DNA from: Aminobacterium mobile DSM 12262
GTDB taxonomy: Bacteria; Synergistota; Synergistia; Synergistales; Aminobacteriaceae
Direction of reading: 5' to 3'
Assembly: GCF_000526395.1 (NCBI RefSeq)
Contig: NZ_JAFZ01000001.1
Span: forward strand, 1,240,001-1,304,000
DNA length: 64,000 nucleotides
Shown piece by piece: positions 1-64,000 of this stretch. A program made the translations under genes and the position numbers. The notes under the pieces were generated by a model that did no database searches, was not told the DNA's origin, and was given only the letters and a program-made list of their open reading frames with translations. Position 1 is the stretch's first letter; each line of letters starts with the position of its first letter.

Positions 1-1
1 T

Positions 2-97
2 GTCTGTTGCGGGAGTCTTTATCTTATAGGCTATGTAAGAACACGTCTTATGGAGAGAGACCATTGTTACCCTTTTTATCATGAGACGCGCCTATAA
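2..97 (+). CDS. folC: Folylpolyglutamate synthase FolC, C-terminal end only (partial)
   Basis: The first bases are open in frame 2 and end at TAA 95-97, giving 31 residues that begin VCCGSLYLIGYVR. The GSLYLIG stretch matches the C-terminal GSLYLVGE-type motif of folylpolyglutamate/dihydrofolate synthases, which add glutamates to folates in the cytoplasm. The gene enters from outside the window, so nothing else can be checked. Its last 17 bases overlap the start of pgeF, which suggests co-transcription. The other two plus-strand frames do not give a recognisable protein end here. The call rests on one short motif. Confidence 0.6.
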   Translation, partial: VCCGSLYLIGYVRTRLMERDHCYPFYHETRL

Positions 98-845
98 TCT
101 TTCATATATTGATAGACAGCATGTATTAACCTATCTTTGTCCGGAAGAAAAGCCTTTTTTCCGAGCCCATGTTTTTATGAAGGGGCCCCTCATGGAAAGG
201 GCAAAGGGAGATCCATTTCTTTCTCGTCAGCTTATTGAGGCAAATATAGATTTTATAGGAAAGGGTTCAGGACAAACCATAGCCCCTCACCAAGTACATG
301 GGGTAGATATTCTTTTACCATCTCAAAATAACGTACTACCTGAACGACCTCATGCTGACGGTATTTTTTTATCAGGTACAGACTATGAAGGGAGTTTACG
401 CTATGCTGATTGTATGCCAGTACTTATAGCATCTCCTGTACCGTCACCATGGGTACTTATGTTGCACTCAGGATATAAAGGAACTGTGCGCAACATAGTG
501 AGTTCTGGCATGGCTGTTGTACGCTCTCATATAAAAGAACAAGATTTCAACCGAGTTTACGCTTGGGTCGGTCCTGGCATAGGAAAGGAAACATATTGGA
601 GGGACGAAGGTGATGAATGGTCCCGCCAAGGGATTAAAAATTTATCCTCCCTTTTTTATCGAAAAGAGGGGAAACGAATTTATTTCAACTTACTTGGAGC
701 CATAAGAGAGCAACTTCAGGTCGAGGGGCTTCAGGGAAAAAACATTAACTCTATACCAATTTGCACATATAAAGACGAAAATTTTTGTTATTCTTATAGG
801 CGAGGGGACCTGCACTCTCGAATGTTTTTTCTTGCCTCACTATAA
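81..845 (+). CDS. pgeF: Peptidoglycan editing factor / laccase-domain protein (YfiH/YlmD family)
   Basis: A 254-residue cytoplasmic protein of the YfiH/DUF152 family (about 250 residues is usual). Members have been described as copper-type polyphenol oxidases, as purine nucleoside phosphorylases, and as enzymes that remove misincorporated residues from peptidoglycan precursors. The family metal-site motifs are visible: QVHG, ADCMP and HSGYKGT (usually HAGWRGT). The N-terminal third is more divergent than usual. ATG 81 is the first usable start: the frame is open back to a stop at 36-38 but contains no other ATG, GTG or TTG. A GGAGAGAG lies at 52-59, rather far upstream. It overlaps the folC end by 17 bases. 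Confidence 0.85.
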   Translation: MRRAYNLSYIDRQHVLTYLCPEEKPFFRAHVFMKGPLMERAKGDPFLSRQLIEANIDFIGKGSGQTIAPHQVHGVDILLPSQNNVLPERPHADGIFLSGTDYEGSLRYADCMPVLIASPVPSPWVLMLHSGYKGTVRNIVSSGMAVVRSHIKEQDFNRVYAWVGPGIGKETYWRDEGDEWSRQGIKNLSSLFYRKEGKRIYFNLLGAIREQLQVEGLQGKNINSIPICTYKDENFCYSYRRGDLHSRMFFLASL

Positions 846-936
846 TTATGCCACTTTTAAATATATAACTGTGAGAATATATAAAGAGGAAGACTCATAG
901 AGTATTACCGACAAAGTCGCAAGGAGTGATCCCCAA

Positions 937-1908
937 ATGGATCTGCAACGAGTGGGTGTCATAGGTGTGGGGCACCTGGGACAGCACCACGCCAGAGTTT
1001 ATACCGAGTTGCTTGGAACTCAATTAGTAGGAGTAGTAGACCAGAACGAGGCCAGAGCAGCTGCGATAGGAGAAAATTTAGGCGTTCCCTTTTTTACCGA
1101 CATGGATGAATTTATTCGAAAGGCACGGCCAGATGCAGTCAGTGTAGTTGTACCAACAAGCCTTCATTTCGAAATTGCTAAAAAAGCCCTTTTGAATGGG
1201 ATTCATGTTTTAATAGAAAAGCCGGTAACGACAACTGTACAAGAGGCAGAAGAGCTTCTGCGGGTAGCTGCTGAAGAAGATCTTGTTTTACAGGTAGGTC
1301 ATATTGAAAGATTCAATAGTGCAGTGCAATACACATCGAAAGTAGTAAAGGAACCTTTATTTCTTCAGTCTCGACGTCTAGGTCCCTTTTCTCCTCGTAT
1401 TAGTGATGTTGGTGTTGTGCTGGATCTCATGATCCATGACATTGATATCATCCTATCTTTGGTTCATTCGGAGATAGAAAACCTTTCAGCCACGGGACGA
1501 TGTATACGAACTGATCATGAGGATATAGCTTCAGCTCAAATAACTTTTAAAAATGGAGTTATGGCTCATATCCTCGTAAGCCGAGTCTCTGAGCGGAGGC
1601 TTCGGCAACTTGAAATAATGGAACCTGAACGGTATCTAGCTATCAACTATGAAACACAAGATGTATCTATCAACCGTTGCGTAAGACATGAAAATGGAAG
1701 TCTTGTAGAAGTTATAGAACATCCTGTATTTCCCAAAAGCGAACCTCTTAAATTAGAATTACAGCATTTTGTCACCTGTGTAAGGGAAGGGAAACAACCG
1801 CTTGTAGGAATTATGGATGGGAAACGAGCTCTTGAAGTAGCTATCTCTGTGTTAAAACAAATACATCTTGACGGTCAAAACGACGTCAAAGAAGCTTCCT
1901 CCCAATAA
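937..1908 (+). CDS. Gfo/Idh/MocA family NAD(P)-dependent oxidoreductase
   Basis: 323 residues, normal for the family. The N-terminus carries a Rossmann dinucleotide motif (GVIGVGHLGQHHAR), followed by the EKP motif (LIEKPVTTT, about residues 95-103) that positions cofactor and catalytic lysine. The MIHDIDIILSLV segment supplies the usual histidine/aspartate of the C-terminal sugar-binding domain. Relatives oxidise or reduce sugars and sugar nucleotides; the best-known cell-envelope member is the UDP-GlcNAc 3-dehydrogenase GnnA. The substrate cannot be read from the sequence. AAGGAGTGA at 920-928 is a good ribosome site for ATG 937. A terminator follows, so this is the last gene of its unit. 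Confidence 0.85.
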   Translation: MDLQRVGVIGVGHLGQHHARVYTELLGTQLVGVVDQNEARAAAIGENLGVPFFTDMDEFIRKARPDAVSVVVPTSLHFEIAKKALLNGIHVLIEKPVTTTVQEAEELLRVAAEEDLVLQVGHIERFNSAVQYTSKVVKEPLFLQSRRLGPFSPRISDVGVVLDLMIHDIDIILSLVHSEIENLSATGRCIRTDHEDIASAQITFKNGVMAHILVSRVSERRLRQLEIMEPERYLAINYETQDVSINRCVRHENGSLVEVIEHPVFPKSEPLKLELQHFVTCVREGKQPLVGIMDGKRALEVAISVLKQIHLDGQNDVKEASSQ

Positions 1909-1917
1909 AACCTTTCC

Positions 1918-1960
1918 AAGCCGGAAGAATATATTCCGGCTTTCTGTATTTTCTATTTTT
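1918..1960 (+). terminator. Rho-independent terminator after the Gfo/Idh gene
   Basis: AAGCCGGAA (1918-1926) pairs perfectly with TTCCGGCTT (1934-1942) across a 7-base loop. A T-rich tail with a run of five T's ends at 1960. It begins 10 bases after the stop codon. Confidence 0.85.
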
Positions 1961-2077
1961 ATCATTATTATCTTATAGTTATATAATTCACCATATACTT
2001 TTTGAGTAGTTTTATAGTTTTATATGCGTTATGCTTACATTGATTTTGATAAAATATCTTACAAAGAGGGATTAAAT

Positions 2078-2278
2078 ATGCCCGTACAAAATTCTAATGC
2101 TCTTACTGCTATAGGAATGTTTTTAGGTGCCCTTTTTGTTGCTAAATTAGTAATAAAAATCAGAAAAGGAGATTTGCCTGGAGGTAAAATATGGGTTTTT
2201 TATCTCCGCATGCTTTTAGGATTCCTTATTGCTGGTGCTATTATATTAGGTCTTTATTCTTTTGCAGGAGTGGATTGA
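2078..2278 (+). CDS. Small two-helix membrane protein of unknown function
   Basis: 66 residues from ATG 2078, which has AGAGGG at 2065-2070. An upstream in-frame ATG at 2024 lacks a ribosome site and would add a polar leader. Two hydrophobic segments are visible: ALTAIGMFLGALFVAKLV (about residues 7-24) and LLGFLIAGAIILGLYSF (about 45-61), separated by a short basic/Gly loop. No family is recognised. The end overlaps the translation-initiation region of the next, exported protein, so the two are probably co-translated and may work together at the membrane; that pairing is inference. Confidence 0.65.
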   Translation: MPVQNSNALTAIGMFLGALFVAKLVIKIRKGDLPGGKIWVFYLRMLLGFLIAGAIILGLYSFAGVD

Positions 2279-2282
2279 CATT

Positions 2283-4124
2283 ATGAAAAAATTTATAATT
2301 ATCTTCCTTTCCATTTTTTTTGTAAGTACTATACTAATATGTTTCTCTTCTCAAATACATGCGTTAGAATTGCCTCCAGCTCAACGTCAAGAGGCCGAAA
2401 AATATTTTCTTAAGGCTTATACTGCTTTTCTCTCTCGCGATTACTGGGGATCTTGTGATTACTTGAATCAGGCGTTAGATTTAAATACGTATATGGTTGA
2501 CTATTATCTGCTTAAGGCCCTTAACTTACAATCTATAGGTCAGTTGGATGAAGCTAAACGTACCTTAAGATATTATATGGAAGTGCGCCCCAACGATAGT
2601 TCAGCTCAACGTTTACTTGGAGATTTAACTACGGAAAAAGACTATATCAATACTTGTCTTTTCAAAAATATAGACTCTTCTTTTCAGTGGGAAATCTTAC
2701 AAAAAAAACTAAAACAGACAGCAAACACATCTCTTTTTAAGCCTATTAATATACAAGGTTTAGGTAAGGGGGTAATTTCAAATGGATTATGGGCACTTCC
2801 TGATCAAATAGGCGATATTCTTTGGCTTTTTTCACCTGAAACCGGTTCTGTCATTTCTTCACCTGTAAAAGAACCTGTGTCAGCAGTATTTATGAATGAG
2901 CGAATCCTCCTTGTCATGGGAAGAAGGGGGGAAGTGTATCGTCTCTCTTTGTCAGATAATGCCACTGCACCTCAAGTAGAAGAGCTGGGAGCTCTTTCTT
3001 GCACTGTATCAGACATAGTATGGCAATCAGATTCAGAATTTATTGTGGCGAATATAAGTGGCCGTAATCTTCTTTTTGTTTCCTATCCCGACCTTCAGAT
3101 TAAAAATACATGGGTTCCAGAGTCAACAAAAAAACCTTTTGAACCTTCGGCTCTTGCGTCTTATGGTCCATGGATAGCTATTGCTGACCGCAATAATGAC
3201 ACTGTCTTTCTTCTTAATAAAGTTACTCGTGAGATTAAAAATATTTGTATCTCGCAGCCACGGGATATAGAGTGGGGAATAGATGGATCTTTGTTCATTG
3301 TCTCGGATAAAGGAAGCCTTATGCAAGTAAAAAATTGTTTTTCTCAAAATGAAAGTAAAACCTCTATTCTCTCTGTGGATATGTCGGGTTGTTGGTCTCT
3401 ATTGCGGGATAGAGACATTATTTGGGGAGTGGACACTCGAGGTCTATATCTTTGGGAAATATGGCCTCTTCCAGACCCAACTCTGTCACAAGGTTTTTTC
3501 TTTGCATATGAACCTACTCTTCAAAGAAACAAAGACGGCTCCGATTATCTTCGCTTGAAAGGCGCTTTTTCTGCTCCGTATTATGCGTATAGCAACCAGA
3601 ACCCTTTTGTCGCATCTGCTGTTTGGGGAGGACAAAACATGAAGCCTACAGTATCACTTTTACCCCCTATTCAATATAGCCAGATTGCTTTCATAGAAAT
3701 TACCGCAGAAAAAGCTGTTCCCCTTATAGATCGTATCCGACAGATATGGGGGCAACAAAAAGAAACCCTTCGGCACATTGTTCTTTCTGAAGCTTCTATT
3801 TTAGAACCAGAGGAACTTGCGTCGCTTGTTTCTTTTTGTATTCATAATGGCATAGCCCTCTCTTTTTCTGTATCTGATGGCGGTGCTTGTATGTGGATGG
3901 AGCGAGCCGCTGCTTTGACTGGTGGAACTGTAGCACCCACGCCAGAGTTAGCAGCCGCTTCCCAAGTAAAAAACAAGATTCTCTCAATAGAAATGTCCCT
4001 CCCTGCAGTAAAAGGGGTATCGGGCTATTCGGAACAATCCATGTTGTCTCTTTATATAGACTTAGGGCTATTACAAATGCGAAATTGGTTGCCTTTATGG
4101 CCAGAAATGGTAGGAACCTATTAA
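2283..4124 (+). CDS. Exported TPR and beta-propeller-like protein of unknown function
   Basis: 613 residues from ATG 2283; GGAG lies about 12 bases upstream. An in-frame ATG at 2262 would put charged residues before the signal peptide. Residues 1-28 are a clear Sec signal (basic MKK, long hydrophobic stretch, then IHALEL). Residues about 30-100 look like two TPR repeats (LKAYTAFLSRDYWGSCDYLNQAL and the next helix pair). Residues about 135-380 have short repeated beta-strand patterns typical of NHL/WD-like propellers (for example WIAIADRNNDTVFLLN). Residues about 460-600 look like an alpha/beta Rossmann-type fold, possibly VWA-like, without a clear metal site. I do not recognise a named family. 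It would act in the periplasm as a scaffold or sensor; that is inference. Confidence 0.7.
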   Translation: MKKFIIIFLSIFFVSTILICFSSQIHALELPPAQRQEAEKYFLKAYTAFLSRDYWGSCDYLNQALDLNTYMVDYYLLKALNLQSIGQLDEAKRTLRYYMEVRPNDSSAQRLLGDLTTEKDYINTCLFKNIDSSFQWEILQKKLKQTANTSLFKPINIQGLGKGVISNGLWALPDQIGDILWLFSPETGSVISSPVKEPVSAVFMNERILLVMGRRGEVYRLSLSDNATAPQVEELGALSCTVSDIVWQSDSEFIVANISGRNLLFVSYPDLQIKNTWVPESTKKPFEPSALASYGPWIAIADRNNDTVFLLNKVTREIKNICISQPRDIEWGIDGSLFIVSDKGSLMQVKNCFSQNESKTSILSVDMSGCWSLLRDRDIIWGVDTRGLYLWEIWPLPDPTLSQGFFFAYEPTLQRNKDGSDYLRLKGAFSAPYYAYSNQNPFVASAVWGGQNMKPTVSLLPPIQYSQIAFIEITAEKAVPLIDRIRQIWGQQKETLRHIVLSEASILEPEELASLVSFCIHNGIALSFSVSDGGACMWMERAAALTGGTVAPTPELAAASQVKNKILSIEMSLPAVKGVSGYSEQSMLSLYIDLGLLQMRNWLPLWPEMVGTY

Positions 4125-4172
4125 AAAACAGTGGTATTTTACGCAGCTTTTTATAATGGGAGGCGAGGATGT

Positions 4173-5855
4173 ATGTCTAAAAAAGAAAATATCCCAGAAA
4201 TTCTAGAATTGAAACAAGCATATGAAGCCCAAGTAGCTAAAACTATGGAAAAACGCCCTGAACGTCGGAAAGAATTCCGAACGGGAGGAAATATTCCTCT
4301 CAATCGCGTCTATGATCCCACAGACTTGGAAGGGTTTAATTATGCCAGAGATCTCGGGTATCCGGGCCGTTACCCCTACACACGCGGCGTACAACCGACA
4401 ATGTATCGCGGGCGACTTTGGACGATGCGTCAGTACGCAGGTTTTGGAACGGCAGAAGAATCGAACGAAAGGTACCGTTACTTACTTTCTCAGGGACAAA
4501 CAGGGCTCTCTGTAGCCTTTGATCTCCCCACGCAGATTGGATACGACTCTGATCACCCAATGGCCCAAGGGGAATGCGGAAAAGTAGGAGTAGCCATCGA
4601 TAGTCTTGCTGATATGGAGATTCTTTTTGACAAGATTCCTCTCGATAAAGTTTCCACCTCAATGACTATTAACGCTCCTGCGAGTGTTTTGCTTGCCATG
4701 TATATTTGTGTGGGTGAAAAGCAGGGAGTGTCTATGGACAAACTCTCAGGAACTATACAGAACGATATTCTTAAAGAATATATCGCCAGAGGCACTTATA
4801 TTTTCCCGCCTAAACCTTCTATGCGTCTCATTACCGACATATTTGAATTCTGCAGCAATAATGTTCCTAAATGGAACACTATCTCTATTTCTGGCTATCA
4901 CATTCGAGAGGCTGGAAGCACAGCTGCTCAGGAAGTAGCCTTTACATTAGCAGATGGGATAGCTTATGTGGAAGCAGCACAGAAGAAAGGCCTTGATCCC
5001 AACGTGTTCGGCCAACGCCTTTCTTTCTTCTTCAATGCTCATAATGACTTTTTGGAAGAAGTGGCTAAGTTCCGAGCAGCGAGAAGGATGTGGGGCAAGA
5101 TTATGAAGGAGCGTTTTGGCGTAACAGGCCGTAAAGCTCAGATGTTGCGATTCCATACGCAAACCGGAGGTTCTACTCTTACCGCACAACAGCCAGAAAA
5201 CAATATTGTCAGAGTAACTATGCAGGCTTTAGCTGCTGTTTTAGGCGGAACACAGTCTCTCCATACTAATAGTATGGACGAAGCCCTTGCTCTTCCTTCA
5301 GAGAAAAGTGTCGGCATTGCTTTAAAAACGCAGCAGATTATTGCATATGAATCAGGGGTAGCCGATACTATTGATCCACTCGCTGGGAGTTATGTTATCG
5401 AGTCTCTTACCAATAAAATCCAAGAGAGAGCAGAAGAATATATTTCTCAAATTGATAACATGGGCGGCATGTTAATAGCCATAGAAAAAGGATATGTACA
5501 GAAACACATTCAAGATTCTGCTTATTCTTATCAAAGAGCTGTGGAAAGCGGAGACGCAATTGTAGTTGGGGTCAACAAGTTCCAGATAAAAGAAGATCAT
5601 GCAGATATGAATCTGCTAAAGGTGGATGAGTCTGTAGGAGAAAGGCAAGTTCAAAAATTAAAAGAACTTCGAGAAAAACGAGATAATTTAAAGGTTAAAA
5701 ACACCTTAGAAAATATAAGAAAAGCTGCTCGAGATGAATCTGTAAATCTTATGCCTCTCATATTGGAAGCAGTGCGTAATTACGGAACAGAGGGTGAGAT
5801 TTGCGGAGTACTACGAGAAGAATTCGGTGAATATACAGAGAATATTATTCTGTAA
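4173..5855 (+). CDS. mcmA1: Methylmalonyl-CoA mutase, large (substrate-binding) subunit
   Basis: 560 residues, matching the split large subunit that carries only the TIM-barrel domain. It interconverts succinyl-CoA and (R)-methylmalonyl-CoA using adenosylcobalamin held by the partner encoded next. Signature stretches include [13 protein letters not shown] (active-site Tyr), [23 protein letters not shown] and [12 protein letters not shown] (catalytic His). The start at ATG 4173 follows GGGAGGCGAGG at 4158-4168. It leads the run mcmA1-mcmA2-meaB-mmdADCB, in which succinate-derived carbon would leave as propionyl-CoA and CO2. Confidence 0.93.
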
Positions 5856-5870
5856 TTGGAGGAATGAGCT

Positions 5871-6290
5871 ATGGCCGAAAAGAAAATTCGAGTCGTTATT
5901 GCCAAACCCGGTCTTGATGGACATGATCGGGGAGCTAAAGTAGTAGCACGAGCTCTCCGCGATGCAGGTATGGAGGTTATTTATACTGGTCTTCGTCAGA
6001 CACCTGAGCAAATAGTGGATACAGCAATACAGGAAGATGCTGACGCTATAGGTATCAGTATATTGTCTGGTGCTCATGCTTATTATTTCTCTAAAATTAT
6101 TGGGTTGCTTAAAGAGCGTCATGCAGAAGATATTATTGTTTTCGGAGGAGGGGTTATTCCAGACGCTGATATACCCGCCCTCTTGGAAATGGGAGCTGGA
6201 GCTATTTTTGGCCCCGGAACTCCTACCACTGTATGCGCTGAATGGTTAGAAAAAGCAGTAGCGGAAAAACGTGCGAAAGAGACTGTTTAA
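5871..6290 (+). CDS. mcmA2: Methylmalonyl-CoA mutase, cobalamin-binding subunit
   Basis: 139 residues forming the B12-binding Rossmann domain alone. The DGHDRG motif (about residues 15-20) supplies the histidine that replaces the dimethylbenzimidazole base of cobalamin, and SILSGAH plus GGGVIPDAD are the loop motifs around the corrin. It completes the mutase with the large subunit 15 bases upstream; TTGGAGGAATGAGCT provides the ribosome site. Two-subunit mutases of this form are common in anaerobic bacteria and archaea. Confidence 0.93.
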   Translation: MAEKKIRVVIAKPGLDGHDRGAKVVARALRDAGMEVIYTGLRQTPEQIVDTAIQEDADAIGISILSGAHAYYFSKIIGLLKERHAEDIIVFGGGVIPDADIPALLEMGAGAIFGPGTPTTVCAEWLEKAVAEKRAKETV

Positions 6291-6292
6291 CA

Positions 6293-7261
6293 GTGAGCGT
6301 CCTTGCTGAAAGAGCTTTACGAGGTGACGTTAGAGCTTTGGCTCGCATTATTTCTCTTGTAGAAAATGAAGAGCCCGAGGGAGAAGAGATTATAAAACAT
6401 CTCTATCCTCATACAGGTCGTGCTCTCATTATAGGCATCACTGGAAGCCCTGGCGCCGGCAAAAGCACTCTTGTAGACAAAATCGTCGCTGAATTCAGGA
6501 AAAAAGGGCGTACTGTGGGTGTCATAGCCGTAGATCCATCCAGTCCTTTTAGTGGCGGCGCCATACTTGCAGACAGAATTCGAATGCAAAGACATGCTAA
6601 CGATCCAGAAGTCTTCATTCGTAGTATGGGAACTCGAGGTTCCTTGGGAGGAGTTAGCCGAAGCACTCGAGAAGCTGTGGAAATATTAGATGCATGTGGC
6701 AAAGATGTAGTTATTATAGAAACAGTTGGAGTCGGACAATCAGAGATAGATATTGTTAAGCTAGCTGATACAGTTTGTCTCGTTCTCGTTCCAGGAATGG
6801 GAGATGACATCCAAATAATGAAAGCCGGGATTATGGAAATAGCTGACCTTTTCGTAGTTAATAAAGCAGATCGTCCCGGAGTTGAAAAAGTTGTAACTGA
6901 AATAAAGCTCATGTTAGACCTCATAGGGACACCGGATTGGCGCCCTCCTATCTACACTACGGTAGCAGAAAAAGGAGATGGGGTTACGGAGCTCGTGGAA
7001 GGGATGGAAGAGCATAGAAAATTCCTGAAACAAAGTTCTCATGGGGAAAAGAGAATGAAGGACAAAGTAATCCAGGAAATAAAAGATATTATGAGCCGCG
7101 AAATAGCTAAAAAAATTGAACATTCATGGGAAAACCATGGCGCAGATGTTCACGTAAAGGCTGTATTTAAAAAAGAAATGGACCCCTATACAGTCGCTCA
7201 TTCTATATTAAAAAACATAATATCGGAAAATAAACTGAGGGAGGGGGCAAGTGAGCGATGA
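6293..7261 (+). CDS. meaB: MeaB/ArgK-type GTPase, mutase chaperone
   Basis: 322 residues from GTG 6293, three bases after the mcmA2 stop. An in-frame ATG at 6242 would overlap mcmA2 by 49 bases and has no ribosome site, so the GTG is preferred. The Walker A GITGSPGAGKS, VIAVDPSSPFSGGAILGD-like switch (here ILADRIRM), ETVGVGQSE and the NKAD guanine motif are all present. MeaB proteins load adenosylcobalamin onto methylmalonyl-CoA mutase and protect it from inactivation. The stop overlaps the mmdA start as ATGA. Any older LAO/AO transport ATPase label for the family is obsolete. Confidence 0.92.
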   Translation: MSVLAERALRGDVRALARIISLVENEEPEGEEIIKHLYPHTGRALIIGITGSPGAGKSTLVDKIVAEFRKKGRTVGVIAVDPSSPFSGGAILADRIRMQRHANDPEVFIRSMGTRGSLGGVSRSTREAVEILDACGKDVVIIETVGVGQSEIDIVKLADTVCLVLVPGMGDDIQIMKAGIMEIADLFVVNKADRPGVEKVVTEIKLMLDLIGTPDWRPPIYTTVAEKGDGVTELVEGMEEHRKFLKQSSHGEKRMKDKVIQEIKDIMSREIAKKIEHSWENHGADVHVKAVFKKEMDPYTVAHSILKNIISENKLREGASER

Positions 7262-8817
7262 CGAATCGCAGCATAGATGAATTGTGTTCATTACTTGAAG
7301 CGAAGCGCAAGGAGGCCTCACTAGGAGGCGGTCCGAAAGCCATAGGGAAGCAGCGCGAGAAGGGGAAGGGTATAGCGCGAGAGCGTCTCTCGGCTCTTCT
7401 GGATCCGGGCACCTTTGTTGAGCTTGACGAATTTGTGACACACCGTTGCCATCGTTTTGGTCTTGAGGAGAAACAGACTCTGGGTGACGGCGTGGTGACA
7501 GGGTATGGGGAGATAGAGGGGCGCCGTGTTTACGTGTTCAGCCAGGACTTCACCGTTCTAGGTGGCAGTCTTGGCGAAATGCATGCTGAAAAGATCTGCA
7601 AGGTCATGGACCTGGCATTGAAGAGTGGATCTCCATGCATAGGGATCAACGACAGCGGCGGCGCTCGAATTCAGGAAGCAGTAGATGCCCTGAACGGCTA
7701 CGGGAAGATTTTTTACCGGAACACCATCTCTAGCGGAGTCATACCCCAGCTTTCTGTGATCATGGGTCCCACAGCCGGAGGAGCCGTTTACAGCCCCGCT
7801 CTGACCGACTATATTTTCATGGTAGAGAAGACAGGCATCATGCACATCACAGGGCCAGCTGTCATCAAGGCTGTCACAGGCGAGGAAGTGACGAGCGAAG
7901 AGCTTGGCGGCTCACTGGCTCACAACGCCAAGAGCGGGAATGCCCACTTCACGGCGTCGAGCGAAGAGGAATGCTTTGCCCAGGTTCGGAAGCTGCTGAG
8001 CTACCTTCCGAGCAACAACGTGGAGGAAGCGCCGTGGAAAGAGACGGGAGACGATCCTCTTCGCCTGGTTCCAGACCTTCGCACCGTAGTTCCCACGAAC
8101 CCGAACAAAGGGTATCGGGTCCACGACGTGATCGGACAGGTTGTTGACGATGGCGATTTTTTTGAAGTCCAGCCGCTTTGGGCTCCGAACATGGTCGTGG
8201 GATACGGTCGAATTGGCGGTCAGGTGATAGGGATCATAGCGAACCAGGCAGCCAACATGGCAGGCTGTCTCGACATAAACGCGTCAGACAAGGCGAGCCG
8301 GTTCATTCGCCACTGCGACGCCTTCAACATTCCCATGGTCACCTTTGTCGATGTCCCCGGCTACCTTCCCGGAACGGAACAGGAATGGGGAGGCATCATT
8401 CGCCACGGTGCGAAACTGCTGTATGCCTACAGTGAAGCTACGGTTCCCATGGTCACAGTAGTTCTCCGGAAGGCCTATGGGGGCGCCTACCTGGGCATGT
8501 GCTCGAAAGCCTTGGGAGCCGACATGGTTCTAGCATGGCCTCAGGCTGAGATAGCGGTTATGGGAGCAGAAGGGGCAGCGAACATAGTCTTCCGCAAAGA
8601 GATAGAAGGGTCTGAAGACCAGATGGCGGAGCGGAACCGTAAGATTGAGGAATACCGCGAGGCCTTTGCGAACCCCTACGTAGCGGCGGAGCGTGGCTAT
8701 GTAGACCGAGTGATTCTGCCGGAAGAGACGCGGCGAGAAATCTACCTGGCTCTTCAGGGGACGGCGAACAAGCGAGAACTTCGTCCGAGACGGAAACACG
8801 GCGTAATGCCTCACTAA
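7258..8817 (+). CDS. mmdA: Methylmalonyl-CoA decarboxylase alpha subunit (carboxyltransferase)
   Basis: 519 residues, the size of MmdA/PccB proteins. It moves the carboxyl group from methylmalonyl-CoA to biotin on the gamma subunit. The acyl-CoA carboxyltransferase landmarks are GGSLGEMHAEKI, INDSGGARIQEAVDAL, GPTAGGAVYSPALTD in the N-half, and DVPGYLPGTEQEWGGIIRHGAKLLYAYSEATVPMV-like residues in the C-half. PccB proteins look similar, but the adjacent membrane beta subunit makes this a decarboxylase. The start ATG overlaps the meaB stop. From this gene the bases become much richer in G+C than the genes just upstream (36 of 60 at 8041-8100, against 28 of 60 at 5041-5100). Confidence 0.93.
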   Translation: MTNRSIDELCSLLEAKRKEASLGGGPKAIGKQREKGKGIARERLSALLDPGTFVELDEFVTHRCHRFGLEEKQTLGDGVVTGYGEIEGRRVYVFSQDFTVLGGSLGEMHAEKICKVMDLALKSGSPCIGINDSGGARIQEAVDALNGYGKIFYRNTISSGVIPQLSVIMGPTAGGAVYSPALTDYIFMVEKTGIMHITGPAVIKAVTGEEVTSEELGGSLAHNAKSGNAHFTASSEEECFAQVRKLLSYLPSNNVEEAPWKETGDDPLRLVPDLRTVVPTNPNKGYRVHDVIGQVVDDGDFFEVQPLWAPNMVVGYGRIGGQVIGIIANQAANMAGCLDINASDKASRFIRHCDAFNIPMVTFVDVPGYLPGTEQEWGGIIRHGAKLLYAYSEATVPMVTVVLRKAYGGAYLGMCSKALGADMVLAWPQAEIAVMGAEGAANIVFRKEIEGSEDQMAERNRKIEEYREAFANPYVAAERGYVDRVILPEETRREIYLALQGTANKRELRPRRKHGVMPH

Positions 8818-8836
8818 GACGGGAGGATGGAGAGAC

Positions 8837-9253
8837 GTGGATCTGCATACATATTTTGAGACAGGGATCAAAGGTCCCATCACCTTGGCTCTCATCGCCT
8901 TTTCGGCGGTATTTCTGGTTCTTGGCGGTTTGACCGCCATCATCTACGCCATAAAATATATGGGTGGAGCGAAGAAGTCGCCGAAAGCACCCACGCCGCC
9001 GCCAGGGCCGACACAGCCGGTGGCGGCGTCGCCAGCGCCGACATCAGCTCCGGCGCCAGTATCGGAGCATCCTCGCGGCCACCTCATAGCGGCCATTACA
9101 GGGGCATTGCTAGCGTCAGGAGAAGGGGCGTGCCGCATTACATCCATCAGGGCAGAGCGAGGGATACGGCGTCCATCACCGAGCTTGTGGAGGACCAGCG
9201 CCATCATGGAAGGGCTGGACAGCCTCAACAATCAGACCTGGTCTGGGCGGTAG
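8837..9253 (+). CDS. mmdD: Decarboxylase delta subunit, OadG/MmdD type
   Basis: 138 residues from GTG 8837 with GGGAGG at 8821-8826. One transmembrane helix (ITLALIAFSAVFLVLGGLTA, about residues 15-34) is followed by a Pro/Ala linker (about 50-75). A conserved C-terminal tail (HLIAAITGALLAS to SIRAERG and a Trp-rich end) follows. In oxaloacetate and methylmalonyl-CoA decarboxylases this subunit anchors the soluble carboxyltransferase to the membrane and stabilises the complex. Position between alpha and gamma subunits supports the call. Confidence 0.85.
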   Translation: MDLHTYFETGIKGPITLALIAFSAVFLVLGGLTAIIYAIKYMGGAKKSPKAPTPPPGPTQPVAASPAPTSAPAPVSEHPRGHLIAAITGALLASGEGACRITSIRAERGIRRPSPSLWRTSAIMEGLDSLNNQTWSGR

Positions 9254-9312
9254 CATCCGGCAGGCCTGAATGGAAGACATGACATTACACCATGTGGAGG
9301 GGAAAAAGACCA

Positions 9313-9732
9313 ATGAGCAAAACCTATAGAGTAACAGTAGATGGAACGAGTTATGTAGTGGAAGTGGAAGATCTTGGCGAGACCGCGGTTTCGGCAGCAG
9401 CGCCGGTAGCAACGCCAACACCAGCTCCATTGCCAGCACCCGCACCGACGCCAGTAGTGGTAGCTCCAGCCCCAGCGCCAGTAGCGGCAACTCCAGCCCC
9501 GGCACCAGCACCGGCGGGAGGGACTATCGTCGCAGCTCCCATGCCTGGGAAGATCCTCAAGGTCAACGTAGCGACAGGAGCGTCAGTCCAGGCTGGAGAC
9601 GTGCTCCTCATCCTGGAAGCCATGAAGATGGAAAATGAGATCATTGCATCATCGGCAGGAACTGTTCAGGAGATCCGGGCACGGGAAGGGGACAGCGTGA
9701 ATACGGGAGATACCTTGGTGATCCTCGGCTAA
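9313..9732 (+). CDS. mmdC: Biotin carboxyl carrier protein, decarboxylase gamma subunit
   Basis: 139 residues from ATG 9313, chosen because GGAGGGG (9296-9302) precedes it at a sensible distance; ATG 9292 lies before that site. A short N-terminal beta region ([14 protein letters not shown]) leads to a long flexible Pro/Ala linker (about 30-70), then the biotinyl domain. The lysine to be biotinylated is K105 in EAMKMEN. The domain carries CO2 between the alpha subunit and the membrane beta subunit. The linker is encoded by near-repeats of CCAGC/GCC codons, which also create a long spurious antisense frame. Confidence 0.93.
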
Positions 9733-9753
9733 GCCGGGGTGAGAGGACCCATT

Positions 9754-10875
9754 ATGGGAATCTATTTAGACTCAGTAACAACAATCATTCATGCCTCGGG
9801 GTTCTTTGGCCTCACGTGGGGCAATATCGTCATGCTCTGCGTGTCTTTCATCATGCTCTACCTGGCCATAGTGAAAGGTTTCGAGCCGCTGCTTCTGGTC
9901 CCCATCGGTTTTGGCTGTCTGCTCGTGAACCTTCCCCTGTCTGGCATTATGGATGACGGAGGCTTTTTGAGGTATGTTTTTTTCGGGACAGAACATGAGA
10001 TCTACCCTGTCATTATCTTTATGGGAATCGGAGCCCTCACCGACTTCGCCCCCCTTCTGGCCAACCCCATCACCTTCCTGCTGGGAGCGGCAGCTCAGCT
10101 GGGCGTCTTCATAGCCCTTTTCGGAGCGTTGCTGTTGGGTTTCAACGTGAAAGAAGCGGCCTCCATCGCTATTATCGGCGGAGCGGACGGTCCTACAAGC
10201 ATTTACCTCACCGTGAAATTGGCGCCGCAGATCCTGGGGGCGGTGGCAGTGGCGGCCTATAGCTACATGTCTCTCGTGCCGCTCATCCAGCCGCCGGTGA
10301 TCCGTCTCCTCACCACCAAGGCGGACCGGGCGATCCGCATGGATCAGCTTCGTCCCGTATCGAAGCTGGAACGAGTGTTGTTCCCCATCGTCTGCACTGT
10401 GGCTTCAGGACTCCTACTGCCTTCCTCCGTGCCCCTGATCGGGACCCTTATGTTCGGGAACCTGATCCGTGAGTGCGGCGTGACAGAGCGGCTGAGCCAG
10501 GCAGCTCAAAACGAGATTCTCAATGCCACCACCATCTTCCTGGGCCTGTCAGTGGGAGCCACTATGAGCGCCCAGCAGTTTCTCACCATAGGGACCATTA
10601 AAATCATTATCCTTGGCCTCGTCGCCTTCATCTTCAGTACGGCCGGAGGAGTGCTTTTCGGCCAGGTCATGAAGGTCATGAGCGGAGGAAAAGTCAACCC
10701 TATGATCGGGGCGGCAGGAGTATCGGCAGTACCCATGGCCGCCAGAGTGGTGCAGCGAATCTGTCAGCAGGAGAACCCGGGAAACTTCCTCCTCATGCAT
10801 GCCATGGGCCCCAACGTGGCTGGCGTCATTGGAACCGCTGTCGCTGCCGCTGTGATGCTGACTCTGCTCGGGTAA
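9754..10875 (+). CDS. mmdB: Na+-translocating decarboxylase beta subunit
   Basis: 373 residues from ATG 9754; GGGGTGAGAGGA at 9736-9747 is its ribosome site, and an in-frame GTG at 9739 lies inside that site. The protein is almost entirely hydrophobic with around nine to eleven membrane segments. It contains the family motifs MGIGALTDFAPLLANP, IIGGADGPTSIYL (Na+-binding Asp) and MHAMGPNVAGVIGTAVAA. It decarboxylates carboxybiotin and couples this to Na+ export. It is the last gene of the cassette and is followed directly by a terminator. The product propionyl-CoA and the Na+ gradient are the energy yield of the pathway. Confidence 0.94.
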   Translation: MGIYLDSVTTIIHASGFFGLTWGNIVMLCVSFIMLYLAIVKGFEPLLLVPIGFGCLLVNLPLSGIMDDGGFLRYVFFGTEHEIYPVIIFMGIGALTDFAPLLANPITFLLGAAAQLGVFIALFGALLLGFNVKEAASIAIIGGADGPTSIYLTVKLAPQILGAVAVAAYSYMSLVPLIQPPVIRLLTTKADRAIRMDQLRPVSKLERVLFPIVCTVASGLLLPSSVPLIGTLMFGNLIRECGVTERLSQAAQNEILNATTIFLGLSVGATMSAQQFLTIGTIKIIILGLVAFIFSTAGGVLFGQVMKVMSGGKVNPMIGAAGVSAVPMAARVVQRICQQENPGNFLLMHAMGPNVAGVIGTAVAAAVMLTLLG

Positions 10876-10916
10876 CAATGACAAACCTATCTGAGTTGCG
10901 TACGTAAATAAAAAGT

Positions 10917-10961
10917 AAAAGAAGTCTTTCCTTTTTCAATATCGGGAAAGACTTCTTTTTA
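10917..10961 (+). terminator. Rho-independent terminator after mmdB
   Basis: AAAAGAAGTCTTTCC (10917-10931) pairs with GGAAAGACTTCTTTT (10945-10959) over a 13-base loop, ending in a short T run. Perfect 15-base stem. Confidence 0.88.
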
Positions 10962-10989
10962 CGTGTTATTATATTGCGGATCTAAATAA

Positions 10990-12117
<1,128 letters not shown>

Positions 12118-12129
12118 TTGGGAAATATC

Positions 12130-13026
12130 ATGTGGCGCTTATTATTTATATGCATACTAATGATGGGGTGGGGAGCAGGAATGATCCCCCTCTCCATCAA
12201 GTTATCTCATCACTATCGCATCCTTGATGTTCCTGGAGGAAGAAAACATCATTTAGGAAATGTCCCCCGAGGAGCTGGTATAGTTTTATGGATGGGGTAT
12301 CTCTTATGGGTTTTACTAGGCGCCTCAGGATCTTTTTTCCTCAAATTAAGTGCAACAGGAGCAACTATTGTTTTCCTGTGTGGTTATTGGGATGATATTC
12401 GTCCTCTCAATCCCATTGTACGTTTGGTATTACACATATTCGCAGCTTTTTTGGTGCTCATACCAATAGAGCTTCCGTGGACTCACCGCATTTTGATGCT
12501 TTTGTGGATAGCCGGCACCACCAGTGCTTATAATATAATTGATGGTCTCAATGGACTATGTTTAAGTATGTTTATCGTGGCAACTTTAATGGCCTCCAGA
12601 TTAAGCGCTCCTTCTTTCTGGTTACCGATAGGGAGCGCAGCTTTAGGAGTTTTACATTGGAATTTCCCGCGAGCCCGAACTTTTTTAGGAGATGGCGGTA
12701 GCACGCTGCTGGGGTACCTTTTCGCTTCACAATTAACTTTCTCTATCTATACAAATTATGTAGGAAATACGCCACAATTATTCTCTATCTGGAAACTCAT
12801 AATATTCCTTCTCTTGTGGGGCGGGGTCCCTGTATTAGATACAGTAGCTTCTATTATTCGCAGATTGTGTCACCGATGTTCTCCTTTCTTACCTGATCGC
12901 GGTCATCTCCATTATAGATTGATTGATAAGGGCTTTTCTCCTGTGCAAACATTAGGGATCTTAGTGCTCCTTCATGGAGCTTTACTTGAGCTGGGTCTTT
13001 ACTTTTTCACCCGATTCATTCAATGA
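12130..13026 (+). CDS. Undecaprenyl-phosphate sugar-1-phosphate transferase (WecA/TagO/MraY-like, GT4)
   Basis: 298 residues from ATG 12130 (a TTG at 12118 is in frame, but neither start has a strong ribosome site). A multi-pass membrane enzyme that joins a sugar-1-phosphate, probably HexNAc, to undecaprenyl phosphate. The family signatures are YWDDIRPLNP, the catalytic NIIDGLNGL and FLGDGGSTLLGY. A basic segment LPDRGHLHYRLIDKG near the C-terminus matches the HLHHRL motif that contacts UDP-HexNAc in WecA. It sits before the UDP-GlcNAc 2-epimerase, which fits synthesis of a GlcNAc/ManNAc-containing surface glycan. The exact sugar is inference. Confidence 0.85.
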   Translation: MWRLLFICILMMGWGAGMIPLSIKLSHHYRILDVPGGRKHHLGNVPRGAGIVLWMGYLLWVLLGASGSFFLKLSATGATIVFLCGYWDDIRPLNPIVRLVLHIFAAFLVLIPIELPWTHRILMLLWIAGTTSAYNIIDGLNGLCLSMFIVATLMASRLSAPSFWLPIGSAALGVLHWNFPRARTFLGDGGSTLLGYLFASQLTFSIYTNYVGNTPQLFSIWKLIIFLLLWGGVPVLDTVASIIRRLCHRCSPFLPDRGHLHYRLIDKGFSPVQTLGILVLLHGALLELGLYFFTRFIQ

Positions 13027-13043
13027 AATGAAGGAGGGACGAA

Positions 13044-14171
13044 ATGTCTCGAAAGATTGTTTGTGTTGTTGGAACTCGGCCTGAAGCTATAAAAATGGCC
13101 CCTGTTATTTTAGAATTAAGAAACAATAAGGAATACAATACTTTGGTATTAGCAACAGGGCAGCATTCAGACATGCTTGACCAAGCCCTCTCTTTCTTCG
13201 ATATAAAAGCAGATGTAAATCTTCATATTATGAAAGATCGCCAAACACTCGATCACATCACATCTCTTGTTCTGACAGGAACAGGAAAAGTTTTTGATAA
13301 GGAACATCCCGATATGGTTCTTGTACATGGCGATACCACTACAACATTGGGAGCAACTTTATCTGCTTTTTATCGAAAAATCCCTGTAGGACACATAGAA
13401 GCCGGTTTACGGAGCTGGAATCTAGACCAGCCTTTCCCTGAAGAAGCAAATCGAGTTATCACAGATCGCTTATCAACTCTCTGGTTTGCCCCGACACAAG
13501 GAGCAAAACAAAACTTGCTTCAGGAAGGTGCAGACGAGAATCGCATTTTTGTTACAGGTAATACGGTGATAGACTCCCTATCTCGAACAGTAGAACAACA
13601 TAAGGGATCTCTTCCTGAAGAGCTTTCTGGCCTTCAGCAAGAAGCACCTCTCATTCTGGTCACCGCCCATCGAAGGGAATCGTGGGGGCAGCCTTTAGTA
13701 AATATATGTGAGGCTCTATCTGAAATATTGGCTTCTGTACCAGAAATCTATGTGCTCATTCCCCTGCACAAAAATCCGACTGTCCGGGACGTTATACGAA
13801 AACATCTCGGGCAGCATAAACGAGTTATTTTTACAGAGCCTCTTGAGTATCCTGATTTTGTACAGGTCATGAATCGAAGCTATATTATCCTTAGTGATAG
13901 TGGGGGAGTACAAGAAGAAGCTTCTTTCTTACGCAAGCCAGTACTCATCATGAGAAACCTCTCGGAAAGACCAGAAGCGATACATTCAGGTACTGGAATT
14001 CTCGTAGGAACTAATAAAGACCGAATAGTAACTGAAACTCTTCGTCTTTTATCGAGTCGCGAAGACTATGATAAGCTTGTTGGGAAAAGTAATAATCCTT
14101 TTGGAGATGGGAAAGCTTCTCAGAGAATTCTCAAATACATTGACAATTTTTTTAAAAAAGAGGAAATATAG
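13044..14171 (+). CDS. wecB: UDP-N-acetylglucosamine 2-epimerase (non-hydrolysing)
   Basis: 375 residues, the usual length. It interconverts UDP-GlcNAc and UDP-ManNAc in the cytoplasm. GTRPEAIKMAPVI at the N-terminus, VHGDTTTTLGATLSAFY, GHIEAGLRS, the catalytic region VTAHRRESWG and SDSGGVQEEASFL are all present. GGAGGG lies at 13032-13037, 6 bases before ATG 13044. Context with the lipid-linked transferase upstream suggests ManNAc use in an envelope polymer. Confidence 0.93.
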   Translation: MSRKIVCVVGTRPEAIKMAPVILELRNNKEYNTLVLATGQHSDMLDQALSFFDIKADVNLHIMKDRQTLDHITSLVLTGTGKVFDKEHPDMVLVHGDTTTTLGATLSAFYRKIPVGHIEAGLRSWNLDQPFPEEANRVITDRLSTLWFAPTQGAKQNLLQEGADENRIFVTGNTVIDSLSRTVEQHKGSLPEELSGLQQEAPLILVTAHRRESWGQPLVNICEALSEILASVPEIYVLIPLHKNPTVRDVIRKHLGQHKRVIFTEPLEYPDFVQVMNRSYIILSDSGGVQEEASFLRKPVLIMRNLSERPEAIHSGTGILVGTNKDRIVTETLRLLSSREDYDKLVGKSNNPFGDGKASQRILKYIDNFFKKEEI

Positions 14172-14255
14172 TTTAAAATATCCTTTATAAACTTTTCAAA
14201 AAGCTCTGTTTTTCAGCTATATTATAAAGCTCTTACATTGAGATCAGGAGTGATT

Positions 14256-15566
14256 ATGATGGACTATAAAATGAAAATTGCTGGCGGAATTCCGCTCCAT
14301 GGAAAAATAGAAGCACAAGGAGCTAAAAATGCCGCTTTGCCTGTTATGGCTGCTTCTCTTCTATTAAAAGATGCCACGCTTCGGATTCATAAGGTCCCCC
14401 GCCTTCATGATGTTATAACCATGGCTGATCTTCTTCGGGATCTTGGCGCCGATATATTTTATGAAAAAGGTGAAATGTCTATCTCTATACCTGAAGAGCT
14501 ATCGTGGGAAACGCCTGCGAATCTAGTTCGGAAAATGCGCGCCTCTTCCCTCGTTCTTGGGCCATTATTAGCTCGTTGTGGACGAGCCATATTGCCCCTG
14601 CCAGGCGGCTGTTCCATCGGAAGTCGTCCCATCGACCTGCACCTTAAGGGGCTCTCCCGCATGGGTGCTACGATAGATCTTGTTCATGGTGCCGTTCACG
14701 CGACTGCCAACGGTCTTAAAGGTTGTCGCATCTATCTCGACTTTCCTTCAGTAGGAGCCACAGAAAATCTTCTCATGGCCGCCGTATTTGCCCAAGGGGA
14801 GACGGTGCTTGAAAATACAGCACGTGAACCGGAAATTACAAATCTGGTACAAACACTCAAAGCCATGGGAGCCATTATTGAAGAGGATGGGACTGGTGTC
14901 ATTAGAATTCAAGGAGTTGACGAACTACACGGGGAAGAAATAACTGTCATTCCTGATCGCATAGAAGCATGCACTTATATTCTCGCAGCTATTATTACTG
15001 GTGGGGAAGTGGAGATAACGAATATTATTCCCCAACATATAGACTCTCTTCTGGCTAAACTGGAAGAAGCTGGGGCCAACTTCACAGTGGAACAAGATAG
15101 AGTTTTAGTTCATCCTGTCAAACGGCTGAAAGCTGTCTCCCTGAAGACATTGCCTTATCCAGGATTTCCAACCGACTTGCAACCTCAGGTTATGGCAACC
15201 CTTGCTTTAGCTGAAGGGGCAAGTGTTATTCAGGAAGGCGTTTTCCAATCGCGGTTCCTCCACGTAAGTGAACTGAATAAAATGGGGGCAAAGATAGAGT
15301 TGCAGGGGAATACCGCTGTTGTAACAGGAGTAGAACAACTTATAGGGGCTGACGTCAATGCTACTGATTTGCGGGCAGGTGCCGCTCTTATACTCGCTGG
15401 CTTAGCAGCTAAAGACGAGACATCGGTGTTCCATATTGGCCATGTATGGCGCGGTTACGAAGACATGGATCTAAAGCTTCAGCAACTTGGTGGTCGAGTT
15501 GAAGTTATTCCTACAGAGCCCTTGAGCACAAAAGTTAATGGGGCTGTACGAAAAGAAGAAGCATAA
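14256..15566 (+). CDS. murA: UDP-N-acetylglucosamine 1-carboxyvinyltransferase MurA
   Basis: 436 residues from ATG 14256, with AGGAG at 14246-14250; a second ATG follows at 14259. It transfers enolpyruvate from PEP to UDP-GlcNAc, the first committed step of peptidoglycan synthesis. The active-site loop PGGCSIGSRPIDLH carries the fosfomycin-target cysteine (residue 119). KNAALPVMAASLL, the AGAALILAGLAA segment and the C-terminal RGYEDMDLKL region are standard. The 66-base gap before it is AT-rich and may hold a promoter, but no clear -35 is visible. A terminator follows. Confidence 0.95.
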   Translation: MMDYKMKIAGGIPLHGKIEAQGAKNAALPVMAASLLLKDATLRIHKVPRLHDVITMADLLRDLGADIFYEKGEMSISIPEELSWETPANLVRKMRASSLVLGPLLARCGRAILPLPGGCSIGSRPIDLHLKGLSRMGATIDLVHGAVHATANGLKGCRIYLDFPSVGATENLLMAAVFAQGETVLENTAREPEITNLVQTLKAMGAIIEEDGTGVIRIQGVDELHGEEITVIPDRIEACTYILAAIITGGEVEITNIIPQHIDSLLAKLEEAGANFTVEQDRVLVHPVKRLKAVSLKTLPYPGFPTDLQPQVMATLALAEGASVIQEGVFQSRFLHVSELNKMGAKIELQGNTAVVTGVEQLIGADVNATDLRAGAALILAGLAAKDETSVFHIGHVWRGYEDMDLKLQQLGGRVEVIPTEPLSTKVNGAVRKEEA

Positions 15567-15582
15567 ACAACAAAAAAAATAG

Positions 15583-15641
15583 GAGAGGGGGAAAGAACGC
15601 TAACGTACAAAACATTTATGTTACCCCCTCTCTTCTTTTTT
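15583..15641 (+). terminator. Rho-independent terminator after murA
   Basis: GAGAGGGGG (15583-15591) pairs with CCCCCTCTC (15624-15632); an inner TAACGTA/TTATGTTA stem (15601-15607 with 15617-15623) extends it above a one-sided bulge. A T-rich tract follows at 15633-15642. Confidence 0.75.
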
Positions 15642-15672
15642 TCAGTAAAATGGACATAGGCAAGGTGATGAT

Positions 15673-16521
15673 ATGGATTCAACTCTACACAAAAAGAACC
15701 AAGAGCAAGGAATCCAAATAATTGCTTTTGTAGGGCCAGCTGGCACTGGTAAAAGTCAGAGGGCACAATTTGTCGCTAAAGAAAATAACGTCGATTACAT
15801 TATTGACGATGGTCTTGTTATCTCCCGAGGTCGTATTATGGCCGGAAAGAGCGCAAAATCTGAGAAAAATCTTGTCAGAGCCATACGCAGAGCTCTCTTT
15901 GAATTTCCAGATCACCGGGAAGAGGTTATGGGCTTCTTACGCCAACACTCCCCTTGTAAAGTGATGATTATAGCTACATCATCTGCCATGGCAGACAAAA
16001 TTGTTCGCAGATTACAGCTTCCTCGTCCTGAGAATTTTATTCACATCAGTGATGTGGCTTCTCCGGAAGATATAAAAAATGCTCGAAAAGAAAGACGGAC
16101 CAAGGGACAACATGTTATCCCCGTATCTCGCGCTCAAATTCGCCGTAACTTTGCTGGAAAACTCGTAGGGCATTTACGGGATCTTTTTAAAACCACTGAT
16201 CGTGAAGAAGGGGAACGGACCATCGTTCGTCCGCCTTTTAATTTTTACGGAGAGTTAAGTATCAGTCCCCAAGCCATAGTAGATATAATACAATATCTTA
16301 CGAAACGAACCGTTCAAGTCTACAAAGTACTAGATATTAAAGTGCGTCCAGCAGATGAAGCCGTAGAGATAGTCATCATAGTATCTCTTACTACGGGAGA
16401 ACATACTTTTTTTGATATAGGAAATAAAATCCGGTGGAAAAGTGCACGAGCTATCCGATATTTCACCGGTATGGATATTCAAAAAGTCAACATTCTCGTC
16501 AATGGAGTGTTTATAAAATGA
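15673..16521 (+). CDS. P-loop NTPase fused to an Asp23/Gls24-like domain
   Basis: 282 residues. Walker A GPAGTGKS occupies residues 21-28, followed by an NTPase-like region to about residue 170. The C-terminal ~100 residues (SISPQAIVDIIQYLTKRTVQVYKVLDIKVRP onward) resemble the Asp23/Gls24 (DUF322) fold, normally a membrane-associated envelope-stress protein. A basic stretch with RAQIRRN sits between the two. The molecular role is not established. It opens an operon: its stop overlaps the uracil-DNA glycosylase start as ATGA, with uppS, cdsA and dxr following. AAGGTGATGAT precedes ATG 15673. Confidence 0.75.
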   Translation: MDSTLHKKNQEQGIQIIAFVGPAGTGKSQRAQFVAKENNVDYIIDDGLVISRGRIMAGKSAKSEKNLVRAIRRALFEFPDHREEVMGFLRQHSPCKVMIIATSSAMADKIVRRLQLPRPENFIHISDVASPEDIKNARKERRTKGQHVIPVSRAQIRRNFAGKLVGHLRDLFKTTDREEGERTIVRPPFNFYGELSISPQAIVDIIQYLTKRTVQVYKVLDIKVRPADEAVEIVIIVSLTTGEHTFFDIGNKIRWKSARAIRYFTGMDIQKVNILVNGVFIK

Positions 16522-17174
16522 TGGAAGAAAAAAGGTATACCCCTACGTTAACATCTATAGAGAAAACAAGAGAGAAAGCTTGGGGTAAATTATTAGAAAA
16601 TATTACAACGTGTGAAAAATGCGCTCTATGTAAAACTCGGAAACATGTGGTTCCAGGAGAAGGGGCTGTAAAAAGTTTATTAATGTTTGTAGGGGAAGGA
16701 CCTGGCTTTGATGAAGATGAACAGGGGCGCCCTTTCGTAGGAAAAGCCGGACAGCTTCTCACTAAAATATTAAAAGCAGCTGATATTTCTCGAAAGGATG
16801 TTTACATTACAAATGTGGTAAAGTGCAGACCTCCCGAGAATAGAGTCCCAACTATAGAAGAAATGATGGTTTGTAACAAGTATCTGGAAGCTCAAATCGC
16901 ACTTATTCAACCTGCGATTATTGTATGTCTTGGGAATACTCCCACAAAATGGTTTTTAAAAACTTCTGAAGGCATTACCTCTCTACGTGGGCAATGGTTT
17001 CAATGGCGTGGAATAGATCTCATGCCTCTTTTTCATCCTAGTTACCTTCTTAGAAATGATTCAAGAAGAAAAGGAAGTCCCAAAGATCTTACATGGAGAG
17101 ATATTCGGGTTGTAAAACAGCATCTCGACGAATTATTAGAAAAACGGAATGGAGGACATATAGAGAATGTCTGA
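16518..17174 (+). CDS. udg: Uracil-DNA glycosylase, family 4 (Fe-S type)
   Basis: 218 residues from ATG 16518, overlapping the preceding stop by four bases; an ATG at 16521 is also possible. It excises uracil from DNA. Family-4 features are the N-terminal cluster cysteines C32-x2-C35, later cysteines in VVKCRPPENR and VCLGNT, the water-activating motif GEGPGFDEDEQGRPFVGKAG and the C-terminal LFHPSYLLRN. These four cysteines normally hold a 4Fe-4S cluster. The 3' end overlaps uppS by 8 bases. Confidence 0.92.
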   Translation: MMEEKRYTPTLTSIEKTREKAWGKLLENITTCEKCALCKTRKHVVPGEGAVKSLLMFVGEGPGFDEDEQGRPFVGKAGQLLTKILKAADISRKDVYITNVVKCRPPENRVPTIEEMMVCNKYLEAQIALIQPAIIVCLGNTPTKWFLKTSEGITSLRGQWFQWRGIDLMPLFHPSYLLRNDSRRKGSPKDLTWRDIRVVKQHLDELLEKRNGGHIENV

Positions 17175-17883
17175 TTCTCCAAGAGAAGAGATCTTCTCTT
17201 CTCTTCAACATATAGCCATTATTATGGACGGGAATGGAAGATGGGCTCAACGTCGCCATCTTCCACGTCTTTTAGGGCATCGAGCTGGGGTTAAAGCCGT
17301 AGAGAGGATAGTACGAGCAACAACCTCTTATCATATTCCCTATTTATCACTTTACGCTTTTTCCACAGAAAATTGGAAGCGGCCACAAACAGAAGTGAAA
17401 GGGCTTATGTCGCTTTTTAAATTTTATATCCGTAAAAAAATCGATGAACTTCGAGAAGAAGGGGTACGTCTTCGTTTTGCAGGAAGAATACAAGGCGTTC
17501 CTGATGATATTCGTGAAATCATGTACCAAGCAGAAAATATTACTAAGGATGGAGAACGCTTACAACTGATTGTCTGTTTAAATTACGGGGGCAGACAGGA
17601 AATCCTAGATGCCATCCAACATATCGTCAGAGAAAGCGATGGCACGGACATTACAGATGAAACTTTCAGGAAGTATCTCTACCTCCCAGATGTTCCCGAC
17701 CCAGATCTTATAATACGAACCAGCGGAGAACAACGTCTTAGCAACTTTTGGCTTTGGCAGGGAGCCTACAGTGAACTATATTTCACATCAGTGTTATGGC
17801 CTGATTTCACAGAAAAAACCTTAAAAGACGCCATAGATTCATTTGAAAAGAGGGATCGACGTTATGGTGGCATTCAAAGCTAA
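17167..17883 (+). CDS. uppS: Undecaprenyl diphosphate synthase
   Basis: 238 residues, typical of cis-prenyltransferases. It extends farnesyl diphosphate with isopentenyl units to the C55 carrier lipid used by MurA-dependent wall synthesis and by the lipid-linked sugar transferase at 12130. The active-site IIMDGNGRWAQRR, GHRAGVKAVERI, AFSTENWKRP and the C-terminal RTSGEQRLSNFWLWQGAYSE motifs are intact. It overlaps the glycosylase gene upstream and cdsA downstream by 20 bases. Confidence 0.95.
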   Translation: MSDSPREEIFSSLQHIAIIMDGNGRWAQRRHLPRLLGHRAGVKAVERIVRATTSYHIPYLSLYAFSTENWKRPQTEVKGLMSLFKFYIRKKIDELREEGVRLRFAGRIQGVPDDIREIMYQAENITKDGERLQLIVCLNYGGRQEILDAIQHIVRESDGTDITDETFRKYLYLPDVPDPDLIIRTSGEQRLSNFWLWQGAYSELYFTSVLWPDFTEKTLKDAIDSFEKRDRRYGGIQS

Positions 17884-18688
17884 GTCCCAAGAACTTGCTC
17901 TGCGAGCTTTTAGCGGCTTTATTATAGGAGCCCTCATTCTGTCTGCTATTTATTACGGTGGACGAACATGGTTTCTTTTAGCCTCTATAATTAGCCTCAT
18001 CTCTCTGTGGGAATATTATCAACTTCTTTCGAAGAAATTTAGAGTATCCAAGGGAATAGGGTTTCTCGCCGGTATTTTGGTCCTTTTGGCTTCAGCGGAA
18101 TACCTTCGTCCTGCATCTATTTTAATTATTTTTACCCTTACTTCTTTTGTACTATTTATGATAGAAATATTACGTCGCCAATTTTCTCAGGTTAGTTACG
18201 CTATTTGGAACGTAGGCGGAACTTTATCTGGGCTCATTTATATTATTTTGCCGTGGAGTTATATGGTGCTTTTACGAGCTCATCCTATTGGTCAAACTCT
18301 CCTTTTCTCCCTGTTCCTCTGTACATGGAGTTGCGACATAGCCGCATATCTCGTAGGGACGCGATGGGGTCGCAATAAGTTCTGCGAAGCTGTTAGCCCT
18401 AAAAAAACATGGGAAGGTTTTGCAGGGGGAGCTGGTGCAAGCATCCTCATTTCAGCGGCAGTGGCATACCATTGTTCGTTACCCCCTATCCCGCTGTTAG
18501 GTATTGGCGCTATATGCGGTATCGCAGGCCAGCTTGGTGACTTGGTAGAATCCTTAATCAAGAGAGAAGCGGAGGTAAAAGACAGCGGACACCTCATCCC
18601 TGGACATGGGGGGTTTCTTGACCGTTTTGATAGTATTTTAATTAATGGAACATTGACATTCTTCTTGTTTGGAGTGATCCTTTCTTGA
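17864..18688 (+). CDS. cdsA: Phosphatidate cytidylyltransferase
   Basis: 274 residues from ATG 17864, preceded by AGAGGGA; TTG 17843 is in frame but lies further inside uppS. A multi-pass membrane enzyme making CDP-diacylglycerol for phospholipid synthesis. The signature is at the C-terminus: SPKKTWEGFAGG and GQLGDLVESLIKREAEVKDSGHLIPGHGGFLDRFDS. The uppS-cdsA-dxr-rseP order is widely conserved in bacteria. Its TGA overlaps the TTG start of dxr. Confidence 0.94.
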   Translation: MVAFKAKSQELALRAFSGFIIGALILSAIYYGGRTWFLLASIISLISLWEYYQLLSKKFRVSKGIGFLAGILVLLASAEYLRPASILIIFTLTSFVLFMIEILRRQFSQVSYAIWNVGGTLSGLIYIILPWSYMVLLRAHPIGQTLLFSLFLCTWSCDIAAYLVGTRWGRNKFCEAVSPKKTWEGFAGGAGASILISAAVAYHCSLPPIPLLGIGAICGIAGQLGDLVESLIKREAEVKDSGHLIPGHGGFLDRFDSILINGTLTFFLFGVILS

Positions 18689-19845
18689 AAAATAGACGTA
18701 TAAAGCTTGCTGTCATAGGCGCTACAGGGAGTGTAGGAAGTGCTGTGTTAGATGTTTGTCGTGCATTTCCAGACTCCTTTGAGGTTGTATTTTTAGCAGC
18801 TCATAGCGCTGTGAACAAAATGATAAATATCGCACAAGATTTCCATCCGGAAGCTGTTGTTTTAACTAACCCTCATGCAGCATCCCTATTTAAGGGGAAG
18901 GGGTGTTCTATTCCTGTTTTTTCAGGGGATGAAGCTCTATATACCATGGCTACTCATCCCCATGTTGATCACGTAGTTTTTGCTTCTTCAGGGACAGCCG
19001 CTATTAAAGCCCTCCAGGGTGCCCTCAAAGAAGGGAAAGAAGTATCTCTCGCCAATAAAGAGAGTATTGTTGTGGGAGGGCCGTGGGTAATGCCTCTCGT
19101 AAAAAGAGATTCTCAACTCCGCCCTTTAGATAGCGAACATAATGCTATTTGGCAATGTTTGAGAGGAGAGATGGAACGCGAGGTCTCAAAAATTTACCTC
19201 ACGGCTTCTGGTGGGCCTTTTCGAACGTTTACGCACAAAGAATTGGAATCTGTTACTCCTTCCATGGCTATAGCCCATCCTGTATGGAGCATGGGGCATA
19301 AATTGAGTATAGACAGCGCCACGCTTATGAACAAAGGAATAGAATTAATAGAAGCTATGTTTTTGTTTCGATTACAGAGCAAGCAAGTAGATGCTGTGAT
19401 CTCTCCTGGTTCTGTTGTTCACGGCGTCGTCCAATTTATTGATGGATCTATGAAAATGCTTGCTTCTACACCTGACATGCGCCTATCTGCCGCTTCCGCT
19501 CTCGGCTACCCAGAGCGACTGAGAGCCATGTCTTTTGTTCCGGAGCTTTCTTTAAAAGAACTCGCTATCAATTTTTATCCCCCGAATGAAAAGCTCTTCC
19601 CATGTTTAGCTCTAGCCAAAGAAGCCGCTCGAAGGCTTGGCCCCTACCCCGCATTGCTTATAGGCGCTGATGAAGGAGCTATAGAAGCTTTTGTAAAAAA
19701 TAAAATTACTTTTACGCAAATTCCCTTAGTGATAGAGAAGGCAATGGCGCTGTATAATGGAGGAACCCCAACATCTCTAGATGAATGTATTGAGATTTCC
19801 CAATGGGCGCAACACTCTGTTCAAGAAATAACAGGGGGTAAATAA
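18685..19845 (+). CDS. dxr: 1-deoxy-D-xylulose 5-phosphate reductoisomerase
   Basis: 386 residues. It converts DXP to MEP, the committed step of the non-mevalonate isoprenoid pathway. GATGSVGSAVLDV is the NADPH site, LANKESIVVGG and DSEHNAIWQCL hold the metal ligands, and AHPVWSMGHKLSIDSATLMNKG is the catalytic loop. The start is TTG 18685, overlapping the cdsA stop, with GGAGTGA at 18671-18677; the next ATG would remove the NADPH motif. Dxs, which makes its substrate, is at 40064. Confidence 0.95.
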   Translation: MKNRRIKLAVIGATGSVGSAVLDVCRAFPDSFEVVFLAAHSAVNKMINIAQDFHPEAVVLTNPHAASLFKGKGCSIPVFSGDEALYTMATHPHVDHVVFASSGTAAIKALQGALKEGKEVSLANKESIVVGGPWVMPLVKRDSQLRPLDSEHNAIWQCLRGEMEREVSKIYLTASGGPFRTFTHKELESVTPSMAIAHPVWSMGHKLSIDSATLMNKGIELIEAMFLFRLQSKQVDAVISPGSVVHGVVQFIDGSMKMLASTPDMRLSAASALGYPERLRAMSFVPELSLKELAINFYPPNEKLFPCLALAKEAARRLGPYPALLIGADEGAIEAFVKNKITFTQIPLVIEKAMALYNGGTPTSLDECIEISQWAQHSVQEITGGK

Positions 19846-19859
19846 GGAGAATAGTACAT

Positions 19860-20894
19860 ATGATCAGTATATTGTCATTTATAGTAGTCATAGGAATATG
19901 TGTTATATCTCATGAATTTGGGCACTATATTACGGCTAAAGCCTGTAGTGTTCAGGTTCATGAATTTTCTTTTGGGATGGGTCCAGTCCTCTGGAAACAC
20001 AAAATAGAAAGGACACTATGGTCTGTTCGTGCTTTCCCCATCGGCGGATTTGTCCGGCTAGCTGGTATGGAAGAAGAACAGCCGGAAGAAAATGTAATCC
20101 CTGGCAAGGGGTTCAATGATAAAAAAGCGTGGCAGAGGTTTCTTATCCTTTTTAACGGTCCTCTTGTTAATGTTTTTTTAGCCATAATACTCACTGCTTT
20201 CTTCCTTTCTGGCCACGGCGTAGTAAATATGACTTCTACTGCTGTAGGATCAATTATGGAAAATCTTCCTGCTCAGGCTGAGGGGTTACAAGCAGGAGAT
20301 TTAATTTTATCTGTCAATGGGGAATCTGTTTCTAATTGGGTAGAGATGGCTCGTTCTATTCGAGAAGCAGCTTCTACAGGACCTGTTACGCTAGAAATCG
20401 AACGAGAGGGTACTCGCTTTCAGAAAACCATTTCCATTCCGTTTAATTCCACATATGGTGCAGCTCTTCTCGGGGTACGACCTCCTTTCGTTCAATACGG
20501 AGCTTTTACCGCGTTAAAGAATGCTTTTTCTTATACTGTATCTATGAGTATCGAAATGATACAAGGGATCATTCGCTGGGCTCTTCGCGCACAAGATGTC
20601 GAAGTTACAGGCCCTATTGGCATAGCAACTATGGCTGGAGAAGCGGCGAAACAAGGGATATGGACGTTTATCTCATTTTTGGCTCTCATCAATCTGAATC
20701 TTGGGCTTATTAACCTGTTCCCTTTCCCTGCTCTTGATGGTGGACGGCTTGTATTTATATTAGGAGAAATTGCTACACGGAAAAGATTGCCGGAACGAGT
20801 TGAAAATTATATCCATTTTGTAGGCTTCGTGCTTCTTATTTCCCTGATCCTCTTCATTACATGGAAAGACATCAGTCGCATATTTAGCCTATAA
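19860..20894 (+). CDS. rseP: RseP-type site-2 membrane metalloprotease
   Basis: 344 residues. The zinc-binding HEFGH is at residues 18-22 in the first membrane helix, with the LDGGR ligand motif near the C-terminus. One PDZ domain lies between (about residues 120-195, with QAGDLILSVNGESV). These intramembrane proteases cleave anti-sigma factors or signal-peptide remnants. No sigma/anti-sigma pair is visible in the window, so the substrate is unknown. Start ATG 19860 has AAGGAG at 19844-19849. Confidence 0.93.
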   Translation: MISILSFIVVIGICVISHEFGHYITAKACSVQVHEFSFGMGPVLWKHKIERTLWSVRAFPIGGFVRLAGMEEEQPEENVIPGKGFNDKKAWQRFLILFNGPLVNVFLAIILTAFFLSGHGVVNMTSTAVGSIMENLPAQAEGLQAGDLILSVNGESVSNWVEMARSIREAASTGPVTLEIEREGTRFQKTISIPFNSTYGAALLGVRPPFVQYGAFTALKNAFSYTVSMSIEMIQGIIRWALRAQDVEVTGPIGIATMAGEAAKQGIWTFISFLALINLNLGLINLFPFPALDGGRLVFILGEIATRKRLPERVENYIHFVGFVLLISLILFITWKDISRIFSL

Positions 20895-20912
20895 AAAGGG
20901 GAGATAGCTGGT

Positions 20913-22022
20913 ATGACTACGAACATTGTATCTATTGGCGGTTTAACTATAGGAGGACAAGCCCCCATACGTGTCGAAAGTATGCTGAAATTTCCTTTGT
21001 CAGATTATGATATGTGCCTTCGCCAATGTAATTTATTACAGGAATCTGGTTGTGAGCTTCTTCGCGTAGCTTTTCCAGAAAACTCTTTATATCGTTCTCT
21101 ATGTCGCCTAAACAAAGAAAGCAATATTCCAATTATGGCCGATATCCATTTCGATCCAGAGCTAGCTATTTTAGCTATGGAAGCTGGTTGCCCCTCCATT
21201 CGTATTAATCCCGGGAATATGCCTCCCAATAAACTGGAAGGAGTTATACGGAAAGCGCAAGAGTCTGGAACTGTCATTCGTATAGGAGCTAATAGCGGTT
21301 CCATTAATACTCGACAATTACAAAAAACCAATGGAGATCGAGGGAAAGCCCTCGCTTTCGCAGTAGAAGAACAGCTCACCATTTTACAACGTTACGGGTT
21401 TGAGCAAATTATACTTTCAGCTAAATCTACTAATATAGCTGAAACAGTGCAAGCGAACATGTACCTTGTCCAGAAATATTCAACCTTCCCTATTCATATT
21501 GGCATAACTGAAGCAGGCCCTGGCGCACGAGGACTTGTTCGAAGTGCAGCTGGTCTATCCCTTTTGCTTGCCCAAGGGATAGGAAATACGTTGCGTGTCA
21601 GTCTTACAGCAGATTCTCTTTTAGAAGTAGAAGCTGGCTACGAAATTCTCCGCTCCCTTGGCTTGAGAGAAAAAGGAGTTCACCTTATTTCATGCCCTAC
21701 ATGCGGACGGAAACGAATTGATGTAGCTTCTATAGTTGAAAAAATTAAGCCGCTACTCACGCAGGTACCCAACGGAATCACCGTAGCTGTTATGGGGTGC
21801 GAAGTCAATGGACCACGAGAAGCTAAATCTGCAGACATAGGAGTAGCTGGCTCTCCTCGGGGGATGATCCTTTTTACACAAGGACGAATAGTAGGGGAAT
21901 GTACAATAGAGGACCTTCCTATTAAATTAGTTGCTCTTATAGAAGAAATAAAAAAAGAAAAAAAGCTTAAAGGAGAGGGGAAACACTCATGCCTATCAGT
22001 CTCAAGGGAAGACATTTTTTAA
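20913..22022 (+). CDS. ispG: 4-hydroxy-3-methylbut-2-enyl diphosphate synthase IspG
   Basis: 369 residues, the single-module bacterial form. It reductively opens MEcPP to HMBPP in the isoprenoid pathway using a 4Fe-4S cluster. The cluster motif [12 protein letters not shown] and a later cysteine in [23 protein letters not shown] are present, as are [10 protein letters not shown] and RINPGN in the barrel. GGGGAGATAGCTGGT precedes ATG 20913. Its last 34 bases overlap argF in another frame. Confidence 0.95.
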
Positions 22023-22939
22023 CTCTGAAAGATTTTACAGAACAAGAGATCTATTATCTTCTGGACTTAGCTTCAAAATTGAAAGCTAAGAAAAGGGCAG
22101 GGATACGGGGAGATTTGCTTGCGGGAAAGAATATAGCATTACTCTTCGAGAAGGCTTCTACTCGAACTCGCTGTGCTTTTACAGTAGCCTGTATTGATGA
22201 AGGTGGACATGCTGAATATCTCGGGAAAAACGACATCCATCTTGGCGGCAAAGAAGATGTAAAAGATACAGCACGCGTTCTGGGCAGGATGTTCGACGGA
22301 ATCGAATTTCGAGGGTATAAACAATCAGTGGTAGAAGAGTTAGCTCAATATGCGGGTGTTCCTGTATGGAATGGCCTTACAGATACATATCACCCTACAC
22401 AAATACTGGCAGATTTCCTGACGCTTCAAGAGAATTTCGGTACAAATCTAGAGGGGATACGACTTGTCTATATAGGAGACGGTCGTAACAATATGGCAAA
22501 TTCTCTCATGATCGGATCGGCTAAACTAGGTCTTCACTTCACCATTTGTGCCCCATCTTCTCTCTTCCCTGAAGAACGCCTCTATCAAGAATGTTTAGCT
22601 TTGGCAAGCAAAACTGGTGGGGCCATATCTTTAAAGCAGGATCCTAAAGAGGCTGTTAAGGGAGCTCATGCTCTTTATACAGATGTGTGGGCCTCTATGG
22701 GAGAGGAAGCCCAGCAAGAGGCAAGAGAAGCATTGCTGCGTCCTTACCAAATCAATACAGAACTTATGGAAGCGACAGGAAACCCGCAAACTATCTTTCT
22801 TCATTGCCTTCCAGCCTATAAAGGCAAGGAAGTGACAGAAGAAGTCTTTGAATCTAGGGCTTCTAAGGTTTTTGATGAGGCTGAAAATCGTCTTCACACT
22901 ATCAAGGCTGTTATGGTAGCCACCATCGGTAATCTTTAA
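21989..22939 (+). CDS. argF: Ornithine carbamoyltransferase
   Basis: 316 residues. It joins carbamoyl phosphate and ornithine to citrulline, or runs in reverse in arginine catabolism. The carbamoyl-phosphate loop FEKASTRTR, the HPTQILAD motif, and the ornithine-specific [17 protein letters not shown] are present. No other arginine gene is nearby, so anabolic (ArgF) and catabolic (ArcB) roles cannot be separated; a catabolic role would suit an amino-acid fermenter. ATG 21989 lies 34 bases inside ispG with GGAGAGGGG upstream, implying coupled translation. Confidence 0.92.
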
Positions 22940-22950
22940 TCTCTCTTGAT

Positions 22951-22973
22951 TCATACACCTCGTGGGGGTATGA
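22951..22973. repeat. Inverted repeat between argF and the zinc-ribbon gene
   Basis: TCATACACC (22951-22959) faces GGGGTATGA (22965-22973) with one mismatch and a 5-base centre. There is no T run after it, so it is not a standard terminator. It may be an operator or an RNA hairpin. Confidence 0.5.
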
Positions 22974-23003
22974 TATTCCCGATTATGACATGGAGGGATG
23001 GAT

Positions 23004-23183
23004 ATGGCAGAGAATAAAAGAATTTTTCGATGCGCATCCTGCGGAACTATTTTTGAACAACCAAAAGGTATGTCGCCTATAAAGTGCCCGCAATGCCGGG
23101 GGAAAGTACTCATTTTGTTAGAGGGAGAATCTCTTGGGAAAAAAGGGTGCGGAGGCTCATGTACTTCTTGTTCATCAGGTTGA
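23004..23183 (+). CDS. Small zinc-ribbon protein with Gly/Cys-rich tail
   Basis: 59 residues from ATG 23004; GGAGGG at 22992-22997 is correctly placed for this ATG but too close to ATG 22998. Two CxxC knuckles (CASC, CPQC) spaced as in FmdB-type zinc ribbons are followed by a tail GCGGSCTSCSSG. The tail cysteines could bind a metal or be oxidised. Its function is unknown; it ends at a shared terminator facing nikR. Confidence 0.75.
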   Translation: MAENKRIFRCASCGTIFEQPKGMSPIKCPQCRGKVLILLEGESLGKKGCGGSCTSCSSG

Positions 23184-23196
23184 GGTGTTTAAAGAT

Positions 23197-23219
23197 AAGG
23201 GCGGCAGTTGCCGCCCTTT
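23197..23219. terminator. Terminator hairpin between convergent zinc-ribbon gene and nikR
   Basis: AAGGGCGGCA (23197-23206) pairs with TGCCGCCCTT (23209-23218). It lies between two genes that point at each other, touches the nikR stop codon, and could serve both directions. T runs are short on both sides. Confidence 0.7.
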
Positions 23220-23625
23220 AAACTGTTGTAGTAATAGCTGCATCAGCGCTATTAATGCCTTTGATAGAAGAAATAGCAGTTACAAAACTACGGATTTTTT
23301 TCGCGGGACCTCGTAACACTATGGCCTCTAGACAGTGAGAATGATCGAGATGTACGTGAGTAGAGCACACGATAATATCTCCAAAGTCATGTTGTAGCTG
23401 GGTCAGCTCTGCTGATGTGTCATAAGAATGGTGATCATATAAAATAGTCAGTGTTCCAGAAACTTTTCCTTCCCCTTCCTCCCATCTATTTCTTGAAATA
23501 GATTGACGAATCAGCTGACGTAAGGCATTAGAGCGGTTAGGAATTCCAGATCGCTGAATCCACTTGTCGAATTCCTCTAAAAGGGATTCTGGTACAGCCA
23601 CTCCAAAGCGAACTAACTTTTCCAC
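23218..23625 (-). CDS. nikR: Nickel-responsive regulator NikR
   Basis: 135 residues from GTG 23625, chosen because AAAGGAGG lies 9 bases upstream; a longer frame reaches 23667 without a ribosome site. The N-terminal ~50 residues form a ribbon-helix-helix (LVRFGVAVPESLLEEFDKWI then RSNALRQLIRQ). The C-terminal ACT-like domain has the high-affinity nickel ligands H79, H90, H92 and C98 (THVHLDHSHC). It should repress nickel-uptake genes when Ni2+ is plentiful. No nickel transporter is adjacent; a DUF4198 protein, a family sometimes tied to nickel uptake, lies at 50.6 kb. Confidence 0.93.
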   Translation of the reverse strand: MEKLVRFGVAVPESLLEEFDKWIQRSGIPNRSNALRQLIRQSISRNRWEEGEGKVSGTLTILYDHHSYDTSAELTQLQHDFGDIIVCSTHVHLDHSHCLEAIVLRGPAKKIRSFVTAISSIKGINSADAAITTTV

Positions 23626-23925
23626 CTCTACACAGCCTCCTTTAGCACATATAAGCGCTATTTGCACATACCAAATTATAAATGGACTCTTATTATATTA
23701 ACACCATTATATTTTATTTATCGAGAATACGAGCGAAGGGGAAACGTGTTCCATAGTATTATTTTCTTCTCTTCAAACAGTTTCTTTGATCTTCATCAGC
23801 GAAGAAAATATTACTGAAAAAATGGCCTTTCGTGTTACAATTAATAGCCGCTAGTTAGCAGGATCAGTATATAAACAACAGAGTTTATCTGATATGCTAG
23901 AATTTAAGAAAGGGAAGGTATTTAT
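23626..23925. other. Divergent nikR/nadE intergenic region with long AT-rich inverted repeat
   Basis: This 300-base divergent gap contains no gene I can support. AGTATTATTTTCTTC (23755-23769) and GAAGAAAATATTACT (23801-23815) form a 15-base inverted repeat with one mismatch around a 31-base centre. That centre has its own TCAAA/TTTGA pair (23773-23777, 23785-23789). Several TATAAT-like hexamers occur on the nikR side, but no convincing -35 was found for either gene. Confidence 0.55.
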
Positions 23926-24672
23926 ATGGCAGAGACATATATTCGTTCTCCACAAAAAATTGTCGCTACCATCGAAAAGTGGTTGGCAGAACGAGTTCAA
24001 GAAGCTGGGGCCTACGGAGGAATCGTAGGTCTAAGTGGTGGTATTGACTCAGCCGTAGTTGCCGTTCTCTTGAAAAAAGTTTTTTATAATCAGATGCTCG
24101 CTGTTATCATGCCATGCCACAGCATTCCCAAAGATAGAGAGGATGCGGAAGAACTTATCGACATCTTTAAATTACCCTCAGCTGTCGTAGATCTAACGCC
24201 GACATATGACAGATTGGTAAGAGCATTACGTCAAGTGGAGGAGAACATAGAACCTCTAGCCTTATCTAATATAAAGCCACGGTTGCGAATGACAACTCTA
24301 TACGCTCTTGCCCAATCTAAAGGCTACCTTGTCTGTGGAGCAAGCAACAAAGCCGAGTTAACTATTGGGTATTTTACTAAGCATGGTGACTCCGGCACAG
24401 ACCTTCTCCCTATAGGCGATCTGCTCAAAGAAGAAGTTCGCCATACTGCAGCGTACATTGGCATCCCTGAAAAAATCATCCAGAAACCTCCATCGGCAGG
24501 ATTGTGGAAAGGGCAAACTGATGAGAAAGAAATGGGTCTCAATTACATCGATATAGATCAATATATAGCTACAGGAAAAGTGGGATCTGACATTCAACTA
24601 CAGATTGAAAAGCGAATTCGCAGATCTCAACATAAGCGAAACATGCCTCCAATCTGTTTGATTTCGGAATAA
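23926..24672 (+). CDS. nadE: NH3-dependent NAD+ synthetase
   Basis: 248 residues, the short ammonia-dependent form without a glutaminase domain. It amidates nicotinic acid adenine dinucleotide in the last step of NAD synthesis. The PP-loop GLSGGIDSAVVA binds ATP, and GASNKAELTIGYFTKHGDSGTDLLPIGDL plus KPPSAGLWKGQTDE line the active site. AAGGGAAGG precedes ATG 23926. nadD (47845) and nadK (42770) are elsewhere in the window. Confidence 0.94.
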   Translation: MAETYIRSPQKIVATIEKWLAERVQEAGAYGGIVGLSGGIDSAVVAVLLKKVFYNQMLAVIMPCHSIPKDREDAEELIDIFKLPSAVVDLTPTYDRLVRALRQVEENIEPLALSNIKPRLRMTTLYALAQSKGYLVCGASNKAELTIGYFTKHGDSGTDLLPIGDLLKEEVRHTAAYIGIPEKIIQKPPSAGLWKGQTDEKEMGLNYIDIDQYIATGKVGSDIQLQIEKRIRRSQHKRNMPPICLISE

Positions 24673-24709
24673 AAAGACATATTTTATAATTATTAAGAGG
24701 TGATTGTTC

Positions 24710-25465
24710 ATGTCTGGACATTCAAAGTGGGCTAATATAAAACACAGAAAAGCTGCTCAAGATGCTAAGAGAGGGAATTTGTTCCAAAAGTTAGTACGAG
24801 CCATTATCGTCGCTGCTAAAAATGGAGGGGGAGATCCCTCTATGAATATTCAGCTGAAAACGGCTATCGATAGAGCCCGTGCTGCGAGCGTTCCTAACGA
24901 CAACATAGATAGAGCTATAAAACGCGGTACTGGAGAAATAGAGGGCGCTAACTATGAAGAAATTACATATGAGGGGTACGGCTCTAATGGTATAGCTCTT
25001 ATGATAGAAGCTCTTACCGACAATAGAAATAGAACAGCTGCTGATATGAGAGCTATTTTATCCCGCGGCGGTGGTTCTCTTGGGGAATCAGGATGTGTAG
25101 CCTGGATGTTCGAGAGAAAAGGGATAGTAGAGGTAAAAGGGGAAAATCTTGACGAAGAAGCTCTATTAATGGCTTGCCTGGATGCTGGCGCGGAAGATAT
25201 GGAAACCCAAGAAGATGGGTATATTATTTACACTGACTCCAGCGCTGTGAACGATGTTCAGGAAGCTCTAAAAAAAGCAGGGTATGCAGTTACTCGAGCT
25301 GAAACTGATATGATTCCCAATAGTACTATAGCTATAGAAGCAAAAGAACAGGCTGTAAAAATTCTGAGACTCATGGATAATCTGGAAGAACATGATGACG
25401 TCCAGAATGTATATGCCAATTTCGACATTCCGGATGAACTTATGGCACAAATTGAAGCAGAATAA
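24710..25465 (+). CDS. yebC: YebC/PmpR family protein
   Basis: 251 residues from ATG 24710, with AGAGGTGA upstream (TTG 24704 is an unlikely alternative). The N-terminus SGHSKWANIKHRKAAQDAKRG is diagnostic of the family, and ANYEEITYEGYGSNGIA and NRNRTA are conserved. Members bind DNA as transcriptional regulators, and some have been linked to translation of difficult peptide stretches. It is followed by ruvC with a 32-base overlap, the common yebC-ruvCAB order. Confidence 0.93.
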   Translation: MSGHSKWANIKHRKAAQDAKRGNLFQKLVRAIIVAAKNGGGDPSMNIQLKTAIDRARAASVPNDNIDRAIKRGTGEIEGANYEEITYEGYGSNGIALMIEALTDNRNRTAADMRAILSRGGGSLGESGCVAWMFERKGIVEVKGENLDEEALLMACLDAGAEDMETQEDGYIIYTDSSAVNDVQEALKKAGYAVTRAETDMIPNSTIAIEAKEQAVKILRLMDNLEEHDDVQNVYANFDIPDELMAQIEAE

Positions 25466-25982
25466 GAGTTCACCTGCCGTTTGTCTGGGGGTAGATCCAG
25501 GACTAGGGCGAGTAGGATTTGCCTTTATCCTTAAAGAAGGGCATTCCTTTACTGCTGTAGAATATGGGTGTATAGAAACTCCGCCCCGAACAGATGTTTC
25601 GCAAAGGCTCGAAATGATATATGACAAACTTGGGGAGCGGATCCGTTGCTGCTCCCCTGATTTTATGTCAGTCGAAAGCTTGTTTTTTGGAAGAAATACC
25701 ACCACGGCTGGGAATGTATGGCAAGCTCGAGGCATAGTCTTGTTGTTGGCATCTCAATATCAATTACCTCTCTATGAGCCCAAACCAGCGCAGATTAAGA
25801 TGGCAGTATGCGGTTCGGGATCTGCAGATAAAAAACAGGTACAAAGGATGGTTCAACGATTATTGAACCTCAAAGAAAAACCAAAACCTGACGATACAGC
25901 AGACGCATTAGCAATTGCTATTACAGGTTTTGCGCTGCATTCTTATGCTCAAAGGACTGGGGTTGGTGATCGACTGTGCTAA
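25434..25982 (+). CDS. ruvC: Holliday junction resolvase RuvC
   Basis: 182 residues from ATG 25434, which overlaps yebC by 32 bases; TTG 25449 is possible, and the earlier in-frame ATGs only add unconserved residues. It cuts four-way junctions symmetrically. The catalytic acids are in GVDPGLGRVGFA, SVESLFFGRN and KPDDTADALAIA. The order ruvC-ruvA-ruvB gives the complete resolvasome. Its stop overlaps the ruvA start. Confidence 0.92.
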   Translation: MNLWHKLKQNKSSPAVCLGVDPGLGRVGFAFILKEGHSFTAVEYGCIETPPRTDVSQRLEMIYDKLGERIRCCSPDFMSVESLFFGRNTTTAGNVWQARGIVLLLASQYQLPLYEPKPAQIKMAVCGSGSADKKQVQRMVQRLLNLKEKPKPDDTADALAIAITGFALHSYAQRTGVGDRLC

Positions 25983-26581
25983 GAAGTATAGAAGGGAAAG
26001 TGTTGCATCTTGGAGAAGAAGGCGTCATTCTTGATGTAAATGGGTTGGGCTTCGATATTCTATGCTCTGGCAGTGCCTTACGGTTATGTGAGGAGAAAGA
26101 GGTAGTCCGTCTCACTACCTACCTGCAAATAACAGATAATGGAGCTTCTCTCTTCGGCTTTTCCTGTGAACAGGAACGAAATATATTCTTAAAGCTCATT
26201 ACTGTAAAGGGGGTAGGAGGACGTGTGGGGTTAGCTATCCTTCGTTCTCTAAATCCCAGCCAAGTAATAAGAGCTGTTGCGACATCAGATCTCGACACTT
26301 TTTTGCAGGTACCAGGAGTGGGAAAGAAAACAGCAGAACGCCTTTGTTTCGAACTTAAACGTCATATTACTGAAGACATGCTAGCAGATTTTGAAGATAT
26401 TGATCTACCTGTCGTGGAGGTTCGGAATACAGTGGCTGCAGCCCTTCGCTCCCTTGGATTCTCACAAAACGAAGTCTATGGCGCAATGAATCGTCTAAAA
26501 AGACAAATGGGCGCAGATTTTGACGCTGCTACGGAAGAGATATTGCTTAAGGGAGCTCTTCGTGAATTAAAGCGGAACTGA
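25976..26581 (+). CDS. ruvA: Holliday junction branch-migration protein RuvA
   Basis: 201 residues from GTG 25976. An N-terminal OB-fold ([25 protein letters not shown]), a helix-hairpin-helix region ([25 protein letters not shown]), and a C-terminal helical domain that contacts RuvB ([18 protein letters not shown]) are visible. It binds the junction and loads the RuvB motor. It overlaps ruvC by 7 bases. Confidence 0.94.
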
Positions 26582-26591
26582 GGTGAATCGC

Positions 26592-27647
26592 GTGCCATTT
26601 TCAGAAGAAGAAAGAACGAGTTTTTATGATCTGCAACAAGATGAAACCACAGATGAATTGACTCTTCGTCCATCTAATTTGAAAGACTTTGTAGGCCAAC
26701 AAAAACTCAAAGAAAAGTTATCCATTTACATACAAGCTGCGCTACAGCGGAAAGAAGCTCTGGACCATATCCTCTTTTACGGTCCCCCCGGGTTGGGTAA
26801 AACAACACTTGCAGGTATTATTGCTCGCGAAATGGGAGGACAACTTCGAGTTACAACCGGTCCTGCTTTGGAAAAAGCTGGGGATTTGGCTGCTATACTC
26901 TCTAATCTTGAGCCATATGACGTGCTTTTCATTGATGAAATCCATCGTCTGCCTGCAAGCGTGGAAGAGATATTATATCCAGGGATGGAGGACTATAACC
27001 TCCATATTATAGTGGGGAAAGGACCTCTTGCTAATAATATATGCCTTTCTCTTCCTCCGTTTACTCTGGTGGGAGCTACTACTCGATTAGGACTTCTTAC
27101 GTCGCCTCTTCGAGCTCGTTTTGGTATTGTCGAACAACTCACTCTTTATAACGAAAACGAGATTGCCGATATAGTGGAGCGGGGAGCGAAGGTTTTGGGT
27201 GTCTCGATAGAGCCGGAAGCTGCTTTGGAGATCGCCCGGCGTTCCAGAGGCACACCTCGGGTTGCTATCAGGCTACTAAAGCGCGTAAGGGATGTGGCTG
27301 AAGTCCGACAATCATCTTTCATAACAAATGCGTTGGCTGCTGCCGCCTTAAATATGCTCGGCCTCGATTCCCTTGGTCTTGATGACGGAGACCGGCGGAT
27401 CCTCAGAGTCATTGTGGACCTTTTTGATGGAGGGCCAGTAGGGCTCTCTACCGTGGCTGCTGCACTAAATGAGGAGAGCCAAACCATCGAAGATATTTAT
27501 GAACCTTATTTGATACAAAAAGGGCTTATTGAACGAACTCCTCGAGGGAGGAAAGCCACGCGCAACGGATACCTTTATCTTGGAGAAACTCCTCCCGACG
27601 ATAAAATAAATCAGTTGAAATTTTATGGCGAGGAGGAAGGGAACTAA
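26592..27647 (+). CDS. ruvB: Holliday junction ATPase RuvB
   Basis: 351 residues from GTG 26592, for which AGGTGA (26581-26586) is well placed; GTG 26583 would give 354 residues. An AAA+ motor: Walker [11 protein letters not shown], Walker B FIDEIHRL, sensor [15 protein letters not shown], and a C-terminal winged helix ([22 protein letters not shown]). It drives branch migration with RuvA. Confidence 0.94.
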
Positions 27648-27872
27648 ATGCAAGACATCGGAAAAATTTTTATCTTTATCGGTATAGTTCTAGTGATAGC
27701 TGGCATTGCTTTCTTGCTCTTTAGCAAACTTAATCTTCCTCTAGGGCGTTTGCCTGGCGACATAACATATACTAAGAAAAATGTAACAATTTTTGCCCCC
27801 ATAACAACAATGCTTATAATCAGCATTGTCTTGACGCTCGTGCTTAACATTATAAATCGCTGGATAAAATAA
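27648..27872 (+). CDS. DUF2905 small membrane protein
   Basis: 74 residues starting directly after the ruvB stop. Two membrane helices flank a conserved LPLGRLPGDI loop and KKNVTIFAP, the hallmark of DUF2905. The function is unknown, but the family is often found behind ruvB. Confidence 0.85.
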   Translation: MQDIGKIFIFIGIVLVIAGIAFLLFSKLNLPLGRLPGDITYTKKNVTIFAPITTMLIISIVLTLVLNIINRWIK

Positions 27873-27918
27873 TATAATATTTAGAAGAACCCAAAAAAAG
27901 AGGAGGTTCCTATCCGTA

Positions 27919-29361
27919 ATGAAGCTTTTGACCCCGATAAAACGTATAGTATTTACTGTGCTATTCCTTTTCAACCTCATAGGATGGCCTTTAAACTGGA
28001 TGGCTCCAGTGGAAGCTGCTTCACAACCTATTCGAATCGGAGTAGGGATAGGCCTCTCGCAGGCAGTTATTTCCTCAGGCTCTCCCATTATTTTGAAAGA
28101 AGCTTCCGGGAAAAAATATCGAGCTAATAAAGCAATTACTATTAGATGGGCTGGAAATAACCGCGTAGCCATAGGGAAACATTCTTTAAAACTCCCCTTA
28201 ATTTTAACGAGTTCCAATCCGCTCGCTTATAATAAAGTCCGATATCGTGGATATATCAAAATAGAGGGGAATGGCAACTCTTTTAGCATAGTCAACGTGC
28301 TCGATGTGGAAGACTATGTGAGAGGAGTCCTCAAAATGGAAACAAACCCGGCTTGGCCTTTAGAATCTCTTAAAGCTCAGGCTATTATATCTAGAACATA
28401 TGCTCTTAAAAATATAGGGAAATATGGAAGCAAGGGGTTTGATCTCACGGCCACCCCCGATTGTCAAGTATATCGAGGCATCAATGCCGAAACACCACAA
28501 ACAGATAGAGCGGTGAAAGAGACTGTGGGAATCGTAGTAACATATGGCTCAGACTTGGCCCTGACTCCTTTTCACTCTGATAGTGGAGGAGCCACAGCTA
28601 ATGTAGCAGAGGTATGGAACAGTTCTATCCCATACTTAAAAGGGGTACAGGAAGCCATTTCGTATTCATCTCCTTATTCTACGTGGGAAGTTTCTCTCTC
28701 CCCGCAACAAATTCAGTCGGCTCTTAGTAAAATCGGAGTTCAGGTAGGACAGATACAGAGCATTGAAATCGGGCAGCAAGATTCTTTTGGAAGAACAGTT
28801 TCTCTTGTGCTGAGGGGAAGCCAGGGGGCAACCCAGATAAAATCCAACCAATTCAGAATGGCTATAGGGCCTACTGTGTTAAGGAGCACTTTCTTCTCCG
28901 CCGTTAATGGTCAACATCTTTCTTTGAAAGCCCAATCGGTGCCTAATTCACCTGTCCCCCCCTCTGCACCCGAACAACGCAATAATGTCGGTATTACGAA
29001 CAGTGATGGCCCGTTAACCTTTGAAGAAGAACAGACTATGATCGATCTCACAAAACAAGGAGCTTTTTCCAGCCACGAAATGATCGACATGCTCATGAAC
29101 CCTGAAAAGAAAAAATTGTACCTTTTAAAAGCTCTTAAACAAGGGGAACCAAAAAAACAAAGCAATTCTGTCATTACAAATACAAAATCTGGGGCAGGAC
29201 AGATTCGACCGTCTTCTGGAGGTTTTGTGTTCAAGGGCAGAGGGTGGGGGCATGGGGTAGGTCTCTCCCAGTGGGGGGCAAAAAGCCTAGCAGAAAACGG
29301 TTGGAAATACTCTCAAATATTGCAACACTATTACCCTGGGACAAAACTTTCAAGACGATAG
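27919..29361 (+). CDS. Exported SpoIID/LytB-domain protein
   Basis: 480 residues with an N-terminal signal or anchor (about 1-37, ending near VEAAS). The SpoIID/LytB core runs from about 85 to 330 (VEDYVRGVLKMETNPAWPLESLKAQAIISRTYAL, SDSGGATANVAEVWNS). The last part of the domain, GRGWGHGVGLSQWGAKSLAENG, lies after an inserted low-complexity segment (about 340-430). SpoIID in spore formers is a lytic transglycosylase for denuded glycans. Members in non-sporulating bacteria are presumably wall-associated. GAACC (27887-27891) could pair with GGTTC (27905-27909) that overlaps the ribosome site. Confidence 0.85.
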   Translation: MKLLTPIKRIVFTVLFLFNLIGWPLNWMAPVEAASQPIRIGVGIGLSQAVISSGSPIILKEASGKKYRANKAITIRWAGNNRVAIGKHSLKLPLILTSSNPLAYNKVRYRGYIKIEGNGNSFSIVNVLDVEDYVRGVLKMETNPAWPLESLKAQAIISRTYALKNIGKYGSKGFDLTATPDCQVYRGINAETPQTDRAVKETVGIVVTYGSDLALTPFHSDSGGATANVAEVWNSSIPYLKGVQEAISYSSPYSTWEVSLSPQQIQSALSKIGVQVGQIQSIEIGQQDSFGRTVSLVLRGSQGATQIKSNQFRMAIGPTVLRSTFFSAVNGQHLSLKAQSVPNSPVPPSAPEQRNNVGITNSDGPLTFEEEQTMIDLTKQGAFSSHEMIDMLMNPEKKKLYLLKALKQGEPKKQSNSVITNTKSGAGQIRPSSGGFVFKGRGWGHGVGLSQWGAKSLAENGWKYSQILQHYYPGTKLSRR

Positions 29362-29377
29362 AAGGCGAAGACTTTTT

Positions 29378-30430
29378 ATGGCTCAAATAGATCTTTTTGA
29401 CATTGAATCATATGCATATGAACTTCCAGAGAAGTTGATTGCACAGAACCCAGTTTCACCCCGTAACCATTCGAGACTTCTTGTATTAGATCGGCATACG
29501 GGCACTATGACTCACACATATTTTTACGAACTTGAGCACTTTCTCAAAGAAGGAGATGTGCTCGTCCTTAACGATACTCGAGTTATCCCAGCCCGTCTCT
29601 ATGGTGTAAAAGAAAAGGGAACAGCCCACGTAGAGATTTTGTTACTCAAACCATTAGATGCTACGTGGACATGCTGGGAAGCCTTGGTTCGGCCAGGGCG
29701 TCGCCTGAAAAAAGGTAGCGCTGTACGCCTTAAAAATGGCGTTTTAGTTAGTATAGAAAATGCTCTTTCAGAAGGAGTCCGAGTTGTGAGGTTCCCGGAA
29801 GAGAGTAATGTACTCTCTCTTCTTGAGGAAATAGGAGAAATTCCATTCCCTCCTTATATAAAACATACGTCTGCATCTTCATCTGACTACCAAACAGTTT
29901 TTGCGAAAAGGAATGGTTCTTCTGCTGCACCTACGGCTAGTTTACATTTTACCCAGGCACAGCTACAACATTTAGTAGAGGAACACGGGATTACCTTGGC
30001 GTGGGTTACTTTGCATGTAGGGCTTGGAACATTTCGACCAGTGCAGGTATCAGATATCCGGCAACACAATATACATAAAGAGTATTGTGAGGTTCCTGAA
30101 TCTACGGCATCGCTCATACGCAAGGCAAAAGCAGAGAAGCGACGTGTCATTGCCTCTGGAACAACTGTGGCAAGAACGCTGGAAAGCATGTCTGTTGATA
30201 ATGAAGAGGTGATACAACAAGGCTGCAAAAACACCTCTCTTTTTATTTATCCTGGCTATAATTTTAAAATAGTTGATGGACTTATAACAAACTTCCATCT
30301 GCCTCGTAGCACTCTCTTAATGCTTGTTGCAGCTTTAGCTGGATACGATAATATTATGAATGCCTATAAAACTGCAGTAGAGAAAGAGTATCGATTTTTT
30401 TCTTTTGGCGATGCCATGTTTATTTGTTGA
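29378..30430 (+). CDS. queA: tRNA preQ1-34 S-adenosylmethionine ribosyltransferase-isomerase QueA
   Basis: 350 residues. It transfers and rearranges the ribosyl of SAM onto preQ1 in tRNA to form epoxyqueuosine. Signatures include YELPEKLIAQNPVSPRNHSRLLVL, VLVLNDTRVIPARL, TASLHFTQAQL, TLHVGLGTFRPV and FHLPRSTLLMLVAALAG. No tgt or other queuosine gene is in the window, although queA-tgt pairing is common elsewhere. Confidence 0.95.
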   Translation: MAQIDLFDIESYAYELPEKLIAQNPVSPRNHSRLLVLDRHTGTMTHTYFYELEHFLKEGDVLVLNDTRVIPARLYGVKEKGTAHVEILLLKPLDATWTCWEALVRPGRRLKKGSAVRLKNGVLVSIENALSEGVRVVRFPEESNVLSLLEEIGEIPFPPYIKHTSASSSDYQTVFAKRNGSSAAPTASLHFTQAQLQHLVEEHGITLAWVTLHVGLGTFRPVQVSDIRQHNIHKEYCEVPESTASLIRKAKAEKRRVIASGTTVARTLESMSVDNEEVIQQGCKNTSLFIYPGYNFKIVDGLITNFHLPRSTLLMLVAALAGYDNIMNAYKTAVEKEYRFFSFGDAMFIC

Positions 30431-30456
30431 TGTAAATAAGAAAGGAGGCTTTTCAT

Positions 30457-31782
30457 ATGTGGAAATGGGCATGTCTCGTTCCTCATCCTCCTATCATCGT
30501 TCCGGAAGTAGGCCATGGAAGAGAAAAAGAGGCACATCAAACTCTTAATGGAATGAAGGAATTAACCTATCATCTAAAAAACCAGAAACCTGATATCTTA
30601 TTTCTTCTTTCCCCTCATGCTCCTCAAGGCTCTGGCCTTTTTTTTCTCGAAACATCTTGTTATGCTGGAGATCTTTCAATGTTTGGAGCTCCTCAAGTGT
30701 CTGTGGAAATAAAAAGCGATGGAGAGAAATGCAAAGCGCTCTATAGCTTTTTACAAGGAGAAGTACCGATAAGTCATGTACAGAAAGAGAAAGTATTTCT
30801 CGATCATGCCTCGTTAGTACCCCTTTATTTTTTCCATAAAGCGTGGGGCGTTTTTCCCACACTCATCGTAGCAAACCCCATGGGTCTTTCTCTGAAGGAG
30901 GCTCTTAAAACTGGAGAGATCCTACAAAAGTTTAAAAGACCTGGAGAAAGTTGGGGGCTTATAGCCAGCGGTGATTTATCGCATCGAGTCACTCGCGATG
31001 CGCCAGCTGGATATTCCCCTTTAGGCTCTTTTTTTGATGAACAAGTAGTTCATGCCATAAAGATGTCAGATCCTGAAATTCTACTTGATCTCCCTTCCCG
31101 CACTATTTATGAGGCAGGGGAATGTGGGCTCAGATCAGCGCTCGTATTTCTTGCGCTCTCAGGGGAAAAAGCTAAACCCAAATTACTTTCTTATGAAGCA
31201 CCTTTTGGGGTTGGATATGCCACAGCTATAGCTGTGTTCCCTTGGAAAACATACCCCTCTTTAGCCCGACACGCTATAGAAACATACGTGAGAGAGGGGG
31301 AAAGACTTTCACTTCAGGACGTGGAAAAACTCGCGCCACAAGAAAGTCTACAAAGTAAAAAAGCTTGTTTTGTTTCTCTTAAAACATTAAAAGGGGAACT
31401 TCGGGGGTGCATTGGAACCATCGCCCCGGTTCGATCTTCCCTGGCTTGGGAAGTAGTAGAGAACGCTATAGCAGCTGCTACTGAAGATCCACGCTTTTTA
31501 CCAGTCCGCCCTGAGGAATTACCTAATCTTACTGTCTCCATAGACATATTGAGTGAACCCGAAGTAATCCGCAACGTAGAAGAACTTGATCCCAAACAAT
31601 ATGGAGTCATTGTCTCCAAAGGAAACCGGCGAGGAGTATTGCTTCCTGATCTCGAGGGAATTACCCTAGCCAGCCAGCAAATACAAATTGCAGCTCAAAA
31701 GGCCGGCATTACTACCCTTGATGGCATCTCTATCTCCCGATTTACCGTCCATCGATATCCGGAAAGGGAAGATACTCCATGA
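30457..31782 (+). CDS. Fusion of MEMO/LigB-like protein and AMMECR1 domain
   Basis: 441 residues in two domains. Residues 1-260 resemble MEMO/class III extradiol dioxygenases, with likely metal ligands H10 (VPHPP), H54 (SPHAP) and H177 in SGDLSH (172-177). Residues about 266-441 are an AMMECR1 domain with the conserved LRGCIG and EDPRFLPVRPEEL. Many bacteria and archaea encode the two parts separately beside a radical-SAM enzyme, which follows here with a 4-base overlap. The chemistry of the trio is not settled to my knowledge. AAGGAGG precedes ATG 30457. Confidence 0.88.
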   Translation: MWKWACLVPHPPIIVPEVGHGREKEAHQTLNGMKELTYHLKNQKPDILFLLSPHAPQGSGLFFLETSCYAGDLSMFGAPQVSVEIKSDGEKCKALYSFLQGEVPISHVQKEKVFLDHASLVPLYFFHKAWGVFPTLIVANPMGLSLKEALKTGEILQKFKRPGESWGLIASGDLSHRVTRDAPAGYSPLGSFFDEQVVHAIKMSDPEILLDLPSRTIYEAGECGLRSALVFLALSGEKAKPKLLSYEAPFGVGYATAIAVFPWKTYPSLARHAIETYVREGERLSLQDVEKLAPQESLQSKKACFVSLKTLKGELRGCIGTIAPVRSSLAWEVVENAIAAATEDPRFLPVRPEELPNLTVSIDILSEPEVIRNVEELDPKQYGVIVSKGNRRGVLLPDLEGITLASQQIQIAAQKAGITTLDGISISRFTVHRYPEREDTP

Positions 31783-32780
31783 CGTATCAAGCTTTATGGT
31801 GGCACAAAGAAGGGGAGAGAATTATTTGTGATCTCTGCCCTCACAGGTGCTCTTTAAAAAAAGGACAAAAAGGATTATGCGGCGTACGCATCCATCGAGG
31901 AGAGGCTGGACTTTTTAGCTTAAATTATGGTCTTGTTTCTTCCATGGCTCTTGACCCAGTAGAAAAAAAACCTCTTTATCATTGGAATCCAGGAACCGAA
32001 ATTTTTTCTATAGGGAGTATTGGTTGCAATATGCATTGCCCTTTCTGTCAAAATTGGGAGATATCTACATGTTCTTCAACGGTCCCCTTAACCTACATTC
32101 CTTCGTCTGACCTTCTTCGTCTTGTTCGTAAAGAGCAGGTTCGTTCTGTGGCATTTACATATAATGAGCCTCTCATTTGGTATGAATATGTGATGGATAC
32201 AGCCCAAATACTGAAAAAAGAAGGGATTCCTGTAGTCTTGGTCTCTAATGGTATGATAAACGAGGCGCCATTAAAAGATCTTTTGCCGTATGTAGATGCT
32301 GCCAACATTGATGTGAAGGCCTTTGACGAGGAAACATATCGATTTATGGGAGGAAATCTTAACACTGTTAAACAAACAGTAGAGACAATGATTACAGCAG
32401 GAATACATGTAGAATTAACAAGCCTTATTGTTACGGGAATTCATAAAGATACCCTTTGGATTGAATCATTGGCGAAGTGGGCAGCGTCTCTTTCCCCTTC
32501 CATGGTTCTTCATATATCTCGATATTTTCCATGCTATAAATGGAATGAAAAGCCCACTCCCATCACTATGCTGAGAGAGGCCAAGAGTCGGGCAGAAAAG
32601 CATTTGCATTTCGTTTATTTAGGAAATGTAACAGAAACAGTTTTTACTCTCTGTCCTTCATGTAAAGCAACAATATTGGAGCGTCGAGGATACAATACAT
32701 ATATTCAAGCTATGGATAGAGAAGGTCGTTGTGCTAAATGCGGCTTCCCCATAGTTACTCTTACTGGAAATGAGGATTAA
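31779..32780 (+). CDS. amrS: AmmeMemoRadiSam-system radical SAM enzyme
   Basis: 333 residues. A zinc- or cluster-binding N-terminus (CDLCPHRCSLKKGQKGLCGVR) precedes the radical-SAM motif CNMHCPFC (about residues 77-84). SAM-site segments FTYNEPLIW and VSNGM follow, and the C-terminus has two more CxxC pairs (CPSCKA, CAKCGF). It is related to pyruvate formate-lyase activases, but no glycyl-radical partner is present. It overlaps the MEMO-AMMECR1 gene by four bases, as expected for a dedicated partner. Confidence 0.9.
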   Translation: MTYQALWWHKEGERIICDLCPHRCSLKKGQKGLCGVRIHRGEAGLFSLNYGLVSSMALDPVEKKPLYHWNPGTEIFSIGSIGCNMHCPFCQNWEISTCSSTVPLTYIPSSDLLRLVRKEQVRSVAFTYNEPLIWYEYVMDTAQILKKEGIPVVLVSNGMINEAPLKDLLPYVDAANIDVKAFDEETYRFMGGNLNTVKQTVETMITAGIHVELTSLIVTGIHKDTLWIESLAKWAASLSPSMVLHISRYFPCYKWNEKPTPITMLREAKSRAEKHLHFVYLGNVTETVFTLCPSCKATILERRGYNTYIQAMDREGRCAKCGFPIVTLTGNED

Positions 32781-32782
32781 AA

Positions 32783-33787
32783 GTGAAAAAATTTATAGAT
32801 ATTCTTCTTCTTATCTGTTCCCTAGGTTACTTTCTTTTGCTTTGCATGATCCCCACGTCATGGTGGAATTCTCAATTTCCTTTTGGAGTAGGAGAGCCTC
32901 TACCAGCCCTTGTTTTGCCTGGACAAAATGCAAAAGAGATTGCTGATGCCTTTTATAAGGCAGGCATTGTTACAAACCCCTTAGAGTTACGTGGATGGAT
33001 GGCACGTTTAGGTATTGACAGAACCCTTAAGACTGGCATGTACATGATTAAAAAGGGGACTTCTTGGGAGGTAGCGCAACAACTGAAAGAAGCCGTTCCT
33101 TCTCAAGAAAAAGTGACAATAGTTCCAGGTTCTGATCTTTTCTCTATAAAAAATGCTTTTCCCGACATGACTGAAGACGAGGTATCTACTCTCCTTCAGA
33201 ATACGGCTATATTCCCTCTCGATCTTCAGCCTCTCTTGCCTCTTGCTCCAGAAACACGCGTAGCATTTTTGCTTCCAGATACATATTACGTACCTGAAAA
33301 GAAACTGGAATATGTTTTAAAAGCAGGATTCACACTCTGGTGGAAACACTTTGATACAAAAATACAAAACCTTTCGCCTCATGAATTATTGGAGACAGCT
33401 ATTCTAGCCTCTCTCGTAGAAAGAGAGGCTAAAATAGACGAGGAACGTCCCCTTATCGCAGGAATTATAAAGAATAGAGTAGCCCAAAATATGCCTCTCC
33501 AAGTAGATGCAACAATAGTTTACGCATGGAAAAGGGAGGGAGAAAACCTTTCGAGGGTTCTTTTCAAACATCTAGAAGTAGATTCTCCCTACAATACATA
33601 CAAAAAGCTGGGGCTACCGCCTACAGCTATCTGCATCCCCTCCATTGCATCATGGGAGGCCGCCTTAAAACCAGCTCAAACAGAGTATCTGTATTATGTA
33701 GCAGGGAAAGATGGTCAACATTTTTTTGCCACTACGTATCAAGGACATTTGCTGAACATTCGAAAAATTAGAGGTGCCCAACATTGA
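32783..33787 (+). CDS. mltG: Endolytic murein transglycosylase MltG
   Basis: 334 residues from GTG 32783. One N-terminal membrane helix (about 5-22), a LysM-like region, then the YceG domain. The catalytic glutamate lies in ILASLVEREAKIDEERPLIAGIIKNRV, and VDSPYNTYKKLGLPPTAICIPS closes the fold. It cuts nascent glycan strands at the outer face of the cytoplasmic membrane and sets chain length. TGA overlaps the TTG start of the next gene. Confidence 0.92.
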   Translation: MKKFIDILLLICSLGYFLLLCMIPTSWWNSQFPFGVGEPLPALVLPGQNAKEIADAFYKAGIVTNPLELRGWMARLGIDRTLKTGMYMIKKGTSWEVAQQLKEAVPSQEKVTIVPGSDLFSIKNAFPDMTEDEVSTLLQNTAIFPLDLQPLLPLAPETRVAFLLPDTYYVPEKKLEYVLKAGFTLWWKHFDTKIQNLSPHELLETAILASLVEREAKIDEERPLIAGIIKNRVAQNMPLQVDATIVYAWKREGENLSRVLFKHLEVDSPYNTYKKLGLPPTAICIPSIASWEAALKPAQTEYLYYVAGKDGQHFFATTYQGHLLNIRKIRGAQH

Positions 33788-34083
33788 ATAATATAGAAGA
33801 ACCACTTTCTGTTCATGATATGGACAGATTAGTACTTTCGGTCTGTCCTTCTTATATTGTGCTTATTAGTTGGATTGTCTCCGAATATAATGGATTAGGA
33901 TATATTCGAACAGATGATCCTCGCAAAGGAGAACTTTCTTTTTTCTGTCCTCCCAGTCAATCAGAAGAGGGGGAACTTCTCATAGAAAAACTGAGAGAGG
34001 AAGGATTTCCTGTTAAGATAGAGCGTGTAGAAAGACATAAAAAGCAAGAAGGGACAGAGGAATATGGATTTAGCCATTTTTAA
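33784..34083 (+). CDS. DUF4911-like small protein
   Basis: 99 residues from TTG 33784, overlapping the mltG stop, with GAGGTG upstream. The pattern ISWIVSEYNGLGYIRTDDPRKGELSFFCPP resembles DUF4911, a small alpha/beta family of unknown function seen in Synergistota and deltaproteobacteria. No catalytic residues are evident. It overlaps tldD by 20 bases and thus is co-translated with it. Confidence 0.65.
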   Translation: MNNIEEPLSVHDMDRLVLSVCPSYIVLISWIVSEYNGLGYIRTDDPRKGELSFFCPPSQSEEGELLIEKLREEGFPVKIERVERHKKQEGTEEYGFSHF

Positions 34084-35443
34084 GCGAGCGTTCGATTCGC
34101 TTCGTCGTTACAAAATAGATTTTGCGGACCTTTACTTTGAATCATCTGCTGCTCACAGCATTTCTTTTGAAGATGGGGCTTTAGAAGAAATAAGTTCTTC
34201 CCTTCGAGAAGGAGTAGGCGCTCGGGTGGTAAGGGAGGACGTCACGTCTTATTCACACACTCCAGGTGTTGCTGTAACAAACGGCCTCTCTGCTCTTCGA
34301 GAAAGTGCCCGTAATATAGGAATCCCCTTATCTTGGGAAAATGAAGGAGACTTTCAGCGCCGAATTATAAAGCAAACAGCCTTCGTGGCTCCTCCAGAGA
34401 CACAATTTCTTCGAGATATAGATAGAAAAATACGAGAGGCTAGCCCCTATGTATCGCAAGTTTCTATTAATTACTCTCTTTCCTTAAAAAACATCATCAT
34501 TATCAATCAAGAGGAAAACTTATTTCGAGAAAATCGTCCGTACACAAGCTTCAGCGTAGAGGTTACCGTGGAAAAAAATGGACAAATTCAAACGGGGTAT
34601 GAAAATGCAGCCCGACTAGAGGTACCCAATATTTTCTGGGGAAAATATACTCCGTGGATCCTGGCCAATCAGGCTCTAAAACAAGCTCTTCTCATGCTTG
34701 ACGCGCCAGATTGTCCAGCCGGAACTATGCCAGTTATACTTTCTGGAGAAGCAGGAGGAACTCTCGTACATGAAGCATGTGGACATGGACTTGAAGCAGA
34801 TATTATACAGAAAGACTTTTCTGTTTACCGTAATAAAATAGGGCATAAAGTCGCAAGTCCTTTGGTAACCATGATAGATGATGGGACCCTCCCAGGTCTT
34901 TTCGGCAGCTATACAATAGATGATGAAGGGGTTCCAGCACAGAGAACTGTCCTTATTGAAGAGGGGGTTCTAAAAGGCTTTTTAACTGATAAAATTTCAG
35001 CTGCAAAGGAAGGATTGCCCCTCTCTGGCAACGGAAGGAGGGACTCGTATAGGAATCCTCCTATTCCGCGGATGAGCAATACCTTTATATTGCCAGGAGA
35101 TAGCAATGAAGAGGCGATGATACAAAGTGTTGATTACGGCCTTTATGTAAAAAAAATGGGTGGTGGAGAAGTAAACCCAACTTCCGGGGATTTTGTCTTC
35201 TATGTCACCGAGGGATATTTCATCCGAAACGGCTCTATCGCTCACCCAGTAAAGGGTGCTTTGCTCACAGGGAACGGGCCTCAAGCACTAATGGATATTA
35301 GTGCTGTTGGGGATAATCTCCTCTATTTACCTGGAATGTGCGGGAAAGCAGGTCAATCAGTTCCCGTCACTGATGGACAACCAGCTTTGCTTATAAAAAA
35401 ACTCATAGTTGGAGGCAACGTGACAGACCATGAGTCTCTTTAA
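34064..35443 (+). CDS. tldD: TldD-type metalloprotease subunit
   Basis: 459 residues. TldD/PmbA (TldE) proteins form a heterodimeric zinc protease that trims short peptides and degrades the CcdA antitoxin. The zinc motif HEACGHGLEAD (HExxxH) and the downstream FGSYTIDDEGVPAQRT and NPTSGDFVFYVTEGYFI are present, which identifies the catalytic subunit. No TldE partner is in the window. The 3' end overlaps ftsK by 14 bases. Confidence 0.93.
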   Translation: MDLAIFKRAFDSLRRYKIDFADLYFESSAAHSISFEDGALEEISSSLREGVGARVVREDVTSYSHTPGVAVTNGLSALRESARNIGIPLSWENEGDFQRRIIKQTAFVAPPETQFLRDIDRKIREASPYVSQVSINYSLSLKNIIIINQEENLFRENRPYTSFSVEVTVEKNGQIQTGYENAARLEVPNIFWGKYTPWILANQALKQALLMLDAPDCPAGTMPVILSGEAGGTLVHEACGHGLEADIIQKDFSVYRNKIGHKVASPLVTMIDDGTLPGLFGSYTIDDEGVPAQRTVLIEEGVLKGFLTDKISAAKEGLPLSGNGRRDSYRNPPIPRMSNTFILPGDSNEEAMIQSVDYGLYVKKMGGGEVNPTSGDFVFYVTEGYFIRNGSIAHPVKGALLTGNGPQALMDISAVGDNLLYLPGMCGKAGQSVPVTDGQPALLIKKLIVGGNVTDHESL

Positions 35444-37859
35444 ACGTAAAAAGAAACGTGGACGCCCTAAACAGAATAAAGGTATTCTTTTTTCCAAACC
35501 ACGACGCACGGAAGAAGAACTCAAAGAACTCAAAGAAATCAGAGAAGGAAGAATCCGTCGCCTTTTTACGTGGGTTCGTTTGTTTTTCTTCTTCTTGTTT
35601 TTAGCTATTGTTTATGCCATTGCATCCCTTTTCTCTTTTTGGACAGGTCGAGTAGGGGTGGAAATTCAAACATCTTTAACAACTAGAGCAGGGGGAGCAG
35701 TGCTTATTGTACTTCTCTTCATGGGATATATATGTTTTTCGATTCTTCTCCGACGGAGAATATATCGAATTCTAGCACAAACGCTAGCTACCTTGTTTCT
35801 ATTTACGAGCGCAGCTCTCGTTCTAGGCCTTTTTTCCCGATTTGTACTCCAGCCCCATTGGACACTACTCAAGCCAGGGTTCTTTGGACAAAATCTAGCT
35901 CAGTTTTTTATGGTAAATGTGGGATTCTTTGGCACGACGCTGTTTTGTATAGCGAGCATCTTAACGTCCCTGGTTTTATATGGCATTATCAGTACTCAAA
36001 ATATTTTAACCGCTTGGGAGGCTATGTCTTTAAAAATCAAGGGATTTCATCGTAAGAAACTATTGGAATCTAAAGAAGACACTTCCATTTCCAGAGCAAC
36101 ATTAGCAGCAGAAAAGACTGAAAACATGTGTGACCAACAAACAAATCCTAAAACAATATCCGCGGATGAAATATTAGAAACATCTGAAGAAAATTCCAAG
36201 TCAGAGGTGAAGCACCAAATAATACAAGAAAGGGAAATCGTGGAAAAGCAGGAAGGGGAAGAAGAGGGAGAAGAACCTTCTCTTAAATCTGTTTTTCAGG
36301 AAAGTCGGGCCGAAGAAGCGCCAGCTCGTATTATTATGGACGAAACAGATTCCACAGGTGCTGAAGGAGAAACTATGCCAGAAATAAATCTTCCTACACC
36401 AGAAAAAGGAGAGGAAGAGAGTATCGTCGAGGGAGTTTTCCCGCCGCCACTTGATCTTTTTGGAACCCCTGAACCGGCATTTCAAGACAGGGGAGAAGAA
36501 AAAGCAAAAGAACAAAGTGAAGCGATTATCTCCACCCTAGCCGATTTTGACGTACAAGCTGAATTAGCAGAAATAGTCATAGGCCCTACTGTTATACAAT
36601 TCCAAATACAACTTGCACCTGGTATAAAAGTAAGCAAAATAGCAGGTTTGGCCAATGATTTAGCTGTAGCTTTAGCTGTTCCTGCTCTACGTGTAGAAGC
36701 ACCAATTCCAGGGAAACCCTATGTTGGGATAGAGATACCCAACCCCAAAAGACGAGGGGTTTCTCTTCGGAAGGTACTTGATTCTCAGGCCTTTGAGCAA
36801 GCCGATTATGCCCTTCCTCTCCCCATGGGAGTTCGAGTGGACTCCCGCCCTCTTATTATAGGGTTAGAAGATTTGCCTCATCTTCTAGTGGCTGGAACTA
36901 CTGGATCAGGGAAGAGTGTTTTCGTCAATAGTTGCATAGCCGGACTTTGTTACTGTCGACGTCCCGAAGAGCTTCGCTTTCTCATGATAGACCCTAAGCG
37001 AGTAGAGCTTAGTATATATGAGCACTTGCCTCATATATTAGCCAAGCCAGTAGTCTCTCCTAAAAAAGCAATTCAGGCTTTGGCGTGGGCTGTTCGGGAA
37101 ATGGAACATCGTTACGATATTTTTGCTCGCGCAAGAGTTCGTAATTTGGCTGGCTACAACGAGAAGGTGCTGCCCAAAGATAAATTACCTCACATCGTCA
37201 TAGTAGTTGATGAGTTGGCAGATCTTATGTTTACGGCTCAAAAAGAAGTGGAAGACTACATTTGTCGTTTGGCACAAATGGCGCGGGCGACGGGAATACA
37301 CTTAATGTTGGCTACACAGCGCCCGTCAGTCAATGTAGTAACAGGTCTGATTAAAGCTAATATACCGGCTCGCGTAGCCTTCACACTTCCTTCTCAAGCA
37401 GATTCTAGAACTATCATCGATGTGTCAGGAGCAGAAAAGCTGCTTGGGAAGGGAGACATGCTTTTTGTAAGTCCTCGATATCCCAGGCCTGTGCGACTTC
37501 AGTCTCCATTTATAGAGGACGGTAAGTCCATGGAAATTGTAACCTACATGAAGAATCTTTTTGGTGAACCTGAATATATTGATATAGAGGAACAGGGAGA
37601 GAGTCGCGGGAATGGAGTAGATGCTGCTTTTACAGATGACCCCCTCTTAGAAGAAGCCATGCAGATTGTCCTTGATACAGGTATAGCATCTGCAAGTCGC
37701 TTGCAACGTCAGCTACGCATCGGTTTTACTCGTGCTGCTCGTCTTATAGATACAATGGAGCAACTTGGCATTGTAGGTCCTCCTGACGGATCAAAACCAC
37801 GAGAAATACTTGTCGATGAAACTCGAGCGCAGGAGATTATGGATGAACACGTGGAATAA
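35430..37859 (+). CDS. ftsK: DNA translocase FtsK/SpoIIIE
   Basis: 809 residues. A basic N-terminus and four membrane helices (about 45-190), an acidic Glu-rich linker (about 215-365), then the alpha/beta motor: Walker A AGTTGSGKSVFVN, Walker B HIVIVVDELADLMF, and ATQRPSVNVVTGLIKANIPARVAF. The gamma winged helix (LQRQLRIGFTRAARLIDTMEQLGIVG) reads polarity sequences. It pumps chromosome ends through the division septum and activates dimer resolution. Confidence 0.95.
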   Translation: MSLFKRKKKRGRPKQNKGILFSKPRRTEEELKELKEIREGRIRRLFTWVRLFFFFLFLAIVYAIASLFSFWTGRVGVEIQTSLTTRAGGAVLIVLLFMGYICFSILLRRRIYRILAQTLATLFLFTSAALVLGLFSRFVLQPHWTLLKPGFFGQNLAQFFMVNVGFFGTTLFCIASILTSLVLYGIISTQNILTAWEAMSLKIKGFHRKKLLESKEDTSISRATLAAEKTENMCDQQTNPKTISADEILETSEENSKSEVKHQIIQEREIVEKQEGEEEGEEPSLKSVFQESRAEEAPARIIMDETDSTGAEGETMPEINLPTPEKGEEESIVEGVFPPPLDLFGTPEPAFQDRGEEKAKEQSEAIISTLADFDVQAELAEIVIGPTVIQFQIQLAPGIKVSKIAGLANDLAVALAVPALRVEAPIPGKPYVGIEIPNPKRRGVSLRKVLDSQAFEQADYALPLPMGVRVDSRPLIIGLEDLPHLLVAGTTGSGKSVFVNSCIAGLCYCRRPEELRFLMIDPKRVELSIYEHLPHILAKPVVSPKKAIQALAWAVREMEHRYDIFARARVRNLAGYNEKVLPKDKLPHIVIVVDELADLMFTAQKEVEDYICRLAQMARATGIHLMLATQRPSVNVVTGLIKANIPARVAFTLPSQADSRTIIDVSGAEKLLGKGDMLFVSPRYPRPVRLQSPFIEDGKSMEIVTYMKNLFGEPEYIDIEEQGESRGNGVDAAFTDDPLLEEAMQIVLDTGIASASRLQRQLRIGFTRAARLIDTMEQLGIVGPPDGSKPREILVDETRAQEIMDEHVE

Positions 37860-38580
37860 AACTCTCTCCATTGGATCATGGGAGTTTATATCGAGTAGAT
37901 CAATACGAGATACGTCGGTTTTACTTGTAGCAGGTGGAAGAGCTCCTGCCTCATCTTGGTTTTCTGCTATAGCTCGATCTTTTCGGCACATATGGTGTGC
38001 TGATTCTGGTTTAGAAGTGTGCAGACAATCAGACATCATCCCAGAATACATTGTTGGAGATGAAGACAGTAGTTCCTCAGAGAGTTTAAAATGGGCTCTA
38101 CAGAAAAAAGTGCAGATAAAAAAATACCCAGTAGATAAGGATTATACTGACCTCCAACTAGCATTAAAACACATTGGAGAGGCTTTTCCTCACGCTGAAG
38201 TTCTGCTTACGGGGTGTTGGGGAGGCCGGGTAGATCATACATGGAGCAATATTTTTTCAGCTATTTGGGCAGAAAAGGAATGGGGGCTTCGAGTTGTATG
38301 TCTCTGCGATGATAAAGAGGCCCTTTTTATTCTAGACGGGCCAGAACAGATACAAATTAATTTTCATACACCATTACCTCAAACAGTGTCTCTTTTGGCC
38401 CTCGAAGAAACGTGCGAAAATGTGAGTATTCATGGGACACGTTGGGAACTTGAAAAAACGACTCTTCACTTATTCCGCCCATACTCTATAAGCAACCGCC
38501 TTGCAAACGATGGGGGTAAAAGTATTGAAGTCGAAGTAGACAAGGGAAGACTTGCAGTGTATCTTTACTGGGCAGAATAA
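37843..38580 (+). CDS. thiN: Thiamine pyrophosphokinase
   Basis: 245 residues from ATG 37843, with AGGAG 7 bases upstream, overlapping ftsK by 17 bases. An upstream ATG at 37810 has no such site. It makes thiamine diphosphate, the cofactor of Dxs. The TPK landmarks are CADSGLEVC, VGDEDSSSSESL and KYPVDKDYTDLQLALKH, followed by GCWGGRVDHTWSN and a beta-barrel C-terminus. A terminator follows. Confidence 0.9.
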   Translation: MNTWNKTLSIGSWEFISSRSIRDTSVLLVAGGRAPASSWFSAIARSFRHIWCADSGLEVCRQSDIIPEYIVGDEDSSSSESLKWALQKKVQIKKYPVDKDYTDLQLALKHIGEAFPHAEVLLTGCWGGRVDHTWSNIFSAIWAEKEWGLRVVCLCDDKEALFILDGPEQIQINFHTPLPQTVSLLALEETCENVSIHGTRWELEKTTLHLFRPYSISNRLANDGGKSIEVEVDKGRLAVYLYWAE

Positions 38581-38583
38581 AAA

Positions 38584-38610
38584 AAGCGGGCTGAATTATA
38601 CAGCCCGCTT
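38584..38610. terminator. Bidirectional terminator between thiN and rpmB
   Basis: AAGCGGGCTG (38584-38593) pairs perfectly with CAGCCCGCTT (38601-38610); the 7-base loop holds the rpmB stop codon. A run of A's at 38580-38585 gives U's for leftward transcripts. Confidence 0.8.
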
Positions 38611-38790
38611 GACTTTGCCGGATTTTAGACATCTAGTGCAAATCTTCATGCGTCGAGTCTCACCAGCACCTAGATCCACCTTGACATTCTGTAAATTAAT
38701 GAGCCAACGTCTCCGTGTATGACGATTCGAGTGGCTGACAGCATTCCCGGTAACAGGGCCACGGCCGCAGCAATCACAAACTCTAGCCAT
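38596..38790 (-). CDS. rpmB: Ribosomal protein L28 (bL28)
   Basis: 64 residues from ATG 38790, preceded by GGAGGAGGCG. The frame extends further upstream but the conserved protein begins [12 protein letters not shown]. Two CxxC knuckles (CDCC and CTRC) make this the zinc-binding form. [11 protein letters not shown] is the 23S rRNA-contacting stretch. It stands alone on the minus strand between two plus-strand operons. Confidence 0.95.
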
Positions 38791-38833
38791 AGTTCTACGC
38801 CTCCTCCGAAGGAAATAATGATCGAACAGGTGG

Positions 38834-38863
38834 ATTTTATCACAGGTTAGGTGTTCTGGGCAA
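38834..38863 (-). promoter_or_regulatory. Sigma-70-type promoter for rpmB
   Basis: On the minus strand TTGCCC (38863-38858) and TAAAAT (38839-38834) are separated by 18 bases, with TG one base before the -10 hexamer. It lies 43 bases upstream of the rpmB start. Confidence 0.5.
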
Positions 38864-38902
38864 TTCTTTCTCATAAAACTCGTCCCATAAGGAGGGATTA
38901 TT

Positions 38903-39130
38903 TTGAACTTTAGCGAGAAACTTGAAGCACTGCAGGATATTATTCATAAACTAGAAAAAGAGGAACTCCCCTTAGAGGAAGCTTTGGAACTTTTCGAGCG
39001 AGGCGTGTCCCTCGTAAAAGAGTGTCAAGCTTATTTGACCCAGGCAGAACAGAAAATAACCCTTCTGACAAATTCTGGAGAAGAAATTCCAACTGGAGAG
39101 ATATCATCGGGGGAAAATAACCATGTCTAA
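38903..39130 (+). CDS. xseB: Exodeoxyribonuclease VII small subunit
   Basis: 75 residues from TTG 38903, with GGAGGG at 38891-38896. The N-terminal coiled helix [39 protein letters not shown] is diagnostic. XseB binds XseA to make a single-strand exonuclease; xseA is not in the window. It overlaps ispA by 8 bases, the usual xseB-ispA-dxs order. Confidence 0.9.
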
Positions 39131-40022
39131 TTTCATCAGAGAAGAACTTGAGAAGGAAAGGAAATGGATCGATACGCAACTTTCCCTCGTGTGCTCTCAA
39201 AAACCCAAAAATATTCCATCGCGTCTTTGGGAATCCATGGTATATTCTCTCATGGCTGGAGGGAAACGACTCCGTCCAATTCTTTGCATTAAAACCGCAG
39301 AAACCATGGGAGCAGATCGGAAGGAAATACTCCCCATGGCGTTGGCTTTCGAGATGATTCATACGGCTTCCCTTATCCATGATGACTTACCTGCTATGGA
39401 TAATGATTCTTTGCGCCGTGGTAAACCCACAAACCACATTATCTTTGGAGAAACTCTGGCCATATTGGCAGGTGATGCATTGCTTGCCTGGGGATTTGAA
39501 TATCCACTTTTCCACCTTAACAGAGAAAACATCCCTGCAGAGCGAATTATAAAGGCTTTTTCCATATTCTCCCAAGCTATAGGGCCTTCTGGTATCTGTG
39601 GAGGACAAGTCCTGGACACCGATCTCCAGAGCTATCAAGATAATGCCGATTTCGTTCTCCGTATAGCGCGACAAAAAACAGCCATATTGATACAATCTTC
39701 TGTTACTGTAGGAGCTATCCTTGCCGGTGCTCCTGCTTTAGTTGTAGATGCTTTTGAAAAGTATGGAGAGCACTTAGGACTGGCCTTTCAGATTGTTGAC
39801 GATATACTTGACGTTACCGCTACTGCAAAAGTTTTAGGCAAAACACCTGGAAAAGATGCCCAACAAGAAAAGAACACGTTCGTAACTGTTTGGGGCATAG
39901 CAGAAGCGCGTAGAAGGGCATTGGAAGAGAGTGAAAGGGCAAGAGATGCTCTTAACCTTATAGATATGCCTACCTCTTTTTTCCAAGACCTCGCCATCTT
40001 CCTTTCTGAAAGAAGTTGTTAA
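39123..40022 (+). CDS. ispA: Polyprenyl (farnesyl) diphosphate synthase
   Basis: 299 residues. It condenses isopentenyl and allylic diphosphates, most likely to farnesyl diphosphate, the primer used by UppS. The two Asp-rich motifs are DDLPAMDND and DDILD, with GGKRLRPIL and GGQVLD between them. The first motif has the DDxxxxD spacing of bacterial FPP/GGPP synthases. Confidence 0.93.
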   Translation: MSNFIREELEKERKWIDTQLSLVCSQKPKNIPSRLWESMVYSLMAGGKRLRPILCIKTAETMGADRKEILPMALAFEMIHTASLIHDDLPAMDNDSLRRGKPTNHIIFGETLAILAGDALLAWGFEYPLFHLNRENIPAERIIKAFSIFSQAIGPSGICGGQVLDTDLQSYQDNADFVLRIARQKTAILIQSSVTVGAILAGAPALVVDAFEKYGEHLGLAFQIVDDILDVTATAKVLGKTPGKDAQQEKNTFVTVWGIAEARRRALEESERARDALNLIDMPTSFFQDLAIFLSERSC

Positions 40023-40063
40023 AAGGAAGCTACAAGAAAGAAGGAGGAACCACTTAAGAAATT

Positions 40064-41935
40064 ATGCAAATTCTCAATCGCGTTAACGACTATCGAGATC
40101 TTAAAGACATGTCTATAGGCGCTCTTTCTTTGCTCTGTGAAGACTTGAGAAAAGAAATTATAGACGTAGTAATGCAAAATGGAGGACATCTTGCTTCTTC
40201 TTTAGGAGCTGTAGAGCTGATTGTTGCATTGCTGCGACAATTTGATCCGCTTCAAGACAAAATTATATTTGACGTGGGACATCAAGCTTATGCCTATAAA
40301 ATACTGACAGGAAGAAAAGAACAGTTTTCAACACTCCGTCAATGGGGAGGTGTGAGCGGATTCCCTAAAAGAGACGAGAGTCCCTGCGATCATTTTGATG
40401 TAGGGCATAGTAGCACTTCTTTATCGGCAGCTCTCGGGTATGCCAAGGCTAGAGATCTTTTAAAAGAAGATCATCATGTGGTAGCAGTTATTGGAGATGG
40501 CGCTCTCCTTAACGGGCTCTCTTTTGAAGCTCTTAATTACACGAAGGATGCAAAAACAAAGGTTATTTTTATTCTCAACGATAATAAGATGTCTATCAGT
40601 CACCGTGTAGGAGGGTTCGCATCATATCTGGCCAAATTAAGTTCAAGCTCTGCCTACAACGCTTTAAAAACATATATAAAAGAATCGTGTGCGTCTCTTC
40701 CCCAGGGACAATCCATCGAAAATGTTTTATCTAAATTCAGAGATCAGATAAAATTCTTGGTTAAGCCTGGCAACATCTTTGATGAGCTCGATATTAATTA
40801 TTGGGGCCCTTTTGACGGACATAATATTTCGGAAATGGAAACTGTCTTCCAAATGGCAAAAAAGTATTATAAACCTGTTTTGCTTCATATAGTGACCACA
40901 AAGGGGAAAGGGCTGGAATGCGCTGAAAAGCACCCGAGTATCTATCATGGCATTTCTGCCAAGAGGCCCTCAAAATCCACATCAAGTGGGATAAGTTGGG
41001 GTGCAGCAGCAACAGAAGAACTATGTCGATTGGCAAGGAAAAACCCCAAAATTGTATGCCTTACAGCTGCTATGAAAGACGGAACTCGCCTTGACCTCTT
41101 TGCGCAACATTTCCCAGACCGTTTTTACGATGTAGGGATAGCTGAGGAACATATGCTCACAATGTCTGCGGGGATGGCTGCTGGTGGGCTTCGTCCTGTA
41201 GTTTGCATCTATTCGACTTTTTTGCAAAGAGCCATGGATCAGCTTGTTCACGATATTGCACTTCAGAACCTTCCTGTTGTTTTAGCCATAGATCGAGGGG
41301 GACTCGTTGGAGAGGATGGAGAGACTCACCATGGGCTTTTAGATATGGCATGGGGGAGATCTATCCCTCATTTAGAGATACTAGCACCTCGTGACATCGT
41401 TGATCTTAGAGCGATGCTCGACCATTGTCTGAGCCGTTCAACCCCTGTACTCATTCGATACCCTCGGGGAATAGCTCCTGAAGAAATTTCTAGGAACAAC
41501 CCCAACCCACTGCCGCCTTATCGAGCAGAGGTTATTCAGCAAGGGGACGGAAATGAATGGAGTATTATGGGGATAGGAGCTACTCTTCAGCTCGCTTTCG
41601 AGAGCTCTCATTTAGCCGTTGCCCAAGGAGAGCCAGCCCCTACAATTCTTGATCTTCGATGGATCAAGCCTCTAGATTGGGAAACCATCGATCAAAGGCT
41701 TCAATCTAATCGGATAGTAATTGTTCTGGAAGAGGGATATCGCAACGGCGGCATAGGGGAGACCATAGCAGCCCGAGCATCAGAAAAAGCATGGCCAGTA
41801 CAGGTTATTCCTATAGGAATTCCTGACCTCTTTGTCCCTCACGGAACTCCTGAAAAACAAAGAGAATTTTGTGGATTAACGCCTCAAAGAGTGGTGAATA
41901 GCTATAGGAAAAATACAAAAGGAACGAATCGATAA
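40064..41935 (+). CDS. dxs: 1-deoxy-D-xylulose-5-phosphate synthase
   Basis: 623 residues. A thiamine-diphosphate transketolase-like enzyme that condenses pyruvate and glyceraldehyde-3-P. It has GHQAYAYKILTGR, the ThDP motif GDGALLNGLSFEALN to NDNKMSIS, the central GLECAEKHPSIYHG, and a C-terminal domain with DRGGLVGEDGETHHG and IRYPRG. Its last bases overlap the sequence that encodes the conserved N-terminus of TlyA. Confidence 0.95.
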   Translation: MQILNRVNDYRDLKDMSIGALSLLCEDLRKEIIDVVMQNGGHLASSLGAVELIVALLRQFDPLQDKIIFDVGHQAYAYKILTGRKEQFSTLRQWGGVSGFPKRDESPCDHFDVGHSSTSLSAALGYAKARDLLKEDHHVVAVIGDGALLNGLSFEALNYTKDAKTKVIFILNDNKMSISHRVGGFASYLAKLSSSSAYNALKTYIKESCASLPQGQSIENVLSKFRDQIKFLVKPGNIFDELDINYWGPFDGHNISEMETVFQMAKKYYKPVLLHIVTTKGKGLECAEKHPSIYHGISAKRPSKSTSSGISWGAAATEELCRLARKNPKIVCLTAAMKDGTRLDLFAQHFPDRFYDVGIAEEHMLTMSAGMAAGGLRPVVCIYSTFLQRAMDQLVHDIALQNLPVVLAIDRGGLVGEDGETHHGLLDMAWGRSIPHLEILAPRDIVDLRAMLDHCLSRSTPVLIRYPRGIAPEEISRNNPNPLPPYRAEVIQQGDGNEWSIMGIGATLQLAFESSHLAVAQGEPAPTILDLRWIKPLDWETIDQRLQSNRIVIVLEEGYRNGGIGETIAARASEKAWPVQVIPIGIPDLFVPHGTPEKQREFCGLTPQRVVNSYRKNTKGTNR

Positions 41936-41942
41936 GCTCCTC

Positions 41943-42734
41943 GTGGCAAGAAATCTAGCCCCATCACGAGCGAAGGCATGTGCTCTCATTCTGGAAGGGC
42001 GCGTTTTTTCCAACCATAAACAGATTGTTAAGGTGGGAACCATGCTTCCTAAAGATGCTTCTCTAGAAGTTAAAGAACGTAGCGATGCATCTCGTGAAGA
42101 ATGGGTTAGCCGGGGAGCTCATAAACTTTTAAAAGCTCTTGATATCTTTCATACCAACCCTACAGGAAAAATTTGTATGGACATAGGAGCCTCAACTGGC
42201 GGTTTTACTCACGTGATGCTTTCAAGAGGTGCTTTAAAAGTCTACTCTGTAGATGTGGGTTACGGTCAATTCGCATGGAAATTACGCACAGATCCTCGCG
42301 TAGTGGTCATGGAACGTACGAACGCCAGATATTTAGAGCCAGGTCAGTTTGAAGAAGGGATGGATCTTATTACTATTGATGCTTCTTTTATTTCTTTAAC
42401 TCTTCTTCTGCCTGTTATGGAGAACCTCCTAAAAGAAGATGGCTGTATAATATGTTTAGTGAAACCTCAATTTGAGGCTGGAAAAGAACGTCTGGGCAAA
42501 AATGGTGTTGTGAAAGACCCTCTTTTGCACCAAACTATATTGCAGGAATTATCATCTTTTATAGAAAAGCAAACGCTCCTTTCGCTACAAGGGGCTACAT
42601 GGTCTCCTCTGAAAGGACCCAAGGGGAATATAGAATTTCTTTTCTTCCTTCAAAAAGGGAAAAAAGACGAGTCATTACATACAGATTTCACTCAAATTGT
42701 AGCGGAAAGTCACAAAGCATTAGATGAGAAATAA
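41943..42734 (+). CDS. tlyA: TlyA-type rRNA 2'-O-methyltransferase
   Basis: 263 residues from GTG 41943, the first ATG/GTG/TTG of the frame. An N-terminal S4 RNA-binding domain (RAKACALILEGRVFSNHKQIVKVG) and an FtsJ-like methyltransferase domain (DIGASTGGFTHVML, VDVGYGQFAWKLRTDPRV, LVKPQFEAGKE) are present; relatives methylate cytidines in 16S and 23S rRNA. Family members start with an R-x-D-x-x-L-V motif. Here ERIDKLLVARN is encoded in frame from 41922, upstream of the GTG, inside the dxs end. The real start is therefore probably a non-standard codon (ATA 41904, 41910-41915 region or ATC 41928), or an error hides one. Confidence 0.88.
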   Translation: MARNLAPSRAKACALILEGRVFSNHKQIVKVGTMLPKDASLEVKERSDASREEWVSRGAHKLLKALDIFHTNPTGKICMDIGASTGGFTHVMLSRGALKVYSVDVGYGQFAWKLRTDPRVVVMERTNARYLEPGQFEEGMDLITIDASFISLTLLLPVMENLLKEDGCIICLVKPQFEAGKERLGKNGVVKDPLLHQTILQELSSFIEKQTLLSLQGATWSPLKGPKGNIEFLFFLQKGKKDESLHTDFTQIVAESHKALDEK

Positions 42735-42769
42735 ACCATTGTCATAAGAGAGATGCGGAGGGAAGCTGG

Positions 42770-43651
42770 ATGGATAGACATATCGGCATGCTTGTCAACA
42801 CACAGAAAAAAGGAGCTCTCGACATGGCCTGTCGACTTATACAGTGGGGCAAAAAGAAGGAGATACCTATCCTATTGCCACCTCATGAAGCGTCTATTCT
42901 TGGGGTTCCAGCAACAACCGATGATATATGGAAAACAATGGTGAATTTCACAGTTGTTATAGGTGGGGATGGGACTTTTTTAAGAGCAAGCCGATATGTT
43001 TTGAATCATTCTATTCCGCTTTACGGCATTAATCTGGGCCACTTGGGTTTTCTTGCTTCAGGGAAGCCAGAAGAGGCTGAATCCGATCTAGAACAGATAT
43101 TACGAGGTGACTACGCTCTTCAGGAACATAGAATTCTTGAAGGAGTTATATGGCGAGAGGAACGGCGCAAGCACACTCTTTATGCTCTTAATGATCTTGT
43201 GCTTACGAAGGGAGCCTTTGCTCGCGTTATTACCATAGAAATCAGGATTGGCAATCGTTACTTTAATACCCTTCCAGCAGATGGAGTTATAGTATCGACA
43301 CCTACTGGTTCAACAGCTTACGCTCTCTCTGCTGGCGGTCCCATCGTACCTCCACATGTACCATGTATGGTTCTAGCTCCCATATGTGCTCATACTCTTT
43401 ACGCAAGGCCTGTGATAGTAGGGGAGCGCGACATTATCAATCTCATTCCGCGAGGGAGTCATCGCGATCTCATGCTGACACAAGATGGTCAGCTAGGCTA
43501 TGAAATTCTACCAGGAGATCGTATAGAGCTCTCCCTCTCCCATACCAAAGTAGTGAAAGTTATCGTTCTTCCACAACGAACGTACTTCGATCTCCTCCAT
43601 GAAAAACTCAAATGGGGACAAGGTATTGTTCGCTACGAAGATAAGGAGTGA
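42770..43651 (+). CDS. nadK: NAD kinase
   Basis: 293 residues. It phosphorylates NAD to NADP. The GGDGTFLRASR motif (about residues 67-77) and NLGHLGFLA are the family fingerprints; PADGVIVSTPTGSTAYALSAGGPIV forms the NAD site. GGAGGGAAGC lies just upstream of ATG 42770. The stop overlaps the ribosome site of recN. Confidence 0.95.
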   Translation: MDRHIGMLVNTQKKGALDMACRLIQWGKKKEIPILLPPHEASILGVPATTDDIWKTMVNFTVVIGGDGTFLRASRYVLNHSIPLYGINLGHLGFLASGKPEEAESDLEQILRGDYALQEHRILEGVIWREERRKHTLYALNDLVLTKGAFARVITIEIRIGNRYFNTLPADGVIVSTPTGSTAYALSAGGPIVPPHVPCMVLAPICAHTLYARPVIVGERDIINLIPRGSHRDLMLTQDGQLGYEILPGDRIELSLSHTKVVKVIVLPQRTYFDLLHEKLKWGQGIVRYEDKE

Positions 43652-43656
43652 GACCT

Positions 43657-45360
43657 GTGCTCGAAGAGCTCTCGTTAAAAAACATCGGTGGGCTAGATTT
43701 AGCCTCTATACAGCTCTCAGGACGTTTCATCGCTATTACAGGAGAAAGTGGCGCTGGTAAAAGCAGTATTGTGCGAGGGTTAGAATTTATAGGAGGGAAA
43801 CGAGCCCAATCGGAACTTATTAAGGCTGGGGAAAATGAGGCCGAAGTACAAGCTCTTTTCTATTGCCCTGCTTCTTTAAAACTTCCTGAAGATATCTGTC
43901 CCGAGGAAGGGAACCTTTTTGTAAAAAGGATATTTTCTCGTAACGGGAGAGGAAAAACCTTTCTCCAAGGTAAACTTGTCCCTCTTTCAACATTTTCAGA
44001 AAGCGTGGGGGCTTTACTTCGAATCCAGAGTCAGTTTGCTCAACTCGAACTTCTAGACTCAGACCGACAACGGCATATTCTTGATAGCTATGGAGGGAAA
44101 GATATAGCTCAGATACAAAATAATCTCAGAGTAATATTTACCGAAGCTCTTTCTAAAGAGCGAGAGCTTCGAGATATGGAAAGTCGACAAAAAGAGATTA
44201 TCGCTCGTTATCAACACGCAGAAAAAATATTACAAAGTTTTCGAACGCTCTCTCCAGACGCTGATAGTGAACAAACATGGGAAGAGGGGATAGAAAGCCT
44301 GACATTTCTCATTAACTCTCATGGCCGTTTAGAACAAATATTAGCCCAGATAACTGGTGGAAAGACGGGAGAAGGAATCGCAGATACTCTTGAGAATATA
44401 TGTCTAGACATAGGTCAACTTCCAGCAAGTTATAAAGAAGCTGGACAAGAGTGGCAATCCGAGGGGAACGAAGCCCTTGTCCATCTGCAAAAAATGGCGC
44501 AAAAAATACAGGGCTTTCTTGACAGCCAGCCTCTTCCCGATCTTATAGAAGATCGAGAAAAAACAGAAAATAAATTAGGGCTGTTGCGAAAGCTGAAACG
44601 TCTCGCACAGGTTGATTCTATAGAGAATCTGATCGCCTATTGCCAAGAGGCAGATGACAACTTGTCCTGGTTAGCTCAAAGCTACGAAAGGGTAGAAAAG
44701 GTATCAAACCGCGCTCGAGAATTACGCAAAGAAGCAAGCCGCCTGGCGGCGGAACTTCGAAAAGCCAGGGAAGAAGCTGCTCTTTCCCTGGGAAAAGCTA
44801 TGAACACATCTCTAGCTTCTATGGCTATGGAGGATATTACGTTTTCCATAGAAATTTCCGACCTAGGAAAAATACGAAGTACAGGTGCTGATGAGGTTTC
44901 TTTCCTCTTGGCAAGTGGAGACATGCCGCCAGGTCCTGTAATGAAAATCGCATCCGGAGGAGAGTTAAGCAGGCTTCTCTTGGCGTTGCAACTCTCCCTC
45001 CCTCAAGAACAAATTCCTGAGACTCTCGTTTTTGATGAAGTTGAAGCAGGGCTTGGGGGAAAAGCTGCAGTGCTTGCCGGGTATAAATTACGGGAACTAT
45101 CAGAGAAATGTAGAGTCATTCTTATTACTCACGAAGCGACTATAGCTGCACTGGCAGATCAACATTTCGTCGTAACACGGAACGGAAATGAAAGCTCTAT
45201 CAAGGAAATAGATGGAGAAGAAAGGGTTGCAGAAATAGCTCGAATGCTCTCTGGGAACGCAACTCTTCCTGAAGCACAAGAGCATGCTCGCAAACTCCTT
45301 TCCGAAGAGTTGACTTCTAGCTCGAAGAACCGTAAAATGCATAAGCTTATGTATAAATAA
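43657..45360 (+). CDS. recN: DNA repair protein RecN
   Basis: 567 residues from GTG 43657, with AGGAGTGA (43644-43651) properly spaced; GTG 43648 lies inside that site. An SMC-like ATPase for double-strand-break repair. Walker A TGESGAGKSSIVRGL is near residue 32, followed by SQFAQLELLDSDRQRHILDSYGG and two coiled-coil arms (about 160-390). The ABC signature IASGGELSRLLLALQ and Walker B TLVFDEVEAGLGGKAA are present. The rplU promoter lies within its last codons. Confidence 0.94.
   Translation: MLEELSLKNIGGLDLASIQLSGRFIAITGESGAGKSSIVRGLEFIGGKRAQSELIKAGENEAEVQALFYCPASLKLPEDICPEEGNLFVKRIFSRNGRGKTFLQGKLVPLSTFSESVGALLRIQSQFAQLELLDSDRQRHILDSYGGKDIAQIQNNLRVIFTEALSKERELRDMESRQKEIIARYQHAEKILQSFRTLSPDADSEQTWEEGIESLTFLINSHGRLEQILAQITGGKTGEGIADTLENICLDIGQLPASYKEAGQEWQSEGNEALVHLQKMAQKIQGFLDSQPLPDLIEDREKTENKLGLLRKLKRLAQVDSIENLIAYCQEADDNLSWLAQSYERVEKVSNRARELRKEASRLAAELRKAREEAALSLGKAMNTSLASMAMEDITFSIEISDLGKIRSTGADEVSFLLASGDMPPGPVMKIASGGELSRLLLALQLSLPQEQIPETLVFDEVEAGLGGKAAVLAGYKLRELSEKCRVILITHEATIAALADQHFVVTRNGNESSIKEIDGEERVAEIARMLSGNATLPEAQEHARKLLSEELTSSSKNRKMHKLMYK
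45310..45338 (+). promoter_or_regulatory. Sigma-70-type promoter for the rplU-prp-rpmA operon, inside recN
   Basis: TTGACT (45310-45315) and TAAAAT (45333-45338) are 17 bases apart, each one base from consensus. Transcription would begin near 45345, giving a leader of about 90 bases before rplU. Confidence 0.6.
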
Positions 45361-45370
45361 CGCTTGGGCA

Positions 45371-45394
45371 GGGTTTATAAAGCGAAAGCTACCC
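45371..45394 (+). promoter_or_regulatory. GNRA-capped hairpin in the rplU leader, possible r-protein leader
   Basis: GGGT (45371-45374) pairs with ACCC (45391-45394); after a six-base one-sided bulge, AGC (45381-45383) pairs with GCT (45388-45390) and is closed by a GAAA tetraloop. The form of a bulged hairpin with a GNRA cap suits autogenous binding by a ribosomal protein, but the match to the known L21 leader was not verified. Confidence 0.4.
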
Positions 45395-45432
45395 TATTAT
45401 TAAAGCCTAGCGGGAGGAGGATGTTTTATATT

Positions 45433-45744
45433 ATGTACGCCATTGTAGAAACAGGTGGAAAACAGTACAGAGTAGCAGCAGGAGACACTCTTAAAGTGGA
45501 AAGTATCCACGCAGAAGTCGGAACCTCTCTCGTTTTAGATAAGGTTCTTATGGTTTCTGATGATCAGGACGTCCGCGTAGGAACCCCGTATCTTGAAGGT
45601 GCCAGTGTCAACGCTACGGTTGTAGATCATGGCCGAGCACCCAAGATTCTTGTTTATAAGTTCAAGAGCAAGAAAAACTACAGACGTATGCGCGGCCATC
45701 GTCAGAATTTTACCGAGATTAAAATAGATTCCATCAACGCCTAG
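45433..45744 (+). CDS. rplU: Ribosomal protein L21 (bL21)
   Basis: 103 residues from ATG 45433 (MYAIVETGGKQYRV, the family's usual start). A strong GGGAGGAGG ends at 45420. It directly abuts ATG 45421, so that codon is too close, and the distance to 45433 is long; the exact start is not certain. The C-terminus KFKSKKNYRRMRGHRQNFTEIKI is characteristic. It heads the conserved L21-Prp-L27-Obg block. Confidence 0.94.
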   Translation: MYAIVETGGKQYRVAAGDTLKVESIHAEVGTSLVLDKVLMVSDDQDVRVGTPYLEGASVNATVVDHGRAPKILVYKFKSKKNYRRMRGHRQNFTEIKIDSINA

Positions 45745-45780
45745 GGCAAAGAGCGTTGGTAAGCGATCATCCCAAGAGAT

Positions 45781-46107
45781 ATGATTATTGTAACCATAGA
45801 GAAAGATAATGGGGTGATCACCTCGGTAGAAGGAGTGGGGCACTCTGGATATGCTCCTGCGGGAGAAGATGTTGTTTGTGCTGGAGTTTCAGCTCTGATT
45901 CAAGCTTTAGCTCTAGGGATGAGCGATATAGCGAAAGTGGAATCAACCAAGATAGAAATAGATACACAACGAACTCGAATAAAAGTATCTTGGCCACGTT
46001 CAGATAAGAGAGAAATTCTTCTTCTCGCAGAGACAGTAGTCAGGTCCCTTGAAAATATATCAAAAAGCTACAAAGGTTATGTAAAAATTGTGGAGGTGCG
46101 AAAATAA
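45781..46107 (+). CDS. prp: Ribosomal-processing cysteine protease Prp
   Basis: 108 residues. Prp removes the N-terminal extension of L27 in organisms that have one. The catalytic His and Cys are in [22 protein letters not shown]. It sits between rplU and rpmA exactly where Prp is expected, and the L27 here does carry the cleavable leader. Its stop touches the rpmA start. Confidence 0.92.
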
Positions 46108-46388
46108 TGCGTATCAATTTTTTTGATCTGCAATTCTTTGCTCATAAAAAAGGACAGGGTAGTTCAACAAACGGACGAGATAGCGAAAGTAAACGACTGG
46201 GCATTAAAAAATATGCAGGTGAGGTCGTCAAAGGAGGAAATATCCTTGTTCGCCAGCGAGGGACAAAAGTACACCCTGGACTTAACGTAGGGAAAGGGAA
46301 AGATGATACCCTTTTTGCGTTAGCAGCTGGTGTTGTAAAGTATCAGACGAAAGGTGACAGAAAATACGTATCTGTAGAAACACTATAG
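46107..46388 (+). CDS. rpmA: Ribosomal protein L27 (bL27) with cleavable N-terminal extension
   Basis: 93 residues. The N-terminus [20 protein letters not shown] carries the LQFFA sequence that Prp cuts before the conserved (A)HKKG, leaving mature L27 whose tail reaches the peptidyl-transferase centre. GGAGGTGCG precedes ATG 46107. A hairpin begins at its stop codon and a terminator follows. Confidence 0.95.
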
Positions 46389-46419
46389 ATTTTTACAACG
46401 TCTACGGCGTTGTATAGTG
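46381..46419 (+). repeat. Two-part inverted repeat starting at the rpmA stop
   Basis: CACTATA (46381-46387) faces TATAGTG (46413-46419), and inside it TACAACG (46394-46400) faces CGTTGTA (46408-46414). The two pairings share two bases, so they are partly alternative. The rpmA stop lies in the outer arm. Confidence 0.5.
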
Positions 46420-46441
46420 ATGATTTTTATACCGTCTCAAG

Positions 46442-46476
46442 ACAAGGGCCCGGTTATAGCAAGGCCCTTGTTTTTT
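46442..46476 (+). terminator. Rho-independent terminator between rpmA and obgE
   Basis: ACAAGGGCC (46442-46450) pairs with GGCCCTTGT (46463-46471) over a 12-base loop, and six T's run from 46471 to 46476. ObgE begins only 28 bases later, so it depends on readthrough or an unseen promoter. Confidence 0.85.
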
Positions 46477-46503
46477 CATTCACATGACGGATGGTGATGT
46501 CTT

Positions 46504-47826
46504 ATGAAATTTGTAGATTTAGTTCGTATAAAAGTAAAAGCCGGACGAGGCGGAAACGGGTGTCTGAGCTTCCGAAGAGAAAAATTTATTCCCAAAGGTG
46601 GACCTGACGGAGCCAATGGAGGGAATGGGGGAAGCGTTATTTTAAAAGCCGTAGATGGAATTCACACCCTTGCTGATTTTGAGTTCGAGAAAAAGTTTAC
46701 AGCAGAGCATGGACAGCCTGGGCAGGGTCAAAAAAAAGTTGGGGCATCTGGGAAAGACCTTATTATTCCTGTGCCCTGTGGTACTATAATATACGATGAT
46801 GATACTATGGAACCTCTTGCTGATCTTGTAGAGGCCGGAAACGAGGTTGTCGTTGCTCGAGGAGGAAGAGGAGGAAGAGGAAACATACATTTCACCACTT
46901 CTGTGCGAAAAGCTCCTCGATTCGCAGAAAAAGGGGAACTAGGAGAAGAAAGGAACCTCCGACTAGAGCTCAAACTTATTGCAGATGTGGGGCTAGTAGG
47001 CTTTCCCAATGCAGGGAAATCAAGTTTGCTTGCGGCTATTTCAAATGCTCGTCCTAAAATAGCTGATTATCCCTTTACTACGCTTTCTCCTAATTTAGGT
47101 GTTTTAGCCGTAGACGACGAGAGAATAGTGGTAGCTGATGTTCCAGGATTGATTGAAGGAGCTCATGAAAATAAGGGATTAGGCATTTATTTTTTACGCC
47201 ATGTTGAACGCACTCGCGTTCTCGTCCATGTTCTTGATTTAAGTACAGGAACATCAGAAGAGGTCATTTCTCAATGGAAAACTATTTGTAATGAGTTCGA
47301 AGCCTACAATTCGAGTCTTCTGGAAAGGCCTTATATTGTTGTGGGAAATAAAATAGATTTGGAACAGGCGCAAAAAAACTCTCATGACGTAGAGGCCTTT
47401 ATGAAAAAGCAAGGGGTCCTTTACTTTGTCACAAGCGCCTTGTCAGGAGAAGGGATTCCAACGTTTATTGATGCTATTGCTACGCTTTGCCGTAAACATG
47501 TAAGACCTCATAGTGAAACTCGGCTTTTCGAAACAGTAACTCCTCGAGAAGAAAAGCCTCTTCAGAGGGGTAGAAAAGGGGTGGAGGAGCAAGTTACGAT
47601 AATTAGGCTGCCGGATGATTCTGGTTTCCGCGTTGTTCATGCTGGTCTTGAGAGAGCTCTTAAAAAATATGATTTTGAGCAAGAAGATGCCCTTTATCGT
47701 TTTGCGCGCCTCCTAAAAAAATATCACGTGGAAGAACTTCTAGCACAAGAAGGGGCACAAGAAGGGGATACTGTTTTCATCGGAGACGTAGAATTTGAAT
47801 ATCAGCCTGATAAAGTTATGGAGTAA
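46504..47826 (+). CDS. obgE: GTPase Obg/CgtA
   Basis: 440 residues in three parts. The glycine-rich Obg fold (1-158) has the signature FVDLVRIKVKAGRGGNGCLSFRREKF-type start. The G domain follows (G1 GFPNAGKSS, G3 DVPGLIEGA, NKID). A C-terminal OCT domain from about 355 includes IIRLPDDSGFRVVHAGLERALKKYDF. Obg associates with the 50S subunit and responds to ppGpp. The long form with OCT is typical of Firmicutes-like and related lineages. Confidence 0.95.
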   Translation: MKFVDLVRIKVKAGRGGNGCLSFRREKFIPKGGPDGANGGNGGSVILKAVDGIHTLADFEFEKKFTAEHGQPGQGQKKVGASGKDLIIPVPCGTIIYDDDTMEPLADLVEAGNEVVVARGGRGGRGNIHFTTSVRKAPRFAEKGELGEERNLRLELKLIADVGLVGFPNAGKSSLLAAISNARPKIADYPFTTLSPNLGVLAVDDERIVVADVPGLIEGAHENKGLGIYFLRHVERTRVLVHVLDLSTGTSEEVISQWKTICNEFEAYNSSLLERPYIVVGNKIDLEQAQKNSHDVEAFMKKQGVLYFVTSALSGEGIPTFIDAIATLCRKHVRPHSETRLFETVTPREEKPLQRGRKGVEEQVTIIRLPDDSGFRVVHAGLERALKKYDFEQEDALYRFARLLKKYHVEELLAQEGAQEGDTVFIGDVEFEYQPDKVME

Positions 47827-47844
47827 AAGTAAAAACGGAGGACT

Positions 47845-48486
47845 GTGGGAGTGAGCTTTGGTGGCCACGTCATTCGAACGCGAAAAATAGGCATAATGGG
47901 TGGGACCTTCGATCCCATCCATTATGGGCATTTGTTAGCAGCTGAGGAGTCTTTTTTTGCTTTAGATCTTGATGAGGTTATTTTTGTCCCAACAGGCAAA
48001 CCTCCTCATAAAAAGACGAGACGTGTTTCTTCAACGGAAGACCGATATACAATGACTCTTCTTGCCACCCTCGATAATCCACACTTCAAAGTTTCTCGAA
48101 TTGAAATAGATAGAAACGAGTCAAGTCATACAGTAGACACTTTGAGAGAAATGAGGCATTGGTATGCTCCAGACAGTATTCAGTTTTTCTTCATTACAGG
48201 ATTAGATGCCGTTTTGGACATAACCACGTGGAAGGAATATACTGCGCTGCCTAGCCTCTGTAAAATAGTAGCAGTGAATAGACCTGGCTATCAGGTAGGG
48301 AAGTTAGAACAATTACCTGAGATTTTTAAAGGAAATATTGTGCCTCTCGAGATTCCCTTGCTTTCTATTTCCAGTACTGAAATACGAAGACGAATAGAAA
48401 GTGGTAAAAATGTTCGTTATTTAATGCCTGAGCTAGTAGAACGATATATTTACAAAAAAGGGTTATATAAAAGGATTGGGCGGTGA
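47845..48486 (+). CDS. nadD: Nicotinate-nucleotide adenylyltransferase
   Basis: 213 residues from GTG 47845, just after CGGAGGA; GTG 47851 is an equally plausible start. It adenylates nicotinate mononucleotide ahead of NadE. The nucleotidyltransferase motif GIMGGTFDPIHYGHL and the C-terminal LLSISSTEIRRRI (ISSTxIR) are present. The obgE-nadD-rsfS neighbourhood is common. Confidence 0.93.
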   Translation: MGVSFGGHVIRTRKIGIMGGTFDPIHYGHLLAAEESFFALDLDEVIFVPTGKPPHKKTRRVSSTEDRYTMTLLATLDNPHFKVSRIEIDRNESSHTVDTLREMRHWYAPDSIQFFFITGLDAVLDITTWKEYTALPSLCKIVAVNRPGYQVGKLEQLPEIFKGNIVPLEIPLLSISSTEIRRRIESGKNVRYLMPELVERYIYKKGLYKRIGR

Positions 48487-48491
48487 CGTAT

Positions 48492-49778
48492 ATGAAAATC
48501 ACCAAAATTATACTTATTTCTACTTTAGCTATTCTCTCTGCTGCTGCGGGGATTTTCTTCCGCCTTCATGACATAGTAGCCCCTCAGCCAGAGAATATAA
48601 AAGAAAGCATCTCTTATGATCAGGAAACAGGCAATATTAATATTCTTGTAATAGGAGTGGACGACGTAGAAGGCAGCCAACGTTCCGATACTGTCGGATT
48701 GGCTGTTATAGATATTGATGATAAAACGGTTCGTTACATGTCTCTCCCCCGAGATACTCGAGTACAGATTCCTGGCCATAGTTGGCAGAAGCTTAATCAT
48801 GCCTACGCCTATGGAGGGGTAGAGCTCCTACAACAAACTGTCGTTAATTATTTGGGAATGCCTGTTAACTACTACGTTCTTGTCAATTATGAAAGCTTTC
48901 CTCAAATTGTTGATATGATTGGCGGAGTGGAAATAAACGTGGAAAAAAAGCTTTATTACAATGACAGAGCTGGCAATCTCCACATCAATATACCTAAAGG
49001 CCTTCAGAATATGAATGGGAAAACAGCACTTGAATATGTGCGATTTAGACATGATGCTCTCGGTGATATAGGACGAGTACAGCGTCAGCAGCAATTTATC
49101 AAAGCAATAATGAAAAAGGTACAGACACCAGAAATGCTGCCTCGATTGCCTGATTTTGCCAAACAAATCTTAGATCTTGTAAATACAAACTTAACAATGA
49201 CACAGGCAGTACAGTTAACATCGTACTTGCGAGACCTAAGGCCTGAAAATATGGCATTCTTTACTCTCCCAGGAAGAGCCGCCTATATTTCTAATGTAAG
49301 CTACTGGCTAGGAGATCTAAGTGTAGCATCTACGCTTCTTAGCGGCCCTATAGTTCAAGAAGGAGATATTCCTGGTCAACCGTCACTAGACGGAGATACC
49401 GTTGCGCCATCTCTAGAAACAGCTTCGGAACAGAATCTTATGGACCAAGTCAAAAAAATGACCCTTCCAATAGCTATATTAAATGGAGATGGAGAAGCCG
49501 GACTCAGCAAAAAAGCAGCTTCGTTACTTCAAAAAATCGGAATAGACGTAGCTTATACTGGTAATGCAAAACATTACGATTATCATTACTCTAGTATTGT
49601 ATATCCAATGAACAAAAATTCGGCAGAAATGAAACAAAATGCCCTTGCTCTGCAAGAAATGTGTGGCATTAGCAATAATCTTCTAAAGCAAGATGACTCA
49701 GCTGTTTATGTAACCCTCGTTTTAGGACATGATAAAAATACAATATTAAATAAATTAGGGGCATTACCTCATAAATAG
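48492..49778 (+). CDS. LytR-CpsA-Psr family protein with LytR_C domain
   Basis: 428 residues from ATG 48492 (GTG 48483 overlaps the nadD stop). One N-terminal membrane anchor, then the LCP domain: VIGVDDVEGSQRSDTV, SLPRDTRVQIPG and VRFRHDALGDIGRVQRQQQFI, with the Arg/Asp residues that bind the polyprenyl diphosphate. A LytR_C domain (IAILNGDGEAGLSKKAASLLQ) ends the protein. LCP enzymes attach glycopolymers from undecaprenyl carriers to the wall, so this may be the last step for the glycan made at 12-14 kb. Confidence 0.9.
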   Translation: MKITKIILISTLAILSAAAGIFFRLHDIVAPQPENIKESISYDQETGNINILVIGVDDVEGSQRSDTVGLAVIDIDDKTVRYMSLPRDTRVQIPGHSWQKLNHAYAYGGVELLQQTVVNYLGMPVNYYVLVNYESFPQIVDMIGGVEINVEKKLYYNDRAGNLHINIPKGLQNMNGKTALEYVRFRHDALGDIGRVQRQQQFIKAIMKKVQTPEMLPRLPDFAKQILDLVNTNLTMTQAVQLTSYLRDLRPENMAFFTLPGRAAYISNVSYWLGDLSVASTLLSGPIVQEGDIPGQPSLDGDTVAPSLETASEQNLMDQVKKMTLPIAILNGDGEAGLSKKAASLLQKIGIDVAYTGNAKHYDYHYSSIVYPMNKNSAEMKQNALALQEMCGISNNLLKQDDSAVYVTLVLGHDKNTILNKLGALPHK

Positions 49779-49851
49779 TGACAACTTCTTATAATGAGAT
49801 TACAATGAAAAAACAATATAAACAGCATAAAAAGGAGGGATTTAAACTCGT

Positions 49852-50211
49852 ATGATAGAAACTACCGAATTGACTCAAAAATATCGATTTGTACTGGATG
49901 CGCTGGCTGATAAAAGGGGATTAGACATCGTCCTCTTAGATGTTGCTGGGAAATCTTCTATTGCTGATACCTTTATTCTCGTTACAGCTAATTCGGACAT
50001 ACATATGGGGACCTTGAGAGATGTGACGGAAGAAGCCCTTAATAGGAAAGGACTCCCAACAGCAGTAGAAGGTCGAAGCAGCACCCAGTGGTGTCTTATA
50101 GATGCGGGAAACCTTATAGTTCATGTCTTTAGCCATAAAGGGAGAGATTTTTATAATCTTGAGAAAGTTTGGGGAGATTGTCCTTCATATTCCTACGAAT
50201 ATCTCGACTAA
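49852..50211 (+). CDS. rsfS: Ribosomal silencing factor RsfS
   Basis: 119 residues. RsfS binds L14 on the 50S subunit and blocks joining with 30S when nutrients are short. The family pattern is clear: LDIVLLDVAGKSSIADTFILVTANSDIHMGTL and WCLIDAGNLIVHVFSHKGRDFYNLEKVWGD. AAGGAGGG is upstream of ATG 49852. A terminator follows. Confidence 0.94.
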   Translation: MIETTELTQKYRFVLDALADKRGLDIVLLDVAGKSSIADTFILVTANSDIHMGTLRDVTEEALNRKGLPTAVEGRSSTQWCLIDAGNLIVHVFSHKGRDFYNLEKVWGDCPSYSYEYLD

Positions 50212-50255
50212 ATATACCTCAAAAATATTAGATACTTTATAAGATACATACGTAG

Positions 50256-50302
50256 AATAAATAAAAGGCTTATCGTTATTAGTGATAGGCCTTTTATTTA
50301 TT
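50256..50302. terminator. Terminator after rsfS (probably bidirectional)
   Basis: AATAAATAAAAGGC (50256-50269) pairs perfectly with GCCTTTTATTTATT (50289-50302); an inner TATC/GATA pair extends the stem. Being symmetric with T's on one arm and A's on the other, it can act on either strand. Confidence 0.85.
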
Positions 50303-50596
50303 GGTTGCAAAACATAATTTTAGCCTAAATATACGGGGATCTTTTGAAAGGGGAGTCGTTTTCCAAGGTGTCCTATAATGTATCTTATGTTACATTCAAG
50401 AGGAGAAAACCCCCTTTAAATTGCTATTTTATGCTTTTTATATTATCTCCTAATTTCTCTGATTTACGTCGTTATTTCATTGGATTTTCGGCGATTTATT
50501 AGGGCTCAAAGGCGGGGGAACACATTTGAGCCCTTTACAAGAGGAGATACTCTTTGGAATATGGATTTGTCTTATCTTATATTGTGGGCTAATAAT
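50303..50596. other. Gene-poor gap with nested inverted repeats and a second hairpin
   Basis: No supportable gene is seen in this stretch between rsfS and the DUF4198 gene. AAAGGGG (50347-50353) faces CCCCTTT (50411-50417), TTTTCC (50359-50364) faces a GG-AAAA arm (50402-50409), and AATGTA (50377-50382) faces TACATT (50391-50396), all concentric. A TATAAT is at 50374-50379, without a good -35 on the plus strand. AGGGCTCAAA (50501-50510) and TTTGAGCCCT (50525-50534) form a separate perfect hairpin. A 23-codon frame at 50431-50502 lies between, with no correctly spaced ribosome site. Confidence 0.6.
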
Positions 50597-51403
50597 TTAT
50601 TTCATATCTCGGGCTTGAATCCAAATTACAGCATCTTGGCTCAATTCTTTGCCATCATGTGTGTTTCTCGGACCTGCCCCAAGAGCAGCAAATCCCCACC
50701 AACCAGCTTTTGGGATGCCAAAGGTAAAACAGCCGTTCATATCTGCCTTTATAGCCATTGTGACAAAAGCGTCTTGCGGTGCTTCTACATGAGCTTTTTT
50801 AGCAAAACTGTTCTTATTTATAATAGGATCATGGTTTAGATATTCCACTTCTATTTCAGCAAAAGGAACTGTTTTCCCTTCTCGCTTCACAATTCCTCTG
50901 AATACATTTCCTGTCCAAAGGGCGTAAGGTTTATCAAGAGGGACTATTTCAGCAGGAAGCCCCATATCTCCATCCCAATCTGTAGGGATACCCGCTACAT
51001 TAACAAAAACTTTCGTCATTTGCTGAATGTAAAGTTCCTCTTGGGCTTCATAGTAAGGAGCAGGAATAAGGCAAAAAGCATAATCCCCCATCCCTTTAAG
51101 CTTGTATTGAAGCTCGTAGGCTTTTCCACTATTAGTAAGACTCGTCCACACAATGGGTTTAATATTCTTTAAAAGATCTATTTTTTGGCCTTTATGGACT
51201 ACATATAGCGATTCTGGTTGCCCCATATCCATAGTATGTCCAGCTTCAAAAGGGTGGGTAAAAACAAGTTTCATATCTATGATTTCCCCTTTTTCAAGGG
51301 CACTTTCTGGTGTATAGAACATTTGGAAATGGGCAGAAGCGGGAAAGGCAAAAAGACAAACCATGAGCCCTGTTAAAATAGCTTTCGTTGTTTTTTTTAT
51401 CAT
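50597..51403 (-). CDS. Exported DUF4198 protein, last gene of the feo operon
   Basis: 268 residues from ATG 51403, with AGGAGAGAATAGGA upstream; the frame opens earlier (51439) but the signal peptide starts here (IKKTTKAILTGLMVCLFAFPASAHF, cleavage near residue 24). The mature protein has beta-rich Ig-like DUF4198 character. The mature N-terminus begins with His after Ala, and YTPESALEKGEIIDMKLVFTHPFEAG is typical of the family. DUF4198 proteins are often found with metal transporters, notably nickel/cobalt (NikK-type). Here it follows feoB and a second exported protein, so a periplasmic metal-handling role is inferred. Confidence 0.75.
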   Translation of the reverse strand: MIKKTTKAILTGLMVCLFAFPASAHFQMFYTPESALEKGEIIDMKLVFTHPFEAGHTMDMGQPESLYVVHKGQKIDLLKNIKPIVWTSLTNSGKAYELQYKLKGMGDYAFCLIPAPYYEAQEELYIQQMTKVFVNVAGIPTDWDGDMGLPAEIVPLDKPYALWTGNVFRGIVKREGKTVPFAEIEVEYLNHDPIINKNSFAKKAHVEAPQDAFVTMAIKADMNGCFTFGIPKAGWWGFAALGAGPRNTHDGKELSQDAVIWIQARDMK

Positions 51404-51520
51404 AATTCCTATTCTCTCCTTAATAATATTTATTATCATCTATGCTCGACGCTCGACATTTTTAAATTATTTACGTTAAAATGTTACTTATGACATTTTG
51501 AAGGCTTCTTTGCTTTCTAT

Positions 51521-51548
51521 GAGGGAAGGGGGCCCCTCCCCTTTCCTC
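51521..51548 (-). repeat. GC-rich hairpin between the two exported feo-operon genes
   Basis: GAGGGAAGGGG (51521-51531) faces CCCCTTTCCTC (51538-51548) with one mismatch. ATGACA (51490-51495) and TGTCAT (51554-51559) extend it as an outer pair. There is no U run on the transcribed strand, so it looks like an mRNA-stabilising or processing hairpin rather than a terminator. Confidence 0.5.
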
Positions 51549-51558
51549 GAAATTGTCA

Positions 51559-51882
51559 TTAATCTTTTATATCTTCGCCTTTTATTTGAACTACATGTCC
51601 TGGACCTGCATCGAATACCACTATAAAAGGAACATCAGGTTTTTCGAAATTAAACTCACTTAGTTCGTCCATTTTCCCTTTTACAAGTACGTTGCCACCT
51701 TCATCTTTTACTGTCATAGACACACCCGAAGCAGAGGATCCATCAGAAAAGCCACCTTCGCAGGTAACGGTTCCATCGTCGTTCAGGTAGCAATAACACA
51801 TAGGAGTATGAGCAAAAGCTGCGCTGACAATTACACAAGAGAACAAAACTGCAAACAAACCAGCAAATATATTCCGCCTCAT
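51559..51882 (-). CDS. Small exported Cys-containing protein of the feo operon
   Basis: 107 residues with a signal peptide (FAGLFAVLFSCVIVSAAFAH, cleavage after about residue 24). The mature part starts HTPMCYCYLNDDGTVTCEGGFSDGSS, with three cysteines and a His in the first 20 residues, then a beta-rich domain. No named family is recognised. ATG 51882 overlaps the feoB stop as ATGA and has GGAGGTGA upstream, so it is translated with FeoB. A periplasmic iron or redox accessory role is inferred from position and Cys/His content. Confidence 0.75.
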   Translation of the reverse strand: MRRNIFAGLFAVLFSCVIVSAAFAHTPMCYCYLNDDGTVTCEGGFSDGSSASGVSMTVKDEGGNVLVKGKMDELSEFNFEKPDVPFIVVFDAGPGHVVQIKGEDIKD

Positions 51883-54407
51883 ATGTGATTCACCTCCTTC
51901 CCATCAAAAGAGTCCCCTTCAAAAAAATCTTCCTCTTCATGAAAAACAGGCCCTTTTACTTTTCCTAAGAGAAAAGCTACTAGTAAAGCAATCCCATAAA
52001 AAGCACCCATGGCCTGTTTTCCCGACATTCCTAACAAAGAGCCGCCAGTATAGATAATAGTTGCCAAAACAATACCCAGAGCTATGGGATATCCCAAGGC
52101 TATAAAAACCCAACGCCAACCACCAGCTTCCATTTTGACCATAAGAAGGGCTGCAATACATGGAGGATACATTGCCATAAAAACCATCAATGCCAAGGCG
52201 TGAAGAGGGGAAAAACCCTGCTCCTGTTCTTTCATTCTCTGCTCTAAGGTCTGCCCCTCTTCCCGAGGTTGATACAACACTCCAAGGGTCGCCACACTAC
52301 TCTCTTTGGCAGCTAGGGAGCTCAAAAGAGCCACGTTAACCTTCCAATTAAAACCTGCAAAACAGGTTATAGGCTCTAAAGCTTTCCCTGCCATTCCCAA
52401 AAAGCTCCCATGAAGTTGTTCGTCTCTCATTTCCATAAAAAGCATGGCCCTGTCTCTCTTCATCTGTTTAAAAGCCTTACTTAACGTTCGCCCATCCTTG
52501 CCCTTGGCATTTAAAAAGGGATAAATAGTGGGATACCGCTCTGAAAAACGTTTCTCAAACCTGTCTCTTCTCTCATCAGAGGAACTGACTAACGCTCTCT
52601 TTTCATTCTTATAGCGCTCTTCTATAGAAAGATAATGCGCTAAAGCGGTGTCAGAGCTAAGTTGCTCATAGAAAGATGTCCTCTGGATTCCATTTAAAAA
52701 AGTGTTCTTTATATCTTCTGATCTCCTCGTATAGTCATCCATCCTCGTTGCGCTAATAGAGGGGTAATTCGTAAGAAAATAGACTGCAATAGCAACAAGC
52801 ATTATAATAGTGAGAACTTTCTTTACAAAGAGCCATGTCCTTTCTACAGATCTCACCACAACCCCCCGAATGGTGGGAATATGGTATGGTGGCATCTCCA
52901 AGACAAATGGAGAACTTGGCCTATTTTTAAGTAACGTTAGAGTTAAAATTTTTGCCACAGAAAGAGCTATGATAATCGTAATGGTCGAGATAAAGAACAT
53001 GGCCGTAGCTTTTTCTTTTGCAAAATAAATACTTATGAGTAACGTATAAAGAGGAACTTTTGCCAAACAGTTCATAAGGGGCACTATAAGGATTGTGGCT
53101 AATCTTGCTTTCTCATCTGCGATAACACGAGTTGCCATTACACCCGGCACAGCACATCCACCAACAAAAACTCCACCCAGAATGAGAGGTAGCGTAGATT
53201 GGCCATGAAGCCCAAAACGCCTAAAAAGCTTGTCTAAAATAAAAGCCATTCTTGGCATATACCCTACATCTTCAAGAACTGCGATTAAAGCAAAAAGAAT
53301 TAAAAATATAGGGATATAAATAAGAACTGAATTAATGCTTGTAACAACACTTAAAACAAGAGAACGCAACAATGGTTCATGAATAAAGCTACCTATAGGT
53401 AAATATGATTCCACCGTATTTCTGAATTTTTCAAGAAGAGGGACCATGTAGTTAGTAAGTTCGTATCCTCTTACTATAGATAGCTCGTATAAGAAATAAA
53501 TAACACCTGCAAGAATAAGAGGCCCCCAGATCCTATGACAAACAAGGGCATCGATTTTATCTGTTAAAGTTACAGAGACCTCTTTTACCTTTACAACGCA
53601 GCTTTTCTCTATTTTCTCCGCTTCTATGTGACGCCTAAAGGCAATAAAGCCGCGAGGCGAATCATTGTGGTCTTTTTCGAATTCAATAGCAGCATTTTTA
53701 ACAAAAGAAAGTATCTCTTTTGCACCAGAACATTCTTTTGTTACGATACGATTAGCTATTTCATCTTCTTCAAAAAGCTTGATCGCTACCCAACGGGAAG
53801 GAAGTTCCTTTCCTACCATAGACTTCTCTATCATTAAGGAAACATTAGAAATATAGGGTTCAAGAACCCCATAATCTACCTTAAAGAGTTCTTTCTTCCT
53901 ATCGCTGTTATGTAAGCTCTCGACAAGTCCATTCTTTAAATCGTTCTTTCCCTTTCCTTTATTACCTACTGTAGAAACAACTGGAAGCCCGAGAGCATGA
54001 GACAGAGCCTTAGCATCTATGCGTAGTCCTCTCTTGTCTGCTACATCTAGCATATTGAGGACTATAAAAAGAGGAGCCCCTATTTCCAATAACTGGAACG
54101 TCAAATAAAGATGACGTTTCAAGTTTGATGCATCCACCACATCTACCACAAGAGACGGATTTTGTTCTAAAATAAAGTCTCTTGCGATCCTTTCTTCCTC
54201 TGAATATGATGAAAGGCTGTACGTTCCAGGCAAGTCTGTAAGAGTTATTTTTTCATCTTTCCACATAAAGGTACTTGTTTTAATTGAAACTGTTGCTCCA
54301 GGATAATTAGCCACAAACTGGCGGCCACCCGTAAGCATATTAAAAATAGTTGACTTTCCACAATTAGGCTGGCCTGTTAAAGCTATACGATGGATTTCCG
54401 ATCTCAT
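51879..54407 (-). CDS. feoB: Ferrous iron transporter FeoB with an extra soluble insertion
   Basis: 842 residues, longer than many FeoB proteins. The N-terminal G domain has GQPNCGKSTIFN, TDLPGTYSLSS and NMLD. The membrane part includes the Gate motifs GGCAVPGVMATR and LAAKESSVATLGVLY and the MYPPCIAAL helix. A charged, helix-rich segment of about 120 residues (547-669, bases 52401-52769) separates two membrane segments in the second half. FeoB imports Fe2+ under anoxic conditions. It overlaps feoA and the next exported gene by four bases each. Confidence 0.93.
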   Translation of the reverse strand: MRSEIHRIALTGQPNCGKSTIFNMLTGGRQFVANYPGATVSIKTSTFMWKDEKITLTDLPGTYSLSSYSEEERIARDFILEQNPSLVVDVVDASNLKRHLYLTFQLLEIGAPLFIVLNMLDVADKRGLRIDAKALSHALGLPVVSTVGNKGKGKNDLKNGLVESLHNSDRKKELFKVDYGVLEPYISNVSLMIEKSMVGKELPSRWVAIKLFEEDEIANRIVTKECSGAKEILSFVKNAAIEFEKDHNDSPRGFIAFRRHIEAEKIEKSCVVKVKEVSVTLTDKIDALVCHRIWGPLILAGVIYFLYELSIVRGYELTNYMVPLLEKFRNTVESYLPIGSFIHEPLLRSLVLSVVTSINSVLIYIPIFLILFALIAVLEDVGYMPRMAFILDKLFRRFGLHGQSTLPLILGGVFVGGCAVPGVMATRVIADEKARLATILIVPLMNCLAKVPLYTLLISIYFAKEKATAMFFISTITIIIALSVAKILTLTLLKNRPSSPFVLEMPPYHIPTIRGVVVRSVERTWLFVKKVLTIIMLVAIAVYFLTNYPSISATRMDDYTRRSEDIKNTFLNGIQRTSFYEQLSSDTALAHYLSIEERYKNEKRALVSSSDERRDRFEKRFSERYPTIYPFLNAKGKDGRTLSKAFKQMKRDRAMLFMEMRDEQLHGSFLGMAGKALEPITCFAGFNWKVNVALLSSLAAKESSVATLGVLYQPREEGQTLEQRMKEQEQGFSPLHALALMVFMAMYPPCIAALLMVKMEAGGWRWVFIALGYPIALGIVLATIIYTGGSLLGMSGKQAMGAFYGIALLVAFLLGKVKGPVFHEEEDFFEGDSFDGKEVNHI

Positions 54408-54631
54408 AGCTTCTCAACCTCTACAAAACTAGCTTCTTCATGGCGAATGCTCACATGATGCCTTTCTAACTGAACATCCACTGGGTCCACAAAGGGAGCA
54501 TTGCGAATCACGTGAACTTCAACTCCAGGGAAAAATCCTAGATCCATGAGCCGCTGCCCAACAACACCTCGAGCCCTGTTTTTTTTAATGACGCACTTCT
54601 CTCCCGGCTTTATTGCATCAAGCGTAATCAT
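54404..54631 (-). CDS. feoA: Ferrous iron transport accessory FeoA
   Basis: 75 residues, an SH3-like fold with GEKCVIKKNRARGVVGQRLMDLGFFPGVEVHVIRNAPF typical of FeoA. It binds and modulates FeoB. It is the first gene of the operon, and its stop overlaps the feoB start by four bases. A consensus promoter lies about 43 bases upstream of its ATG. Confidence 0.92.
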   Translation of the reverse strand: MITLDAIKPGEKCVIKKNRARGVVGQRLMDLGFFPGVEVHVIRNAPFVDPVDVQLERHHVSIRHEEASFVEVEKL

Positions 54632-54673
54632 GACACCAATCCTTCTTGAAAGTTTTATTTATCAAACAAGAAG

Positions 54674-54702
54674 ATTATACGACTGAATGTTTGATGTGTC
54701 AA
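54674..54702 (-). promoter_or_regulatory. Perfect-consensus sigma-70 promoter of the feo operon
   Basis: On the minus strand TTGACA (54702-54697) and TATAAT (54679-54674) are separated by exactly 17 bases. Transcription would begin near 54667, giving a leader of about 36 bases. A promoter this strong normally needs a repressor, which fits the palindrome lying across its -35. Confidence 0.8.
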
Positions 54703-54704
54703 AC
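54689..54704. promoter_or_regulatory. Palindromic operator candidate over the feo -35 element
   Basis: GTTTGA (54689-54694), four bases, then TCAAAC (54699-54704): a perfect inverted repeat covering the -35 hexamer. A further half site ATCAAAC is at 54661-54667, at the predicted start point. It does not resemble the classical Fur or DtxR consensus as I know them. Confidence 0.55.
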
Positions 54705-54717
54705 TAAAGGAGGGGCG

Positions 54718-54753
54718 TAAAAAAAGCCGTGGCAATAATTCGCCATGGCTTTT
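54718..54753 (-). terminator. Rho-independent terminator after tpiA
   Basis: AAAGCCGTGGC (54723-54733) pairs with GCCATGGCTTT (54742-54752), including one G-U. On the minus strand it is followed by a run of seven U's. It separates tpiA from the feo promoter. Confidence 0.85.
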
Positions 54754-54792
54754 AATTGCATCAACATTTGCAAAATATAAGGTTACTTGGTT

Positions 54793-55605
54793 CTAACCCC
54801 TATGTAAAGCTGCATGAACTATTTCAAGCATAGATTCTACAGAAAGGGAGGCTCCACCAATAAGAGCTCCATCTATATCTGGCTGCTCAAGTAGACCTGC
54901 GACATTCGAAGCCTTTACGCTTCCCCCATAAAGAATCGGTATAGAATTCCACGTTTTATCTTTACCCTCATCTCGAACCACTTTAGAGATAACACTCCGG
55001 GCAAAACAACATGCTTCTTGAGCATTTTCGGGACTTGCTGTACGGCCTGTCCCTATAGCCCATACTGGTTCATAAGCCCATATGATATTTCGTATATTCT
55101 CCTTATCCAATCCTTTTATTGCCGCATTAATTTGATTTTCAAGGACCTGAAAAGTTAAGTCTGACTCTCGCTCTGAAAAAGTCTCCCCAATACAAAGGAC
55201 TGGCCGAAGTCTCCTCTGTAAAGAGGCTTTAAGTTTTTTATTAATTAATTCGTTGGATTCATTAAAAATATGACGACGTTCGCTATGCCCTAAAAGAACC
55301 CGCGTACAGCCAAGTTCTTGAACCATAGGGAAAGAAATTTCTCCTGTAAAGGCTCCTTTTTCCTCATAATGCCCATTCTGAGCTCCGATAAACAATCCTG
55401 TTTTTCCCATATACCCTAAAATACGGGCACCCATAAAAAGAGATGTAAAGGGTGGGAAGATACAAATTTCCAAGAAATTACGACTTAAAAAATCACAAAT
55501 TACTACATCTTCACAAACATGTTCACACAGGTCTTTAAAGAAGGTCTCGGTTTCTTTAATGCCATTATGCATCTTCCAGTTTCCATAAAGAAATATTTTT
55601 TTCAC
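54793..55605 (-). CDS. tpiA: Triosephosphate isomerase
   Basis: 270 residues from GTG 55605, with GGAGGGGCC upstream; slightly long for the family (about 250). It interconverts DHAP and glyceraldehyde-3-P. GNWKMHNG supplies the catalytic Asn/Lys, LGHSERRHIF the His, and WAYEPVWAIGTGRTASPE the catalytic Glu and loop 6. It follows pgk, but a terminator-like hairpin lies in the short gap between. Confidence 0.95.
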   Translation of the reverse strand: MKKIFLYGNWKMHNGIKETETFFKDLCEHVCEDVVICDFLSRNFLEICIFPPFTSLFMGARILGYMGKTGLFIGAQNGHYEEKGAFTGEISFPMVQELGCTRVLLGHSERRHIFNESNELINKKLKASLQRRLRPVLCIGETFSERESDLTFQVLENQINAAIKGLDKENIRNIIWAYEPVWAIGTGRTASPENAQEACCFARSVISKVVRDEGKDKTWNSIPILYGGSVKASNVAGLLEQPDIDGALIGGASLSVESMLEIVHAALHRG

Positions 55606-55622
55606 AGAAGGCCCCTCCTCTC

Positions 55623-55655
55623 AAAAAGAGACGGGGAGCAGTCGCTTCCCGTCTC
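55623..55655 (-). terminator. Terminator-like hairpin between pgk and tpiA
   Basis: GAGACGGGGAGC (55628-55639) and GCTTCCCGTCTC (55644-55655) pair across a 4-base loop (one G-U or mismatch). On the transcribed minus strand five U's follow immediately. tpiA starts 18 bases beyond, leaving no room for a promoter, so it probably attenuates rather than ends transcription. Confidence 0.65.
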
Positions 55656-55689
55656 CTGTGTTTCTATAGCAATAAAAAATTTTCCTAAT

Positions 55690-56880
55690 CTATTTTTTAA
55701 GTAAGGGTTCAATACCAGGAAGAATTTTCCCTTCACAAAATTCTAGGCTTGCTCCTCCTCCAGTAGAAACATGAGAAACTTTATCACCAAAACCAAGTTT
55801 CTTTACCGCAGAAGCCGTATCTCCTCCTCCTACGACCGTAAGACCTCCTTTTTTGGTGCACTCCTCCACTGCCTGAGCTACTTTACGGGTTCCTTCTGCA
55901 AAAATAGGATTTTCAAAGACACCCATAGGGCCATTCCAAAGTATCGTTTTGGCCCCTCTAATAACGTCTGCAAAAATATCTGCTGTCTTAGCCCCAATAT
56001 CCAAGCCCATCGTACCATTAGGAATAGCATCAGCAGAAACTTCACGTCTAGGTTCGGAACTTTCTAGAGAAGTTGCCACAGCTACGTCAATAGGCAAAAG
56101 GATTTCTACCCCAAGCTTTTGAGCCTTATCAAGCATCTGGCAAGCAAAATCTGCTTTTTCTTCTTCGTAAAGAGAGTTGCCTATAGCATTCCCCTTCACG
56201 CTTAAAAATGTGAAAGCCATGCCGCCGCCAATAAGAATAGTTGACGTCTTCTCAAGAAGATGATCGATAACTCCTATTTTGTCTGAAACTTTAGCTCCTC
56301 CAAGAACCAAGACAAAAGGAGATTCTGGACTCTCATTGACGGCACTTAACATCTCTATTTCCTTCGTCAATAACTTTCCGGAAAAAGAAGGCAGGAACTC
56401 CATGACTCCCCGTGTAGAGCTATGAGCTCTGTGAGCTGCACTGAAAGCATCCATCACAAAGACCTGAAAAGGCTTTGCCATTCTTTCAGAAAACTCCTGT
56501 TCGTTTTCTTCCTCTTGAGGATAAAAACGAACATTTTCGAGCAACAATACTGCTTCTTTTGGGGCTTTTTGCAAAGCTTCCTCTACTTTCGGTCCTACCG
56601 AGTCTTCTACAAAGAGCACTGGGCACCCTAATGCTTTTTCCACTTCTGGGACTATATGCCGCAAAGAAAGAGAATCGACTATTTTCCCTTTCGGACGCCC
56701 TAAATGGGAGATAAGAGAGACCTGCGCTCCCCACTTTCGTAACAAATTGATAGTCTCTACATGAGCTTGAATACGCGTCTGATCTGTAATGACTCCATCC
56801 TTTAAAGGAACATTGAAGTCTACGCGAACCAATACTCGGCGATTTTCCACCGCCTTTCTGGAGAATTCTCGTAACTTCAT
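55690..56880 (-). CDS. pgk: Phosphoglycerate kinase
   Basis: 396 residues. It forms ATP and 3-phosphoglycerate from 1,3-bisphosphoglycerate. RVLVRVDFNVPLKDG, SHLGRPKG, the LLLENVRFYPQEE loop, LGGAKVSDKIGVI and a C-terminal GGGDTASAV motif are intact. It starts two bases after the gap stop, so the two are co-translated. Confidence 0.96.
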   Translation of the reverse strand: MKLREFSRKAVENRRVLVRVDFNVPLKDGVITDQTRIQAHVETINLLRKWGAQVSLISHLGRPKGKIVDSLSLRHIVPEVEKALGCPVLFVEDSVGPKVEEALQKAPKEAVLLLENVRFYPQEEENEQEFSERMAKPFQVFVMDAFSAAHRAHSSTRGVMEFLPSFSGKLLTKEIEMLSAVNESPESPFVLVLGGAKVSDKIGVIDHLLEKTSTILIGGGMAFTFLSVKGNAIGNSLYEEEKADFACQMLDKAQKLGVEILLPIDVAVATSLESSEPRREVSADAIPNGTMGLDIGAKTADIFADVIRGAKTILWNGPMGVFENPIFAEGTRKVAQAVEECTKKGGLTVVGGGDTASAVKKLGFGDKVSHVSTGGGASLEFCEGKILPGIEPLLKK

Positions 56881-56882
56881 TT

Positions 56883-57902
56883 TTATAGACCTTTCTTAAT
56901 AATATAGTTCACTAGATCTATGCAACGGCAGGTATAACCCCACTCGTTATCGTACCATGCCAAAATCTTTACCATGTTCCCTATGGCCATCGTGTGAAGA
57001 GCAGCAAAGATAGAAGAATGCTCGTCACCTATAAAATCTGAGGAGACAAGATCTTCCTCTTCATATACGACGTAATGTTTCATGTCGCTTTGTGCTCGTT
57101 TTCTCACTGCCTCGTTAAGTTCCTCTGCTGTAACTTCTTTTCTTAGCTCTGCCACTAAATCCACCACTGAAACATCTGGCGTTGGAACACGTAAAGCAAT
57201 ACCATTCATTTTCCCTTTCAGTTCTGGGATAACAAGGCCAATAGCTTTAGCAGCTCCTGTGGATGTGGGAACCATAGAAAGAGCTGCGGCACGCCCTCGA
57301 TGAAGTTTTTTATGAGAAGAATCCATGAGTTTCTGGTCGTTTGTGTAGGAATGGGTTGTCGTCATTAGTCCACGTTCAATGCCAAAGGCTTCGTTGATAA
57401 TTCTCACTATTGGAGCCAAACAGTTCGTAGTGCAAGATGCGTTGGAAATAACATGGTCAGCAGATGGATTATAGAGATCTTCATTTACACCCATAACAAA
57501 AGTAGGGATTCCGCCGCCGCTTCCTGGAGCTGTAATAACCACTTTCTTAGCTCCAGCCTTCAAATGGCTCTGTGCGTCTTCCAGTGTTTTGTACACGCCA
57601 GAAGATTCTATAACGATATCAACTCCCAGATCTTTCCAGTTAAAATCCTCAGGGTTTTTAATGGCAAGAACTTTTATTTTTTGACCGTTGACTACAAGAT
57701 TGTCGCCATCCACAGATACATCCCCAGGAAATCTTCTATGAATGGAATCATATTTAAACATATATGCGCGCTGCTCAGGAGTTGTACGACTGTTAGTAGC
57801 TACTATTTCAAAAAGCCCTTCTTTGTCATATTGATACATGGCTCGGAGAGCAAGTCGCCCAATTCGTCCAAATCCGTTAATTGCAACTCTAATTTTCCCC
57901 AT
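56883..57902 (-). CDS. gap: Glyceraldehyde-3-phosphate dehydrogenase
   Basis: 339 residues. NAD-dependent glycolytic GAPDH with INGFGRIGRLALRA, the catalytic SNASCTTNCLAP (Cys about 155), THSYTNDQKLMDSSHKKLHRGRAAA and WYDNEWGYT. GAAAGGGTGCAGG precedes the ATG. A TATAAT is present on the minus strand at 57962-57957, without an obvious -35. Its codons are AT-rich, like most of the window, which is a useful contrast with the mmd cassette. Confidence 0.96.
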   Translation of the reverse strand: MGKIRVAINGFGRIGRLALRAMYQYDKEGLFEIVATNSRTTPEQRAYMFKYDSIHRRFPGDVSVDGDNLVVNGQKIKVLAIKNPEDFNWKDLGVDIVIESSGVYKTLEDAQSHLKAGAKKVVITAPGSGGGIPTFVMGVNEDLYNPSADHVISNASCTTNCLAPIVRIINEAFGIERGLMTTTHSYTNDQKLMDSSHKKLHRGRAAALSMVPTSTGAAKAIGLVIPELKGKMNGIALRVPTPDVSVVDLVAELRKEVTAEELNEAVRKRAQSDMKHYVVYEEEDLVSSDFIGDEHSSIFAALHTMAIGNMVKILAWYDNEWGYTCRCIDLVNYIIKKGL

Positions 57903-57982
57903 AATCCTGCACCCTTTCTATGTCATACTTTGTTTGGAACTCTAATCTCTACAACTATTATATACCGTTAACTTTCAAAGAT

Positions 57983-58876
57983 TCACTGAAGCTGTTCAGC
58001 CATTTCTCGTAACTTTTGCCATCGATATTTTACAGTACTTTTGCTCACTGGTTTCGATAGCATCTGCCCCAGCTCCGTTAATGTGGCACTCGGATACCTC
58101 ATGCGAACCTCTATGAGTTCCTGCAAAGATTCCGGAAGAGCATGTAATCCTTTTTCGTTCTGAAAAACCTTAGCAATTTCCAGTTGCCATTCTGCAGCTT
58201 CCAAAGTCTTGCGAATATTAGACGCGTCACAGTTGACTAGGCGATTAGCTCGATCTCGCATAGAACGAACAATAGCCTTCTCTTCAAGTTTCAACGCTGT
58301 ATCAAAAAGCTTAAAATACGTTAACAAAGTTACAATCTTTTGCTGATCACGAAGGAGTATTTCATATCGACCATCTACAATACGTTTACCTACTTGAAAG
58401 TGGCCGCTTCGAAACATCGTCAAAACCATTTCTGTTAATTTATAAAATTTGAAACGAAAAGCGAGATAATACCCGCTTTTAGGTAGATATAAAGAACCGC
58501 AGTTCCCCCATACGCCTCTTAGCCAAGCCCAGTCTCCTTTTTTTTTCGATTCTTCCCCCCAAACTAACACTTCTCGAAGAATGTTTCCTGGCATTTGCAA
58601 TGTCACATTTCCTCTAAAATTCGCAGGGACATTGAGCATAATAGGAAGCTCTAACGTCTCTCCCCAACGAGAATCCTTCCAAAGACGATGCAAACGTCGG
58701 AAAACCCAGAGCCGTCTTCCTGATAATTTGCCATATTTATGTGAAGGTAACTCAGGAAACGAGGACATAAGCCCCCACAGAATCCCAGCAATCTCAGAAT
58801 CCGCATCGCTGCGAGTTGATAATGGAGAAAAAACCCATTCATCCCACATAAGCTCGCTTACAGTCTTCATCGTCAT
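57983..58876 (-). CDS. whiA: DNA-binding protein WhiA
   Basis: 297 residues. WhiA combines a degenerate LAGLIDADG homing-endonuclease fold (roughly residues 20-200) with a C-terminal helix-turn-helix (YPSATLTELGQMLSKPVSKSTVKYRWQKLREMAEQL). It is a division or development regulator in actinomycetes and is present in many Gram-positive-type genomes. The gene starts directly after the yvcK stop, in the conserved rapZ-yvcK-whiA order. Confidence 0.9.
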   Translation of the reverse strand: MTMKTVSELMWDEWVFSPLSTRSDADSEIAGILWGLMSSFPELPSHKYGKLSGRRLWVFRRLHRLWKDSRWGETLELPIMLNVPANFRGNVTLQMPGNILREVLVWGEESKKKGDWAWLRGVWGNCGSLYLPKSGYYLAFRFKFYKLTEMVLTMFRSGHFQVGKRIVDGRYEILLRDQQKIVTLLTYFKLFDTALKLEEKAIVRSMRDRANRLVNCDASNIRKTLEAAEWQLEIAKVFQNEKGLHALPESLQELIEVRMRYPSATLTELGQMLSKPVSKSTVKYRWQKLREMAEQLQ

Positions 58877-59995
58877 TTACACTTCTTTCAAATCCCTGCA
58901 TATTCTCATTAAGGTTTCAGAAAGAGCCTGTCCATTATGGCGAATCACAGACTTCTCATAAACTTTCACATAATTACCTCGTATAATTTGACATCCCTTT
59001 GTTAAAAGCTTTCTCTCTTGCTCCGTATCTAAATATAAAGGCAAAGCCCCTTGATTTCTGTAAGCTTCCAGGCACGCTAGTGGTATATCCTCCTCATTGA
59101 CAATAACAAAATCAGGGGCAACACCTGCCACTCGCTCTATCCACTCCACATGCTGAAGAATGTCCATTCCATCAGTTTCACCAGGTTGAGTCATAAGATT
59201 AGCTACGTATACGCGAGGCCCTTGAGAATATCTTATTTTTTCAGCAACTTTGGGAAGAAGTAAGTTGGGCAATACGCTGGTAAAAAGGCTCCCCGGACCA
59301 AGCACAATAAGGTCTCCTTCCTCTATAGCACAAATAACCTCAGGTAAGGGTTTTGCATCGGATGGCTCTAACCAAATACGACTCATCTGCTGGGCAGCAG
59401 TCGTGATTTCAAGTTCTCCTTTAAGAACTTCGCCAGAATCTGTCTCTGCCATAAGGGCCACTGCTTCTGTAGTAACAGGCAAGACTTTTCCCCGAATAGC
59501 AAGGAGATGATTGATCTCCTCCACTGCCAAACGGAAATCACCGCTTAATTCTGTAACCGCAAGCAATATAAGATTGCCCAAACTATGCCCTGATAAATCT
59601 CCACGATCGAATCGGAAGTCTAGAATATTTCGGAGAGCGTTATCGTTCTCTGCAAGAGCAACGATACAATTTCGAACATCACCAGGAGGGAGCACTCCCC
59701 ATTCTTGGCGCAAACGGCCAGAGCTTCCTCCTTCGTCTGTTACAGTTACGACGGCTGTAATGTTTCTAGTAAAGGACTTCAATCCCTTTAGAAGAGTAGA
59801 AAGTCCTGTTCCTCCGCCAACAGCTACTATATGAGGTCCCATAGAGAGACGATATTCAACAGCCTTAGCCATAACATCGCGATCTTCCTTGAAAAGAAAG
59901 CGCAGAAAAGGCCAACGTCGACTTTTAAAGGAAATAGCCATTATCGTCAAAAAGGCTGTCGCCAATCCTAGTACGTACGCTACACGCCAATCCAT
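58877..59995 (-). CDS. yvcK: YvcK/CofD-like protein (gluconeogenesis factor)
   Basis: 372 residues. An N-terminal membrane-like helix (VLGLATAFLTIMAISF, about 9-24) is followed by the CofD-like Rossmann domain with VAVGGGTGLSTLLKGLK, VTVTDEGGSSGRLRQEWGVLPPGDVRNC and GHSLGNLIL. YvcK binds UDP-sugars and links central metabolism to wall synthesis in Bacillus. It overlaps rapZ by one base. Confidence 0.93.
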   Translation of the reverse strand: MDWRVAYVLGLATAFLTIMAISFKSRRWPFLRFLFKEDRDVMAKAVEYRLSMGPHIVAVGGGTGLSTLLKGLKSFTRNITAVVTVTDEGGSSGRLRQEWGVLPPGDVRNCIVALAENDNALRNILDFRFDRGDLSGHSLGNLILLAVTELSGDFRLAVEEINHLLAIRGKVLPVTTEAVALMAETDSGEVLKGELEITTAAQQMSRIWLEPSDAKPLPEVICAIEEGDLIVLGPGSLFTSVLPNLLLPKVAEKIRYSQGPRVYVANLMTQPGETDGMDILQHVEWIERVAGVAPDFVIVNEEDIPLACLEAYRNQGALPLYLDTEQERKLLTKGCQIIRGNYVKVYEKSVIRHNGQALSETLMRICRDLKEV

Positions 59996-60891
59996 TACAG
60001 TAACACCTGATCTCGTTCAATATCTCTGTGCCTAATAGTACAAGACACGTTTCTCTCCTTAAAGTGAGCAGAAAGCCACTCTACGACAGCGACAGAACGA
60101 TGTTGTCCTCCCGTACAACCAACAGCTATGTGGAATGGTGATTTCCCTGAAGTTAAATAAACCGGTATAAGGAAATCAAAGAAAGAATAACAATGTTCGA
60201 GAAACTTTTTCGTATCATCAAAAGACGCGATATACTGTTGAACTTCCTCATTTCGTCCAGTAAGTTGGCGAAGATGTGGAACATAATGCGGGTTAGGAAG
60301 GAACCGAACATCTAACAAAAAGTCGCTATCCTGAGGAATTCCATACTTAAAACCAAAAGATGACAGCACTACGGAAAAAGCGGCTATTGTACGAATAAAT
60401 TCTGTTGTAAGTCGCTCTTTTAACTCTTTAAGAGTCATGTTAGATGTGTCAATTACTACATCAGCGTAAGCTCGTACAGGGGAAAGGAGCTCTCTTTCGC
60501 GCTGTATACCTTCCAATACTGGGATATGATCCCCTAAGGGATGTCTCCGTCTCGTTGTCTCAAAACGTCGGATAAGGCTTTCATCTGACGCATCAAGAAA
60601 GAGAACTTGCACCTGGTAATGAGACTCTTTTAACATATCCACTACGGAGAAAAGATCATTCAAAAGCCGTTCCCCTCGAATATCCACTACTGTAGCAAGT
60701 CCTTCCTGTACAGCTGCTCTATGATTTACGAGAAGCCCCAGCAGTTGAGGCAAAAGAGCTGGAGGAATATTGTCTACAGCAAATAGCCCCTGATCTTCCA
60801 AAATATTTAAGGCTGTAGATTTACCCGCCCCCGACATTCCAGTAATAATAAGACATCTATGAACACCGGTAACATTAGCAGCGATCGTCAT
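59995..60891 (-). CDS. rapZ: RNase adapter/nucleotide-binding protein RapZ
   Basis: 298 residues. Walker A GMSGAGKSTAL lies near residue 20, with FAVDNIPPALLP, LFLDASDESLIRRFETTRRRHPLG and a C-terminal phosphosugar-binding-type domain with VGCTGGQHRSV. In enterobacteria RapZ presents the sRNA GlmZ to RNase E; in other phyla the role is less clear. Confidence 0.94.
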   Translation of the reverse strand: MTIAANVTGVHRCLIITGMSGAGKSTALNILEDQGLFAVDNIPPALLPQLLGLLVNHRAAVQEGLATVVDIRGERLLNDLFSVVDMLKESHYQVQVLFLDASDESLIRRFETTRRRHPLGDHIPVLEGIQRERELLSPVRAYADVVIDTSNMTLKELKERLTTEFIRTIAAFSVVLSSFGFKYGIPQDSDFLLDVRFLPNPHYVPHLRQLTGRNEEVQQYIASFDDTKKFLEHCYSFFDFLIPVYLTSGKSPFHIAVGCTGGQHRSVAVVEWLSAHFKERNVSCTIRHRDIERDQVLL

Positions 60892-60897
60892 CCCCTC

Positions 60898-61722
60898 CTA
60901 GTTAGAATGTCCACATTCCTTTTCCCAACCGCGAAGGATCTCGACACCATGTCGGAGAACAGTTGCAACAGCTTCGAGACATTGCTCTGCCCCTCTTGGG
61001 CTTCCAGGTACAGCAATAATAAGACTGCGATTTCGTGTTACAGCCAAGCCTCGGGATAGAATGGAGCGTTGGGTGTAATAAACAGTCCTACTTCGCATAA
61101 ATTCCCCTATTCCAGGCACCATTTTATGAGCTATCCCCATCAAGGCCTCAGGAGTCACATCCCTTTCAGAGATACCTGTACCTCCCGTAACCAAAATAAG
61201 ATGGATGTCTTTTATATCTACCCAATCAAGGAGTTGTTGCTCTATCTTTTCCCTGTCATCTGGCAAAATCACCTTTTCTTCCACTATAGCTCCTATAGAT
61301 TTTACCGATTCGGCTAAAGTTGGGCCTGTCATATCTTCTCTAAGTCCTGAACTAGCTTTATCACTTACGGTTAACACGCCAACGCGGATGGGATTCCATG
61401 TCTCCATAGATTGAGATACGGATACGAATCCTCCTCGTTGCACCGATAATTGCCATATTCCCTCAGAATACATATCCTCTACTCTCAATAAGATTTCGCT
61501 TTCCGAAAAGGCTAGAAAAACTCCTGGAGAAAGTTCCTGAAATCCTGTCGTTCGCAGTACAAAAGCCCGTTCTGTTACCCCTTGTACAGCTACTCCTGGT
61601 TCTGCAAGAAAAAGGTCTGATTCACTTCCATTCACTGAAGAAGCACCATCAGCTCGAATACTTATATAGCAAATTGCATATTCTCGACTATCTTCTGTAT
61701 TGTAAATTCCAATGAGTCTCAT
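60898..61722 (-). CDS. MoaB/MogA-domain protein with an uncharacterised N-terminal domain
   Basis: 274 residues. Residues about 111-274 form a MoaB/MogA domain: VGVLTVSDKASSG, LVTGGTGISERDVTPEAL, PGIGEFMR, LSRGLAV and AVPGSPRGAEQCLEAV. It would adenylate molybdopterin. Residues 1-105 (bases 61408-61722) are beta-rich and unfamiliar; a diverged MOSC domain is possible, since MOSC-MogA fusions exist, but the MOSC motifs are not clear. It overlaps moaC by four bases. Confidence 0.85.
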   Translation of the reverse strand: MRLIGIYNTEDSREYAICYISIRADGASSVNGSESDLFLAEPGVAVQGVTERAFVLRTTGFQELSPGVFLAFSESEILLRVEDMYSEGIWQLSVQRGGFVSVSQSMETWNPIRVGVLTVSDKASSGLREDMTGPTLAESVKSIGAIVEEKVILPDDREKIEQQLLDWVDIKDIHLILVTGGTGISERDVTPEALMGIAHKMVPGIGEFMRSRTVYYTQRSILSRGLAVTRNRSLIIAVPGSPRGAEQCLEAVATVLRHGVEILRGWEKECGHSN

Positions 61723-62210
61723 AAAACTTCCCCCTCTGAAACTCGATACTCCCCACTTTTTCCACCAACTTTGTGAAGAAGCCTAACATTTTGAATAACC
61801 ATCCCTTTGTCAATACCTTTACACATATCATAAACAGTTAAGGCCGCTATCATTACTCCTGTCAAGGCTTCCATTTCTACGCCTGTAACTTCTCGTGTTG
61901 AGACTTTGCAGTTTATCGCGACTGCACTTTCTTTATATAATAATTCGCAAGAAACGTTAACACTTTCAATACGAATATTATGACATAGAGGAACGAGTTC
62001 AGACGTTTTTTTTACTGCCATAATTCCAGCTACTTCCGCAACTTTAAATACATCCCCCTTGCCCGTCCCTCCTCCTGCCAAAACATCTCTGATTGTATCA
62101 GGCAACAGAACACGGCCTTCAGCAATTGCCTCGCGAGAAGTAGCTTCTTTATGGCTTACGTCTACCATTCGTGGCCGGCCCTTTTTATCAAGGTGAGAAA
62201 AGTAATCCAT
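61719..62210 (-). CDS. moaC: Cyclic pyranopterin monophosphate synthase MoaC
   Basis: 163 residues. It works after MoaA to make cPMP in molybdenum cofactor synthesis. Diagnostic segments: KKTSELVPLCHNI, VEMEALTGVMIAALTVYDMCKGIDKGM and LLHKVGGKSG. It lies 8 bases after moaA. No MoaD or MoaE gene is visible in the window. Confidence 0.95.
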   Translation of the reverse strand: MDYFSHLDKKGRPRMVDVSHKEATSREAIAEGRVLLPDTIRDVLAGGGTGKGDVFKVAEVAGIMAVKKTSELVPLCHNIRIESVNVSCELLYKESAVAINCKVSTREVTGVEMEALTGVMIAALTVYDMCKGIDKGMVIQNVRLLHKVGGKSGEYRVSEGEVL

Positions 62211-62218
62211 TAGCGCCC

Positions 62219-63199
62219 TTACCCCCCTATTTGTGACATGTGTTCATGCCCTGATTGCACATCTAACCATTGTTTGGGCTTTTTTGACACTGCCAGCATA
62301 AAGCTTTCTACCACCATCTTTTCATCTCTCAAACGCAAAGCTTGACGTATATCTATGCCATCTTGACAGAAAAGGCACGAAAGGATTTTCCCCACAGCTG
62401 TAACACGCAGTCTGTTACACGTAGCACAAAAATGATGAGAAACAGCGGCGATAATACCAAGTCGTTGGCCTGTCCCTTTGTGGGTAAAATATACGGCTGG
62501 CCCTGAGCAAGGCGAAACGACACCTTTTTCTTTTTCCCAAAACGCTGCATCTGGCAAAGATGCCATAATATGGTCAGCCGATATAAAACAATCTTTACTC
62601 CACACCCCACTATCCAGAGGCATAAATTCAATAAGACGTAATAATACTCCTTCGTTCCGCGCAAAAGTTAACAACGAAGGTATTTCTTCATCATTAAACC
62701 CTTTTATAAGAACCGTATTAATCTTTATCTCTGTCTCTGTTTGTCCCTTTACAGAATGTATCCCCGCTAAAACATCTTCAAGATTACCCGTACTTGTTAT
62801 ATATCGGAACTTCTCAGGGCTCAGAGTATCAAGGCTTACATTAATACTTTTTAGCTTTAATGGCAAAATTTGAGGGGCGGCGGAGGTAAGCAGTGATCCA
62901 TTTGTTGTTAGAGAAAGTTCCATAGACGAGAATTGATGCCTCACTTGAGCAAGGAAAGGCAGAAACCCCCTCCGTACTAAAGGTTCGCCCCCTGTAAAGC
63001 GTAGTTTTTTTGCTCCCATTTTTTCTAGCACATAACATAAAAAGAGAATATCTTCGTAGCTAAGAATAAGATCATGTTCAATCCAGGGAACCCCTTTTTC
63101 AGGCATACAGTAACGACACCGGAAATTACACCTGTCTGTTATAGATATGCGAATATAGTTTAATATCCGCCCCATAGGGTCCCTCAGAATTCTTTCCAT
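62219..63199 (-). CDS. moaA: GTP 3',8-cyclase MoaA
   Basis: 326 residues. A radical-SAM enzyme with two 4Fe-4S clusters: the SAM cluster CNFRCRYC near residue 24 and the C-terminal substrate cluster in CATCNRLRVTAVGKILSCLF. KLRFTGGEPLVRRG is the SAM-binding motif. It opens molybdenum cofactor synthesis. The usual C-terminal double Gly is seen as the final IGG. It overlaps the moeA gene by 16 bases. Confidence 0.95.
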   Translation of the reverse strand: MERILRDPMGRILNYIRISITDRCNFRCRYCMPEKGVPWIEHDLILSYEDILFLCYVLEKMGAKKLRFTGGEPLVRRGFLPFLAQVRHQFSSMELSLTTNGSLLTSAAPQILPLKLKSINVSLDTLSPEKFRYITSTGNLEDVLAGIHSVKGQTETEIKINTVLIKGFNDEEIPSLLTFARNEGVLLRLIEFMPLDSGVWSKDCFISADHIMASLPDAAFWEKEKGVVSPCSGPAVYFTHKGTGQRLGIIAAVSHHFCATCNRLRVTAVGKILSCLFCQDGIDIRQALRLRDEKMVVESFMLAVSKKPKQWLDVQSGHEHMSQIGG

Positions 63200-64000
63200 C
63201 TATATCCTCCCAGCTGACCCACTTGAGATCTCCAGTCTGGAGTATGTATCGCTTCTTGAAGGGCTTTGAAGCATGGATGAGCCTCATATTCTTCAGGGTA
63301 AACAAGCTCATACGGCTCTTCTGCCAGTGGAATGAAGTCCAAATCCAACGCATCTGCAGCAGCCTTTATGCCAAGAGCAGCATCTGCAACTCCGGCAGCT
63401 ATACGATTTGCCGCATCAAAGTGAGTAATAGACTGTATAGAGTAGCCATTAATGTCTTGAGGAAAAATTTTTTTCTGTTTCAACAGAACATCTAGAAGGA
63501 CTCTCGTGCCCGCCCCTGGCTGGCGATTTACAAAACGAACTTTCTTTATCGCTAAATCCTCTATAGAGTAAATATCAAGCGGATTGCCTTTAGCTATAAG
63601 AATCCCTTGCTCTCGATAAAAAAGAAGTTGTCGCACCCACTTTTTCCCTTGAGAAAGACGTTCAATATAGCTATCGTTATACTGCCCTGTTTCGGGATCG
63701 AGAAGATGGCAGGCTGCTAAATGACATTCTTCTCTTGCAAGAGCTGCTAGCCCCCCAAGGCTTCCTACAAAACGAAAAACAAGTTCTCCTCCTCTTTGCC
63801 GTACATAAGATCCTATCCGTTCAAAAGCAGGGTCGTTAGATCCCTGAAACAAAAGACGCTTTCCCCATTTCACTTCTCGAGTAAGCCAAACTGTTATTTC
63901 ACTGCCTACGGGACATTCGGCAGCAGAACGAGATAATAAAGCAAAACCATCCGCTTCAGACATGGCCCACATCGTACTGGATCCAGAAGAAAGAGGGAAA
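63184..64000 (-). CDS. moeA: Molybdopterin molybdotransferase MoeA fused to a PBP-like domain (5' end outside window)
   Basis: Only the C-terminal part is visible; the frame is open to the window edge without a stop. The first residues (FPLSSGSSTMWAMSEADGFALLSRSAAECPVGSEITVWLT) match the C-terminal domain IV of MoeA, which helps insert molybdate into molybdopterin. This is followed by about 200 residues of a periplasmic-binding-protein-like domain (LFQGSNDPAFE, GSLGGLAAL, CHLLDPETGQYN, VNRQPGAGTRVLLD, AGVADAALGIKAAAD). That domain is known as a molybdate or tungstate ligand sensor attached to MoeA or DNA-binding proteins. ATG 63972 is therefore probably internal. Confidence 0.8.
   Translation of the reverse strand, partial: FPLSSGSSTMWAMSEADGFALLSRSAAECPVGSEITVWLTREVKWGKRLLFQGSNDPAFERIGSYVRQRGGELVFRFVGSLGGLAALAREECHLAACHLLDPETGQYNDSYIERLSQGKKWVRQLLFYREQGILIAKGNPLDIYSIEDLAIKKVRFVNRQPGAGTRVLLDVLLKQKKIFPQDINGYSIQSITHFDAANRIAAGVADAALGIKAAADALDLDFIPLAEEPYELVYPEEYEAHPCFKALQEAIHTPDWRSQVGQLGGYRWKEF

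Follow-up and report, generated by a model that had tools for sequence, protein, structure and literature searches.

Exported NikL- and NikK-like genes adjoin a long-type feoB in Aminobacterium mobile and in several other bacterial groups

Anaerobes take up Fe2+ largely through FeoB, one of their main importers, for which no dedicated periplasmic donor is, to our knowledge, established. Two genes for exported proteins follow feoA and feoB in a 64,000-nucleotide stretch of the Aminobacterium mobile DSM 12262 genome (the window), which raises the question of whether these proteins take part in iron import by the adjacent FeoB or serve another metal, or no common function at all.

The locus consists of four consecutive genes on the (-) strand, whose existence and order are as described in the earlier note. 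These are feoA (54404..54631; 75 aa; PF04023, E 2.4e-18), a long-type feoB (51879..54407; 842 aa; PF02421 (FeoB_N), E 2.4e-60), a gene for a 107-aa exported NikL relative (51559..51882), hereafter L', and a gene for an exported NikK-like DUF4198 protein (50597..51439), hereafter K'. The feoB product scored 473 bits against TIGR00437 (cut-off 316) and K' scored 189.9 bits against PF10670 (gathering cut-off 34, E 8.3e-56), and the assignment to Feo follows from adjacent genes whose products score over the curated thresholds for the FeoA and FeoB domains. The four-base overlaps claimed for the first three genes were found at both junctions (feoA/feoB and feoB/L'), and the K' gene begins 119 bases downstream of L'. 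As listed K' has 280 aa; an internal ATG at 51403 (MIKKTTK...) is the likelier start, judging from the sequence, and would give 268 aa. A separate nikK-nikM-nikL cluster is present in the same genome.

The small exported protein, for which the earlier note thought a role as periplasmic Fe2+ chaperone or metal-selecting partner plausible, is no orphan. It matched the first half of the NikL model NF058648 (model positions 2-90 of 180) with an E-value of 8.4e-14 and 51.9 bits, below the 100-bit cut-off, and the NikL model was matched by all 58 L' homologues of alignment A2, NikL being the sole transporter family among the NCBIfam matches of the 58 tested. As the small protein is a shortened NikL relative, the two exported proteins form a pair of the NikL/NikK kind. 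Compared with five NikL rows L' lacks the C-terminal membrane anchor and has a CxC plus a third Cys, while the N-terminal His and a GxGH motif occur in both. Rows more than about 90% alike and the Synergistota duplicates L055, L056, L060 and L069 were omitted, although these four are still counted in the 80 bait loci described below. Of the rows that remained (90 for L', 77 for K), 58 entered alignment A2 and 49 entered A3. Loci from the genome search were left out of the structure-prediction alignments A4 and A5.

The N-termini of L' and K' each carry a signal-peptide-like stretch ending in ...A|H, as judged from the sequence, and we infer cleavage at A|H in both. The earlier claim of Cys/His near the mature N-terminus of the small protein holds, since L' reads AHTPMCYCYLN at that site. 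Invariant His and acidic residues in the alignment columns mark candidate metal sites, and the putative ligands of L' are His25 (mature residue 1), Glu42, Asp47 and His96, together with Cys29/31/41. The L' of genome G014 is without the cysteines. The AlphaFold2 model of L' had a pLDDT of 93.5 and gave no Foldseek match at E <= 0.001; a beta-sandwich, and nothing narrower, can be claimed from the model. Among the structural matches listed, an alpha-2-macroglobulin MG1 domain of bacterial origin ranked best (Z 12.9). A profile comparison gave a weak match of L' to CopC (E 0.002, profile positions 3-70). CopC was absent among the 50 structural matches listed, and no copper gene was recognised beside the set.

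The predicted fold of K' matched two DUF4198 structures, 9mhl (Zcp, Z 18.9) and 9gcb (IsDUF4198, Z 16.7), at an identity of only 16-18% to either, and both have an N-terminal His as well. Superposition on the Ni-binding 9gcb placed His37 of K' at residue 1 of that protein, in which His1 and His18 coordinate the nickel (PMC12537917). His37, the putative mature residue 1 if cleavage precedes it, and His62 are the candidate ligands of K'; they were present in 54 of 54 rows of alignment A3 and are found in NikK too. For IsDUF4198 the same report gives a Ni2+ Kd of 18 nM. Of the metals compared at 1:1 (Ni, Zn, Co and Cu, a list that iron falls outside) the protein preferred Ni2+, and its reported neighbours were TonB and NikR genes, not feo (PMC12537917). 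Zcp binds Zn, Co and Cu according to its entry titles, and the open-licence literature searched yielded no article about this protein (9mhl). The earlier note tied DUF4198 to nickel/cobalt importers; besides nickel, the domain has been linked in the literature with Fur-regulated operons (PMC3751524).

With L' alone as the bait, FeoB was located within 4.5 kb at 73 of 80 public-genome loci from several phyla, and K' was also present within 1.5 kb at 67 of the 80 in three layouts (45, 16 and 6 loci). Rather than lying consistently away from feoB, homologues of the two exported genes adjoin it across these phyla, and the reading given in the earlier note is supported in part. Every Synergistota genome with a short L' (22/22) has it adjoining FeoB and K', and among 247 genomes around a Desulfosarcina 21 had a long FeoB and 19 had L', all 19 within those 21. 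Loci of Desulfosarcina widdelii, Photobacterium marinum, Pseudovibrio and Magnetospira (L094, L119) also contain the set, and an arrangement that turns up again in further families and phyla is more than chance. L' was away from FeoB at three of the 80 loci (L111, L093, L099), in genomes that all have a long FeoB elsewhere; the copies at L041 and L162-L164 also lie away from FeoB. The L164 copy stands alone, its neighbours being genes for a TonB receptor and further exported proteins. In G215 the order is feoA-feoB-K', with L' absent. A magnetosome link via the feoAB1 operon of Magnetospirillum gryphiswaldense was dropped because that operon, reported as about 2.4-2.5 kb (PMC8547445, PMC7908775), leaves no room for four genes of this kind; no list of its genes was found in PMC3251581.

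The FeoB of these loci is also of a long type. Alignment of the FeoB from the window revealed an insert at about residues 549-661, probably periplasmic, and an extra C-terminal hydrophobic segment at about residues 799-817. The linked set contained 80 ORFs of at least 650 aa from 79 loci, inadvertently including the second FeoB of L070, and 75 were distinct. In these 75 the insert was 107-185 residues long, against 0-56 residues in 17 unlinked Synergistota FeoBs, and the extra C-terminal helix was present in 73/75 and 3/17, respectively. The insert cannot serve as an exclusive marker of linkage to L' and K', given that unlinked FeoBs have it too: it measured 99-113 residues in five of seven unlinked FeoBs from genomes of the Desulfosarcina phylum (L157-L160 and L165; not L166 and L167) and 114 residues in the unlinked second FeoB of L070. 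The five insert-bearing proteins (788-797 aa) seem to be without the extra helix, because their match to the window FeoB stops at residue 781-796.

Upstream of feoA is a promoter-like TTGACA-17-TATAAT site (54674..54702, (-) strand) that matches the consensus at 12/12 bases. Two 16-bp boxes lie there on the same strand, GTTTGACACATCAAAC over the -35 (54689..54704) and GTTTGATAAATAAAAC just after the -10 (54652..54667), both at the same place in G030 and G031. In the congeneric genomes G000, G030 and G031 the box is common to this promoter and to a second feo operon, DtxR-feoA-feoA-feoB2, which includes the gene for a DtxR-type iron repressor. The box search covered these three genomes, where no listed box was near the nik cluster, and none was noticed among the promoters compared from outside the genus. 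A flavodoxin gene precedes feoA in G031. These promoters and neighbours point to iron: the box shared with the DtxR-bearing feo operon and the flavodoxin gene make iron the likely substrate. DtxR-type repressors can sense Mn too, so the box by itself would also suit Mn.

The locus shares features with two known systems. It is like Feo in its FeoA and FeoB domains, its operon with four-base overlaps and its shared box, and unlike it in the two added NikL/NikK-type genes and in the insert of about 110 residues and extra helix of FeoB. It is like the NikKMLQO nickel/cobalt ECF importer in the relatedness of L' to NikL and of K' to NikK, except that FeoB occupies the place of NikM; none of the loci fetched gave a nikM match next to the set, and the nikM of the same genome goes with the other nikK/nikL pair.

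The recurrence of the set side by side in several phyla suggests that L' and K' capture ferrous iron and hand it over. After secretion, cleavage would leave both proteins with an N-terminal histidine, and this residue would join conserved downstream ligands in each protein to bind a divalent metal, with Fe2+ the likeliest. The ion might then pass to FeoB, perhaps by docking on the periplasmic insert or the extra helix, and FeoB would carry it across the inner membrane. A functional partnership of L' and K' with FeoB, taken alone, is close to certain and iron as the substrate, taken alone, is likely. The identity of the metal as Fe2+, contact with FeoB and the direction of transfer are our inferences, and the statement as a whole, that the set is a Feo variant in which L' and K' capture Fe2+ outside the inner membrane and pass it to the long FeoB, is moderately probable. 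Against it, the nearest kin of L' and K' serve nickel, the DUF4198 protein that was measured preferred Ni2+, and the insert and helix also occur in some unlinked FeoBs. The L' copies away from FeoB, the absence of L' in G215, the cysteine-free L' of G014 and the sighting of the boxes in a single genus count against it as well.

L' and K' could instead buffer or scavenge iron as soluble periplasmic proteins, making more of it available near FeoB without docking on it. The missing NikL anchor would suit this, as would the L' copies that stand alone, the one at L164 included, but the partners track one FeoB type and not FeoB generally, and the linkage is kept across three layouts; we consider such buffering unlikely. 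A FeoB repurposed for another divalent metal (e.g. Ni, Co, Mn or Zn) with NikL/NikK-type partners would fit the kinship to NikL and NikK and agree with the nickel affinity of 9gcb (PMC12537917) and the metals in the Zcp entry titles. It is quite improbable given the box shared with the repressor-bearing feo operon, the flavodoxin gene in G031, the lack of a listed box near the nik cluster and the nikK-nikM-nikL genes that the genome already has. That the genes are chance neighbours or hitch-hikers without a shared function can draw on the rare lone copies (L111, L041, L162, L163), yet with the same partners in three layouts and co-occurrence in 19/19 genomes this is extremely remote.

No description of FeoB with partners of the L'/K' type was found in the open-licence literature, which was available largely as titles and the starts of abstracts. 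Because all 58 L' homologues match the nickel/cobalt NikL model, such proteins may be named nickel proteins. Orphan NikK/NikL genes were left without a function in an earlier report (PMC2667541), and some of them may belong to the FeoB-linked set. More tentatively, and somewhat short of an even chance, FeoB may have a second, widespread form that is the motor of a multi-subunit importer, in which exported NikL/NikK-type subunits, elsewhere the partners of ECF transporters, would dock on the periplasmic insert, discriminate in favour of Fe2+ and deliver the ion. If true, one capture module would have been fitted to two unrelated motors, ABC-type ECF for nickel and GTPase-linked for iron. With conserved, co-occurring and probably metal-binding exported partners, the arrival of Fe2+ at FeoB and its selection become directly testable.

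The window corresponds to G000:C1:1240001-1304000. The four genes lie on the minus strand as feoA (54631-54404) and feoB (54407-51879), each with a strong match to its domain, the 107-residue L' (51882-51559), identified by a match to the NikL model NF058648, and K' (51439-50597), with a strong DUF4198 domain match. These coordinates and domain matches bore out the earlier note's observation of feoA and feoB with two exported-protein genes. Four-base overlaps join feoA to feoB and feoB to L', and K' starts after a gap of 119 bases for which no terminator-like sequence was among the matches listed.

NF058648 was the sole NCBIfam match of L' (E 8.4e-14, positions 2-90 of 180), with a score of 51.9 bits that is below the 100-bit cut-off of the model, and it was matched at E <= 0.01 by all 58 L' homologues aligned. 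Judged from its sequence, L' is a NikL relative that lacks the C-terminal anchor of NikL. It has the His at the N-terminus, Glu42 and the His that ends GxGH in common with five NikL rows, and Asp47 with four of the five. His25, Asp36, Glu42, Asp47 and His96 were invariant across the 58 L' rows, and cysteines were frequent (Cys31 and Cys41 in 57 rows each, Cys29 in 50). Outside this alignment, L' of the Synergistota genome G014 has no cysteines, while that of Treponema lecithinolyticum (L120:2007-2585), which adjoins FeoB and retains a C-terminal membrane segment, has Gln at position 42 and Asn at 47. The Treponema locus (L120:31-6300) carries an expanded set of FeoB, C-terminally membrane-anchored L', two K' and a second short L'. 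The AlphaFold2 model of L' (pLDDT 93.5) has seven strands, and its top structural match was the MG1 domain of E. coli alpha-2-macroglobulin (Z 12.9); the L' profile matched CopC weakly (E 0.002).

K' is related to NikK and bears the signature of a metal site. Two structures matched its AlphaFold2 model (pLDDT 93.6) best: Zcp (9mhl_A) at Z 18.9 (214 aligned, rmsd 3.8), and 9gcb_A, a Ni-bound DUF4198 protein from Ideonella sakaiensis, at Z 16.7 (184 aligned, rmsd 3.2), with the next family far lower at Z 6.7. According to excerpts of PMC12537917, the Ideonella protein binds Ni2+ with a Kd of 18 nM, the ligands being the histidine at its N-terminus and His18, and His37 of K' falls on residue 1 of 9gcb, where the structural alignment starts. 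His37, His62, Met70, Asp119, Glu164 and Glu197 were invariant across 49 FeoB-type and five NikM-type rows. Six nikK rows formed one side of a branch in the unrooted 46-row tree, with support of at least 100/99. In several Synergistota (loci L037-L038, L042, L046-L050 and L053-L055) K' is followed by a further exported protein, apparently weakly NikK-like or DUF4198, including L049:5881-6699 (PF10670, E 7.1e-32). A separate nikK-nikM-nikL cluster in the source genome (L002:1459-3457, at about 59.7-61.7 kb of G000:C1) corresponds to the K'/L' pair on the nickel/cobalt side; there NikK matches DUF4198, NikM matches CbiM and NikL exceeds the NF058648 cut-off with 165.3 bits.

Within Synergistota, L' matches at E <= 0.001 occurred in 34 of 185 genomes. 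In 22 of these, representing five families (f1, f3, f4, f5 and f6), a short L' adjoined FeoB and K', including G014 with a split FeoB and a different gene order. The other 12 had weaker L' matches only, and nikM adjoined in all eight loci fetched, the weak-match loci of G015, G017, G109 and G180 being left out of this check. Those 22 genomes also have K' (E <= 2e-72), as does G037, at a contig end. In G023 a FeoB of this type is broken, with neither L' nor K' in 10 kb, and in G033 an additional L' (L041) lies apart from FeoB. Across the loci of all phyla examined, FeoB adjoining L'/K' appears split into GTPase and membrane parts, or into two frames, at four loci (L062, L170, L051 and L076).

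A search with the L' alignment alone as bait, FeoB not being used, gave 298 L' relatives, of which the best 80, four of them from Synergistota, were kept. These loci spanned Desulfobacterota-type bacteria, Alpha- and Gammaproteobacteria (including Pseudovibrio, Cohaesibacter, Photobacterium, Vibrio sonorensis and Thiocapsa), Treponema, Thermodesulfovibrionales, Omnitrophota, SAR324 and Synergistota. With FeoB scored as a match extending beyond residue 600, L' had FeoB no farther than 4.5 kb away and K' no farther than 1.5 kb away in 67 of the best 80 loci, feoB lying upstream in the same orientation in 45, divergent in 16 and downstream in 6. Six loci had FeoB without K' within 1.5 kb: L059, L087 and L129 end shortly past L', in L120 and L128 K' is more distant, and in L126 there was no K' in 12 kb. 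Five had K' without a scored FeoB, namely L065 and L095 with FeoB pieces at contig ends, L125 ending directly past K', and L093 and L099, where FeoB was absent from the locus. Neither was found at L058, which has feoA directly upstream of L' and ends shortly past L', or at L111, with L' alone. Elsewhere in the genomes that contain L093, L099 and L111 there is a long FeoB.

Co-occurrence was examined in 247 genomes from the phylum of Desulfosarcina widdelii. L' matches split into two groups, E <= 1.7e-17 (19 genomes) and E >= 2.9e-13, and FeoB matches reached at least 600 bits in 21 genomes, the next being 525.6 bits. All 19 L' genomes were among the 21, with L' at most 2.7 kb from FeoB on the same contig in 18 and on a separate contig in G371. 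The remaining two were G216, with a contig end inside FeoB, and G215, with feoA-feoB-K' and no L'. In three of the 19 an additional L' lay apart from FeoB (L162-L164). The cluster around one of these (L164:3159-7824, G228) also contains exported proteins similar to DUF4198, a TonB receptor (PF00593) and a gene like flavodoxin, and L' may serve iron uptake there in a second way.

The bait loci led to 29 genomes. In 27 of them one FeoB match covered residues 8 to at least 810, and two (G188 and G200) had it in two pieces; a second match in G204 ran to residue 797, and all other listed matches stopped at or before residue 583. The 80 linked FeoB ORFs (75 distinct) had 107-185 residues (median 111) aligned to FeoB 549-661, versus 0-56 in 17 unlinked Synergistota FeoBs. 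A further hydrophobic segment at the C-terminal end, around residues 799-817, was present in 73 of the 75 versus 3 of the 17, the two exceptions being the second FeoB of L070, wrongly included in the set, and a split Treponema FeoB. The insert would be periplasmic, since it follows helix 526-544, itself preceded by a basic segment. It is not exclusive to linkage, as 99-113 residues were present in five of seven other FeoBs without adjoining L'/K' in the Desulfosarcina-phylum genomes.

The promoter upstream of feoA, TTGACA-17-TATAAT, has 12 of 12 consensus bases; a 16-bp box overlies the -35 and another comes directly past the -10. The box pattern was derived from the boxes of the window and the related genome G031, so the window count is no independent test. 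Two boxes occupy the same positions in G030 and G031, and one lies directly upstream of the second feoA-feoB2 in all three genomes searched (one mismatch in G000 and G031, two in G030), where the preceding gene in G000 is that of an iron-dependent repressor containing a FeoA domain. At most one mismatch occurred at only three places in G000, all in the two feo promoters; at up to two mismatches the box was barely above its backward control (15 versus 10 in G000, 13 versus 15 in G030, 16 versus 15 in G031). The box also precedes an AhpC-type peroxiredoxin-like gene in G031 (one mismatch, L179:1501-2295) and a similar gene in G000 (two, L185:1443-2291), perhaps reflecting a wider iron regulon, and none of the matches listed was near nikK-nikM-nikL. 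Directly upstream of feoA in G031, on the same strand, are DUF2023 (E 1e-39) and flavodoxin (E 1.4e-27) genes (L036:5833-6735), and putative flavodoxin-like genes are near feoA in further relatives (L043-L045 and L052). Directly upstream of feoA, L037, L038 and L040 have a short reading frame, hydrophobic near its N-terminus and Cys-rich in its tail, which presumably resembles FeoB-associated Cys-rich proteins.

Excerpts of PMC545781 name nikK and nikL and propose that their products bind nickel in the periplasm, and the neighbourhoods of orphan NikK/NikL genes yielded no function in those of PMC2667541. Two Caulobacter DUF4198 genes were strongly induced by iron limitation and fur mutation (excerpts of PMC3751524), an iron link repeated in PMC11870441, and DUF4198 has been linked with PepSY-type clusters (PMC8238504), both likewise in excerpts. 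FeoB with NikL/NikK-type partners was not described in these excerpts on nikK/nikL and DUF4198.

The four genes form a variant of Feo that is conserved and widespread, and both its exported subunits are kin to nickel ECF accessory proteins. Linkage and co-occurrence give good support to a partnership of L' and K' with FeoB, and iron rather than nickel as substrate is indirectly supported. Most likely, Fe2+ would be captured by predicted N-terminal-histidine sites on L' and K', which would then transfer it to FeoB, perhaps by docking on it.
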